Positions 1 through 42,639 of a DNA stretch of 42,639 nucleotides are shown one piece after another. The stretch covers positions 1 to 42,639 of the IMG/VR virus record IMGVR_UViG_3300020183_000163. One strand, written 5' to 3'. Source of the stretch: a virus. The notes under the pieces are model-generated. The model had not been told where the DNA came from. It saw only the letters and a list, made by a program, of their open reading frames with translations, and searched no databases. Positions within the stretch are counted from its first letter, which is position 1. Each line of letters starts with the position of its first letter. The position numbers were made by a program, and so were the translations under genes.

Positions 1-720
1 GCTACTAAAGATACTATCGAGGGTGTCATCAACATCAACAAGAACACAGCTAGCGAATTGTCTAAGTGGCGTTCGCACTCCTGCCATGATGGGCGTGGGG
101 ATGTTGATTTTGTGCTTTGAGATTGCATTGTAATATCTCCTAATATAACCTAAACGATCACTATTATAATTAGCAAATACAGTAACAGCGATCATCATGT
201 ACATGAACTGAGGAGTTTCATATACTTTACCAGTACTTCTGTCTTGTACAAGATACTTGTCTACTACTTGACGCAAACCAGCATAGGTGAATAAATAATC
301 CCTTCCATGATCAATCCATTGACCAATAGTTTCAAGTTCTTCTTGACTGTATTTAGAAAGAACTTCACTATCATATACACCAGCATCAACACATTGAACC
401 ACATAATCGTAAAAAGCAGGATGTTCCCAGCGAACACCAAATATTTGTTTCCTAAGACCAAACAAAAGGAGACGTGCTGCAACAAATTGATAATTTGGAT
501 GATCAAGATCAATCAAATCAGATGCAGACCTAATGAGAATCTCTTGTATTTCTGCTGTTTTGATACCATCATAAAATTGAATTCCAGAATTAATTTCTAC
601 TTGAGATGCAGAAACTCCACTCAATCCCCCACATGCACATTCAACCATGCTATGAATTTTATCTAGATCCAGGGATGCAATAGATCCGTTACGTTTTTTT
701 ACTTTAATTCCATTACTCAT
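1..720 (-). CDS. nrdA: Ribonucleotide reductase class Ia, alpha subunit, 5' part (partial)
   Basis: NrdA converts ribonucleoside diphosphates to deoxyribonucleotides for phage DNA synthesis. The first 240 codons are open from the ATG at 720 to the left edge, so the 3' end lies outside the window. The N-terminus (VKKRNGSIASLDLDKIHSMV) looks like an ATP-cone. It is followed by the helical N-terminal part of class I large subunits, with YETPQFMYMMIAV and IPTPIMAGVRTPLRQFASC, where the Cys is in the position of the first redox-active cysteine of the family. The start overlaps the stop of the primase gene by 4 nt (ATGA), so the two are probably translated as one operon. The reading frame shows no break. 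The partner nrdB is expected beyond the left edge. Confidence 0.95.
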   Translation of the reverse strand, partial: MSNGIKVKKRNGSIASLDLDKIHSMVECACGGLSGVSASQVEINSGIQFYDGIKTAEIQEILIRSASDLIDLDHPNYQFVAARLLLFGLRKQIFGVRWEHPAFYDYVVQCVDAGVYDSEVLSKYSQEELETIGQWIDHGRDYLFTYAGLRQVVDKYLVQDRSTGKVYETPQFMYMMIAVTVFANYNSDRLGYIRRYYNAISKHKINIPTPIMAGVRTPLRQFASCVLVDVDDTLDSIFSS

Positions 721-1706
721 ACTAGCTTCCAATCAGTAAATTTAAGTTTTGCCTCAAGTCCTTTGTAGGTATTGCATTCTACCACATTTTTAACATCGTG
801 TCCAGCTAAAACCATATCGTTAATATCCTTTTGTTTTATTTGTGATGGCCAAATAACAATTTCATTTCCACTATCAATTGTCTTTAACATCCTGTTTACA
901 ATCTGTCGGTTTCGTGGTTCATTGTCATAGATGTAAATCTTTTGCCAATCATATTGAGAAACATTTACGTCAGCACCACACATAGCAATTGCATTATCTA
1001 AAAATAAAGAATCAAAAGGTCCTTCAGTAATGTATACTTTTTTTGAATCATCTACTCTGTCAAGTCCATAAATTTTTGGATTGTCATCATTTAACATGAC
1101 TGTGATGTATCGTATTGCAGATTGATATAATGATCTGCCTTGAAATCCTATGACACCATCTTTAGTTAACATTGGAATGATAATTCTTGACTCATCATAC
1201 TTTGTATCTTTAAAAGTAGGTTTATGCTTGTTTGTCCATTCTTTAAATTTTGGACAATAGTACAGTTTGGGCAAGTATTCTGATGGTAGTTTTCTACGCT
1301 CTAGATATTTTCTTGCTGGGTGTGTTATATTTAGATCCTGGATGGTTTCCAATTCTGAGAATATAGTTTTCTTAAATACAGGCGCTTTAAAATTAAATTT
1401 TGGGGTAGGTGCAACAGATCCCTTTCCAGTCAATCCCTCTTTATATCTTTCAAGAAGATACTCCTCATAAAGAAGTGGGGAGTTTTGTTTTAAAAAATTA
1501 ACAAACGTAGTTCCTACTCCACAGTTGTGACATTTATAAAAGAAGTCATTCTTTACTCTGTAAAGATATCCCCTAGTTCGATTCTTATTGCGTTGAGAAT
1601 CTCCACAATAAGGACATCTAAAATTATATAAATCTTCTTTTTTTCTTGAAAATTTTTGAAGTTGAGGTGACAATAACGAAATGTACTTCTTATCAATAAA
1701 ACTCAT
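717..1706 (-). CDS. gp61: DNA primase (T4 gp61-like)
   Basis: The protein makes RNA primers for the lagging strand together with the gp41 helicase. The 329 residues show a zinc-binding head (CPYC at 31-34 and CHNC at 59-62) and a TOPRIM core with the acidic motif ITEGPFDSLF (E228) and YDNEPRN (D261). T4 gp61 is of similar size (342 aa). The gene overlaps nrdA by 4 nt downstream and the coiled-coil membrane protein gene by 4 nt upstream, so translation is probably coupled. The separation from gp41 by several late-type genes is known in cyanophages. Confidence 0.93.
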   Translation of the reverse strand: MSFIDKKYISLLSPQLQKFSRKKEDLYNFRCPYCGDSQRNKNRTRGYLYRVKNDFFYKCHNCGVGTTFVNFLKQNSPLLYEEYLLERYKEGLTGKGSVAPTPKFNFKAPVFKKTIFSELETIQDLNITHPARKYLERRKLPSEYLPKLYYCPKFKEWTNKHKPTFKDTKYDESRIIIPMLTKDGVIGFQGRSLYQSAIRYITVMLNDDNPKIYGLDRVDDSKKVYITEGPFDSLFLDNAIAMCGADVNVSQYDWQKIYIYDNEPRNRQIVNRMLKTIDSGNEIVIWPSQIKQKDINDMVLAGHDVKNVVECNTYKGLEAKLKFTDWKLV

Positions 1707-2101
1707 CTACTAGGCTGTGTTACTTGCGTTCCCATACTAGCACCATTGTTCCCATGTGTCAAGAGATTACCAAAGAATGTAGCTGAACCAATAACAACAG
1801 TGGCAGCAGTAGCGATGCCAACAGTCATCCAGCGAAACTTTGAAAGTTCGTCAATTCTTTTTTCAAGTTTGTCTAGTTTGGTATTAATTCCTTTAATTAA
1901 TTCTATGATTGCGGCATCTGCTTTATCAGATTGTTCTAATCTGTTTTCGTGACGCTCTAGTATAAGAGCAACACTCTGGTTACTCTCACTTATTTTGTCT
2001 ACTGCTCTCTCAAGTTTGTCAAGCATCTCCTTGGAGAGATCTTCATATATTTGAAACTTGGCTTCTAAAACATTTACGTTGTTACCAAATCCAAATGGCA
2101 T
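1703..2101 (-). CDS. Coiled-coil protein with C-terminal membrane segment (XhlA/holin-accessory-like)
   Basis: A 132-aa protein. Residues about 10-90 are heptad-like and rich in Leu, Ile, Glu and Lys (for example LIKGINTKLDKLEKRIDEL). One hydrophobic stretch follows (WMTVGIATAATVVIGSATFF), then a short polar tail with Gly, Asn and Gln. This layout, a long coiled coil before one transmembrane helix, resembles the XhlA-type hemolysin/holin-associated proteins and unnamed proteins in cyanophage genomes. A role at the host inner membrane, such as lysis timing or a membrane-anchored complex, is inference only. The gene overlaps primase by 4 nt. Confidence 0.6.
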   Translation of the reverse strand: MPFGFGNNVNVLEAKFQIYEDLSKEMLDKLERAVDKISESNQSVALILERHENRLEQSDKADAAIIELIKGINTKLDKLEKRIDELSKFRWMTVGIATAATVVIGSATFFGNLLTHGNNGASMGTQVTQPSR

Positions 2102-2110
2102 GGTTCTATA

Positions 2111-2740
2111 CTATAGAGTTTCTATAAATTTAGTAATCAACTCAATTCCATTTTCTTCGCAAATAATTTCTGCCATTTTATCTTGGTTGTCTTCTGAAAG
2201 TTCAATCCAAACTTCAACAATTTTATTTTTAAATTCTTCAGATAAGTATCCAAACTCAGGATTGAGTTCAGCAAATGATGCCATATAGATATCAAAGTCA
2301 AATGAGTTTTTCATGGTTTCTGTAGATGCTTTATTAATATCTTTTGCAATTTTCTTTTGACGATCACTTGCTTTATTCTGATAATCTTTTGCTTTTGCTT
2401 TAGAAAGAGTTTGGATCTCTTGCTTGCGAAGTTGTGCTCTCTTTTCTCTTTCTTGCTTTTTTGCAAGTTTACGTTTTTGTTGGATAAACCGCATAGCAGA
2501 TGCAGTTTCATTATTACCAGAATCTGGTGCCTCTTCAATTAATGTTGTATCTTCCATAGTTTCCTCTTTTAACTTTGAATTTCTAATCCTACTAAACATA
2601 TCGGTTTTAAATTTTTTCTTCCTCTTTTTGACTGGAGGTTCGTCTGGAGGAAGACCAGCAATTGCTCCGCTACTTACAGTATTAGTTGGTATTTCTTCAA
2701 TATACATATGACCATTGTTTTTCATTGTGTATACTTTCAT
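2111..2740 (-). CDS. Conserved phage protein of unknown function, highly charged
   Basis: A 209-aa protein of no recognised family. The start at 2740 is preferred over an in-frame ATG at 2764 because it overlaps the stop of the upstream gene as ATGA. The N-terminus (MKVYTMKNNGHMYIEEIPTN) is followed by SGAIAGLPPDEPPVKKRKKK, a Pro-rich linker running into a basic patch. A long Lys/Gln/Arg-rich helical region (about residues 85-145) follows, then an acidic C-terminal domain (about 150-209). A nucleic-acid or scaffold contact by the basic helix is possible but unproven. It forms a translationally coupled pair with the 122-aa gene. Confidence 0.7.
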   Translation of the reverse strand: MKVYTMKNNGHMYIEEIPTNTVSSGAIAGLPPDEPPVKKRKKKFKTDMFSRIRNSKLKEETMEDTTLIEEAPDSGNNETASAMRFIQQKRKLAKKQEREKRAQLRKQEIQTLSKAKAKDYQNKASDRQKKIAKDINKASTETMKNSFDFDIYMASFAELNPEFGYLSEEFKNKIVEVWIELSEDNQDKMAEIICEENGIELITKFIETL

Positions 2741-3105
2741 AGTTTTTGAAGTTCCCTTATGCAATTCTGATCTACAGATATATTATCTAGGTCATTTGAA
2801 ATTTCAGGATATCTATTCAAGTAAATAATAAAACTTTTAATAATAGACCAATACTCAGATTCTATTTTAAAAAATAACAAAGGTGTTGTAGCATCATTAA
2901 AAACATTATATAAAACAATTAAATGATTAAGTATCAAATGGAGTTTAAGAATACCTGTTGTTTTATAATATTTTAATAACTTCTTGAGATATTTAAATCT
3001 TTTCAGATCCTCAAAGAAGTCCTCCTTTGTTACTGCCTGTGGATTTGAATAATATTTAATCGCAAAAAAGATATAATTATCTTTATTCAATTCACTAAAG
3101 TTCAT
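2737..3105 (-). CDS. Conserved phage protein of unknown function (122 aa)
   Basis: The protein starts MNFSELNKDNYIFFAIKYYS and is largely predicted alpha-helical, with a central LKLHLILNHLIVLYNVFNDA and a hydrophobic LLFFKIESEYWSIIKSFI. I recognise it as a type of small protein that recurs in T4-like marine phages, but no function is known to me. The stop overlaps the next start by 4 nt (ATGA). It lies 9 nt after the 198-aa structural-like gene and could share that gene's late promoter. Confidence 0.75.
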   Translation of the reverse strand: MNFSELNKDNYIFFAIKYYSNPQAVTKEDFFEDLKRFKYLKKLLKYYKTTGILKLHLILNHLIVLYNVFNDATTPLLFFKIESEYWSIIKSFIIYLNRYPEISNDLDNISVDQNCIRELQKL

Positions 3106-3114
3106 ACTTTAAAA

Positions 3115-3711
3115 TCAGGTAGAAACAAATGTCTTGGTAGTTCCTTGCCCACCAGCGCCTGTAACATCACCTGCGACAATGGTAACATCTGCAGCATTGG
3201 TAGTGCCAACATCAAAAATGGTTCCACCATTAAGAACAACTGACTGTGCTGCAATGCTATGAGTTGTGCCAGTTGCTGCAACAGTGAAATCAAATTCTAA
3301 TCTGTTAGTGCTACTACCACGTGCATAGGTTGCAGTTGCTGTACCTGCACCAGCGGTTACTGTGATTGTTGGTGATCCATTAGTAGTTGAGACAGTGACT
3401 CTTTCATTGTAAATAACAACTACAGAACCAGTTGCTGCACCAGCATATGCTGACTCTTCAAAGAATACTGCCGTAATTGTTGCTTCACCAATGTTGGTTG
3501 TTTGAGGTGCAACTTCTCCTTGAGCACCAGCAAGTCCACCAATGGCAACGAGAACTTCGTCGTAATATTCTGTTTTTGTTGCGTTCTTATAATGACGATA
3601 AACCCAACCCTGACTAGTTGCAAAGCAATTATCAGGCTCTGCTACTTTATTTCCACGTTGCAGATATTTTGGTTTTGATTCGTCTGTTGTGGTTTTTCCC
3701 CAAAGAGGCAT
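3115..3711 (-). CDS. Probable virion structural protein (MPLWGK family)
   Basis: A 198-aa protein. The N-terminal 65 residues (MPLWGKTTTDESKPKYL, then CFATSQGWVYRHY) form a conserved head of the kind seen in small virion proteins of cyanophages. The rest is rich in Thr, Val, Ala and Gly with short beta-prone repeats (TVTAGAGTATATYARGSS), typical of a beta-sandwich surface or capsid-decoration domain. An exact TATAAATA late promoter (3749-3756) lies 38 nt upstream of the ATG and is preceded by an intrinsic terminator, so the gene opens a late transcription unit. The virion location is inference from composition, promoter and family resemblance. Confidence 0.75.
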   Translation of the reverse strand: MPLWGKTTTDESKPKYLQRGNKVAEPDNCFATSQGWVYRHYKNATKTEYYDEVLVAIGGLAGAQGEVAPQTTNIGEATITAVFFEESAYAGAATGSVVVIYNERVTVSTTNGSPTITVTAGAGTATATYARGSSTNRLEFDFTVAATGTTHSIAAQSVVLNGGTIFDVGTTNAADVTIVAGDVTGAGGQGTTKTFVST

Positions 3712-3748
3712 TGTTAAACTCCCGTTATAAAAAACAATTTTCTAAATT

Positions 3749-3756
3749 TATTTATA
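3749..3756 (-). promoter_or_regulatory. T4-type late promoter, exact TATAAATA
   Basis: Read on the minus strand, TATAAATA lies 38 nt upstream of the ATG at 3711 and just after a terminator. It is the consensus recognised by gp55-type sigma factors, which are encoded at 25281-25745. Confidence 0.75.
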
Positions 3757-3781
3757 AAAAATGGGGAGTCATCCTCCCCAT
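3755..3781 (-). terminator. Rho-independent terminator after the 55-aa gene
   Basis: On the minus strand, ATGGGGAG pairs with CTCCCCAT around a 5-nt loop (8 bp) and is followed by a run of T. It ends the unit containing the 467-codon and 55-codon genes. Its T-run abuts the TATAAATA of the next unit. Confidence 0.85.
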
Positions 3782-3802
3782 TAAAATTTTTACTGATTTT
3801 AA

Positions 3803-3970
3803 TCAACCCTTTAACAAGGCAGATTTTACAGTAGCAACAATAAGATCATCAACATCGTTATCAGTACTTTTTACATACTTCTCAAGAAGTGAGATAACAA
3901 GTTCTTTGACACGACGATCATTAGCAATACGCATAATCAATGATTGGGCAATTGGAAATAAAAGAGCCAT
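3803..3970 (-). CDS. Small protein of unknown function (55 aa)
   Basis: The sequence starts MALLFPIAQSLIMRIANDRR, continues VKELVISLLEKYVKSTDNDV and ends ALLKG. It is amphipathic and probably all helix. The ATG at 3970 has a good ribosome binding site (AGGAG, 7 nt upstream, within CTAGGAGA). It lies 36 nt after the 467-codon gene and 22 nt before a strong terminator, so it is the last gene of a late unit. Length and context suggest a small virion-associated or assembly protein, but there is no direct evidence of function. Confidence 0.72.
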   Translation of the reverse strand: MALLFPIAQSLIMRIANDRRVKELVISLLEKYVKSTDNDVDDLIVATVKSALLKG

Positions 3971-4006
3971 GGTGATCTCCTAGTGATGAGAACTAATTAT
4001 ATAGGA

Positions 4007-5056
4007 TCACTTAGACATTTTTGTAGCAGTTGCATACATAACTTCTTTTGCTTTATCACCATAACGTGTTTTAAAATCCTTTGCATTCTTTTTCATACCC
4101 ATAACAATATCTTCTCTTTTTTTCATATCAACTCCTTCTTTTACCCCATCTGCATATTTGACACGCTTTACCTTTTTATCTTTTGGGGTCTCTTCTTCAC
4201 AATCACACTCTTCTTTTACATCATTTTTTTTATCTTTTAACTTTTTATTCTTATCAAAAGTTCCAGATGGTTCATCTTGATCTTCAACTTTAGGAGAAAC
4301 TTCTACATACTTACTTGCTTTTTCAGAAAGTTCTGATCTCCAATCAGAGAATCCTTCTTTCATTTTCTTTGAATTAATTGCTGCAGAAACAGCAGCACGG
4401 CGCTTCTTCAAATACTTATCCGATTTATCTGAATCACCATCATTATCTACATCATGATCTTCTTTACCTACAGGGTCAAGTGCTTCGTTTTTTGCTGTTC
4501 TAGCTGCTTTTTTAAAAGCATCTTTCGCTGGATAATCTTCGTGTCCTGGTTTAGCAGGTGCTTCCCCACGCTTACGCTTGGCATGAATGTTTGCATAAAG
4601 ACCGTTCTTTGCTTCTTCCAATTCCTCATCTTCTTTAACACAATTAGGAACTTCACGACCATTTTTTGTTTTAGTTCCCTTTGCCTTATAACCATCCCAG
4701 CAAGTAGAAGCACCAACATTAGCACGAGCTTGCTTCATTCCTTCAATTATCTCACCTTCTGGTTCAAATCCTGCCTTAACACACTTATCTTTTCCACTTT
4801 CTGTGCCAGCATATTTGTATCCTTTCCAACATGCCTTTCCGTCTGCACCTTTAATCTTTCCTTCAGATACAATAGTTACATACTCAAGAGCAAGATCTTT
4901 CATTCTTTCGGTTCCAAAAGATTCATCAATAGCAGTGATGATATTATTTTCATCTGAATTTTCAATTAAGATTGTATCAATTTTAGATGCAATTTCAATT
5001 TGCTCAAAACGATTGAGGCTCATCATCCAGGCAGATAATCGTACAGTCGTAGACAT
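4007..5056 (-). CDS. Internal in-frame product of the 467-codon ORF (349 aa), predicted
   Basis: The predicted internal start is the ATG at 5056 (MSTTVRLSAWMMSLNRFEQI). It follows a purine-rich AAGAAGAG and lies 27 nt downstream of a perfect TATAAATA. A late transcript beginning about 12 nt after the box would carry a short leader and only this start. The product lacks the N-terminal SH3/KOW-like module but keeps the Cys-Trp repeats and the EF-hand-like loop. This is inference: the promoter and start are seen, the use is not. Confidence 0.5.
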   Translation of the reverse strand: MSTTVRLSAWMMSLNRFEQIEIASKIDTILIENSDENNIITAIDESFGTERMKDLALEYVTIVSEGKIKGADGKACWKGYKYAGTESGKDKCVKAGFEPEGEIIEGMKQARANVGASTCWDGYKAKGTKTKNGREVPNCVKEDEELEEAKNGLYANIHAKRKRGEAPAKPGHEDYPAKDAFKKAARTAKNEALDPVGKEDHDVDNDGDSDKSDKYLKKRRAAVSAAINSKKMKEGFSDWRSELSEKASKYVEVSPKVEDQDEPSGTFDKNKKLKDKKNDVKEECDCEEETPKDKKVKRVKYADGVKEGVDMKKREDIVMGMKKNAKDFKTRYGDKAKEVMYATATKMSK

Positions 5057-5410
5057 ATTCTCTTCTTTAAATTGTTTATTCTTATTTATAGTATTCTTAG
5101 CCTTAAATGGATCATACTCTGATCCTGGTGTCATTTCATGTGTTAACTTTTTATACTCTGGAGTACCAACCAATCTATGCTTTGCGGTATCTCCAGATTT
5201 ATTAAATTGTGTATACTCCATAAGATCAGTTATCCATGATCGAAACATTTCTCCTTTTTCAGTTATGCAAATGACGTAGTTAGGACCACGACGATATACT
5301 TTTCCAATTTTGTTTTCTGTCAAACATTTTACATACGAACCAACCTCGTACAGATTTCCATGCCTGTACGAAGTTTTGATTGCATTATTTTTAAATTGAG
5401 AAAACTCCAT
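4007..5410 (-). CDS. Modular repeat-containing phage protein, probable virion-associated; internal start likely
   Basis: A 467-aa ORF with distinct modules. Residues about 20-65 (VGSYVKCLTENKIGKVYRRG, then NYVICITEKGEMFRSWITDL) look like an SH3/KOW-type small barrel. Residues 194-210 and 237-257 are two copies of a Cys-Trp-x-Gly-Tyr...Cys-Val repeat. Residues 274-307 (NIHAKRKRGEAPAKPGHEDY, then PAKDAFKKAA) and 320-331 (D-x-D-x-D-G-x-x-D-x-x-D, an EF-hand-like calcium loop) follow, then a charged, disordered Lys/Asp/Glu C-terminus. The first stop/start junction overlaps the upstream gene (TAATG). Inside the frame an exact TATAAATA at 5083-5090 precedes a Met codon at 5056 (residue 119), so a separate 349-aa product is likely late in infection. 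No enzymatic motif is visible. Confidence 0.8.
   Translation of the reverse strand: MEFSQFKNNAIKTSYRHGNLYEVGSYVKCLTENKIGKVYRRGPNYVICITEKGEMFRSWITDLMEYTQFNKSGDTAKHRLVGTPEYKKLTHEMTPGSEYDPFKAKNTINKNKQFKEENMSTTVRLSAWMMSLNRFEQIEIASKIDTILIENSDENNIITAIDESFGTERMKDLALEYVTIVSEGKIKGADGKACWKGYKYAGTESGKDKCVKAGFEPEGEIIEGMKQARANVGASTCWDGYKAKGTKTKNGREVPNCVKEDEELEEAKNGLYANIHAKRKRGEAPAKPGHEDYPAKDAFKKAARTAKNEALDPVGKEDHDVDNDGDSDKSDKYLKKRRAAVSAAINSKKMKEGFSDWRSELSEKASKYVEVSPKVEDQDEPSGTFDKNKKLKDKKNDVKEECDCEEETPKDKKVKRVKYADGVKEGVDMKKREDIVMGMKKNAKDFKTRYGDKAKEVMYATATKMSK
5083..5090 (-). promoter_or_regulatory. T4-type late promoter inside an ORF, exact TATAAATA
   Basis: Minus-strand TATAAATA within codons about 108-110 of the 467-codon ORF, followed 27 nt later by an in-frame ATG with a purine-rich leader. 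The spacing matches that of the intergenic late promoters in this window. Confidence 0.6.
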
Positions 5411-6486
5411 TAAATTTTTTCACTTGTTCTACTTTCTATATATCCTTTAGCAAATACTCCAGCTCTAACTCCAGTTACTTTACTACCACCAGAATCTGTG
5501 GCATCAACTGTTCGGTATGCTTCCCCTTGTCTTGCTCCAAGATAAGGTTCATATTCTCTAGAAAATTGAGTAATTTGCCTTCTAGAAATTAACTTAGTAG
5601 TAAAATCTAATTTTAATGTTGTGGCATTTCTTTTAGTAGATCTACGTATTACTGTAAATATTGGTCTACCTTGTGCAAAGAAATTTATATTGTTAGAAGA
5701 AAATTTACTATTCATATAATCCTTACCAAACACTGCATACTGTTTAAGTTTAACATCATCAATTGGTCTAAAAAACATGTTATTCCTAAAATCTTCAGTA
5801 GTTTTTTCTGAAATATCTTTTCTAAAAGATTTTACTTCTTCATGATTGTAAATGGTTTGACCAGATTTATTTGAAATACCAGAGTATTGTTGAAAATCTT
5901 TTACAGTATTGCCTGCTTTGTGGGAGATATAGAATACTGCTTGACCATCTTTATTGATGCCCATAAAATCAGCTTTATGTCCTGCTGGTCCACTTACTAC
6001 TCCAATAATGTTTTTATAAATGGCACCTTTAATTTGAACCTCTATTGGTTTTCCATTTCCCAATTTTGCAATTTGATCATTGCATTGCCTAAGCACTTCA
6101 AATTCAATTTGATTATCTGGGACATTAAATAAAGTTCTCCAGTTTGGTAGTGATTGTAATGCCTCATTCCAGAATCCTTGCTTTAACCATTCCCTACCAC
6201 CTTTTGGTTTGATTAAAACTCTTGTAGTTATTTTTCCTGTTGGAATATAAAATACTTCAAGATTAGTTTGCTCACTAGTTTTCTTTAATTCATAGGAAAC
6301 ATTATTTAAATTTAAAAGTTCTTGTATAGAATCATGAAGTTCCCATCTTGATTGAGTTTCAAATTTAATTTTCTTATATGAAACTCCTTCATCAAGAATG
6401 GAAACAGAACTATATCGTTCTTTGTAACTTGTCTTAATATTAGAAGTAAGGAAATTTAGGACTTCTTCTGGTGTAATAAATTGCAT
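5410..6486 (-). CDS. Conserved phage protein of unknown function; possible PD-(D/E)XK nuclease fold
   Basis: A 358-aa protein typical of the gp41-mazG neighbourhood in cyanophages, function unknown. Residues 167-192 (GPAGHKADFMGINKDGQAVF, then YISHKAG) could form the D-x(n)-(E/S)xK signature of a PD-(D/E)XK nuclease core (D173, S188, K190), with E108 in a preceding helix. This is a motif guess, not a family match. The C-terminal third is basic (ISRRQITQFSREYEP). A NATAAATA box precedes the gene and its stop overlaps the next start, so it is probably expressed late with the 467-codon ORF. A virion-packaged nuclease or a structural protein are both possible. Confidence 0.7.
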   Translation of the reverse strand: MQFITPEEVLNFLTSNIKTSYKERYSSVSILDEGVSYKKIKFETQSRWELHDSIQELLNLNNVSYELKKTSEQTNLEVFYIPTGKITTRVLIKPKGGREWLKQGFWNEALQSLPNWRTLFNVPDNQIEFEVLRQCNDQIAKLGNGKPIEVQIKGAIYKNIIGVVSGPAGHKADFMGINKDGQAVFYISHKAGNTVKDFQQYSGISNKSGQTIYNHEEVKSFRKDISEKTTEDFRNNMFFRPIDDVKLKQYAVFGKDYMNSKFSSNNINFFAQGRPIFTVIRRSTKRNATTLKLDFTTKLISRRQITQFSREYEPYLGARQGEAYRTVDATDSGGSKVTGVRAGVFAKGYIESRTSEKI

Positions 6487-6505
6487 TAAAATTTAATTTT
6501 TAAAT

Positions 6506-6513
6506 TATTTATT
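6506..6513 (-). promoter_or_regulatory. Late promoter candidate AATAAATA
   Basis: Minus-strand AATAAATA overlaps the stop of mazG and lies 20 nt upstream of the ATG at 6486. It marks the switch from the replication unit to a late unit. Confidence 0.5.
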
Positions 6514-6922
6514 AACGATCATTCTTAGAACGGTTCTCTGAAAAATACGAATCAAAGGTTCCTTCTGGATATCTTTTTTCAAGTTTATTAATATTACGAA
6601 GAAGAACATCACTCATAGAAACTCCTAGTGCTTGCGTTGCTTGTGCAACATACCACATGATGTCACCCAACTCAATGATAAGATGCTCTCGGTTATCTTT
6701 TGTCCATGGTTTGCCTTGGAAAATCATTTTCTTGATGATCTCAAGAAACTCGCCACCTTCAGCATTAATGCCAACACCAGCAGTAAGTAGTCGTTCAATA
6801 TTTGCACCTTGACGATCTAGTTCGCCAATACGATCTGCAAAGTCCACAAAGTTCTTGGAGCAATTAGAAGTTACTGCATCCACAAAATGTTCATAGTTAG
6901 AGAAGTTAATTTCTTTTTTCAT
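6512..6922 (-). CDS. mazG: MazG-type nucleoside triphosphate pyrophosphohydrolase
   Basis: MazG-fold enzymes hydrolyse (d)NTPs to monophosphates and pyrophosphate. The 136 residues contain the helix signature EGGEFLEIIKKM (E55, E58) and ELGDIMWYVAQ (E84, D87), the ExxE...ExxD metal-binding set. Cyanophage MazG proteins were first proposed to lower host (p)ppGpp. Later biochemistry on a cyanophage enzyme favoured dGTP/dCTP-type substrates, so a nucleotide-pool role is the safer call. The start overlaps the gp41 stop by 4 nt (ATGA), placing it in the replication operon. Confidence 0.92.
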   Translation of the reverse strand: MKKEINFSNYEHFVDAVTSNCSKNFVDFADRIGELDRQGANIERLLTAGVGINAEGGEFLEIIKKMIFQGKPWTKDNREHLIIELGDIMWYVAQATQALGVSMSDVLLRNINKLEKRYPEGTFDSYFSENRSKNDR

Positions 6923-8304
6923 ACTTTTAAAGAAGAGAATTTTTCAAATTTATCGACAATGTTTTTATGTTCGTCAAAGTCATACTCAACATCTTTTTTT
7001 GTATCAATGATGTTGTTCTGAGATGACTGTTCACAATCATACAACCTCATCTTCGTTCTGTCAACACCCACCACAAATCTTTTATTAATGGTTGGGTCGT
7101 TGTAGCGATTCTTGAGTTGCTTTACCATAATTTGTCCAAGTTGTTCAGATTCTTCTGTGCTAATAAGAGCAAACATAAAATCAGCAGTAGCGGGAAGACC
7201 AAAGGATTCACTAGTATCAGTAATGTCAACATCAGAGCTACTATAACCTGAACGAGTAGTTTGTGTTGCTGATACAATAGGCACATTGTTCTCAACAGCG
7301 AGACCACGGAGTTCTTCTGCAATACCTTTAACCAAGGTATATGAGTTGACAAAACTTGCTTTAAACCGTTGAGAGGAACAAATGTTAAGGTAATCAACAA
7401 ATATAACATCAGGTTTAAAATTTCTTTTAAGAGAAAGATCATTAAGAAGAGATCTAAAATGCCCAACATGTGCTGACGCTGTAGGGTACTCCTTAATTAT
7501 AAGTTTACCATTAGTTTTTTTAGTAAGATTGGTTACTTTACTTTCATATAATTTTTGAGGAAGGTCACGAAGTTGTTGGATGGGAACACTCAGAAGATTA
7601 GCATCTATGCGTTCTGCGATCTTTTCCTCTGCCATTTCAAGAGTAATGTATAAAACATTTTTCCCCTGTAGTAACGCGGATGCTGCAACGTGACACATAA
7701 ACAAAGATTTACCTACACCTGTGCCAGCAAGTGCAACGTTAAGAGTTTTGTTTGGAAGACCACCCTTTGTAATTTTGTTAAACATATCAATGTCAAAAGG
7801 AATCTTTGATTCCTTTCTGTGGTATGAGTTGTATCTTTCTACATAATCATCAAGGTAATCATGACCAATAGTATTATCAAATGATACTGAAATAGCATCT
7901 GATAGTATACTTGGGATTGCTCCCATATCTTTATTTGGATCTTGTCCATCTGCAATCTTAATACTTTCTAATAAAGAAAGATAAATCGCACGATTCCTAC
8001 ACCACGTTTCAGACGAATCTACTATCCATTGGAGGTTGACTTCATCATCAGTAAATGAATCTATAATAACAGAGGCATTCTTATATTGCTCTTCTGTAAT
8101 ATTTTTTTTGTTTTGAAGATCTACTTCTAATGATTCTTTTGTTGGACACTTTTCATATTTTGAAATAAAATTATAAATTATTTCAAAGACAAGTTTATTG
8201 TCAACGTTTTCAAAGTACTCCTTTTTAAGATAAGGAAATACTTGTTTGCGATACGAATCATTAAACAGAAGATTCTGTAAAATAGTAACTTCTAAATTTT
8301 TCAT
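6919..8304 (-). CDS. gp41: Replicative DNA helicase (T4 gp41-like, DnaB family)
   Basis: A hexameric 5'-3' helicase that opens the fork ahead of the polymerase and recruits primase gp61. The 461 residues have an N-terminal helical domain (1-150) and a RecA-like motor with Walker A AGTGVGKS (193-200) and Walker B DVIFVDYLN. TQTTRSGYSSSD and LKNRYNDP match the DnaB-family motif III and arginine-finger area. T4 gp41 is 475 aa. The gene is coupled to the oxygenase gene upstream (ATGA at 8304/8301) and to mazG downstream. Confidence 0.96.
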   Translation of the reverse strand: MKNLEVTILQNLLFNDSYRKQVFPYLKKEYFENVDNKLVFEIIYNFISKYEKCPTKESLEVDLQNKKNITEEQYKNASVIIDSFTDDEVNLQWIVDSSETWCRNRAIYLSLLESIKIADGQDPNKDMGAIPSILSDAISVSFDNTIGHDYLDDYVERYNSYHRKESKIPFDIDMFNKITKGGLPNKTLNVALAGTGVGKSLFMCHVAASALLQGKNVLYITLEMAEEKIAERIDANLLSVPIQQLRDLPQKLYESKVTNLTKKTNGKLIIKEYPTASAHVGHFRSLLNDLSLKRNFKPDVIFVDYLNICSSQRFKASFVNSYTLVKGIAEELRGLAVENNVPIVSATQTTRSGYSSSDVDITDTSESFGLPATADFMFALISTEESEQLGQIMVKQLKNRYNDPTINKRFVVGVDRTKMRLYDCEQSSQNNIIDTKKDVEYDFDEHKNIVDKFEKFSSLKV

Positions 8305-8840
8305 GTGTAATGAAAATAAGACCCAATAATATATTTGTCCTCACTAACTGTAGGTTTACCCTGATGAGGAAAAGTCCAGGTAGGGGGGAATATTAGCATA
8401 CGACCAAGTTTTGGTTTGATGTATTTGTTGATAGTAGTAAAATGAGTTTCGCCCCCAACTTGTACCGTATTTAAATACAGAAAAAAAGCAAGAAATCTTT
8501 TTGCAGATTGATGATCTCCAACATCTACATGTTCTTGAAATGAATCATCTGTTCCTTTTCTATATTTCTTTATCCTGAATTCCTCGTATGCATATCTTTC
8601 AGGAAACCATTTAATACAATCTAAACTATCCATATATTGTTTTAATATAGGACGCAGCATTGGTATTAATTCCATAGCAATACCATCATCAATAACTAGA
8701 TGATGAAATTTTGGTTTATGTTGATTGTCTACAAATTCAGGTATTGATTCATGATAGTGATCAATTAATTTCTGACAGAATTGTTTTGACAATACATCAT
8801 CATAAACTTTTATGTAATCATCAATTCGTTTCACTACCAT
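8301..8840 (-). CDS. 2-oxoglutarate/Fe(II)-dependent dioxygenase (prolyl 4-hydroxylase-like)
   Basis: The enzyme family hydroxylates proteins or small substrates using Fe(II), O2 and 2-oxoglutarate. The 179 residues contain the complete facial triad (H104-x-D106 in EHVDVGD and distal H159 in FPHQGKP) and K169 ten residues further, the usual 2-oxoglutarate anchor of prolyl 4-hydroxylases. The start at 8840 gives MVVKRIDDYIKVYDDVLS. A longer frame upstream is an overlap with uvsX only. It is wedged between uvsX (20-nt overlap) and gene 41 (4-nt overlap). Such genes are common in cyanophages, where a DNA-repair or protein-modifying role has been suggested but the substrate is unknown. Confidence 0.85.
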   Translation of the reverse strand: MVVKRIDDYIKVYDDVLSKQFCQKLIDHYHESIPEFVDNQHKPKFHHLVIDDGIAMELIPMLRPILKQYMDSLDCIKWFPERYAYEEFRIKKYRKGTDDSFQEHVDVGDHQSAKRFLAFFLYLNTVQVGGETHFTTINKYIKPKLGRMLIFPPTWTFPHQGKPTVSEDKYIIGSYFHYT

Positions 8841-9846
8841 ATGAATACTCCTGTTTTGCTGCCCAATCAAGTTTGTCCATAATTTCAGGAGTAAAGAATT
8901 TTTCTGGTTCGGCAAGGATAGCAGAAGCATAATGCTTAGATTTATCAATCACCCAGTATGCACCAGATTTGCTAAAGATTTCATACTTCTCTCCAAGTTC
9001 AAGAAGACCATAGTATTTGTCAAGTCCTCTTACATCAAAGAATAGTCGTGTTTCAGCAATAGAATTTTCTTTAGTATATCTTGACTTAGATGCTTTTGCT
9101 TTAATAATCACACCAGTTTGAGATCCTTTACTATCTTTCTCTTTAGATTTTGTTAATTGTACAATAGTAGATGCTGCGTATTTTAGACCAGATCCCCCAC
9201 CCATCTCACTTTGCTCACCGTAAGGATTAATTGTTTTGTAAGTATGATTGGTTACAATCATTGGAATCTTTGCTTTACCAAGTTTACTCGTAACAATCCT
9301 AAAGACAGATTTAATAACTTGGGTCTTTGTCATATCACGAACTTGTTTATCAGAAAGTGCATCATCAAGTTCTTTCTGAGATGCAAGCATTCCCAAAGAG
9401 TCCAATACAATTAAAAGAGGTTTCTTTTCATCATCTTTAAGTTTCAAAACATTATCAAGGATACGAATAATTTGAGTACGAAACTCTTCAATAGTATCTA
9501 CTGGAAAATGCCATACTCTTTTTTCATCAAGTCCACGATTCTTAAATAGATCTCCAGTTGCTGCTGCTTCACTATCAAAGTAAAATACTGCCCCATCTGG
9601 ATTTGCATCTAAAAAGTTCTTAGCAATTCCAATAGCATAAAATGTTTTGCCTGTTGCCTGTTCTCCAGCAATAGCAGTAACACGATTGTCTGCAATGCCC
9701 CCATAAATTGACCCACTAAGAACTGCATTAAGAATGTAAGATCCAGTATCAATAAAATTTTGTTCAGATCCTGTAATGATCCCATCTGAAACTAATTTTG
9801 CAAAATCATTCTTTGCTTCTTTAGCAATGCTATCAAAAATACTCAT
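8821..9846 (-). CDS. uvsX: UvsX, RecA-like recombinase
   Basis: UvsX forms filaments on single-stranded DNA, pairs homologous strands and starts recombination-dependent replication. The 341 residues show Walker A GEQATGKT (61-68), Walker B LLIVLDSLGML and the DNA-binding loop region (NPYGEQSEMGGGSGLKYAAS). The start at 9846 (MSIFDSIAKEAKNDF) is chosen because TTGGAGG lies 8-9 nt upstream inside the end of gene 43 and the ATGA overlaps the polymerase stop. It works with UvsY (27773-28186). T4 UvsX is 391 aa, so this is a shorter version with less C-terminal acidic tail. Confidence 0.96.
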   Translation of the reverse strand: MSIFDSIAKEAKNDFAKLVSDGIITGSEQNFIDTGSYILNAVLSGSIYGGIADNRVTAIAGEQATGKTFYAIGIAKNFLDANPDGAVFYFDSEAAATGDLFKNRGLDEKRVWHFPVDTIEEFRTQIIRILDNVLKLKDDEKKPLLIVLDSLGMLASQKELDDALSDKQVRDMTKTQVIKSVFRIVTSKLGKAKIPMIVTNHTYKTINPYGEQSEMGGGSGLKYAASTIVQLTKSKEKDSKGSQTGVIIKAKASKSRYTKENSIAETRLFFDVRGLDKYYGLLELGEKYEIFSKSGAYWVIDKSKHYASAILAEPEKFFTPEIMDKLDWAAKQEYSYGSETN

Positions 9847-12335
9847 ACAAAAAGGTCCTCCAAGGTTGCTTGTTTTTCTGATTTCCATCCTATCACATGT
9901 AGGATGATTTGTAAAGGATCCAAAAAGGACTTCTGAAACTGCAACTTATAATCAATGTACTTGTTGAGATCAAGTTCTTCTGGAAAATTAGATAGAAAAG
10001 ATATTACATTTTCTCCAATGATATTTGGTTGTTTTAAATAAACAAATTTAATCTTTTCCCCTTCTTGAATTATAGGATACTTATGATTTAACTTTTTACC
10101 TTTTATGTGATAGTTGTATACCAAAGTACCTCGTACATGAATAGGGCAACTCTTTTTATACAAAGTAGAACTGCCTTTCCATTTACTGAGATTGTTTACA
10201 CTACGGGGAAACGATATATCCTCAGGTCTCATTTTAAAAAAGTCACTTTTGAACTCGTCAATAAACTTAATAAGATCACTTTCAGTTTTAGTCATAATAA
10301 TTTTAAGTGCATCTTTAATTTTACTCCTACATGGAGCAGGAGTTGAAGATTTAACTGCTTCAATTCCCATCATCTTAAGTTTTGGTTCTGCATAGCGAAC
10401 TCCTTCACTATCCCAAACATTAAGAATGTATCTTTTCTTTGCAGTCCATATACCTTTATCTGCAATGTTCTCACGCTTCATCTGCATTTTCTGTTCATAT
10501 GCAGAAACATAATCGGCAAGTTCTTGATAACTAGATTCAATAAATGGTTCCATTTTATCTCGACAGATTTTATCAAGAACAGAAACTATTGCTGGTTTGT
10601 TATCAAGTTTATTAGAAAAGAATTTCTTTACTAATGGTCCAAGATTTAAATAAATTGAATCAGTATCAGATGCAATTACATAATCCATATTATTAGATCC
10701 TAATAGATTATTAAGATACATATTCATTTTATTTTCAATCCAACGAATTGAAACTTGACCAGATAAAGTAATTGCCTCTGCATTTGCTAATTTATAATAA
10801 CGAAAATACTGATTACCAATAGCACCATAGGCAGAATTAAGTTGAATCTTTCGTGCCATTTGAATATTATTGCAGCGAGCAATCTCTTTTTCCAACTCTT
10901 CAGTTGGATTCTTTTCATATTCCTGCTTTGCTGTGAGCATTTTCTTTTTATAGATGGTACGATCTAAATAAATCTTTTCCATTAACTTAGGCAAGAATCC
11001 TTTAAAATCTTTTCGGTATTGTGCTCCATTTGCACAGACAGAATACTTGCTGTTAATTAGAATATCCTTATTAAGAACTTTATCTACTGTGATCTTTGGG
11101 TTCCTTTCCTCAACCAAAGTTTCTGGCGATATGTTGTATTGCATAATGAGGTGAGGGTATAGGGAGTTGAGGTCAAACGATACAACCCAATCATACATAC
11201 CTGGAACTGGTTCTTTAACATAAGCACCAGCATACTTTTCATCTTTTTCATGTTTTTCTGAAGGAGGAATGACAATGTTATCTCTATTAAGATAGTTGTA
11301 AATTATGCTGTCCCACATGCGAACTTGATAATAGACATCTTCAAAGTTTACCTTTGCATCATATGCCATTGTGATTGCAAGTTCAATTAACTTCATTTTG
11401 TCTTCCAAGCGGTCAACAAGTTCTACGTCATGAATATTATATTCTACAAATTTATTCCAATCTTTTGTATAAAAATCTTTGAACGTATCATACTCACTAT
11501 GATCTAGTTTTTGCTGACCAAGTTCAACATATGCAATATGATCAAGACGATAAGATTCTTGATTAGCATAAGTAAATTTTTGATACAAATCTAAGTAATC
11601 TAAGATACTGACGCCAACAATATCATAGTAAATAAAATCTCTACCACGTATTGTGATATTTTTTTCTGGAACTTTATTCCAAGGAGAAAGAGATTTCATG
11701 TGCTTATCTGAGAGCACTCGCATAATTCTTCTGCAGATGTATGGAACGTCAAACATTTTTACGTTCCATCCAGTCAGAATATCTGGAGTATTTTGAGACC
11801 ACCAATAAAGAAAATCTTTAAGCATCTCATGCTCTTCCCAGAACACACGATACTCAACATCAGGTCTAGTATTATTATACTCTCGTGTACCCCAAACAAT
11901 AAATTTTTTAGTAGTAAAATTTTTAATTGTTAAACATAAAATTTCTTCCGTAGTGTTTTCAATACTAGGAAATCCATTCTCAGAACTAGTTTCAATGTCA
12001 AGGGTATAAATTTTTAAATTAGTTATATTGTAAGGGATTTCATCTTGTGGAAAATTTTTACTAATGTATTGGTAAAGAAATCTATCATTACCATACACAT
12101 TAAAATTTTCTACATCTTTGTACTTATCTAAAAATTCCTTAGCATCTTTTACATTAGAAAATTCTATCGGTTTAGCATTGTAACCTTCTAGAGTTTTGTA
12201 TTGAGTATCTTCTTTGCATGGAACAAAAAGAACTGGAGAGAATGAATCTTTATATTGAACACGCTCTCCATTCTCATATCCAATATAAAAAATAGTATCC
12301 CCAGTTAGTGAAACATTACTGTAAAACTTCTTCAT
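9843..12335 (-). CDS. gp43: DNA polymerase, family B (T4 gp43-like)
   Basis: The replicative polymerase with 3'-5' proofreading. The 830 residues contain Exo I (LDIETSSENG, D113/E115), Exo II (NVKMFDVPY, D196) and Exo III (YNIHD, D303). Pol motif A is SFDLNSLYPHL (387-397), motif B KIQLNSAYGAIGNQYF and motif C ASDTDSIY (D557, D559). The C-terminus (KQATLEDLFV) ends with a clamp-binding-like peptide QATLEDLF, as in T4 gp43. T4 gp43 is 898 aa. The chosen start (MKKFYSNVSL) overlaps the preceding LSm-like gene by 20 nt. The gene is intact, with no intron or split. Confidence 0.97.
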   Translation of the reverse strand: MKKFYSNVSLTGDTIFYIGYENGERVQYKDSFSPVLFVPCKEDTQYKTLEGYNAKPIEFSNVKDAKEFLDKYKDVENFNVYGNDRFLYQYISKNFPQDEIPYNITNLKIYTLDIETSSENGFPSIENTTEEILCLTIKNFTTKKFIVWGTREYNNTRPDVEYRVFWEEHEMLKDFLYWWSQNTPDILTGWNVKMFDVPYICRRIMRVLSDKHMKSLSPWNKVPEKNITIRGRDFIYYDIVGVSILDYLDLYQKFTYANQESYRLDHIAYVELGQQKLDHSEYDTFKDFYTKDWNKFVEYNIHDVELVDRLEDKMKLIELAITMAYDAKVNFEDVYYQVRMWDSIIYNYLNRDNIVIPPSEKHEKDEKYAGAYVKEPVPGMYDWVVSFDLNSLYPHLIMQYNISPETLVEERNPKITVDKVLNKDILINSKYSVCANGAQYRKDFKGFLPKLMEKIYLDRTIYKKKMLTAKQEYEKNPTEELEKEIARCNNIQMARKIQLNSAYGAIGNQYFRYYKLANAEAITLSGQVSIRWIENKMNMYLNNLLGSNNMDYVIASDTDSIYLNLGPLVKKFFSNKLDNKPAIVSVLDKICRDKMEPFIESSYQELADYVSAYEQKMQMKRENIADKGIWTAKKRYILNVWDSEGVRYAEPKLKMMGIEAVKSSTPAPCRSKIKDALKIIMTKTESDLIKFIDEFKSDFFKMRPEDISFPRSVNNLSKWKGSSTLYKKSCPIHVRGTLVYNYHIKGKKLNHKYPIIQEGEKIKFVYLKQPNIIGENVISFLSNFPEELDLNKYIDYKLQFQKSFLDPLQIILHVIGWKSEKQATLEDLFV

Positions 12336-12582
12336 TAGGTAGTTGTTCAAGATACTTTGCTAACAGGGACTTTGATGGGTCTACTATTGTAGCAAGCATG
12401 TCAGAATAAAGCAATATGTTTTTTTGAGATGTGTGTTTAGGATAACTTATCAATTCCACGTTACCTATAGCTTCTATTACTTCCATTGGATTGGAAAGAA
12501 ACACTGATGGTTCCATTTGCATTTCTTCAAGTTGAGTTATAAGGTAAGTTCCATTCTTAAGCAGGATCAGTTTGATTTCCAT
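12316..12582 (-). CDS. LSm/Hfq-like small protein (paralogue 3, 88 aa)
   Basis: The shortest of three related consecutive small proteins. MEIKLILLKNGTYLITQLEE aligns with the N-terminal strands of its neighbours (VKVMLLKSGEDV...). NPMEVIEAI and the closing LATIVDPSKSLLAKYLEQL match their NPY and WIVSIVEP segments. The layout, strands 1-3, a variable loop and a final two-strand motif, is that of an Sm-like barrel with a short C-terminal helix. RNA binding and ring formation are inferred from the fold guess only. The gene overlaps both neighbours, and its last 20 nt contain the start of polymerase gene 43. Confidence 0.6.
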   Translation of the reverse strand: MEIKLILLKNGTYLITQLEEMQMEPSVFLSNPMEVIEAIGNVELISYPKHTSQKNILLYSDMLATIVDPSKSLLAKYLEQLPNEEVLQ

Positions 12583-12922
12583 CTTCTTCAATTTCAATTT
12601 GATGCTTTGAACAGTAATCTTTCATAATCTGATCGTGCGGATCATATATTGTTACTACCCAATCAGAAGGAATGATAAACTCTCTTTCCTTAGATAATGG
12701 TGCCCAATCAATATATTTAATTTGAAAAGTTGTTTTTGGTTTTGCTTCATTAGCACTATCAGTCACCAATTGATCCGAATCATCTTGCTTTTCAACAATC
12801 TGCATGGTGTAAGGATTTTTCAAATAATATGCAATGATTCCCTTTTTTTCTTTATCTAAAATTTCTTTTGCATTACTGATGACATCTTCACCAGATTTCA
12901 AAAGCATAACTTTAACGGTCAT
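12557..12922 (-). CDS. LSm/Hfq-like small protein (paralogue 2, 121 aa)
   Basis: MTVKVMLLKSGEDVISNAKE begins an Sm-like N-terminus. KNPYTMQIVEK, then YIDWAPLSKEREFIIPSDW and VVTIYDPHDQIM repeat the order of conserved segments in paralogue 1 at 13649-14029. An insertion rich in Asp, Ser and Lys (about residues 50-65) forms the variable loop, and the acidic tail ends EEDGNQTDPA. The start overlaps the stop of the nucleotidyltransferase-fold gene by 4 nt. I cannot say from sequence whether it binds RNA, DNA or protein. Confidence 0.65.
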   Translation of the reverse strand: MTVKVMLLKSGEDVISNAKEILDKEKKGIIAYYLKNPYTMQIVEKQDDSDQLVTDSANEAKPKTTFQIKYIDWAPLSKEREFIIPSDWVVTIYDPHDQIMKDYCSKHQIEIEEDGNQTDPA

Positions 12923-13593
12923 AATGACAATTTCCTATCTTGTAAATTAATAATGTATTGTGAAAGTTTATCAAGGTATCCACGATTGCGTAATTCTTTA
13001 AATACTAAATTTTCAAGAGCAAACTCTCCACCTTGTTGAATTGCAGATGCTCTCATATCTCTAATTTTATCTTTAAGTTTTTTAAGAATATCATAGTCAT
13101 CTACTTGACTATCAATCATATCGTCAATCTTTTCCATCATATCATGAACTTTCTTAAAAAGCAAGGGGTCAGATAAATTAACTTCATATCTTTGAGGTTC
13201 CTTTACCCACCTATCATTTAAGATAGAATATACCCCTTGACCCACTGGCAACCCATCACTAATATCTTGAGCATATAATTCAACTGAATGTGAATAAATT
13301 TTGATGTCATGCATCAAAGACCACAATTGTTTTTTATCTCTTAAATAATCATCTAAAATTTCTGGACAGTTTGCAATTTCCCTTTTGTCTACAACTAAAT
13401 GTAAATCTAAATCAGAAAATCTAGTATAGTTATAGTTGGCATTACCACCAACTAAAATTATATCTTTGATTGCTTCTTGAGGAATCTTTGCAAACTCTGA
13501 CCACTTATATCCAATCTCAAGAAGTTTTGATTTAACTTCTTGCCTTAACTGAAGTCCTTCCCAAAACTTAATATTAAGTTTATCGTGATACAT
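12919..13593 (-). CDS. Nucleotidyltransferase-fold protein
   Basis: The 224 residues contain the pol-beta-type signature LVGGNANYNYTRFSDLDLHL: a Gly-Gly turn, then Ser-Asp-x-Asp with D61 and D63 as the probable metal ligands, followed by VV. A third carboxylate in the strand HSVELYAQD (Glu or Asp) fits the family. Such proteins add nucleotides to RNA, small molecules or proteins; the substrate here is not evident. The start at 13593 (MYHDKLNIKFWEG) is preferred because 50 upstream codons in the same frame overlap the LSm-like gene. The gene sits between two LSm-like genes, which suggests, as inference, an RNA-directed activity. A NATAAATA box lies upstream. Confidence 0.7.
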   Translation of the reverse strand: MYHDKLNIKFWEGLQLRQEVKSKLLEIGYKWSEFAKIPQEAIKDIILVGGNANYNYTRFSDLDLHLVVDKREIANCPEILDDYLRDKKQLWSLMHDIKIYSHSVELYAQDISDGLPVGQGVYSILNDRWVKEPQRYEVNLSDPLLFKKVHDMMEKIDDMIDSQVDDYDILKKLKDKIRDMRASAIQQGGEFALENLVFKELRNRGYLDKLSQYIINLQDRKLSL

Positions 13594-13648
13594 TAGGGTT
13601 AACCTAAGTTGCTGAAATGATTTCACAGACACTAGATTGAATTTATTT

Positions 13649-14029
13649 TTATTTATCTTCCACGATTTCAATATGTGATTCTGTAATTGTGTCTGCTCCA
13701 AATACTGCTTTTGCTTGCTCTGCTGGTCTGAGGGTTTGTCCATATGCCTCTAAAACAGAAAGAATTGGTTCTACAATAGATACAATCCAATCAGGATTTA
13801 CTGCAATATCATTATCATGAGTTAATGGTTGCCATTTTTCTAAAAGAATTCTGCCAGTATACTGTTGATTTTCACCTTCAGTACCTGGAACAATTTCCTT
13901 TTCTATAAAAATTCTATAGGCATTATTGAAAATAAATGCCTGCCTTTCTCCAGTTTCTTTATGTTGTACCTCTGACACATCAGCAACAACATCTTCTCCA
14001 GATTTCAGTTTGACTACTCTAATTGCCAT
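13649..14029 (-). CDS. LSm/Hfq-like small protein (paralogue 1, 126 aa)
   Basis: MAIRVVKLKSGEDVVADVSE is followed by IFNNAYRIFIEKE, ILLEKWQPLTHDND, IAVNPDWIVSIVEPIL and an acidic tail. The spacing of strands, especially L-K-S-G-E-D-V-V-A-D and the final D-W-I-V-S-I-V-E-P, resembles Sm1 and Sm2 motifs of LSm/Hfq proteins. It is the best conserved member of a set of four in this window. No Shine-Dalgarno sequence precedes the ATG (GTTTTTAACACT). A large hairpin at 14053-14088 and a CATAAATA box at 14117-14124 lie upstream. Confidence 0.65.
   Translation of the reverse strand: MAIRVVKLKSGEDVVADVSEVQHKETGERQAFIFNNAYRIFIEKEIVPGTEGENQQYTGRILLEKWQPLTHDNDIAVNPDWIVSIVEPILSVLEAYGQTLRPAEQAKAVFGADTITESHIEIVEDK
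13650..13657 (-). promoter_or_regulatory. Late promoter candidate GATAAATA
   Basis: Minus-strand GATAAATA overlaps the stop codon of the 126-aa LSm-like gene and lies 57 nt before the nucleotidyltransferase-fold gene. It fits NATAAATA. Confidence 0.4.
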
Positions 14030-14052
14030 AGTGTTAAAAACAATTTACATTA

Positions 14053-14088
14053 TAAGGGGGTCCTTGGTCTTTGTCAAGAACCCCCTTA
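14053..14088 (-). other. Long GC-rich hairpin between hsp20 and the LSm-like gene
   Basis: TAAGGGGGTTCTT pairs with AAGGACCCCCTTA (13 bp with one G-T pair) around a 10-nt loop. On the minus strand it is followed by TAATGTAAATTG rather than an immediate T-run; a short TTTTT lies 12 nt later. It could be a weak terminator after hsp20, an RNA-processing site or a leader structure controlling the LSm-like gene. Confidence 0.6.
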
Positions 14089-14115
14089 CGCCGACGATAT
14101 TGGGTTACCCCGTTA

Positions 14116-14559
14116 CTATTTATGCTCAGTCAACAATTGTTGAGTATCCGCATTGATAAAATATGTAACCTTTTTTTGATGGTCTGGGATAACTCTTTCT
14201 AAAGAAATAGTCAATAAACCATCTTCAAAGTTTACAGAAGATACTCTGACATCATCGGCAAGTTGCCAAGAGTTTGAGAAGGAACGTTTGGAGAGACCTT
14301 GATGTAGGTATGTTCGTTCAGAATCTCTTTTCGCAACTTTGGAGGCAACTCTGAGAATGTTTTGTTCAGTAGAGACCTCGATCTCATCTGATTTAAATCC
14401 TGCCAAAGCAATTTCAATTTCGTAATTACTAGCATCGTGTTTGATTAAATTATAGGGTGGGTAACTGGTATTACGACCAGACATTGCCTCAAGGCGATTA
14501 AACACATCATCAAGTCCTACTGAAAATGGGGAATACACATCCCAGGTATATTTATTCAT
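14116..14559 (-). CDS. hsp20: Small heat-shock protein, Hsp20 / alpha-crystallin family
   Basis: An ATP-independent chaperone that holds unfolding proteins. Of the 147 residues, about 38-130 form the alpha-crystallin domain (YEIEIALAGFKSDEIEVSTE, then LHQGLSKRSFSNSWQL and FEDGLLTISLERVIP). The N-terminus (MNKYTWDVYSPFSVGLDDVF) is short. Hsp20 is one of the most regular additions in T4-like cyanophages and may assist virion assembly or protect host machinery. The gene has its own GATAAATA late promoter (14616-14623) and a good ribosome binding site (AAAGGAG), so it appears to be a separate late transcript inside the replication region. Confidence 0.93.
   Translation of the reverse strand: MNKYTWDVYSPFSVGLDDVFNRLEAMSGRNTSYPPYNLIKHDASNYEIEIALAGFKSDEIEVSTEQNILRVASKVAKRDSERTYLHQGLSKRSFSNSWQLADDVRVSSVNFEDGLLTISLERVIPDHQKKVTYFINADTQQLLTEHK
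14117..14124 (-). promoter_or_regulatory. Late promoter candidate CATAAATA
   Basis: Minus-strand CATAAATA overlaps the last codons of hsp20 and would drive the 126-aa LSm-like gene through the hairpin at 14053-14088. Confidence 0.4.
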
Positions 14560-14615
14560 TTTAGTTCTCCTTTAATAAGCGAGTTTTTATTTGGACCCTA
14601 ACGGCATCCAATACT

Positions 14616-14623
14616 TATTTATC
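14616..14623 (-). promoter_or_regulatory. Late promoter of hsp20, GATAAATA
   Basis: Minus-strand GATAAATA in the 125-nt gap between regA and hsp20, after the regA terminator and 57 nt upstream of the hsp20 ATG. Confidence 0.6.
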
Positions 14624-14643
14624 GAAACTACTTAAAATAATAA

Positions 14644-14679
14644 TACGGTAATCCCAAATTAATCGAAGGGGTTACCGTA
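14644..14679 (-). terminator. Intrinsic terminator after regA
   Basis: TACGGTAA pairs with TTACCGTA, with an inner CCC/GGG, followed on the minus strand by TTATTATTTT. It separates the clamp/clamp-loader/regA operon from hsp20. Confidence 0.7.
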
Positions 14680-14684
14680 TAAAA

Positions 14685-15113
14685 TTAATTAGATTCTACT
14701 ACTTTCTTTTTGCCAATATTATATTTGGATTCAAGAATCCATTCATTTTTTTCTTTGTATGCAAGAACTTTAATTTGATTAAGAGGTGCAATATCAGTAA
14801 TAGAATCTGACTTAACTACTTCAATTAGTCCCCAATCACAGAGAAGTTGAGCAATTCTATTTCTCCTCTGCACATCATTTTGAGTAAGATTTGCTGTCTT
14901 ACCATCAAGAGCAAAGAGTTCTTTAAAATGAACAATATAATATTTACCTTGCTTGTGCAGAATGTGACAAGATTGATACAGTTTCTTTTCTTTACGAGAA
15001 GCAACTCCAATCCTAGAAAGTGTTTCTCTAACTTTTAGAAAATCATCAGGTTGAGTAAGAATAACTTCAACCATACTTTCACGATTCCACTTTACTTCAG
15101 CAACTTCAGTCAT
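14685..15113 (-). CDS. regA: RegA translational repressor
   Basis: RegA binds the start region of many T4 early mRNAs and blocks ribosome loading. The 142 residues include VEVILTQPDDFLKVRETLSR, YQSCHILHKQGKYYIVHFKE and LFALDGKTANL, which fit the RegA family (T4 RegA 122 aa). The start at 15113 (MTEVAEVKW) is chosen because GGAGG lies 5 nt upstream; an upstream in-frame ATG lacks such a site. The start lies within the end of gene 62. An intrinsic terminator follows the gene. Confidence 0.93.
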   Translation of the reverse strand: MTEVAEVKWNRESMVEVILTQPDDFLKVRETLSRIGVASRKEKKLYQSCHILHKQGKYYIVHFKELFALDGKTANLTQNDVQRRNRIAQLLCDWGLIEVVKSDSITDIAPLNQIKVLAYKEKNEWILESKYNIGKKKVVESN

Positions 15114-15504
15114 GTTTTCCTCCACGATTCAACTTAGATTTAATAATTTCAATTTGTTCTTTATTTAGTATTTTGAGAGCTGCTTGTGCTTTTTCATTAC
15201 TATAACCATAGTATTGCTTGACACATTCAAGATCTTCTATCTTAGTTTTCTTTTCCCAAGGAGAAAATCGTTTTCTCTTCCTGACAATATTTATATAAAA
15301 ATCATATTGAAGTTTGTTAGGAAGAGTATAATTTAAATTCATTTCATTTGCTATGAAGATAGTATCATAGAAAGATGACATGCATTTGGTAATAACCCAA
15401 GATGGATAATCTTTTTCCCATCCTGGATCTTCGCCGTCCATTAAATTAACTTTAGTTTCATTGATGCTCTTCAAATAATCCGTCAGATTGTATTGGAAGT
15501 TCAT
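15106..15504 (-). CDS. gp62: Clamp loader small subunit (T4 gp62-like)
   Basis: With gp44 this protein forms the complex that opens the gp45 clamp and loads it on DNA. The 132 residues (MNFQYNLTDYLKSINETKVN, then YPSWVITKCMSSFYDTIFIA) correspond to the cyanophage version, shorter than T4 gp62 (187 aa). Its first 47 nt overlap the end of the methylase gene in another frame, so the inserted HNH-Dam pair was joined without loss of gp62 codons. RegA follows with an 8-nt overlap. Confidence 0.88.
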   Translation of the reverse strand: MNFQYNLTDYLKSINETKVNLMDGEDPGWEKDYPSWVITKCMSSFYDTIFIANEMNLNYTLPNKLQYDFYINIVRKRKRFSPWEKKTKIEDLECVKQYYGYSNEKAQAALKILNKEQIEIIKSKLNRGGKHD

Positions 15505-16303
15505 AATTTAGTAGTAGAAGTTCTTTGCGACTTTTTTGATTTTGGTTATAGTTACCAGTAGATCTCATGGTATAGGTAAGATTCCAATCTTTCTGATACC
15601 ATTTAGGAAACCTTTCTTTAACAAATAAATCTGAATTATAAGTAATCATACATTTATTCAAACTATTATTTACCGATGCAGCAAACCACTCATGATCAAA
15701 TCCTTTATGCATGTTACCATTCTTACCATATAACGATGTTTTAATATCATATGGTGGGTCTAAAAATACAAAAGCATCTTCACCATAAAGAAGTTCTTGA
15801 TAATTTAGATTAGTAATTCTCCAATTACTAATCAATTCTCCAATAAAAGGAAGTTTATCTATTCCTTTAAAAGTAAAATTCTGTCTTGATGCCTGTTCGC
15901 TAAATGAAGATGATTCAGACAGTCCACTGAAAGAACATTTATTTACAAGATAAAAATTAAATGCCACAATGTACTCATCTTGTTCATCTAATCTCTGTTT
16001 AGCATTATCAAATGCAATTCGATGAGCATCTGGACTTTCACCAAGTTGAGTTTTGAGTTCTCTAAGATCGTCTGACAACCTCCTAGGATCGTCTCTGAGG
16101 ACCCTCCAGAAGCAGTAGAGGGGTCTGTAAAGGTCGTTGACCCAAACCTCTGCATAGGGGTAGTTCTGCGTCACGTAGAGCGCCATAGAACCACCTCCAA
16201 GGAATGGTTCACGATACCTTTCAATGGTTGGAAGATTAGAACTTAAATATTTTATTGCTCTAGATTTTCCTCCAGGGTATCTAAGGGGAGTTTTGTACAT
16301 CAT
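15458..16303 (-). CDS. dam: DNA adenine N6-methyltransferase, Dam/D12 class
   Basis: The enzyme transfers a methyl group from S-adenosylmethionine to N6 of adenine. The 281 residues have the D12-class order: N-terminal LRYPGGKSRAIKYL (7-20), SAM-binding EPFLGGGSMALYV (32-44) and the catalytic FVFLDPPYD with DPPY at 182-185. NKCSFSGLSESSSFSEQ resembles the segment of Dam proteins that contacts DNA. Length and motifs suggest an active enzyme. The target may be GATC as in T4 Dam, but the sequence does not prove it. No restriction enzyme is adjacent. It is coupled to the HNH gene upstream by an ATGA overlap and overlaps gene 62 downstream. Confidence 0.92.
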   Translation of the reverse strand: MMYKTPLRYPGGKSRAIKYLSSNLPTIERYREPFLGGGSMALYVTQNYPYAEVWVNDLYRPLYCFWRVLRDDPRRLSDDLRELKTQLGESPDAHRIAFDNAKQRLDEQDEYIVAFNFYLVNKCSFSGLSESSSFSEQASRQNFTFKGIDKLPFIGELISNWRITNLNYQELLYGEDAFVFLDPPYDIKTSLYGKNGNMHKGFDHEWFAASVNNSLNKCMITYNSDLFVKERFPKWYQKDWNLTYTMRSTGNYNQNQKSRKELLLLNYELPIQSDGLFEEHQ

Positions 16304-16713
16304 AAAAAATCAAGTGTGTTTGGTTCTAAATTATTGTTAGAATATAATTTTCGTTCTTCAACATACTTTCTATAGACATCCACTGGACAATCTTTTCTAC
16401 CTAGATTTTCACCTCTAGTAGTAAGAACTACATTACCAGGAACATAACCTCTTGAATCGTCAAGACGATCTAAACTAATTGATTGTGGGCAATGCTTTTT
16501 AAAAACATCATTAGGATTTAAAGGATAGTTTGACCAATAACATCTCCCATTCTGTTTTTTATAGAGTTCTATCAAATGCTGTTCAGTGATTTCAACATCA
16601 AGCCAGTGATCTCTTTTAGTCCCGTTTCTTTTCATAAATCCAGGTCTAGAGTTTCCTCTAGCACGACGAAGTAACATCTTCCAAGGATTTTGATTATGAT
16701 TTAAACTTGTCAT
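16300..16713 (-). CDS. HNH-type endonuclease, probably a homing or freestanding mobile nuclease
   Basis: A 137-aa basic protein. GRCYWSNYPLNPNDVF precedes SISLDRLDDSRGYVPGNVVL and TTRGENLGRKD. This is the pattern of short phage HNH proteins: a Cys strand, then S-L-D-R-L-D followed by G-Y-x-x-x-N. The first Cys pair is incomplete (C then S), so a fully zinc-stabilised HNH is not obvious. The gene lies between clamp-loader genes 44 and 62, which are normally adjacent, and overlaps both neighbours by 4 nt. A homing-type insertion that carried in the methylase is an inference. Confidence 0.8.
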   Translation of the reverse strand: MTSLNHNQNPWKMLLRRARGNSRPGFMKRNGTKRDHWLDVEITEQHLIELYKKQNGRCYWSNYPLNPNDVFKKHCPQSISLDRLDDSRGYVPGNVVLTTRGENLGRKDCPVDVYRKYVEERKLYSNNNLEPNTLDFL

Positions 16714-17651
16714 TTAAATTCACACTCCACCATCATTTCAGTAAGAGCCGCAAGAAGATTAATTTCTTGATCAGCAACAAATGCAGATTGATATTGATAC
16801 TTGGCAACAATCAACACTGCTTGTGGAATGGTTCTAGCATCCAAATAGTTATACAGATTGTCATATACAGAACGAAAAATGTGAGAAGGTTCATTATCAA
16901 GATTGTTTGACACCCACTTTTTAACTACAGTAAATTCTTTATTTTTCATTGCCTTAGTAAGTTCAGTGAATTTAATATCAGACAAGTTTGATAGGATACC
17001 ACTATCAATTTCTCCACCAACAGAATACCGTTGGCATTCATTTAATGCCCTACGCCAATCTGGAAAAAATTTAAAAATTAATTGTTGAAGAACTTTTGGA
17101 TCATATTTAATATCTTCTTTCTCAAGAATAAACTTGAGACGGTTAAAGAATTGTGTTGCAAGTTCTGGTTTTTCATTTCCTGGAATTGAAAAATCAATGA
17201 CTGAACATCGAGAGTGGAGCGGTTCAATGATTTTGTTTTTGAAATTGCAGGTAAAAATAAATCTACAATTGCCATGAAACGCCTCAATATTCGCCCTTAA
17301 GGCAAGCTGTACATCTGAAGATGTGTTGTCAGCTTCGTCAACAATAATAACTTTATGGTTGGAATCACTAGATAATGATACGGTCGATGCAAAATTTTTA
17401 ACTTTATTCCTTACTGTATCAAGAAATCGTCCTTCGTCCGATCCGTTAATGATAATGTAATCTGCTTTTAATTCTTCGCACAGTGCTCTAGCAACTGTTG
17501 TTTTACCAATGCCAGCAGTTCCACAAAGAAGAAGATTAGAGATTTCCCCAGCAGAAAGAAAATCCTGAAATGTTTTTTTACTCAGTTTAGGAAGAATACA
17601 ATCACTGATTGTCTTTGGTCGGTATTTTTCAACCCAAACAAAATTACTCAT
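16710..17651 (-). CDS. gp44: Clamp loader large subunit, AAA+ ATPase (T4 gp44-like)
   Basis: The ATPase subunit of the clamp loader. The 313 residues show Walker A GTAGIGKTT (44-52), Walker B VIIVDEAD (101-108), the SRC motif LHSRCSVIDF (arginine finger) and a C-terminal helical collar. T4 gp44 is 319 aa. It lies 16 nt after the clamp gene. The stop overlaps the start of the inserted HNH gene rather than gene 62. Confidence 0.96.
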   Translation of the reverse strand: MSNFVWVEKYRPKTISDCILPKLSKKTFQDFLSAGEISNLLLCGTAGIGKTTVARALCEELKADYIIINGSDEGRFLDTVRNKVKNFASTVSLSSDSNHKVIIVDEADNTSSDVQLALRANIEAFHGNCRFIFTCNFKNKIIEPLHSRCSVIDFSIPGNEKPELATQFFNRLKFILEKEDIKYDPKVLQQLIFKFFPDWRRALNECQRYSVGGEIDSGILSNLSDIKFTELTKAMKNKEFTVVKKWVSNNLDNEPSHIFRSVYDNLYNYLDARTIPQAVLIVAKYQYQSAFVADQEINLLAALTEMMVECEFK

Positions 17652-17666
17652 AATAAATCAATAACC

Positions 17667-18338
17667 TCAAGATTTTTGAAAACTTGAATCGGGTTCTAGA
17701 GCAATGATGTACTCTAGTTTATCTACAGTGTTAGTAAACTTTACTGCCTTTGAATAAAGATTTACTTTATAGTTGCCTTTGAGGATTTTAAAATTCTCAG
17801 TTTTAAGATTATATCTAAATGTGTCTGAAGAATTACCAACTTCAATTGAAAAGGTATTTGATGTATTATTATCTTTGTCTTTACAAATAACATTGACATC
17901 AGATCCATCACATTCAATACAGAGGTCTGGGAACTTCATAGTATTAAATGCCCTCATCAACTTTTCAAAAGTAACAACATCCAAATTAAAATTAAATTGA
18001 GATTCTCCCAAATTTGGTTTTGTATCTGGAGCACTGATGATAACTTCAGGATCAGTAAAAAAGTATTTTACACTAAGTTTACCATCAACAAATTTTACAA
18101 ACTTATCATTAGTAAAATTCAACTCAGGGTCATTTGCAAATAAATCAAATGATTGAGCAAACTCAGCAAGATCGTAAATAGCAAATCCAATTGGAAACTC
18201 TTCCTCAATGGTAGCAGAAGCATAAATGTTTTTAGTTACTGCAATGGTTGCAATTGTACTGCCTGGTTTAATTGCAATAGAATTATTAATGCCAACAAAA
18301 TTTTTAAGAATAGAAAGTGTTTTCTTGGATAGTTTCAT
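17667..18338 (-). CDS. gp45: Sliding clamp (T4 gp45-like)
   Basis: A trimeric ring that tethers gp43 to DNA and, in T4, also activates late transcription together with gp55. The 223 residues (MKLSKKTLSILKNFVGINNS, then FPIGFAIYDLAEFAQSF and NFNLDVVTFEKLMRAFNTM) match the gp45 family in length (T4 228 aa) and pattern. The ATG at 18338 directly follows the stop of the DUF3310-like gene; an in-frame TTG two codons earlier is less likely. Co-occurrence with gp55 and NATAAATA boxes supports a T4-like late switch. Confidence 0.95.
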   Translation of the reverse strand: MKLSKKTLSILKNFVGINNSIAIKPGSTIATIAVTKNIYASATIEEEFPIGFAIYDLAEFAQSFDLFANDPELNFTNDKFVKFVDGKLSVKYFFTDPEVIISAPDTKPNLGESQFNFNLDVVTFEKLMRAFNTMKFPDLCIECDGSDVNVICKDKDNNTSNTFSIEVGNSSDTFRYNLKTENFKILKGNYKVNLYSKAVKFTNTVDKLEYIIALEPDSSFQKS

Positions 18339-18340
18339 AA

Positions 18341-18667
18341 TCAACGAAATTCAGTAAGACCATTTTGAGTACGAGTATAATGACCATCAAAATGCAACAG
18401 GAGCATTGCATAATGAATTACTTTCATAAGATCTCTTTTGTTTCGACCATCTTTATCACCGTAACGACTTCCATACTTTAGGATATTTGCCTGACAAAAT
18501 CCAGTTGCAAGTTTCTTTGCCGCCATCAAATCAATTGTTTGAATGTCAGCGTACCCATCCTCATCACCACAGTAATGCCCATGATAGGTACTAGTTACAT
18601 AATCCTCAATGTCTTTGAGGATTTTGCCTTCATTATATTTCCAAAGATTGTTTTTTTGTTCAGTCAT
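18341..18667 (-). CDS. DUF3310-like protein (often labelled nucleotide kinase)
   Basis: A 108-aa protein. YVTSTYHGHYCG, IQTIDLMAAKKLATGFCQAN and ILKYGSRYGDKDGRNKRDLM plus KVIHYAMLLLHFDGHY follow the DUF3310 pattern (HY...iE.iD...f..GN.iKY..R...K....DL.K...Y). The label nucleotide kinase is widespread in annotations but has no visible P-loop support here; the biochemical function is unknown. The start at 18667 (MTEQKNNLWKYNEG) is chosen from family resemblance and because a candidate promoter lies between it and longer in-frame starts. It is the first gene of the clamp operon. Confidence 0.8.
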   Translation of the reverse strand: MTEQKNNLWKYNEGKILKDIEDYVTSTYHGHYCGDEDGYADIQTIDLMAAKKLATGFCQANILKYGSRYGDKDGRNKRDLMKVIHYAMLLLHFDGHYTRTQNGLTEFR

Positions 18668-18695
18668 AACATCAAATAAAAGGGACCAAGAATTA

Positions 18696-18724
18696 ATCAT
18701 AGGTAAAAAGAAATTTGTTTGCAA
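18696..18724 (-). promoter_or_regulatory. Host sigma70-type promoter for the clamp operon (candidate)
   Basis: On the minus strand, TTGCAA (18719-18724) and TATGAT (18696-18701) are separated by 17 nt and lie 29 nt upstream of the ATG at 18667. The -35 lies inside a perfect inverted repeat AAATTTG-CAAA-CAAATTT. The -10 fits well; the -35 matches 4 of 6. Confidence 0.5.
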
Positions 18725-18782
18725 ATTTTTTCAACTTCTCTTTCCCAAATGTTTTAGGGAGAATTGCTTCCCCCATATCATA

Positions 18783-19892
18783 TCAGAAAGTTTCTTCGTT
18801 GTCAACTTTGTTGATATCAATATCAGCATCAACCTTGTCATACAGTTCAAGGAAGGATTGCTTAGTGTCATCGTCAAAGCGGTTCAAGCAAAGATTAATT
18901 GCTTTTACCTTGTTATTGAAGATACTGTAAGCACGGATAACATGAGCAAGGCGACGAGTAGAAACAACCTCATCAATTGCACCATCATAAAAAGTTTTAC
19001 GAATGATGTTTGCCCAATCAACAAGATGCTTGCAGAAACTTTCATCATAACAATCAAGTTGTTTTGACAAACGACTAAGGATCTCAACTTCAACCTTGGC
19101 AGTGGGATACTCTTGCTCAAGAGTAACAGGGAAACGCTCAAGAAATGCTTCGTTCAGAACATTAGTGCCAATGAAGCGTCCATCATCAGAACCCTTGCCC
19201 TTAGTGTTTGCGGTAGCAAATACATTGAATCCAGGAGAAGGACGGACATACTTACCAATCTTCTTCAGAAAAACACCTTTACCTTCTAGAACACTTTGCA
19301 GACAGAGGATTTTGTTTGAGGCAAGGTCGATTTCATCGAGGAGCAATACTGCACCTCGTTCAATAGCTTCAATGACAGGACCGTTATGCCAAGAAGTATT
19401 ACCGTCAACAAGACGGAATCCCCCAATGAGATCATCTTCATCAGTTTCGATAGTAATGTTAACACGGATAAGTTCTCGTTTTAGTTGGGCACATGCTTGT
19501 TCAACACTTACAGTTTTACCATTACCAGAAAGACCCGTGATGAAGGTGGGATAGAAAAGACGCGATTGAATAATCTTTTTAATATCGGTAAAATTGCCAA
19601 ATTTAACAAAAGAACTATCAATCTCAGGAATAAGATTTTGCTGCACAGTTGGTTCTACAGAAGGAGATTTGAAAGTTTGTTCCAGTTTTTCTTGAACAGT
19701 CAAGTCCCAACGACCATGACCAACTTTGTAGTTATCAAGACGTTTTGAAATAGTGGGATAAGACACATCAAAATAATCTGCTGCTGCATTAATAGCATCA
19801 CCGCCGAAGGCATCGCCGTAACTTTGACGAATAAAGTTAAGGAGTTCTGCAATTTCAATGTTGTGATTGCGGGACATTTGTGAGTTGTTCAT
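18783..19892 (-). CDS. cobS: MoxR/CobS-type AAA+ ATPase
   Basis: A 369-aa AAA+ protein. Residues about 15-65 (AADYFDVSYPTISKRLDNYK) look like a small helix-turn-helix or CobS N-terminal segment. Walker A is GLSGNGKT (120-127) and Walker B is AVLLLDEIDL (181-190). The sensor region follows (NVFATANTKGKG), then RFPVTLEQEYP and the arginine-finger/lid region. This is the protein called CobS in cyanophages, named after the ATPase of the aerobic cobaltochelatase. It pairs with the VWA protein gene 60 nt upstream, the usual MoxR-VWA organisation. Neither CobN nor any other cobalamin gene is in view, so a chaperone or protease-activating role is equally possible. Confidence 0.88.
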   Translation of the reverse strand: MNNSQMSRNHNIEIAELLNFIRQSYGDAFGGDAINAAADYFDVSYPTISKRLDNYKVGHGRWDLTVQEKLEQTFKSPSVEPTVQQNLIPEIDSSFVKFGNFTDIKKIIQSRLFYPTFITGLSGNGKTVSVEQACAQLKRELIRVNITIETDEDDLIGGFRLVDGNTSWHNGPVIEAIERGAVLLLDEIDLASNKILCLQSVLEGKGVFLKKIGKYVRPSPGFNVFATANTKGKGSDDGRFIGTNVLNEAFLERFPVTLEQEYPTAKVEVEILSRLSKQLDCYDESFCKHLVDWANIIRKTFYDGAIDEVVSTRRLAHVIRAYSIFNNKVKAINLCLNRFDDDTKQSFLELYDKVDADIDINKVDNEETF

Positions 19893-19952
19893 TGTTGACT
19901 TTAATAGTATAAGAGGAAGATGAGGAAAATGGCTCCTCTGTGTGCCAGATCG

Positions 19953-22091
19953 TCAAGCGACCACAGTAATGAAGGATGAGAGGATCTTTTTATTCAAGCA
20001 CTTGCTCTTAAGAGATTTCTGAAATGCACTTTTAATTTGTGAATTTGTTGCATTCTCATCCACAATAAACTGTTCACTTTGATTAAGTGAAGTAGAGGAA
20101 ATACCATAAAGAACATGATATCCACTGTCCTCAATAATAAACGACCTTTGTTTATTCCAAATCTTACGATATTCATCGTAACTTATCTTAGGTTCATGAG
20201 TCCAGTAAAATGAACTAACCTGACTACTAGGAAGAATACGAAACCCAATAAAGTTAACGTTAGGGTAGTTATCACGAAGATTGTTGATGAGAGTTTTAGT
20301 GACATTGTGTTCCTTTTTAAATGTTTTGTAGATATGACCTGTCTTGCGATCACGAAGACAGCACATACTTGTCACTCCTGCCATACCAATCATGTCTTCA
20401 TCAGGACGATCCCAACGCTTAACCGTAGTATAACGTGCAAGACCAGCAGATTCCCCATCTGTCAGGATTATAACATTTGCTTTTTGAATAGCATTTTGTT
20501 TGATAAATTCGGGGATCATTTTTTTTAATGCAATCAGAGTTTCATTCAACGGAGTCCCAGAAAGACCAAGACCAGAAGGAATTATAGAGTATCCCTTGTT
20601 TTCAGAATATGCAATACGCCACATATACTTACATTGATTTTCAAAATCTTTAGTATTGCAGCGATGCGAAATCAAATTCAAAAGACGGAAAGATTCGTGT
20701 ACAACGATATCTCCTGGTCTCTTCTCTTGGATTTCAATTTTATCATCCGCACATCTCCCTACAAGCGAGTTATGAATACCAGCAAATTCATAGGTAAAGG
20801 CATATACCTCAAAAGGAATTTGTACTTTTTTACAGAACCAGACAAGATTAAGAAGTTGTTTTACAGTATCCAAGATAACATCTGACATAGAACCAGACCA
20901 ATCAAGAATAAAAATGAGTCCATGATTCTTACCATCAGGAATAACATTAATCTTTTTAAAAAGATCATCATTAAATTTATAAGTATGAAGTTTGGTGCAA
21001 TCAAGTACTCCTGTACGTGCTGTAGAAGTACGTGAATATGCATCTGCAGATTTCTTGCATTCAAATTCTTTTACAAGATAGTTTACACCATTAATAGATT
21101 CTTTATAAAAATTTGAATATGCTAAATCAAACTGCTTGATCGCATCAGCATAGATAGGTATATCATTATAGAACTGATTACAATGATCACCAAGTAATTT
21201 ATAATCAACAACAATATTATCAAGTTTTATATCTGGAACTTCTACGTAAATTGTATCCTGAGTATAGTTATCAATAAAATCTTTTTGGTTTTCTTGAAAT
21301 GCTTTATCAGTAACAGAAGAAAGATCATCGTTATTATGACCACCACTATTATCAACTTTATCTTGTTTATCTTGATTTAATTTACCAGTTGATGATAAAG
21401 CTTCTTCATTTTTAGATTCAGATTTTATAGTGGTATCATTTGAAACACTAAACTCTTCTTCAGATTGCTGCTTTTCCATCTCAATAGATTCTGAAGACCT
21501 ACCAGCAGATGCAGAAGTATTATCAGATTGAATATTAATATTTTCTTGCTTTTTATTGTTCTTTGTATAGTTATACACATCAAGAGCAATCTGTTGAACT
21601 TCTTCAAAAGTTTCTGCATTTTCCGTTCGCTCAATAAACTCTTGCTCTTGCTCATTAAATTCAATGCAAGAAAAAGAACCAATCTTAAAGTAAAGATTAA
21701 TGCGATCAATCAAATTTATTTTATTAATCTCATCTTCTTTAATACAAAAGAAATTATCATCATTAAGTTCTTGGTATCCACGATAAAAAGTTTTAGAAAA
21801 TCCTGGATACTTCCTCTTCATCATTTTCTCAATACGTGCATCTTCAATGACGTTAATATAATCTTTAGGGATAGAAAAATCCCAATCTGAATTAGGAGTA
21901 AAAAGAGCATGACCTACTTCATGCCCAACAAGAAGATCGTAAACAGTATTAGAAGCACGTTGCCAATTGGGGAGGATTAGAACACGACGGTCCACATCAA
22001 ACGATGCAGTGCTAACGTTCTTGTGTTCAACAATCAGGTTTTCAGTAGCAAGCAATTTAGCAAGATTGCCTTTAACTTCTTGGTTGTACAT
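19953..22091 (-). CDS. VWA-domain protein with N-terminal HExxH metallopeptidase motif (CobT-like)
   Basis: A 712-aa protein with three parts. Residues 1-180 contain VGHEVGHALFTP (H57, E58, H61) and 19 residues on NVIEDARIE (E83), the gluzincin-like zinc set. Residues about 180-285 are a low-complexity Ser/Asn/Gln/Glu linker. Residues about 390-690 are a von Willebrand A domain with a complete MIDAS: DWSGSMS (397-403), T513 in SGTPLNET and TDGES (544-548). The family is labelled CobT or peptidase in cyanophages. It is transcribed with, and probably activated by, the adjacent AAA+ protein. The zinc motif appears intact, so proteolysis of an unknown target is plausible. This is inference. Confidence 0.88.
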   Translation of the reverse strand: MYNQEVKGNLAKLLATENLIVEHKNVSTASFDVDRRVLILPNWQRASNTVYDLLVGHEVGHALFTPNSDWDFSIPKDYINVIEDARIEKMMKRKYPGFSKTFYRGYQELNDDNFFCIKEDEINKINLIDRINLYFKIGSFSCIEFNEQEQEFIERTENAETFEEVQQIALDVYNYTKNNKKQENINIQSDNTSASAGRSSESIEMEKQQSEEEFSVSNDTTIKSESKNEEALSSTGKLNQDKQDKVDNSGGHNNDDLSSVTDKAFQENQKDFIDNYTQDTIYVEVPDIKLDNIVVDYKLLGDHCNQFYNDIPIYADAIKQFDLAYSNFYKESINGVNYLVKEFECKKSADAYSRTSTARTGVLDCTKLHTYKFNDDLFKKINVIPDGKNHGLIFILDWSGSMSDVILDTVKQLLNLVWFCKKVQIPFEVYAFTYEFAGIHNSLVGRCADDKIEIQEKRPGDIVVHESFRLLNLISHRCNTKDFENQCKYMWRIAYSENKGYSIIPSGLGLSGTPLNETLIALKKMIPEFIKQNAIQKANVIILTDGESAGLARYTTVKRWDRPDEDMIGMAGVTSMCCLRDRKTGHIYKTFKKEHNVTKTLINNLRDNYPNVNFIGFRILPSSQVSSFYWTHEPKISYDEYRKIWNKQRSFIIEDSGYHVLYGISSTSLNQSEQFIVDENATNSQIKSAFQKSLKSKCLNKKILSSFITVVA

Positions 22092-22116
22092 AAGTAAGGT
22101 TCCGTTTTGGATGTAC

Positions 22117-22269
22117 CTATACTACAAAAAAAGACCTCCCTTTGCGGGAGGTCATGTGACACTTTTTGAACTGGGCGAGTCGCTTCTTCGCCTGACGCAT
22201 CGCCTGAGGTTTCAGATGACGCTTTTGATCTTTCTTAGAATGGTGTTGCCAATTAGGTAGTTGTGCCAT
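22117..22269 (-). CDS. Possible small basic protein overlapping the gp46 terminator (50 aa)
   Basis: An ATG at 22269, inside the end of gene 46, opens 50 codons (MAQLPNWQHHSKKDQKRHLK, then PQAMRQAKKRLAQFKKC) ending at 22117. The product would be very basic and helical. The DNA is visibly more GC-rich than its surroundings. There is no clear ribosome binding site, and the last codons run through the terminator hairpin, so it may be a non-coding leader or spacer instead. Confidence 0.4.
   Translation of the reverse strand: MAQLPNWQHHSKKDQKRHLKPQAMRQAKKRLAQFKKCHMTSRKGRSFFVV
22126..22153 (-). terminator. Rho-independent terminator after gene 46
   Basis: GACCTCCC pairs with GGGAGGTC (8 bp, loop GCAAA) and is followed by seven T on the minus strand. 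It separates the 55-47-46 unit from the VWA/AAA+ unit. Confidence 0.9.
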
Positions 22270-23986
22270 TTGACTGAGTGGGTTTGGAAAAGTTTTTAAC
22301 CTTTTTGAACTCTATCACATTATCAAACTTATCGTGCAGCAGGTCCCCTTTGTGTGAGATGACGAACACATTGTTACCTTCTGTAATATTACGAAGGATT
22401 CCAATAAACTCTTGAGTGCCATTACTATCTAGCGAACTATCAAATACTTCATCAAGAATTAAAAGATTTGTATTGACAGAATTTTTTAATTTAGCAACTT
22501 CTCTCCAAGTAAACAAAAGTGATAAATCAATTCTCATTTTTTCCCCCTCACTGAATGAAGCATAGGAAAACTCATCACGATATCTTGATTTAATTATTTC
22601 ATTAAAATTTTCATCAAGAGTAAAGTTAACATAAAATTCAAGTTCCCCCAAATACTTATTGATAAGATGATTCATGACAGGAAGATACTTCTTAATGATA
22701 GTAGATTTAACTCCATTATCTTTTAAAATATCAGCAACAATTTGATGATCTGCTTTTACCTTCAATGCTCTTCGGCATTCTTTTTCCTTTTCAATTCCAA
22801 AAGAAATTAAATCTTTTAATTTTTCTTTCTCTCTAAGTACATTACCATCATTGTTTTCAATAACAATAATTTCTTTTTTGAGATCTGCAATTTGCTTGGT
22901 CTTCCATTTAATTTCTTGAATACATGATTGCATCTTAGAATTTAAATTAGATATCTTTGTATTATTTTGATTGTAAGATATTTTAATTTTTTTAATAAGA
23001 TCAATTTCATTTTGAACTTCTTTCAAAATAATTTTATGAGATTGTATCTCATCTTCTGATAACTTTGTTTTATGTTGTTTCAAATGTTCATTTATATTTT
23101 GATTACAAGTTGGGCATACAGTATTTTCAGAAAAAAACTTATGCTCAGATCGTTTTTCTTTAATCTTACTTTCAGCAAAATAATATTTTTGGTTAAGACC
23201 ATCAAATTGCTTATCAATAATATTAATATCAATTTGATCAGAAGTAATTAAATTAATTTCTTTATTAATATCATTTATAGATTCTTCTACTTGTTCAATC
23301 TCTTCTTCAAGGAATGAAACCTTATCATTTTTTTCATTGATATTTTGATTGCTTTGCTGCTTAAGATCATTAATAAATCTTTTCTGAACATCTACCTTTT
23401 CCTTAAGCAAGGAAATATCATAATTCAATTCAGTAACAACATCTTTAGATTGTTTAAGGCGTTCTTTTAGAATTGTATTCATTGTTGAAAAAATTCTAAT
23501 GTCAAGAATATCTTCGATGACCTCTCGCCTTCCTGCTGCAGGCAACTGCATAAATGGAACAAATGTAGAGGAACCCAATATAACGATTTGAGTAAAGGAT
23601 TTGTAATTTAACTTAAGTATATTTTGTTCTAACCATTTTTGTTGATCAGAAGATGCTGATGCTTGATCTAAGATTATATTATTTTTATAGATTTCAAATA
23701 TATTAGGTTTCATTCCCCTAATAACTTTCCAATTTATTTTACCAATAGTAAACTCAATTTCAACCACACAATCTCCTTGATTGATTGTATTGATGAGTTG
23801 TGGTTTGTTAATTTTTCTAAATGGTTTATTAAATAATCCAAAGCACAGTGCATCTAAAATTGTAGATTTCCCAGCACCATTCTCTCCAATAATTAAAGTT
23901 TTGTTGTTTGAGCACAAATCAATTGTAGTGAAGTTATTTCCAGTGCTAAGGAAATTCTTCCATTTAATAGTTTTAAATTCAATCAT
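22253..23986 (-). CDS. gp46: Recombination endonuclease subunit, SbcC/Rad50-like ATPase (T4 gp46)
   Basis: With gp47 it resects DNA ends for recombination and degrades host DNA. The 577 residues contain Walker A IIGENGAGKST (32-42), a long coiled coil (about 170-410) split by the zinc hook CPTCNQ (C291, C294), the ABC signature FSEGEKMRIDLSLL and Walker B LLILDEVFDSSL with the D-loop. T4 gp46 is 560 aa. The start at 23986 (MIEFKTIKWKNFLSTGNNF) is chosen because it follows the DUF3110 stop by 2 nt and begins the conserved strand; 15 further upstream codons lack support. Confidence 0.95.
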   Translation of the reverse strand: MIEFKTIKWKNFLSTGNNFTTIDLCSNNKTLIIGENGAGKSTILDALCFGLFNKPFRKINKPQLINTINQGDCVVEIEFTIGKINWKVIRGMKPNIFEIYKNNIILDQASASSDQQKWLEQNILKLNYKSFTQIVILGSSTFVPFMQLPAAGRREVIEDILDIRIFSTMNTILKERLKQSKDVVTELNYDISLLKEKVDVQKRFINDLKQQSNQNINEKNDKVSFLEEEIEQVEESINDINKEINLITSDQIDINIIDKQFDGLNQKYYFAESKIKEKRSEHKFFSENTVCPTCNQNINEHLKQHKTKLSEDEIQSHKIILKEVQNEIDLIKKIKISYNQNNTKISNLNSKMQSCIQEIKWKTKQIADLKKEIIVIENNDGNVLREKEKLKDLISFGIEKEKECRRALKVKADHQIVADILKDNGVKSTIIKKYLPVMNHLINKYLGELEFYVNFTLDENFNEIIKSRYRDEFSYASFSEGEKMRIDLSLLFTWREVAKLKNSVNTNLLILDEVFDSSLDSNGTQEFIGILRNITEGNNVFVISHKGDLLHDKFDNVIEFKKVKNFSKPTQSNGTTT

Positions 23987-23988
23987 TA

Positions 23989-24240
23989 CTAATTCGGTGG
24001 AATAACAATATCTTCTGGGGTAATTATACAATAAGAATATCCATTGTCCTCACACAATCTAATTGCAACATCATCAGGAACTTCTACTACTGTCATCTTA
24101 GGAAAATCATCTGCTTCTAATTGCATAGAATAACGTTCTGCATCTTCATGTTCTTCAAACATATACAAGATATTTTTATTGTTGATAGAAGGAGCATACG
24201 CCCCTTCGCTTTCTTTTCCTTCAACAGATAAAATAAACAT
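23989..24240 (-). CDS. DUF3110 family protein between genes 47 and 46
   Basis: An 83-aa protein. NILYMFEEHEDAERYSMQLE, ADDFPKMTVVEVPDD and IRLCEDNGYSYCIITPED resemble DUF3110, a small alpha/beta family found in cyanobacteria and plastids; I give this from memory of the family. The start overlaps the gp47 stop (TAATG) and gene 46 begins 2 nt after it, so it is co-translated with the nuclease subunits. A host-derived gene held in this slot is one reason to favour a cyanobacterial host. Function unknown. Confidence 0.8.
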   Translation of the reverse strand: MFILSVEGKESEGAYAPSINNKNILYMFEEHEDAERYSMQLEADDFPKMTVVEVPDDVAIRLCEDNGYSYCIITPEDIVIPPN

Positions 24241-25280
24241 TATTCGACCTCTAAAGATTCTAGGTATATAGTTTTAATTATACTCTTTAGATTGTCTTTG
24301 TCATCATAATCAATTTGTTCTATATAATTTTCCAAGAAGGTTAATGTCCCTTCAATTTCAATGTCACCACTAGTAGTGATTTCTTCTTGTGCGTTATCTA
24401 TAATTTTAAGTTCATGAATACCTGCTTTATACAAATTTTCAATAAACATATCAAAATGATAATGATTGCTTTTCTTTTCAATAATTAACTTTACTACTCT
24501 ATTACTAAACTGTTGGCAGTTAACTAAAGAATAATTTTCTTTCTGATCATTATAAAAAATTTTTACAAACATTTCATATGGATTTTTGATAAACTTTAAC
24601 TTTAACGTTTCAGTATCAAAAAGATGAAACCCTCTAGTATCTTTGTAATCATTCCAATACATTTGATATGGATTGCCAAGATAAAAAACATTTCCAGCAT
24701 TAGATCTATGATGAAAATGACCAGAGAACACTTTCTTAAATTTAAAAAATAGATCTGAACTCATTCCATGTTCCATCATATATCCAACATGTGCTTCAAA
24801 TCCACTTAACTCCAGATGACCCATACATACTTTTGCTTTAGTATTACTTATTTCTAAAAATGTTTCAGTTTCATTTTCAGTACAGATCCATGGAAGAAAA
24901 CAAATATCAAGTCCTTCAACAGTTATGGTCTGAGGTTTATCAATCATCAAAACATTTTTATACTCATTAAGTAACAGATTAACTGTATTGATTGAAAGAG
25001 TATTTTTATAATATGCAGTATGATTACCAACAAGAGTTTTTACTTGAATGCCCAGTGCATCCAATTTGTCGTAATAATTTTCCTTTGCCCATTGCAAAGA
25101 CCAAAAATCAATTGACTTTCTATTATCAAATGTATCGCCCAAATCTAAAACTGTTTTAATATTTTCCTTTTTTAAAGTTGGGAAAAATATATTATCATAA
25201 AATTCTTTGATATAATCATGGAAAATTTGACTTCCCTTTCTCATTCCAAAGTGTTGATCTGTGATAATTGCTACAGTCAT
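24240..25280 (-). CDS. gp47: Recombination endonuclease, SbcD/Mre11-like (T4 gp47)
   Basis: The nuclease partner of gp46. The 346 residues have the calcineurin-like phosphoesterase motifs in order: TDQHFGM (D8, H10), LDLGDTFD (D49), LVGNHTAY (N86, H87), CMGHLELSGFE and VFSGHFHHRSN. T4 gp47 is 339 aa. The ATG directly follows the gene 55 stop. The shared unit 55-47-DUF3110-46 is driven by a strong promoter at 25773-25801. Confidence 0.96.
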   Translation of the reverse strand: MTVAIITDQHFGMRKGSQIFHDYIKEFYDNIFFPTLKKENIKTVLDLGDTFDNRKSIDFWSLQWAKENYYDKLDALGIQVKTLVGNHTAYYKNTLSINTVNLLLNEYKNVLMIDKPQTITVEGLDICFLPWICTENETETFLEISNTKAKVCMGHLELSGFEAHVGYMMEHGMSSDLFFKFKKVFSGHFHHRSNAGNVFYLGNPYQMYWNDYKDTRGFHLFDTETLKLKFIKNPYEMFVKIFYNDQKENYSLVNCQQFSNRVVKLIIEKKSNHYHFDMFIENLYKAGIHELKIIDNAQEEITTSGDIEIEGTLTFLENYIEQIDYDDKDNLKSIIKTIYLESLEVE

Positions 25281-25745
25281 TCAACCTCTCATTTTTTGCT
25301 CAAGTGCATCTTTAATTGAATTGTAATCTGATTCACTTCCATATTCATCACTAGTAAATACTTCACTAAATCCAGACCTCTCAATCATTTTGTTTTTGAT
25401 ATCAAGTTGTTTCTTTTCTTTTTGTATACGACGCAAGAACGCATAATAGATAATTTGCGTAAAATACGCAAATGGATTCTTTGATTTTTCAGGATCAAAG
25501 TTATCAATGTAGGTAATACAATTTTCTATTCCATCCCCAATCATGTCATCCTTAAACATATAGTTGACAAAATTAGGTTTGTATGATAAATGCTGAGCAA
25601 TTTTTAAAAAACAATCACCCAAATAATTTGTTATTCGTGGTCGTTCCAAACCTCTTTGCTTTGCAATCAATACCTTTTCACGATATTCGACTATAGCATA
25701 AAGGAACTCTTTGTTGTTTACGTAATGTTCTTTTTTTAAACTCAT
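25281..25745 (-). CDS. gp55: Late sigma factor (T4 gp55-like)
   Basis: A reduced sigma factor that lets host RNA polymerase read TATAAATA late promoters with the help of gp45. The 154 residues include DMIGDGIENCITYIDNFDPE and NPFAYFTQIIYYAFLRRIQK, a region-2-like segment shared by gp55 and sigma70 (AFTQIIYYAFLRRI resembles the region 2.3/2.4 helix). T4 gp55 is 185 aa. A near-perfect sigma70 promoter 28 nt upstream suggests early expression by unmodified host polymerase. Confidence 0.94.
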   Translation of the reverse strand: MSLKKEHYVNNKEFLYAIVEYREKVLIAKQRGLERPRITNYLGDCFLKIAQHLSYKPNFVNYMFKDDMIGDGIENCITYIDNFDPEKSKNPFAYFTQIIYYAFLRRIQKEKKQLDIKNKMIERSGFSEVFTSDEYGSESDYNSIKDALEQKMRG

Positions 25746-25772
25746 GGTTTATTTTGATTTCCTTACGTGTTC

Positions 25773-25801
25773 ATTATAGCACTAGTTGGATGGCTTGACA
25801 A
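25773..25801 (-). promoter_or_regulatory. Strong host-type sigma70 promoter for gene 55
   Basis: Minus-strand TTGTCA (25796-25801), a 17-nt spacer and TATAAT (25773-25778), followed 27 nt later by the gp55 ATG at 25745. Five of six and six of six positions match consensus. It lies in the 138-nt gap between the LSm-like gene and gene 55, the rest of which holds no other feature I can support. Confidence 0.8.
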
Positions 25802-25883
25802 CCCCCGCTAAGTCGAGTAGGATAACTCTGCTAGGGATAAGAAACTATAGAGCTTTAAAATACTTAGGAAAGCAAAATCAATT

Positions 25884-26315
25884 TTAAGAGTCCTCTTTAT
25901 GAACTTGTTTATATACTTCTTCTAAGAACTCTCTAGCTTCTTCAATAGATGAAACATATCCTTCTTCTCTAGTTAAATTAATTTGTTTATTACTGCGTTT
26001 ATTTTTAAACCTTCTGGGTGGAGAAGATTCAATCAAATGTAATTTACTTAAATTAGTAAGATAGAATTTAATTACAGGACCAGTTATTTCTTTAAATGTA
26101 AGTAATGAATCTCCATCAATAATAAATTTACTTTCATTAGATATCTTCATCCAAATAGATAATTTAATACCCTGTACCACTCCTGGGATATCTATCTCTT
26201 CAAGTGATATGGGGTTTTCAATTACAATATAATCCTGTTCAAGATTTGTTTCAACTACTGTACATAATAATTCTTCTTGTGTTTTTAATTTGATTGCTGC
26301 ATAAAATTCTTTCAT
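25884..26315 (-). CDS. LSm/Hfq-like protein downstream of uvsW (divergent paralogue 4, 143 aa)
   Basis: The 143 residues begin MKEFYAAIKLKTQEELLCTV and continue VIENPISLEEIDI, IKLSIWMKISNESKF and IIDGDSLLTFKEITGPVIKF. The same order of segments (short strand, ENP turn, W-containing strand, closing strands) is seen in the three LSm-like genes near gene 43, though similarity is weak. The basic patch PPRRFKNKRSNKQ and an acidic helical tail follow. The gene is 1 nt after uvsW and is the last of that unit. RNA or DNA contact is inference. Confidence 0.55.
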   Translation of the reverse strand: MKEFYAAIKLKTQEELLCTVVETNLEQDYIVIENPISLEEIDIPGVVQGIKLSIWMKISNESKFIIDGDSLLTFKEITGPVIKFYLTNLSKLHLIESSPPRRFKNKRSNKQINLTREEGYVSSIEEAREFLEEVYKQVHKEDS

Positions 26316-26316
26316 T

Positions 26317-27780
26317 TTATTTTTTTAAATTTACGTTTACCATTTCATAATCAAAATTCTCTTCATTATAAATTTTAACTCTTTCAAATAAATGCTTTAA
26401 AGTATAATTTTTAAAATTATTTTTTGATATATCATCAGCAATATCATAAAGAACTGCTTGATTTTTATTATCACCTTTTCTCAAGACCCTTCCAATTGAT
26501 TGAAGATTTCGCACACGTGATTTAGAAGGTGATGCAAAGATAACGTTATGGAGATTGCGAATATTGATCCCAGTAGAGAAAGTTCCATAACTAGCAACAA
26601 TAATTGCATTATCTTCTTGTTCTGTGATTTTACGAACTTCTTCTCTGTCTTGCACATCAACACCACCATGAACAAAAAATATTTTGCGGTTTATGCCGAC
26701 GCTACTATTTATAAGTTCGTAAAGAGGTTCACCATGTTTCTCGACATAATTAAAAAGTAACAATGTGTTTCCTTCTAGATCTCTACACAAGTTACGAATA
26801 AATTTATTTCTATATTCATGAGTAACGAGGTACTCCATCTCATCATGATAAGAATCAAATTTTTGAAATTGATGCTTGAGAACTAATATTTTAATTTTTA
26901 ATTTAGAAAGATACCCTCTCTTAATTAATTCATTTGTGTTAGTTACTTTTTCATGAGTACCAAATAATCCTTCAAGTACAAGTTTATTGGTATTACTTCC
27001 ATCTAATGTTCCAGTAAAACCAATTCTATATTTGGCGTTGTGCATCTTGGTTAAAATATCAACCAAAGATTTTGCTTTAAACAAATGAGCTTCATCACCA
27101 ATGACAGTAGTAAAATTATTAAAATAATCTTTTTTTAATTTGTATACGGATTGCCATGTAGTAATAGTGATTGGTTTATCACTAACTTTACTATATCCAG
27201 AATATACTTTATGGCAATATGTTTCTACGTCCCAACCATACTCTTCAAAATCTTTATACATCTGCTCAACTAATGAAGTAGTTGGAACTACTATCATAAT
27301 TTTTTGATTTGTTTCTACAAGAAATCTACAAATTGAATAGATGATAAATGATTTTCCAGATCCAGTTGGTGATACAATTAGCTTTCTTTTCTTTCTAAGA
27401 GATTCGTAAATTGCTTTGTACTGATAATCTCTTGCTTTTAGATTAGAAAATGTTTCAATGTATGATTTGATTCCATTAAAGGAAACAAGTTCATCCTCTG
27501 CATTTGGCATTCCATAATAATTATTATCGGCATACTCATAACTATAACCTCTTTCTACACAAAACTGTTCAATGTATTCTATTAATCCACAATATATTTC
27601 TCCAGTTGCAGGAGAAAATAATCTAATTTTACCATCCCAATATTTGCTTTTATACGCAGGCATAAATTTTGCTGCTGGTACTTCAAAAGTAAAATGATCT
27701 GTTAACTCGTATGATATATGTGGTTGTACTTTTAGTTGTAGGTAAACTTCATTTTTCTTGCGAATAATAACGTCAGTCAT
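26317..27780 (-). CDS. uvsW: UvsW, RNA-DNA and branched-DNA helicase
   Basis: A superfamily 2 helicase that unwinds R-loops and branched intermediates and shuts off origin-dependent replication. The 487 residues contain motif I SPTGSGKS (137-144), Ia (MIVVPTTSLVEQ), II (VIGDEAHLF), III (GFTGTLDGS), V (STGINIRNL) and VI (QSIGRVLRKG). The start at 27780 (MTDVIIRKK) is chosen over an ATG ten codons upstream because AAAGGA lies at ribosome-binding distance. It overlaps uvsY by 8 nt. T4 UvsW is 587 aa in its full form and 503 in the core. Confidence 0.96.
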   Translation of the reverse strand: MTDVIIRKKNEVYLQLKVQPHISYELTDHFTFEVPAAKFMPAYKSKYWDGKIRLFSPATGEIYCGLIEYIEQFCVERGYSYEYADNNYYGMPNAEDELVSFNGIKSYIETFSNLKARDYQYKAIYESLRKKRKLIVSPTGSGKSFIIYSICRFLVETNQKIMIVVPTTSLVEQMYKDFEEYGWDVETYCHKVYSGYSKVSDKPITITTWQSVYKLKKDYFNNFTTVIGDEAHLFKAKSLVDILTKMHNAKYRIGFTGTLDGSNTNKLVLEGLFGTHEKVTNTNELIKRGYLSKLKIKILVLKHQFQKFDSYHDEMEYLVTHEYRNKFIRNLCRDLEGNTLLLFNYVEKHGEPLYELINSSVGINRKIFFVHGGVDVQDREEVRKITEQEDNAIIVASYGTFSTGINIRNLHNVIFASPSKSRVRNLQSIGRVLRKGDNKNQAVLYDIADDISKNNFKNYTLKHLFERVKIYNEENFDYEMVNVNLKK

Positions 27781-28186
27781 CAAGTCCTTTAGCATATTTC
27801 TTCCAATCAATAGCGTTCTTTATTTGGAATGATCGATTGTTAATATTATTTAGAATTTCTTTAAGAATGGATTCTATCTTTTCATAGTACTTTAACGATG
27901 CCTTTGCTTCAGTAACACTGGGGTCTGCATCGACGTATATTGATACTTCGTTTTTTAAAATGCGATCTTCTGGAGCAAGTTCATCCCTGCCCATATAATA
28001 ATTGTAGATCTCCCTATATTTAATTTTATAATTTAAATCTTTTTCTTCTTTTAATAGTTGAACTCTTAAATATTTGTCTAACCATTTTGCATGTAAAATT
28101 GGAATTCTTTTTGCTTCCTCAAATAAATCATCATTCATTTCAGCATCAACACGCCACTCTTCAATAATCTTTTCATGTAAACTCAT
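27773..28186 (-). CDS. uvsY: UvsY, recombination mediator
   Basis: UvsY helps UvsX replace the single-strand-binding protein on DNA. The 137 residues (MSLHEKIIEEWRVDAEMNDD, then AKRIPILHAKWLDKYL and YKIKYREIYNYYMG) are the same length as T4 UvsY (137 aa) and hold its conserved K-W/L-R helix pattern. ATGA overlap with the gp3-like gene upstream and 8-nt overlap with uvsW downstream put all three in one unit. Confidence 0.9.
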   Translation of the reverse strand: MSLHEKIIEEWRVDAEMNDDLFEEAKRIPILHAKWLDKYLRVQLLKEEKDLNYKIKYREIYNYYMGRDELAPEDRILKNEVSIYVDADPSVTEAKASLKYYEKIESILKEILNNINNRSFQIKNAIDWKKYAKGLDD

Positions 28187-28728
28187 AGAGTAATTCTCCT
28201 TCCATTTTTATTTCCAATTTCATAATACGTATATGAAAACGTTGCAGTCGCTGTTGCATACACAATATCAGTTTGATCTGTACTAAATGCAATTCCAGTT
28301 AAATCTACAGGAAATGCATTTATATATTTTACTGTTGCAATTGTATTGTAGTTGCTATTTAAAATTGATAATACACAATCTAATTGTTCATAATTATTTG
28401 TAGAAGTGAACTTTTTTTCTTTTAAAGATTTTGCTAGTTCTTGCCATTGTTCTAAGTATTGTGGATAAGTTATTCCTACCATCCAATTATGAATCATAGT
28501 ATAATTACTAAGATCTTCATCAATTAAAAATTTAACTGTCAAATTTTGATAGGTTAATTTATCTCCTGTTAATTGAAAATCATTAAGTGGAGTTGCTTGA
28601 ATAGGACCACTCATAGAAATTCCAGGGAGAGATGATTCAGTACAGGTAAATCCTATGGATTCAAATCCTGGAAAATCTAATCTAAACCCTGTTGGAGATA
28701 AAAAATTGTTATTACAATTTTGAGACAT
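28183..28728 (-). CDS. gp3: Tail completion / tail-tube-fold protein (T4 gp3-like)
   Basis: A 181-aa protein in the cyanophage gp3 position between genes 23 and uvsY. FLSPTGFRLDFPGFESIGFT, CTESSLPGISMS and DLSNYTMIHNWMVGITYP follow the tail-tube-like fold shared by gp19, gp54 and gp3 of T4: an N-terminal fibre-fold, P-G turn, then a D-x-x-N-Y-x-x-x-x-x-W motif. Length is close to T4 gp3 (176 aa). It probably caps the tail tube near the neck. A gp54-like baseplate role is the alternative. An AATAAATA late promoter precedes it. Confidence 0.6.
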   Translation of the reverse strand: MSQNCNNNFLSPTGFRLDFPGFESIGFTCTESSLPGISMSGPIQATPLNDFQLTGDKLTYQNLTVKFLIDEDLSNYTMIHNWMVGITYPQYLEQWQELAKSLKEKKFTSTNNYEQLDCVLSILNSNYNTIATVKYINAFPVDLTGIAFSTDQTDIVYATATATFSYTYYEIGNKNGRRITL

Positions 28729-28752
28729 TTCATTCTATAGAGGATTATTAAC

Positions 28753-28760
28753 TATTTATT
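28753..28760 (-). promoter_or_regulatory. Late promoter AATAAATA before the gp3-like gene
   Basis: Minus-strand AATAAATA, just after the gp23 terminator and 25 nt upstream of the ATG at 28728. It starts the 3-uvsY-uvsW unit and so may add late expression of uvsW. Confidence 0.55.
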
Positions 28761-28763
28761 GAC

Positions 28764-28790
28764 ATAAAAAAACCCCCCTTGTGGGGGGTC
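28764..28790 (-). terminator. Rho-independent terminator of the major capsid gene
   Basis: ACCCCCC pairs with GGGGGGT around a 4-nt loop and is followed by a run of eight T on the minus strand, 18 nt after the gp23 stop. Confidence 0.93.
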
Positions 28791-28807
28791 CAAAGTATGT
28801 GAATGAC

Positions 28808-30256
28808 TCACATGAGGTTTGCAACAGAAACTCTTCTGTAATAAACGTTGGTGCTGAGGTTAGCAGCTGCCGCTGGATTTGCATCCGAGAGGTATGAGTT
28901 GTAACCCTTAGCAAATGGGTTGAGTACCATGCCGTAACGGGTCTTAAATCCGATACGTGGTTGGAAGTCATCCTGACCAACGCTACGTACCATCTGAAGA
29001 GGTACATATGGGCAGTAGAACATACCAGCGTCATAAGGAGAAGAACCCTTATAACCTACAACATAGTACTGATTACCTGATTGACCAGAAGCAGCAGATC
29101 CACCACGAGTGATGGTTGCATATGGGTCAATATAAACTCTAAAGCGACCGTTGAGGATACCAGCAAAAGTGTTACCAGTTTCGTCAACTTGGAGGCGATT
29201 GTTGCCCTCAAGAGCTGGGGTATAATCAAGTACACCTGCCATTGCGAGTGCCGAAGCAACGTCAGCAGAGCACATGATCATGTTGCCCTTTCCTCTACGA
29301 GTTTCACGTGCGATTGCGTTAGCATCACGCTCGATTTGGAACAAGAGACCCTTGAACTTCTCAACCGACCAACGACCATTGGAATCAACGTCCAGGTCAA
29401 AAGTACCTGCAGTAGCGGTATCGTGCTGAGCACCACGCTTAGCGGACTTATAGATGGTACGAACAACTTCTCTGTTGATTTCAGCAAGAATCTCAGATGA
29501 CAGAATATTTGCCAGTTCTGATTCTGCATCAAGACCATGAATAGCACGAAGGTCTTGTGCGAGTTCAATGCTGTATTCTGCTTTCAGAGCACGTGACTTA
29601 GCAGTAACCGAGATTTTCTCGATGCTGAATCCCATCTCACGGAAGTCAGGAGCAGTGCCGTCGCTATCCAGCTTCTCAGAATCCTGAGTGCTCATTGGAA
29701 GACCGTTGCCATAGTAACCTTGAACGGTTGATTCGTTAGAACCAGAGAAACCGTCGTTCAGAACAGCAGGGTTGTCTCCAGTCAGTGCATCAGCAGCACC
29801 AGAAACGTCGTTAGCACCCTGAGTGCCTGAATGGTTAGGATTAGCTTCATTGAAGAATGCTTCAGTGTTAGAGGTTGAAGGACCGTCGTAACGAGCACGC
29901 ATTGCGAAAATGAGTCCAGTAGGACCGCTCATTGGTTGAACACCTGCGAGATCATATGCAACGAGATTTGGCATTGCACGACGAATCAGGTTGATCATAA
30001 TTGGATCAAAACCTGCAACAGGACCAGCAGCAGCTGCAGCATTAGAGAACCCTGCGTTTCCAGTAGCACCTGGGTCAGTGTTCATAGTTGGCAGTGCTTC
30101 CGAAAGAATTTGACGCTCTTCGCGGATAACACGCTCTTGGTTTTCTAACAGGATAGAGGTGACAGCTTTCTTGTAGTTATCTTCAATCTTTGGGAGATCT
30201 CTGTGCTCAAGAACAGGTGCCCACTTTTCCTGGAGTTGTTGGGACATGCCTAACAT
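28808..30256 (-). CDS. gp23: Major capsid protein (T4 gp23-like)
   Basis: The HK97-fold shell protein. The 482 residues include AMRARYDGPSTSNTEAF, FREMGFSIEKISVTAKSRAL, KAEYSIELAQDLRAIHGLDA, IMCSADVASALAMAGVLDY and YDAGMFYCPYVPLQMVRSVG, all typical of gp23 of marine T4-like phages. The N-terminus carries a likely gp21 cleavage site (ILSE/ALPT, after E53), giving a mature protein of 429 residues. T4 gp23 is 521 aa. The start at 30256 follows CTAGGAGA at 7 nt. A terminator follows, so gp23 closes the head operon. There is no gene 24 (vertex) homologue, as usual in cyanophages. Confidence 0.97.
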   Translation of the reverse strand: MLGMSQQLQEKWAPVLEHRDLPKIEDNYKKAVTSILLENQERVIREERQILSEALPTMNTDPGATGNAGFSNAAAAAGPVAGFDPIMINLIRRAMPNLVAYDLAGVQPMSGPTGLIFAMRARYDGPSTSNTEAFFNEANPNHSGTQGANDVSGAADALTGDNPAVLNDGFSGSNESTVQGYYGNGLPMSTQDSEKLDSDGTAPDFREMGFSIEKISVTAKSRALKAEYSIELAQDLRAIHGLDAESELANILSSEILAEINREVVRTIYKSAKRGAQHDTATAGTFDLDVDSNGRWSVEKFKGLLFQIERDANAIARETRRGKGNMIMCSADVASALAMAGVLDYTPALEGNNRLQVDETGNTFAGILNGRFRVYIDPYATITRGGSAASGQSGNQYYVVGYKGSSPYDAGMFYCPYVPLQMVRSVGQDDFQPRIGFKTRYGMVLNPFAKGYNSYLSDANPAAAANLSTNVYYRRVSVANLM

Positions 30257-30283
30257 TTGTTTTCTCCTAGTAAGTAAGTAAGT

Positions 30284-30291
30284 GGTTTATA
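30284..30291 (-). promoter_or_regulatory. Possible late promoter of gp23 (TATAAACC)
   Basis: Minus-strand TATAAACC, 28 nt upstream of the gp23 ATG. It matches TATAAATA in its first six bases. The leader that follows contains three ACTT repeats before CTAGGAGA. Confidence 0.35.
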
Positions 30292-30295
30292 ATAA

Positions 30296-31336
30296 TCATT
30301 TCCAACGGGAAATTGCCTGAACATAGGCAGCCATTGGACCCTCAATAGAGGATGCAACTTCTTCAGTTGCGATGTCTTCCTTGAGTTCAACCTTTGCTTT
30401 GGGGAAATAAGTTTCCTTAATTGTTTCCAGTTTTGCTCTAAAGGACTCTTCGGATTCAAACTCAATTCCTTCTGCAAGGGAAGCAAGCTTCTCTGCTTGG
30501 GTTTGAGCAAGACCCTTAGAAACATCGGCAATCAATGACTCTTTTACAAAAGTATTGATTTTGCCGTTGAGTGACACATTTTTTTCAATTTGCTCATTGA
30601 GCTTATCTTCCATCTCATCTAATTTATTTGTCATCTCTTCTAATACATCATATCTATCTTCAGGGATTGAAACATAATTTTCTTCAAAAAGACCTTTAAC
30701 GCCTGCCATGAAGTTTTCCATAACTTCAAGTTTAATACCTTGGGTAATGGCAAGTTCGTTTTCTTTTCTCCATTCTTCGGCAACGTAAGAAAGGAACTTG
30801 TCCATCTTCTCAGCAAATTCTGCTTTGATGGTTTCAAGTTCTTCACACATTTTATTCTCATACTGCTTCGTCATTGCCTTCTCTTTATCTGCAACTTTTG
30901 CCTTAATAGCTGCTTCAAAGATAAGTTTGGTTTTTTCTTTAAACTCTTCAGAGAGTTCCTCACCAGCAATCAGCGCATTAACGTCTTCATCAACGCTAAA
31001 CTCTTCAGTGGTTTCCTCTTCAGCAATAACCTCTTCGGTTTCAGAAATTTCTTCTTCTTCTTTGAGTTTGCCTTTAGAACCTTCCGCTGGTTTTGCTTTG
31101 GCGTTGTTCTTGTCCTTCACTTGTGATGTACCAGTTACGGTAATCTTTGATGAATTGTCATCAGATTTGTAATTCTGATTAGTAGGACCGCCAGTGTTTT
31201 GCTTCGCAGTATCTTGAGGAGCAGGGATAGATGCAGCCTGCATTGGGTCGGCACCCTTTGCACCATCTGTCACTTGACGCTCCTGCAAGTTTTCTTCTAC
31301 GAAAGTTTCAAATTTTTGGTCAACTGATGCTGACAT
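30296..31336 (-). CDS. gp22: Prohead scaffold / core protein (T4 gp22-like)
   Basis: The internal scaffold on which gp23 assembles; it is later cut to peptides by gp21. The 346 residues begin with a Gln/Thr/Lys-rich disordered region (1-85), then a strongly acidic and coiled-coil region (EEEEISETEEVIAEEETTEE; about 95-270), and end ASSIEGPMAAYVQAISRWK, the conserved gp22 tail. It is longer than T4 gp22 (269 aa), mainly in the N-terminal region. An exact TATAAATA late promoter and AAGGAG precede the start. Confidence 0.92.
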   Translation of the reverse strand: MSASVDQKFETFVEENLQERQVTDGAKGADPMQAASIPAPQDTAKQNTGGPTNQNYKSDDNSSKITVTGTSQVKDKNNAKAKPAEGSKGKLKEEEEISETEEVIAEEETTEEFSVDEDVNALIAGEELSEEFKEKTKLIFEAAIKAKVADKEKAMTKQYENKMCEELETIKAEFAEKMDKFLSYVAEEWRKENELAITQGIKLEVMENFMAGVKGLFEENYVSIPEDRYDVLEEMTNKLDEMEDKLNEQIEKNVSLNGKINTFVKESLIADVSKGLAQTQAEKLASLAEGIEFESEESFRAKLETIKETYFPKAKVELKEDIATEEVASSIEGPMAAYVQAISRWK

Positions 31337-31376
31337 GTGCTATCTCCTTAAATATAAAGCTGTTATATTCTAAACT

Positions 31377-31384
31377 TATTTATA
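31377..31384 (-). promoter_or_regulatory. T4-type late promoter of gp22, exact TATAAATA
   Basis: Minus-strand TATAAATA between genes 21 and 22, 40 nt upstream of the gp22 ATG. Confidence 0.75.
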
Positions 31385-31386
31385 AT

Positions 31387-32031
31387 TTATAATCCTTTCA
31401 GGAATTTTTCAAACGCGGCAACTTTACGCTCTTGAAGATTGTAAATGGTCGCAGCATCTAATTCATGTTTAATTGAATTAATATAACGCTCTTTTAAAAC
31501 GCCATTGTTCCAAATCCACTCTTTACCTTCCATAATTCCTTCAACAAATGCATCAGGAGCAGAAGGGTCTGCTACAATGTCAGCAGCAGTTGCGAGCATA
31601 AAATCACTACGAACATAATTAGCACCTCTGCGCTCTTCTAAAGAACCAATTCCTCTAGATGAAACACCAAGTTTAACTCCTTCATTAATAAGATTTTTAG
31701 CAATCTTACCCATTGGAGTTTCTAAAAGTTTTGCTTTACCTATAAAGTTTTTACCTTCACTTTGTAAAGAAACAATTTTATGTGACACTCTATCAAGATT
31801 TACAATTGGTCCCTCGGGATGTCCAAGTTCTCCTAATGCACGACCTTTGATTACGTACTGTTCATTATATCTTTGAACTTCTTTATCAAGAACATCAAAT
31901 GGATAAATCCTTCCATTCCTATTTTTGATATCTGATTGTAAGAAAATACCTTGAATATAGTGGGTCTTGTTAGATCCACTTTCTTCTATAAGTACTTCAA
32001 TTTCTTCAATCTGTTCCGTTATCAGTTTCAT
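31387..32031 (-). CDS. gp21: Prohead maturation protease (T4 gp21-like)
   Basis: A serine protease of the phage/herpesvirus assemblin clan that cleaves scaffold and capsid N-termini. The 214 residues contain GELGHPEGP (H71), GVSSRGIG (S124/S125) and ATAADIVADPSAPDAFVEG (D151/D155), the His-Ser-Asp set. The start at 32031 (MKLITEQIEEIEVL) gives a length near that of T4 gp21 (212 aa) and follows AGAAGAAA. A longer frame, starting at 32103, only overlaps the preceding small gene. It overlaps that gene by 26 nt. Confidence 0.94.
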   Translation of the reverse strand: MKLITEQIEEIEVLIEESGSNKTHYIQGIFLQSDIKNRNGRIYPFDVLDKEVQRYNEQYVIKGRALGELGHPEGPIVNLDRVSHKIVSLQSEGKNFIGKAKLLETPMGKIAKNLINEGVKLGVSSRGIGSLEERRGANYVRSDFMLATAADIVADPSAPDAFVEGIMEGKEWIWNNGVLKERYINSIKHELDAATIYNLQERKVAAFEKFLKGL

Positions 32032-32203
32032 CTGTCGTTTCTTCTGGTGTGCTCTCAAGTCCTTGGAATAAAGATGCACCGACTCTTTGACGCTCTTGAG
32101 CAAGAACCTCTGCAGCTTTATTCATAATAATTTCTTTCACAGCATCGGATGCATCACTAAGATGATCCTTCATAATTTTATCTACAATTTCGATGGTATC
32201 CAT
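32006..32203 (-). CDS. Small prohead core protein, position of T4 gp67/gp68
   Basis: A 65-aa protein between portal and protease, the place of genes 67 and 68 in T4. MDTIEIVDKIMKDHLSDASD is helical, LAQERQRVGASLFQGLES follows, and the tail is acidic (TPEETTDETDNGTD). Similar small proteins sit here in most cyanophages. A core function is inferred from position. It has a ribosome binding site (GAGGTAATT) and an AATAAATA box upstream. Confidence 0.75.
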   Translation of the reverse strand: MDTIEIVDKIMKDHLSDASDAVKEIIMNKAAEVLAQERQRVGASLFQGLESTPEETTDETDNGTD

Positions 32204-32218
32204 AATTACCTCAATAGT

Positions 32219-32226
32219 TATTTATT
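32219..32226 (-). promoter_or_regulatory. Late promoter candidate AATAAATA before the small core gene
   Basis: Minus-strand AATAAATA in the 27-nt gap after gene 20, about 16 nt before the ATG at 32203. It would give a very short leader. Confidence 0.4.
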
Positions 32227-32230
32227 ATTT

Positions 32231-33832
32231 TTATTTTCCTGCTGCTTTTGGTGGAGCGGGAGGATTTTTAAGTTGATCAAGTGAAACCTTTTTGGTTTCC
32301 ATGTCAAGTTCAGCATTTTGCTTTTCTTGAGCAATTTGATTGAGCGGATCAATTACTTGACCCGTCTTAATTTCACTATTTATCTGTTCTTTCATCTCTT
32401 CAATTTCTTGCTCTGTAAATTTGAGCAATTGGCGCATAACATAATCTTGAGAGAAATACTTTCCAACATACAGATCTAATTTATCAAGTACATCCATTTT
32501 GGATTGAAGCATATCAAGTTCTGCCATTTCAGAGAATTGATTATCGTATATAAAATCATATTGTATATGCTCCTTCATCTCTTCCCAATCTTCAGGAGCA
32601 ATGACTCCCTTAAGAATAAGTTGAGTTCTTAAAATATCATGAAAAAGATCTGAAAACTTTTTACGGAGACGACCTACAAATTTAGTAAATTTAATTTCGT
32701 CTCTATTAATTTCTTCTGACTTTCCAAGATCAAAAGATTTATCACTCTCTAAACGTGATGGGGGTACATTAAGTGCTTTGTAAAGTTGTGTTTGAAAATA
32801 TTTAATATCAGTAAGTTCACCTAAATTCTGCCCTCCAGGCAGAGTGGTAATTTCTGTACCTCTTCCTCCTTCACGACGAGGTAACCAAAAATCTTCAAGC
32901 ATACTCATATGCTTTTTATCATCACGGATTTCACCAGTTTGTGAATCATAAACAAGTTTATTTCTATAGCGTGACATTACCTCTCTAAGATATTGTTCCG
33001 CTTTTACTTTCGGTAAATTGCCTACATCAATGTAAAAGATTCTGCGCTCTGGAGCACGAGACAAACGATAGATAACGATACTATCTTCAAGCATTCTTAA
33101 TTGATTAAGGAACTTGATTGCTTTATGAAGATAACTTAAATTAATATTTCTACCTTGATCCATTAAACCAGAGGTTATTGATGCAATAGCATCTGGTGCA
33201 ATTTTTATGCCTTGATTAGTATTATTGATTCCTTTGTTATTGTAAACAAAAAACTCAGTAACTTTACCAAAATCATGTCTCATGAATTGGTCAGAATCTA
33301 CTGGAGGTTTTACTACTTGTCTTACCTTTTTAATTTTTAAAGGGTCAATATATCTTAATTCTAATATTCCTTTTGATGGATCTTCAAGATCAATTACTTT
33401 ATGATAATATATTCTTCCATCAATATACCAACGCCTAAAAATTTCGTGACCAGTTTTGTCAAAATCAAGTAATCTTTTGACGTGATTAAATTCTTCTCTA
33501 ATTGAATTTTTAATTGATTCTGATACTTGTAAATTTGATAGTTCTACTTCTACTGGACTATCATCTCTATCTGAAACAATTGCTTCGTTGCTAATATCTT
33601 CGATAGCACTATCAACTTCTGGATGAAGTGCCATTTCTCTATATCTACGAATAAGAGCAACTTCGTCTCTTTTTTTCGTATCATCAAGATCTACATAATG
33701 ACCAAACCATCCCCCATACGGAAGGATGGTAGAAGAAGTGTCATTATCAGAAGGAGGAACAGGGGACGCTGGTGCTTTTGCCCCCTGAATTAATTCATCC
33801 TTCTTTATTTGAAAACCAAATAACTCCGCCAT
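32231..33832 (-). CDS. gp20: Portal vertex protein (T4 gp20-like)
   Basis: Twelve copies form the DNA entry channel and dock gp17 and the neck. The 533 residues include YGGWFGHYVDLDDTKKRDEV, LIRRYREMALHPEVDSAIED, ISNEAIVSDRDDSPVEVEL, RLSRAPERRIFYIDVGNLP and TTLPGGQNLGELTDIKYF, all hallmark stretches of cyanophage gp20. T4 gp20 is 524 aa. The last 70 residues are charged and probably disordered, ending Pro-rich (LKNPPAPPKAAGK). It is preceded by a CTAAATA motif overlapping the gene 19 stop. Confidence 0.97.
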   Translation of the reverse strand: MAELFGFQIKKDELIQGAKAPASPVPPSDNDTSSTILPYGGWFGHYVDLDDTKKRDEVALIRRYREMALHPEVDSAIEDISNEAIVSDRDDSPVEVELSNLQVSESIKNSIREEFNHVKRLLDFDKTGHEIFRRWYIDGRIYYHKVIDLEDPSKGILELRYIDPLKIKKVRQVVKPPVDSDQFMRHDFGKVTEFFVYNNKGINNTNQGIKIAPDAIASITSGLMDQGRNINLSYLHKAIKFLNQLRMLEDSIVIYRLSRAPERRIFYIDVGNLPKVKAEQYLREVMSRYRNKLVYDSQTGEIRDDKKHMSMLEDFWLPRREGGRGTEITTLPGGQNLGELTDIKYFQTQLYKALNVPPSRLESDKSFDLGKSEEINRDEIKFTKFVGRLRKKFSDLFHDILRTQLILKGVIAPEDWEEMKEHIQYDFIYDNQFSEMAELDMLQSKMDVLDKLDLYVGKYFSQDYVMRQLLKFTEQEIEEMKEQINSEIKTGQVIDPLNQIAQEKQNAELDMETKKVSLDQLKNPPAPPKAAGK

Positions 33833-33853
33833 TCCAAATTTGTAACCTACTAA

Positions 33854-34489
33854 TTATTTAGCAACGTTTTGACCAGTGAGTAATCCCTTACTACCATCTC
33901 TTGCTTTTTGACTAGTTCCTGCACCAAAGCTATCAAAGTATTGATATTGGAATTCTACATCAAACTCTTCAATTGCATCATTACTATCATATGCAACTGT
34001 AATTGGTCCAACACTAGTTGGCCAAGAACCAATTAATTTATAAGTTTTGATGGTTCCTTTATCTTCACCTTGCTGTGTAGAATCTTTAGTATTCTGTGAA
34101 ATTAAAATATCTTGGAAATATGCTCCACCAGGAGTTCCACCAATAGAACCATAGTTATAGGTTCCTATGTTTTCATCAACTTTGTTTCCAAGGTTGATCC
34201 ATGCTTCAAACGCAGTTCTCAAATTGAAGGTTGTAGTATTGTAAAAAGTTGCAGTCCATGATTCAAAGGTTCTATCGCCAGGAATTTTCAAAAAGCGACC
34301 ACGAAATGGTACTTCAATTAATCCCTGAGTTGAACCTGGAAGTGCCGCAGATCTACAGAGAAATTTAGTTTCTCCCATCAATTCCGTTGTGTTGTTACTA
34401 ATAAGAGTTGGAAATGAAATCTCAACAGTATATAAATTGGGTCTTACCCCCCCAGCTAATTTTGATTTAAAATCGTTAATGTTTGCCAT
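33854..34489 (-). CDS. gp19: Tail tube protein (T4 gp19-like)
   Basis: Forms the inner tail tube. The 211 residues (MANINDFKSKLAGGVRPNLY, then CRSAALPGSTQGLIEVPFRG, FESWTATFYNTTTFNLRTAF and EDKGTIKTYKLIGSWPTSVG) show the gp19 order: P-N-L-Y strand, L-P-G turn, F-R-G-R and T-Y-x-L-x-G-x-W-P. It is longer than T4 gp19 (163 aa), with a loop about residues 100-125. A ribosome binding site (AAGGAG) and a CTAAATA motif precede it. Confidence 0.95.
   Translation of the reverse strand: MANINDFKSKLAGGVRPNLYTVEISFPTLISNNTTELMGETKFLCRSAALPGSTQGLIEVPFRGRFLKIPGDRTFESWTATFYNTTTFNLRTAFEAWINLGNKVDENIGTYNYGSIGGTPGGAYFQDILISQNTKDSTQQGEDKGTIKTYKLIGSWPTSVGPITVAYDSNDAIEEFDVEFQYQYFDSFGAGTSQKARDGSKGLLTGQNVAK
33855..33861 (-). 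promoter_or_regulatory. CTAAATA motif before gene 20 (possible late-promoter variant)
   Basis: Minus-strand CTAAATA, coded as the end of gene 19 (Ala-Lys-stop), 23 nt upstream of the gp20 ATG. It matches the last six bases of TATAAATA. Confidence 0.35.
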
Positions 34490-34510
34490 TTGTTTTAGTT
34501 CTCCTTAAAT

Positions 34511-37225
34511 TTATTTAGCGATTGCTTCAGAGAATGAAATGCCAGTTCTTGTAGCAGTGAAGGTAAGAGTAATAAAGTTAATAGAACGAGCAGGTTGTAT
34601 AAAGATGTCAGCAACAAACTCATTTCTGTCAATTACGGCAGAAGTATTGTTTGATCCATCGCAAACTAAGAGATAATCATAAAGACCTCTTCTTGCTTGA
34701 ACATCTCTTAAGAATGGTTCAACAATTGCCTTAAATGAATTTCTTGTTGTTTCGTCGTTAATTTCAAAGAGTTGTGCTTTAGCAGCATTCTCAATTGCTC
34801 TTTCAAGAATAAGGAATAGGCGACGAACATTAATTCTATCAAAGGCACTTGGAGTTGCGAGAGCAGTTTTATCTCCAAAGAGAACTGGTCCTTGACCTGG
34901 GAATGAAGCGATAGGATTAATTCGATTTGAATAAAGTTCATCTCTATCAACTTTATTTGGATTCCAAGCTAATTTTGCTGCTCCTTTGATTCCACCTCTG
35001 GTAAATCCAGCAGGAGAAAACCAAGGTTCTGCACTAATTGCACTATCTGCTACCAGTCCAGCAACATCACTATTGCATGGAATATAGCGATAGACATCAT
35101 TCCATCTATCATAAACATACTTGTAATTACAATCTAAAATAAGATATGAAGTACTAACAACATCTTTAAAGAATAATTTTAAGTTCTGTACAATATCTTG
35201 ATTTCTCAGTGGTAAACCAGAAGATGCAATAATGTTTCCTTTATGTGGAGAAGCAAATGCAATACAATCTTTTCTATATGATGCAATACCAGCAATATGA
35301 TTAATCTTTTGACGTGTCAAATCTGCAGTACTGCACCCAGGACCAACAATAAGATAATCAAGATCAACATTATCCAAATCTCTAAATTCATCATAAGCAG
35401 AGATAATATCAGTAATAGATACTTCCCAATCGGTAGCACCATTTGCTAATGAATATGAAATAGATCCTTTTGGAGTAAATGTTGCGGTCCTAGAAGCATT
35501 TTCAAATAAGGTATCTCCAACGTAAATATACTCACTGGAATCTGAAACTATCTTTTTGTAATAATTGATTCCACCTTCTGGTCCTTTAGCATTGTTTGCT
35601 TTAGATGCATAAGTATAAACTTCAAGAACAGTATCTTTTGATCCACTTATTCCACCATCTTCATCTACTACAGCAACGTGTATCGCATCTAACCCCAAAG
35701 AACTACCATAGAATGCAGCAGCATCTTCAGTCGCTACTGGTCTTGCAGCAAGAGAATTCCATTTAATGGTAGAACCAGTATATAAAGTTTTTGCTTCATA
35801 CCAAGCAGAACCATCATCTACTGATGCAATGGTAAGATTGGATTGAGTACCAATGTTAACAACGTCAGTTGTAGCAAATAATTGGTTTGATTCTGGATTT
35901 GGTACATACTCATTGTTAGTATTTACAATAATAATGTGAACCGAAGTATAATTTGTCTCGCTTACTTTTACTGTGGAAACATCAATAACTTTTCCTTTTT
36001 TAGTACCACTGGTTACGATATCTCCAACTAAAATGTTTGCATTTTCAGTTGACAATGTTAAACTTTGTTTTGGACCATTATCTATAACACAAACTCTTAA
36101 GTTATTGCCCCAAGCACCCTTTGTTCTACCTGCAAACAACCATCCAGAACTGTTGCCTAAGAACTGCGCTTCATAAACATCTGAGTTGTTGATTTTTACG
36201 GCTTCTGCTGCAATAGCAGCAGTTGCAGTGGCGGTTACACCTGGATCTGGGAAAGTAACTGTTAAGTTAGTAAAGTCACTAAAATTACCAAAGTTGGTAA
36301 CCGTAACGTTAGTTACTGATCCATTACTAACTGTTGCAGTTCCTTGAAACGGAGTGGTTACTGTTCCACTACTACTAACTGTTATTGGATAACTTTGATT
36401 TACATCATAGTTTGTACCACCACTGGTTACGGTAACTACAACGCCATTTGGTTGTGCAACTACAAGAGTTGGAGCGGTTGTATATCCAGTACCACCACTT
36501 AATACGATTGATTGTATTTGACCATTTGCTACGGTTGCAGTAGCAGTTCCTCCAGTACCACCACCACCACTTACAGTGATCTGTGGTGCTGTCTGATAAC
36601 CAGATCCTGCATTAGTGATATTAGCATTTCCAGTCAAATTGCCTCCAGAGAGGTTTCCCCCACCTGCCTCAGCTGTAGCTCTAGTTCCTCTTGCAACAGT
36701 TCCCAATGCTGTAACACCAACTGGAGAGATAGTAACTGATGGAGCAGAAGTGTATCCAGATCCAAGTTGTTCTACGACGATAGAAGATACTCTTCCTTGT
36801 GCGTTAATTATTGCTCTTGCAGTTGCTTGAGTAGCACCTGGAGTAGTTGGAGCACCAACAGTTACAGTTGGAGCACTGACATACTTTCCATTTGTTGAAG
36901 CATTGTTAACTGTAATTGCAGAAACGTAGTTACCTAATCTAGCAACTGAGTTAAATTGATTTGGGGTATCAATTCTTACGACTGAAAGTGTACCACCATA
37001 CGAAAGAAAATTAGTAGCACTTAACCAATATTCTGCGTTTTCTTCTCTTGGTTCACCAAAGACATTAATAAGCTCACTTTCTGTTGAAATTAAAACTGGG
37101 TTTCCAATTTCTCCTTTCTTAAAAGTTGCGGCAAAACCTGCAATATTATTAAGAGTAGCGTCAGCTCTACCGTTTGTAAGATCCTTTTCTTTAACAAGAA
37201 TCCCTGGGGAGCGTAAAGTTGCCAT
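34511..37225 (-). CDS. gp18: Contractile tail sheath protein, enlarged (T4 gp18-like)
   Basis: Contracts to drive the tube into the host. The N-terminus (MATLRSPGILVKEKDLTNGR), the middle (DYLIVGPGCSTADL, CIAFASPHKGNIIASSGLPL) and the C-terminus (INVRRLFLILERAIENAAKA, then RSINFITLTFTATRTGISFS) are standard gp18. The protein has 904 residues against 659 in T4, chiefly because about 240 residues (102-342) made of Gly/Ser/Thr/Val beta repeats are placed after the first domain. The repeats share G-x-G-Y-x-T/S-A-P-x-(I/V/L)-x-V. An exact TATAAATA and CTAGGAGA precede the start. Confidence 0.96.
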   Translation of the reverse strand: MATLRSPGILVKEKDLTNGRADATLNNIAGFAATFKKGEIGNPVLISTESELINVFGEPREENAEYWLSATNFLSYGGTLSVVRIDTPNQFNSVARLGNYVSAITVNNASTNGKYVSAPTVTVGAPTTPGATQATARAIINAQGRVSSIVVEQLGSGYTSAPSVTISPVGVTALGTVARGTRATAEAGGGNLSGGNLTGNANITNAGSGYQTAPQITVSGGGGTGGTATATVANGQIQSIVLSGGTGYTTAPTLVVAQPNGVVVTVTSGGTNYDVNQSYPITVSSSGTVTTPFQGTATVSNGSVTNVTVTNFGNFSDFTNLTVTFPDPGVTATATAAIAAEAVKINNSDVYEAQFLGNSSGWLFAGRTKGAWGNNLRVCVIDNGPKQSLTLSTENANILVGDIVTSGTKKGKVIDVSTVKVSETNYTSVHIIIVNTNNEYVPNPESNQLFATTDVVNIGTQSNLTIASVDDGSAWYEAKTLYTGSTIKWNSLAARPVATEDAAAFYGSSLGLDAIHVAVVDEDGGISGSKDTVLEVYTYASKANNAKGPEGGINYYKKIVSDSSEYIYVGDTLFENASRTATFTPKGSISYSLANGATDWEVSITDIISAYDEFRDLDNVDLDYLIVGPGCSTADLTRQKINHIAGIASYRKDCIAFASPHKGNIIASSGLPLRNQDIVQNLKLFFKDVVSTSYLILDCNYKYVYDRWNDVYRYIPCNSDVAGLVADSAISAEPWFSPAGFTRGGIKGAAKLAWNPNKVDRDELYSNRINPIASFPGQGPVLFGDKTALATPSAFDRINVRRLFLILERAIENAAKAQLFEINDETTRNSFKAIVEPFLRDVQARRGLYDYLLVCDGSNNTSAVIDRNEFVADIFIQPARSINFITLTFTATRTGISFSEAIAK
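34512..34518 (-). promoter_or_regulatory. CTAAATA motif before gene 19 (possible late-promoter variant)
   Basis: Minus-strand CTAAATA, coded as the end of gene 18 (Ala-Lys-stop), 23 nt before the gp19 ATG, at the same distance as the equivalent motif before gene 20. Confidence 0.35.
36199..36922 (-). repeat. Beta-repeat region inside the tail sheath gene
   Basis: Codons about 102-342 of gp18. Units with GKYVSAPTVTVG (114-124), GSGYTSAPSVTISP (155-168), GSGYQTAPQITVSG (207-220) and GTGYTTAPTLVVAQ (245-258) are joined by Ala/Thr-rich strands. The DNA here is richer in T, A and simple Thr/Val codon runs than the flanking sheath codons. Confidence 0.75.
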
Positions 37226-37265
37226 CTGTATCTCCTAGCTATAAGTAAGTCATATTTTCTAAATC

Positions 37266-37273
37266 TATTTATA
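37266..37273 (-). promoter_or_regulatory. T4-type late promoter of gp18, exact TATAAATA
   Basis: Minus-strand TATAAATA in the 60-nt gap between genes 17 and 18, 40 nt upstream of the gp18 ATG, the same distance as at gp22. Confidence 0.75.
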
Positions 37274-37285
37274 AATTATTCTTCT

Positions 37286-38968
37286 CTAGCGATACTCCCA
37301 CATGTAATTTACATCTCCATATTCACTAGTTTCTTTCCATCCTTTTTCATCAGCAACAATCCAAATATTTCCCTGACTATCTATTTCATCATAAGATCCA
37401 AGACCATCATCAATGAAACCAAATGGTGCCATATCTTGATCAATTTGATTCTTTTGTTCTTCATAAATTCTTTTACGAACATCATTATCAGTCATCTCTT
37501 TGAAGTATTCTTGCGCTACCAACCACGCAAAAATAACCAAACACATTGCTAAGTCATCGTTACAACCTTCTTCTGCCTCAAAAGATTGTTTCTTTTGAAT
37601 AAACGTTGTAAGTTCAGAAATAATTTCATAATCATTTACCAATAATTTATCACCTTCAACTAATTGTTTTAGGTTAGAACATCCAATCTTTTTAACAGTA
37701 GTGCTCATTTTTACACCAAGCTGTGTCTTAGCACCTGAAAATCCTTGACCAACCAATTGACCAGCACGACCTCTCATGGAACACATCAAAAGATTATCGT
37801 ATTCCAAATCATATTGTAAAATTGAAGCTACCTGATCGCCAATATCGTTGACTTCGCACAACACAAAGGCATGATTATAATTGATTGCAACTTGATGAAT
37901 GATGCTAGGAAATAGCATTGGTTTGATTGAATTGTTTCTATACTTACCAACTACTCTATATGGAACGGTAGTTATATCATATAAGATAAATGCTGAATAA
38001 TCATTGTTGACTCCACGAGACACGTCAACTGTCATTAAGTACTCATGATCTTCTTTTGATTCTTCATATATTGATAATCCCCCACTTTGATGCATTGGTT
38101 CATCATATGTCATTGTCCTCAACTTTGAGGCAGCAATAAGAGTATCAACTGATCCTAAAAATTCACATTCAAATTCTTGAGTAAACTGTCGTGCAGAAGT
38201 ATTTGCAATTGTCTGTTCTTTCCATTTATCATCTCTTCCTGGTACTTCTCTCCAATGTACTTCAGTTGTAACATATTCATTCCTATTCAACTCTGCATCA
38301 TGCCAGAGTTTATAGAACATGTTCATTCCATTTGGAGTTGAAATGATAATAACTTTTGTTGATTTACCAGATGAAATAGTAGGATATACAGACGAGAAAA
38401 ACTGTTCAGCAATATGTGTTGGAATAAACGCAAATTCGTCTAGGAAAATTATATTAAATGACATTCCTCGCACAGCAGATGCTGATGTAGAGGCAGCAAG
38501 AATCTTAGAACCATTCTCAAGTTCCATAGATCCTTTGTTATAAACAATAATACCTTGCTGCATCCATACAGGTAAGTTTTCATATGCCAACTGCAATCTC
38601 TGCAAAAGTTCTCTAGCAGTAGATAATTTGTTAGCAAGAATACCAATGTTTACATTATCATTGAAGATTGCATAATGAAGAAGATAAGCTACTACAGTAG
38701 TAGATTTACCTGTCTGTCTAGGTAACTTTGCAATATTGAATCTATTTTCATGAAATGTACGAATCATTTTTTCTTGAAAGTCGTACAAATTAAAAGGCAC
38801 TAAACCTTCATCAAGAGAAACAATTTTAATATAATTTCTTGCAAAATATACTGGATCTTGTTTACATTTCAAATACTCTTCAATTTGATCTTGAGTGAAG
38901 TTGATTGCAACGTTCGCTTTTTTTAAATTTGGATTACCAAGATAAATCTCATTATGACTAAGAGACAT
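37286..38968 (-). CDS. gp17: Terminase large subunit (T4 gp17-like)
   Basis: The packaging motor and headful nuclease. The 560 residues contain Walker A LPRQTGKST (82-90), Walker B IIFLDEFAF (173-181), the coupling motif IIISTPNGMN (207-216) and an RNase H-like nuclease with YLMTVDVSRGVNNDYSAF, CEVNDIGDQV and CNDDLAMCLV carrying the acidic residues. T4 gp17 is 610 aa. The ATG directly follows the stop of a 50-codon Cys-rich gene. No intron or inserted endonuclease is seen. Confidence 0.97.
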   Translation of the reverse strand: MSLSHNEIYLGNPNLKKANVAINFTQDQIEEYLKCKQDPVYFARNYIKIVSLDEGLVPFNLYDFQEKMIRTFHENRFNIAKLPRQTGKSTTVVAYLLHYAIFNDNVNIGILANKLSTARELLQRLQLAYENLPVWMQQGIIVYNKGSMELENGSKILAASTSASAVRGMSFNIIFLDEFAFIPTHIAEQFFSSVYPTISSGKSTKVIIISTPNGMNMFYKLWHDAELNRNEYVTTEVHWREVPGRDDKWKEQTIANTSARQFTQEFECEFLGSVDTLIAASKLRTMTYDEPMHQSGGLSIYEESKEDHEYLMTVDVSRGVNNDYSAFILYDITTVPYRVVGKYRNNSIKPMLFPSIIHQVAINYNHAFVLCEVNDIGDQVASILQYDLEYDNLLMCSMRGRAGQLVGQGFSGAKTQLGVKMSTTVKKIGCSNLKQLVEGDKLLVNDYEIISELTTFIQKKQSFEAEEGCNDDLAMCLVIFAWLVAQEYFKEMTDNDVRKRIYEEQKNQIDQDMAPFGFIDDGLGSYDEIDSQGNIWIVADEKGWKETSEYGDVNYMWEYR

Positions 38969-39121
38969 TCAACGCTCCCATTTTTCAGCAGGACACGCAA
39001 GTGGCATCAAAACTTTTAATGGCATAAAACATCCACACAATTTGCATTGTTGTGTGGATGATCTAAAATGCTCACATTCGCGGCACAATTCTAATTTCTG
39101 TTCAGGTGTCAATGGTTCCAT
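38969..39121 (-). CDS. Small cysteine-rich, probable zinc-binding protein (50 aa)
   Basis: MEPLTPEQKLELCRECEHFR is followed by SSTQQCKLCGCFMPLKVLMP and LACPAEKWER. Two CxxC pairs (C13/C16 and C26/C29) plus C31 and C43 are set for a zinc ribbon. The closing C-P-x-x-K-W is a pattern I associate with many unnamed phage mini-proteins. The stop is immediately before the ATG of terminase gene 17 and the start lies 3 nt after the DUF6321-like gene, so the fit between neighbours is exact. A helper of packaging is possible from position only. Confidence 0.75.
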   Translation of the reverse strand: MEPLTPEQKLELCRECEHFRSSTQQCKLCGCFMPLKVLMPLACPAEKWER

Positions 39122-39124
39122 TAA

Positions 39125-39406
39125 TTAGCAATTCCAAGCTCTCAATGATTTATTTATTCTTGAATCTGGGTCTCGTGCAGTTTTCTTAGAAGTTAATTTC
39201 TTCTTCATGCCCTTCATTCTTGCACAAAATGACGACCTACGGGGATTTCCAACCTTTTTTGAAGGTGCCTTAAGGTCGCTTCCAGGATTCTCACGTTCGT
39301 AAGATTTTCTTCCCTTCTCATTGAGTCCACCTTTTTTATTTTGACCCTCCTTACGAGTCCATGCTGATTCTTCTAATTGCTCAGAAAACTCTTTAAATGT
39401 TTTCAT
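39125..39406 (-). CDS. DUF6321-like basic protein (93 aa)
   Basis: MKTFKEFSEQLEESAWTRKE, then GQNKKGGLNEKGRKSYEREN, SFCARMKGMKKKLTS and DPDSRINKSLRAWNC. The order W-x-R-K-E-G-x-x-x-x-G-G-L-N, S-F-C-A-R-M-x-G-M-K and D-P-D-S-R-I-N-K-x-L-R-x-W is that of the unknown family I recall as DUF6321, common in marine T4-like phages. It is very basic and may bind DNA. The location between small terminase and large terminase suggests, as inference only, a packaging accessory. Confidence 0.8.
   Translation of the reverse strand: MKTFKEFSEQLEESAWTRKEGQNKKGGLNEKGRKSYERENPGSDLKAPSKKVGNPRRSSFCARMKGMKKKLTSKKTARDPDSRINKSLRAWNC
39151..39158 (-). promoter_or_regulatory. Weak late promoter candidate AATAAATA within the DUF6321-like gene
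   Basis: Minus-strand AATAAATA is coded within R-I-N-K of the 93-aa protein, 29 nt upstream of the 50-aa gene. It may be chance, since Ile-Asn-Lys codons give this word. Confidence 0.25.
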
Positions 39407-39427
39407 GTTAGGTTTTAGATTAAGTTA

Positions 39428-39673
39428 TTAGTTTGAATACGCAACTTTAACTGCTTTAAATCCTGCACCACCTTCAAGTGTATCCGTTGGATCCTTCTCA
39501 ACAAAAGCAATTTCATTTGCTGCCATTGTAAAACTACCAACTGTAACACCATCAATATCTTTACGAGTTACTAATGCTGCAGTGCTAGTATTGATAACTC
39601 TAACAACAGTTGCTAAACTAACGTTAGTTGCTGATGTTAAAGTGGTTTCTGTAGCTAATACTTTAAGTGCCAT
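39428..39673 (-). CDS. Small beta-rich protein, possibly virion-associated (81 aa)
   Basis: MALKVLATETTLTSATNVSL, then VVRVINTSTAALVTRKDIDG and MAANEIAFVEKDPTDTLEGG. It is almost all predicted beta strand, without charged helices. Such a compact beta protein under its own NATAAATA box (39693-39700) would suit a capsid or tail decoration protein. Small beta proteins of this type occur between genes 16 and 17 in cyanophages. No function is established. Confidence 0.7.
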   Translation of the reverse strand: MALKVLATETTLTSATNVSLATVVRVINTSTAALVTRKDIDGVTVGSFTMAANEIAFVEKDPTDTLEGGAGFKAVKVAYSN

Positions 39674-39691
39674 AGTACTTCTTTTTATTGA

Positions 39692-40114
39692 TTATTTATT
39701 ATCTATCAAACCTTGCTTAATTAATTTTGAGAGTTCTGCTGTTGAACCAACAAATAATGCATTGTTATTAGTTACATTTTGTTTTGATTTTGGTCCCTCT
39801 TCAAGATCTTGCATTTTCTTTTGAAGGTCAATTAATTTATCTGTAGCGTCTGAGACGCTTTTAATTAATTGACCAGCAACCTCATATGCTCTGGGGTGAT
39901 CAGAGGCACCAGCAACTTCTAAGATGCCATCCAAAGCCTCTTGACCTTTATCTATAATATTATATAATTGCGCTCTAGAATATTCATAATCTTTTTTAAT
40001 ATCTTTTTCAATATCAATATCAATATTTTTTTGTTTTTTCTTTTCGGGTGTTACTGAAATTAATTCAGTAGCAACATCTAGAGCTTGCTCAATACCATCA
40101 AATTGTTCTTTCAT
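39692..40114 (-). CDS. gp16: Terminase small subunit (T4 gp16-like)
   Basis: Recognises phage DNA and stimulates gp17. The 140 residues contain KDYEYSRAQLYNIIDKGQEA, LDGILEVAGASDHPRAYEVA and GQLIKSVSDATDKLIDLQKK, the oligomerising helical hairpin of gp16. They end with NNALFVGSTAELSKLIKQ, a typical C-terminal peptide. T4 gp16 is 164 aa. It is 2 nt after gene 15. Confidence 0.93.
   Translation of the reverse strand: MKEQFDGIEQALDVATELISVTPEKKKQKNIDIDIEKDIKKDYEYSRAQLYNIIDKGQEALDGILEVAGASDHPRAYEVAGQLIKSVSDATDKLIDLQKKMQDLEEGPKSKQNVTNNNALFVGSTAELSKLIKQGLIDNK
39693..39700 (-). promoter_or_regulatory. Late promoter candidate AATAAATA before the 81-aa gene
   Basis: Minus-strand AATAAATA overlapping the gene 16 stop and 20 nt upstream of the ATG at 39673. 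Confidence 0.45.
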
Positions 40115-40116
40115 GT

Positions 40117-40917
40117 TTATGAGTAGTACGCAACCGTTTCATTAAACCCAAAATCATCATCTGCAGTTAACAAGGAATCATCAATGGCATTGATTACCCC
40201 ATCATTATTAATATCAGTAAGTGCTTTTGGAGTTACTTCATATTGACGATGCCTGCTTGGAATAGTGCGATCAGTATTTGCATACTCTTTTACTATTGCT
40301 TTTTTGATTTCGCCAACATCAGTGCTAGGACCATAGATATAAGTTTTAATAGAGAATCTTAGTGTATATGTAATAATTCTTCTATCTTCAAAATCTCCTT
40401 CATACTTATCACTAAAATCAATAGTTGTTAAAACAATTGGAACATCTTTTACAATTAATGCATCTTCAACAAGTTTAATACTTATGTTGAATGATGGTTG
40501 AAAAAATGGTACAATTTGCTCTATGATTTGAAGAGCATCGTCTTGAGTCCTACTTAAGATGTTTAATTCAAATTCCAAATTATATGGAACTGGTACATAA
40601 GTTTTTTTTACACCTTCGTTATCTGCATTTGAAAGACAGTATTGAACAGGACTTTGCTTTCTAGAAGGATCATAAGACATTCCCACCATTTCAAATGATA
40701 ACCTTGGCAGGGTTATGGCATTTGATCTACCCAATTCTGGTTGTTCCGTCAAACGTGCAAGGAACTTCTCTCTAGGACCATATGCCAGAGGAACCTTCAT
40801 TCTCTGATAAGTAGATCCATCTTCATTAACTTTTCTAATTTCTATATTATTAAAAAGTGTGCCGAAACCAACGACACACTTTCTTATAATTTGGTTATAA
40901 CTGTAATTACCTAACAT
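40117..40917 (-). CDS. gp15: Tail terminator / sheath stabiliser (T4 gp15-like)
   Basis: Forms the hexameric ring that closes the tail and joins it to the neck. The 266 residues (MLGNYSYNQIIRKCVVGFGT, LFNNIEIRKVNEDGSTYQRM, KVPLAYGPREKFLARLTEQP, then YVPVPYNLEFELNILSRTQD) match cyanophage gp15. T4 gp15 is 272 aa. The C-terminal 35 residues carry a perfect EF-hand/dockerin-type loop, DINNDGVINAID (235-246), not known to me in T4 gp15. The gene is packed between gene 14 and gene 16 with 2-nt gaps. Confidence 0.94.
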   Translation of the reverse strand: MLGNYSYNQIIRKCVVGFGTLFNNIEIRKVNEDGSTYQRMKVPLAYGPREKFLARLTEQPELGRSNAITLPRLSFEMVGMSYDPSRKQSPVQYCLSNADNEGVKKTYVPVPYNLEFELNILSRTQDDALQIIEQIVPFFQPSFNISIKLVEDALIVKDVPIVLTTIDFSDKYEGDFEDRRIITYTLRFSIKTYIYGPSTDVGEIKKAIVKEYANTDRTIPSRHRQYEVTPKALTDINNDGVINAIDDSLLTADDDFGFNETVAYYS

Positions 40918-40919
40918 GA

Positions 40920-41792
40920 TTATACATTCCTATTTCCGTATTCTCCAAATGGATTTGTTTCAGTGAAATCTAAAATATTATCACCTGTATTTTCAACTTT
41001 GATGTTGTCAGCGTAGGTATCCTTAATATCTAGTTCATCAAAACCAGTAATATTTATAGTAAATCCACTTTGTAATCCTGTAAGAGTTTCATTCTTAACA
41101 AATTCACCGTCAAAGGATCTTAATTCCACATAAGGTGGATTGTTATTAAAGTTGATTTTATTTATTCTTGCTTTAGATCCTGATGTAGATCCAACAACTT
41201 CTTCCCCAATTTCTGGGGAACCATTTAATTGATTATAGTAATACTTAATGATAAAACCTTCATCAACTTGAGTATCAAATATTCCTTCATTTGGAACTTC
41301 ATCTCTATATTCATAAAGTTCACATTTTAATTTATACGTATATAATTTACCAAATTGGTAAAATGGATCTTCATGCTCAACAAATTTAATTTCAAAAAAA
41401 TTATCTGTCAAAGGAAAATGAATAATATCTCCTTCTTGTGGTCTATCTCCAACAAGCACTCCTTCAATATTTGCCATTGACATAGTAACAAAATCTTCAA
41501 ATCTCTGTCTTGAAATTACCAGAGTAATTTCATCCGTTGATCTAATACCAAATTTTGTCAGAAGGTCACCCTGTCCTTGAAATCCATCAAAATTTTCCAT
41601 GTATGCTTCTATCAAATATGCATCTGAAAATTGAGATGCGATAACTTCATTTAAGATATCATCTTTGTTTATAATTTGTCTTGGAATATAATGTATATCT
41701 AAACCAAACATTTTAATGTATTCATCAACCAAAGATTGATTAAGAAACTGTTCGTTTCTAGTACCGTGAGTAAAGTAAGTAGATCTAGGCAT
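40920..41792 (-). CDS. gp14: Neck protein (T4 gp14-like)
   Basis: Completes the head-tail neck with gp13. The 290 residues (MPRSTYFTHGTRNEQFLNQS, LVDEYIKMFGLDIHYIPRQI, then GDLLTKFGIRSTDEITLVIS and FPLTDNFFEIKFVEHEDPFY) match the cyanophage gp14 pattern. T4 gp14 is 256 aa. A Ser/Gly-containing barrel near residue 205 (GEEVVGSTSGSKARINKINF) is an extra small domain. It follows gene 13 by 2 nt and precedes gene 15 by 2 nt. Confidence 0.94.
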   Translation of the reverse strand: MPRSTYFTHGTRNEQFLNQSLVDEYIKMFGLDIHYIPRQIINKDDILNEVIASQFSDAYLIEAYMENFDGFQGQGDLLTKFGIRSTDEITLVISRQRFEDFVTMSMANIEGVLVGDRPQEGDIIHFPLTDNFFEIKFVEHEDPFYQFGKLYTYKLKCELYEYRDEVPNEGIFDTQVDEGFIIKYYYNQLNGSPEIGEEVVGSTSGSKARINKINFNNNPPYVELRSFDGEFVKNETLTGLQSGFTINITGFDELDIKDTYADNIKVENTGDNILDFTETNPFGEYGNRNV

Positions 41793-41794
41793 AA

Positions 41795-42598
41795 TTACCC
41801 TATCATATCTAATGCTGGAAGTTCATAAGAAGAACGCATTTCAATTTCTATTTTTTCTACCTCAGCAATAGCATCATCATATAATTGTCTTCCATTCATA
41901 GTAATGCCACCAGGAAGTTGTGCTCCTTGGAACTTAATTAAATTCTGACCCCATTGCCTTTTAATTAATGATGTCAAATAACGCTTTAAAAATGGATCAT
42001 TATAAATCTGAGAGTTTGTTGTTGGATCTAAAACTCTATAGCAATCTATAATTACATATTCTCCTTCATCAATTTGCTTAGAATCTGTATCAATATAAAG
42101 GCGATCTCTTCTTCTATTATATCTGTAAGGAATAAAAGATCCATTATTTAAAACCATATCTAATGTTTCAAGATAAGATTTAGTCATATAATAACTTAGA
42201 ATATCAACTGATCCAAATTGATATAAATCATTTAAAAATAGTTGATACTCAAGACCAAAAAGATTACTCCTAATGTTACTTCCTTTAACACCAAAAATAT
42301 TATTAATGCCAATTACATGATCAGGAACAACAATATAATTATTTCTTTCTTCCCATGTAGTTGTTCCTACCGTAGTTGTAGTGTTACTACTAGTAAATCT
42401 AGTTACATCAGCAGCAGTGAATTGATGCTTTAAAAACATTCTTTCAATGCCATCAAAATGGCGCTCATGAAAATATTGAATAGCATCATCAATCAGATCT
42501 TCAATCTGATCATCATCTACGTTAATTTCCAGAACTGGTTTACCTAACCTACGTAAACAATATTCTTTTAGTTGTGCTCTTGTTGATGGTTGCGCCAT
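41795..42598 (-). CDS. gp13: Neck protein (T4 gp13-like)
   Basis: Binds the portal after packaging. The 267 residues (MAQPSTRAQLKEYCLRRLGK, PVLEINVDDDQIEDLIDDAI, QYFHERHFDGIERMFLKHQF, then GAQLPGGITMNGRQLYDDAI) match cyanophage gp13. T4 gp13 is 309 aa. The gene opens the virion module in this window. A terminator hairpin with a CTAAATA loop lies just upstream. Confidence 0.95.
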   Translation of the reverse strand: MAQPSTRAQLKEYCLRRLGKPVLEINVDDDQIEDLIDDAIQYFHERHFDGIERMFLKHQFTAADVTRFTSSNTTTTVGTTTWEERNNYIVVPDHVIGINNIFGVKGSNIRSNLFGLEYQLFLNDLYQFGSVDILSYYMTKSYLETLDMVLNNGSFIPYRYNRRRDRLYIDTDSKQIDEGEYVIIDCYRVLDPTTNSQIYNDPFLKRYLTSLIKRQWGQNLIKFQGAQLPGGITMNGRQLYDDAIAEVEKIEIEMRSSYELPALDMIG

Positions 42599-42607
42599 TT
42601 ATACGCA

Positions 42608-42639
42608 TAAAAAAGTCCTCTGCTTTATTTAGCAGAGGA
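42608..42639 (-). terminator. Intrinsic terminator upstream of gene 13, with CTAAATA in its loop
   Basis: TCCTCTGC pairs with GCAGAGGA (8 bp) around loop TAAATAAA, followed by CTTTTTT on the minus strand. It would end a transcript arriving from beyond the right edge. The loop and its 5' neighbour read CTAAATA (42626-42632), the same word found before genes 19 and 20. Confidence 0.8.

Follow-up and report, generated by a model that had tools for sequence, protein, structure and literature searches.

The window, by which we mean the whole 42,639-nt stretch of viral DNA analysed here (IMG/VR record IMGVR_UViG_3300020183_000163), comes from a marine T4-like virus of bacteria, and its minus strand carries a gp18-like tail sheath gene whose neighbours stand in the order terminase-sheath-tube-portal (17-18-19-20), which matches the order in T4 (Table 1). 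T4 gp18 aligned to residues 579-901 of the 904-aa sheath (whole-sequence E 5.5e-85), indicating that the C-terminal part is true gp18. The conserved C-terminal sheath domains were present (Pfam PF17482, E 8.3e-15; PF04984, E 5.4e-9), as was the N-terminal domain III region (PF22671 at residues 28-85, 28.4 bits against a cut-off of 27).

Table 1. Features of the sheath gene and its surroundings in the window (residues are those of the 904-aa sheath).
Feature	Coordinates	Strand	Basis
Portal (gp20-like)	32231..33832	-	phrog_213, E 8.2e-211
Tail tube (gp19-like)	33854..34489	-	phrog_45, E 1.1e-51
Tail sheath gene (gp18-like), 904 aa	34511..37225	-	Pfam Phage_sheath_1C, Phage_sheath_1, Gp18_domIII_N; PHROG 23 tail sheath, E 2.9e-117; T4 gp18, E 5.5e-85
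C-terminal sheath core, residues 579-901	34523..35491	-	Pfam; T4 gp18 alignment
Second beta-barrel, residues 383-473 (site 2)	35807..36079	-	VIA-align Z 8.6 to residues 762-848 of 5iv5_BJ
Inserted all-beta repeat domain, residues 99-340	36206..36931	-	Model of residues 86-360; 20-sequence alignment
Unit 6, degenerate motif GNFSDFTNLTVT, residues 313-324	36254..36289	-	G-[DNE]-[YF] kept 20/20
Unit 5, degenerate motif GTNYDVNQSYPITVS, residues 270-284	36374..36418	-	Kept 20/20; within one best-aligning place of T4-type domain-I profile
Unit 4, strict motif GTGYTTAPTLVV, residues 245-256	36458..36493	-	First G kept 20/20
34-nt tract, 32/34 identical to tail-fibre gene of matching longer contig	36464..36497	-	Nucleotide comparison
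Unit 3, strict motif GSGYQTAPQITV, residues 207-218	36572..36607	-	G-x-G-Y kept 20/20
Unit 2, strict motif GSGYTSAPSVTI, residues 155-166	36728..36763	-	G-x-x-Y kept 20/20
Unit 1, landmark GKYVSAPTVTV, residues 113-123	36857..36889	-	G-K-Y kept 19/20
N-terminal sheath core, residues 1-84 (Gp18_domIII_N at 28-85)	36974..37225	-	Pfam; conserved across sheaths
Terminase large subunit (gp17-like)	37286..38968	-	phrog_2, E 1.7e-77

The original prediction had described about 240 residues of beta repeats in this sheath at 36199-36922 (sheath residues 102-343), and the region proved to be real. The strict motif G.GY..AP.[ILV].[IV] occurs three times in the insert (residues 155, 207, and 245), and it was found in none of 10,000 shuffles of the insert; three strings of motif letters returned no paper when the open-licence literature was searched. 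Degenerate units are centred on residues 113 (GKY), 270 (GTNY), and 313 (GNF). Across 20 aligned sequences, each of the six G-x-x-(Y/F) landmarks is conserved in 19 or 20 (alignment A3, made up of the window and 19 of 20 kept rows, with 24 qualifying and the partial L020 left out). An AlphaFold2 model of residues 86-360 (20 rows) was all-beta with a mean pLDDT of 89.3 and a pTM of 0.72, its first strand starting at residue 99 and its last ending at 339, and the insert is therefore predicted with confidence to fold as a single all-beta domain, built from six G-x-x-(Y/F) units that are degenerate. No Pfam or NCBIfam name for the repeat was obtained above cut-off, and no Ig-like family profile matched the insert: at E<=10, Pfam listed nothing besides Poly_export, DUF5992, and Peptidase_S3, none of which reached the cut-off. 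Ig-like chains matched the insert model at low Z only, tied with other folds, and Foldseek of the model against the PDB gave nothing at E<=0.001, an absence that is uninformative about the fold.

The composition of the insert is distinctive. Charged residues (D/E/K/R) make up 4.1% of it versus 20.5% of the remaining sheath; Thr, Gly, Ala, and Val are abundant, Trp is absent, and Tyr residues are few. Its G+C content is 43% versus 35%. Because this excess comes from codon positions 1 and 2 while GC3 is not raised (15.7% versus 18.1%), the higher G+C gives no sign of foreign DNA, and an origin from such DNA, as argued from base composition, was rejected.

We then considered how the insert varies among sheaths, using 112 rows taken from two scans of viral contigs, ten phage records, and the window. 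The insert was present in 32 of them, which include the window itself, the near-identical or identical L002, L003, and L019, and contigs fetched twice (L035, L036, L045). In each of the 31 rows that are complete at the site, the stretch bounded by the same anchors measures 262-272 residues, and in a tree of 99 rows (13 of the 112, being near-copies or fragments, were omitted) the 24 insert-bearing rows kept form one clade with a support of 100/100; the unit number is thus fixed within the window's clade. Identity of the insert to relatives is 45-60% versus 67-76% in the C-core, and its dN/dS is below 1 in 7/7 pairs (about 0.23-0.58 versus 0.07-0.24 in the C-core), so that the insert is under purifying selection, though of a less strict kind than the core. 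At the DNA level conservation of the units is poor, the longest repeat families being 31-32 nt (D1 copies 61-74% identical, D3 pair 81%), and no long near-identical DNA repeats able to drive slippage were found within the insert. The fixed unit number and the selection within the clade argue against a recombinogenic array, and the proposal that the region is recombinogenic because its units are alike finds no support in this monophyletic clade of near-constant length with units poorly alike in DNA. A comparison of repeat number among relatives had also been suggested, a fixed number together with a buried position being named as evidence against the original prediction; the number was fixed in the window's clade, and burial of the insert in the sheath is unlikely. 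In nine marine isolates (L026-L034), 21-34 residues occupy the insert site, with no such domain there, and tblastn of the insert against isolated phages gave no match, although the BLAST low-complexity filter may hide one. Another clade (21 rows, e.g. L063) has a different duplicated module of about 160 residues at the same site 1; a module resembling it was seen in cyanophage S-PRM1 (L033), where it lies at site 2.

With regard to position, the Pfam domain III-N model ends at residue 85, and the common G-x-W-G-N stretch comes after the insert, near residue 370. The boundaries given for T4 gp18 in PMC3004832 are 88-97, 98-188, and 189-345, and domain I (98-188) is described there as a six-stranded beta-barrel plus a helix which protrudes, makes no inter-subunit contacts, and is bound by the baseplate and by the long tail fibres in their retracted state. 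The insert occupies the same chain position as this domain; the idea of an inserted domain therefore stood, and its placement simply after the first domain is refined, since it lies mid-chain at the domain-I position. The same paper reports that G106S, S175F, and A178V in domain I inhibit fibre retraction. These three letters all fit the T4 gene only with Met uncounted, in which case G106 is the first G of the T4 GSNY motif, the kind of motif repeated in the insert.

Fold comparison pointed the same way at low scores. For the insert model, VIA ranked the T4-type sheath 9f4a first, at 98..188 (Z 3.9 over 67 aligned residues, rmsd 2.8, 16% identity), a Z that is low and tied with unrelated beta sandwiches; with the full-length model, T4 gp18 (3j2m) 99..188 fell on residues 102..340 (Z 4.7, also low, 73 aligned, rmsd 3.1). 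Both sheath ranges are exactly domain I. In sequence, T4 domain I against the insert had a raw score of 61, which was matched by 5/2000 shuffles of T4 domain I and 0/2000 shuffles of the insert, and four other T4 segments scored 30-34. By hhalign, the insert against seven Straboviridae domain-I rows gave E 0.00098 with three alternatives allowed and 0.0057 by default, at a probability of just 6-22%, versus E 0.29-0.9 for control comparisons with six other segments of the same sheaths. The single T4 sequence against the insert profile gave E 0.25, and a single-unit profile did not recover T4. There are also differences: domain I has 91 residues versus about 242 here in six units, and the insert models show no helix of the kind found in domain I. 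Weak as it is, the signal recurs in both sequence and fold, and it suggests a short version of the insert module in T4 domain I; we lean slightly towards homology of the two. The statistics behind this link, like those behind the shared virion module described below, are modest. The core of the full-length sheath model is unreliable (pLDDT <50), the model being usable only for the insert and about residues 380-476, and therefore the outward position rests on the T4 equivalence. On that analogy the insert very probably faces outward at the domain-I position, which supports the outward decoration proposed originally; its presence on every sheath subunit, also proposed, follows because the domain belongs to the sheath chain.

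The module is found in other proteins as well. Insert sequences matched the neck family phrog_460 in 20/20 cases and phrogs 5342, 19630, and 708 in 19/20, and 17 to 19 of the 20 matched fibre, baseplate, and virion families. The insert thus resembles the G-x-G-Y repeats of marine phage virion proteins (PHROGs 460, 5342, 708, 701, 2885; BFVD), which belong to the neck, the fibres, the baseplate, or further virion proteins, unlike the sheath here; among BFVD predicted viral structures, including structural and baseplate proteins, 44 matches were obtained at E<=0.001. A longer contig (74,961 bp), which matches the window over 12,305 bp at 100% identity, encodes the module in a 3175-aa tail fibre (phrog_5342, E=0, 4 units; L132:4575-14102), in a 996-aa virion protein, and in a baseplate-type protein of at least 3294 aa (L133:3-9884). 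The giant tail-fibre and baseplate-type proteins are themselves mosaics of several virion families. The 34-nt identity between the sheath and fibre genes (Table 1) was equalled by 5/1000 synonymous shuffles and is modest evidence; an exchange between the two genes is possible on this sequence comparison. In bacterial genomes, 21 loci matched the module, and 3 of 9 bacterial proteins scanned were SusD-like outer-membrane lipoproteins with the repeat inside (L147, L149, L152, from Flavobacterium, Pedobacter, and Niabella; Pfam SusD_RagB E 4e-36 to 4e-32), while some further matching proteins have secretion-like starts.

A second site of the sheath also accepts modules. The barrel at residues 383-473, which T4 gp18 appears from its sequence to lack, resembles the T4 baseplate chain 5iv5_BJ of about 1,000 residues, which we presume from its length to be gp7, and more weakly EF-Tu-type barrels. 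A unit HMM without composition correction placed insert-type units at site 2, after G-x-W-G-N, in the cyanophage-type sheaths L066, L071, L107, and others (shuffled decoys gave one match, at 0.28); with composition correction (20 sheaths), L066 remained (1.4e-6) and L071 and L107 dropped out. The A3-profile table was inflated by composition, and its weak rows were not relied on. These site-2 inserts share the repeat unit with the window insert by HMM and differ from it in chain place, in lineage, and in being labile between close relatives. In the sheaths of L057 and L104, the DNA flanks are 91.7% and 96.6% identical, and yet one has, and the other lacks, a site-2 cassette of 91 residues that includes a G-x-G-Y-like unit, the adjoining barrel having diverged too. 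Judged from sequence, this looks like natural domain swapping, and it is here, with a related cassette at the second site, that recombination is visible.

The insert is a real, conserved sheath decoration, folded according to prediction. Our overall reading, to which we give a probability of about one half, is that it forms an outward, enlarged domain-I-type docking platform on each subunit. T4 domain I would be the short version and the window's clade would carry the enlarged one at the same position; the insert would protrude from the sheath, without contacts within the sheath core, and, like T4 domain I, would be a surface on which other parts of the virion (retracted tail fibres, baseplate) dock. 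Its partners may be the fibre and baseplate proteins of this phage, which contain the same module. Docking of fibres or baseplate as the main role is a tentative proposal, held by analogy at slightly under even odds, and as a first guess T4 domain I would point to it before cell-surface or particle binding. On the other side, phages with insert-free sheaths (records of L051, L059, and L072) also have the module in other proteins, and therefore fibre and sheath copies need not pair. A more elaborate form, in which sheath, fibre, and baseplate share the repeat so that fibres lie and lock along the sheath by homotypic contacts, occasional exchange between sheath and fibre genes keeps the copies similar, and T4 domain I is a reduced remnant, is in our opinion improbable.

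Accessory adhesion, in which many weak contacts to glycans of host surfaces or particles hold the phage near cells, was the view of the original prediction and has been proposed for extra sheath domains, as for Ig-like phage domains, in PMC9230969. The module inside SusD-like lipoproteins and other proteins with secretion-like starts would fit such a role, but its location within a SusD-like protein does not require the repeat itself to bind glycan. The insert has few charged residues, no Trp, and few Tyr, and no binding site was seen in it; we regard adhesion as rather doubtful. In a stabilising collar, adjacent subunits would contact one another through these domains, making the extended sheath stiffer or shielding it; PMC9230969 raises this for domain II of phage 812 and also in general terms. 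Fixed size and purifying selection would agree with it; we nevertheless judge it unlikely, as T4 domain I lacks inter-subunit contacts (PMC3004832) and the insert varies more than the core does. It is quite unlikely, too, that the insert is a passive passenger, in other words a mobile module of virion proteins that settled in a tolerant surface loop and was kept as harmless. Fixed length in 31/31 complete clade rows and dN/dS <1 argue for a kept function, even though a similar module comes and goes at the second site between near-identical sheaths of other lineages and another clade bears a different duplicated module at site 1.

The insert has counterparts among known sheaths. In PMC9230969, Type 3 multi-domain phage sheaths, mostly of phages with genomes above 100 kb, likewise carry additional beta domains, placed away from the side that faces the tube; those domains are often Ig-like, while Ig-like chains matched the repeat here at low Z only. 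Extra domains of phage sheaths are already known, and here one is tied to a named position, that of T4 domain I, for which the module offers a possible origin. Sheath, fibre, baseplate, and neck proteins share the module, as do even surface lipoproteins of bacteria, and the two insertion sites together with natural presence/absence pairs provide material for testing the function of sheath decoration. Elsewhere in the window, 3115-3711 (minus strand) encodes a protein of 198 aa from phrog_11617, a family of unknown function; the protein is rich in Thr, Ala, and Gly in its C-terminal half and gave a weak match to the unit HMM without composition correction.
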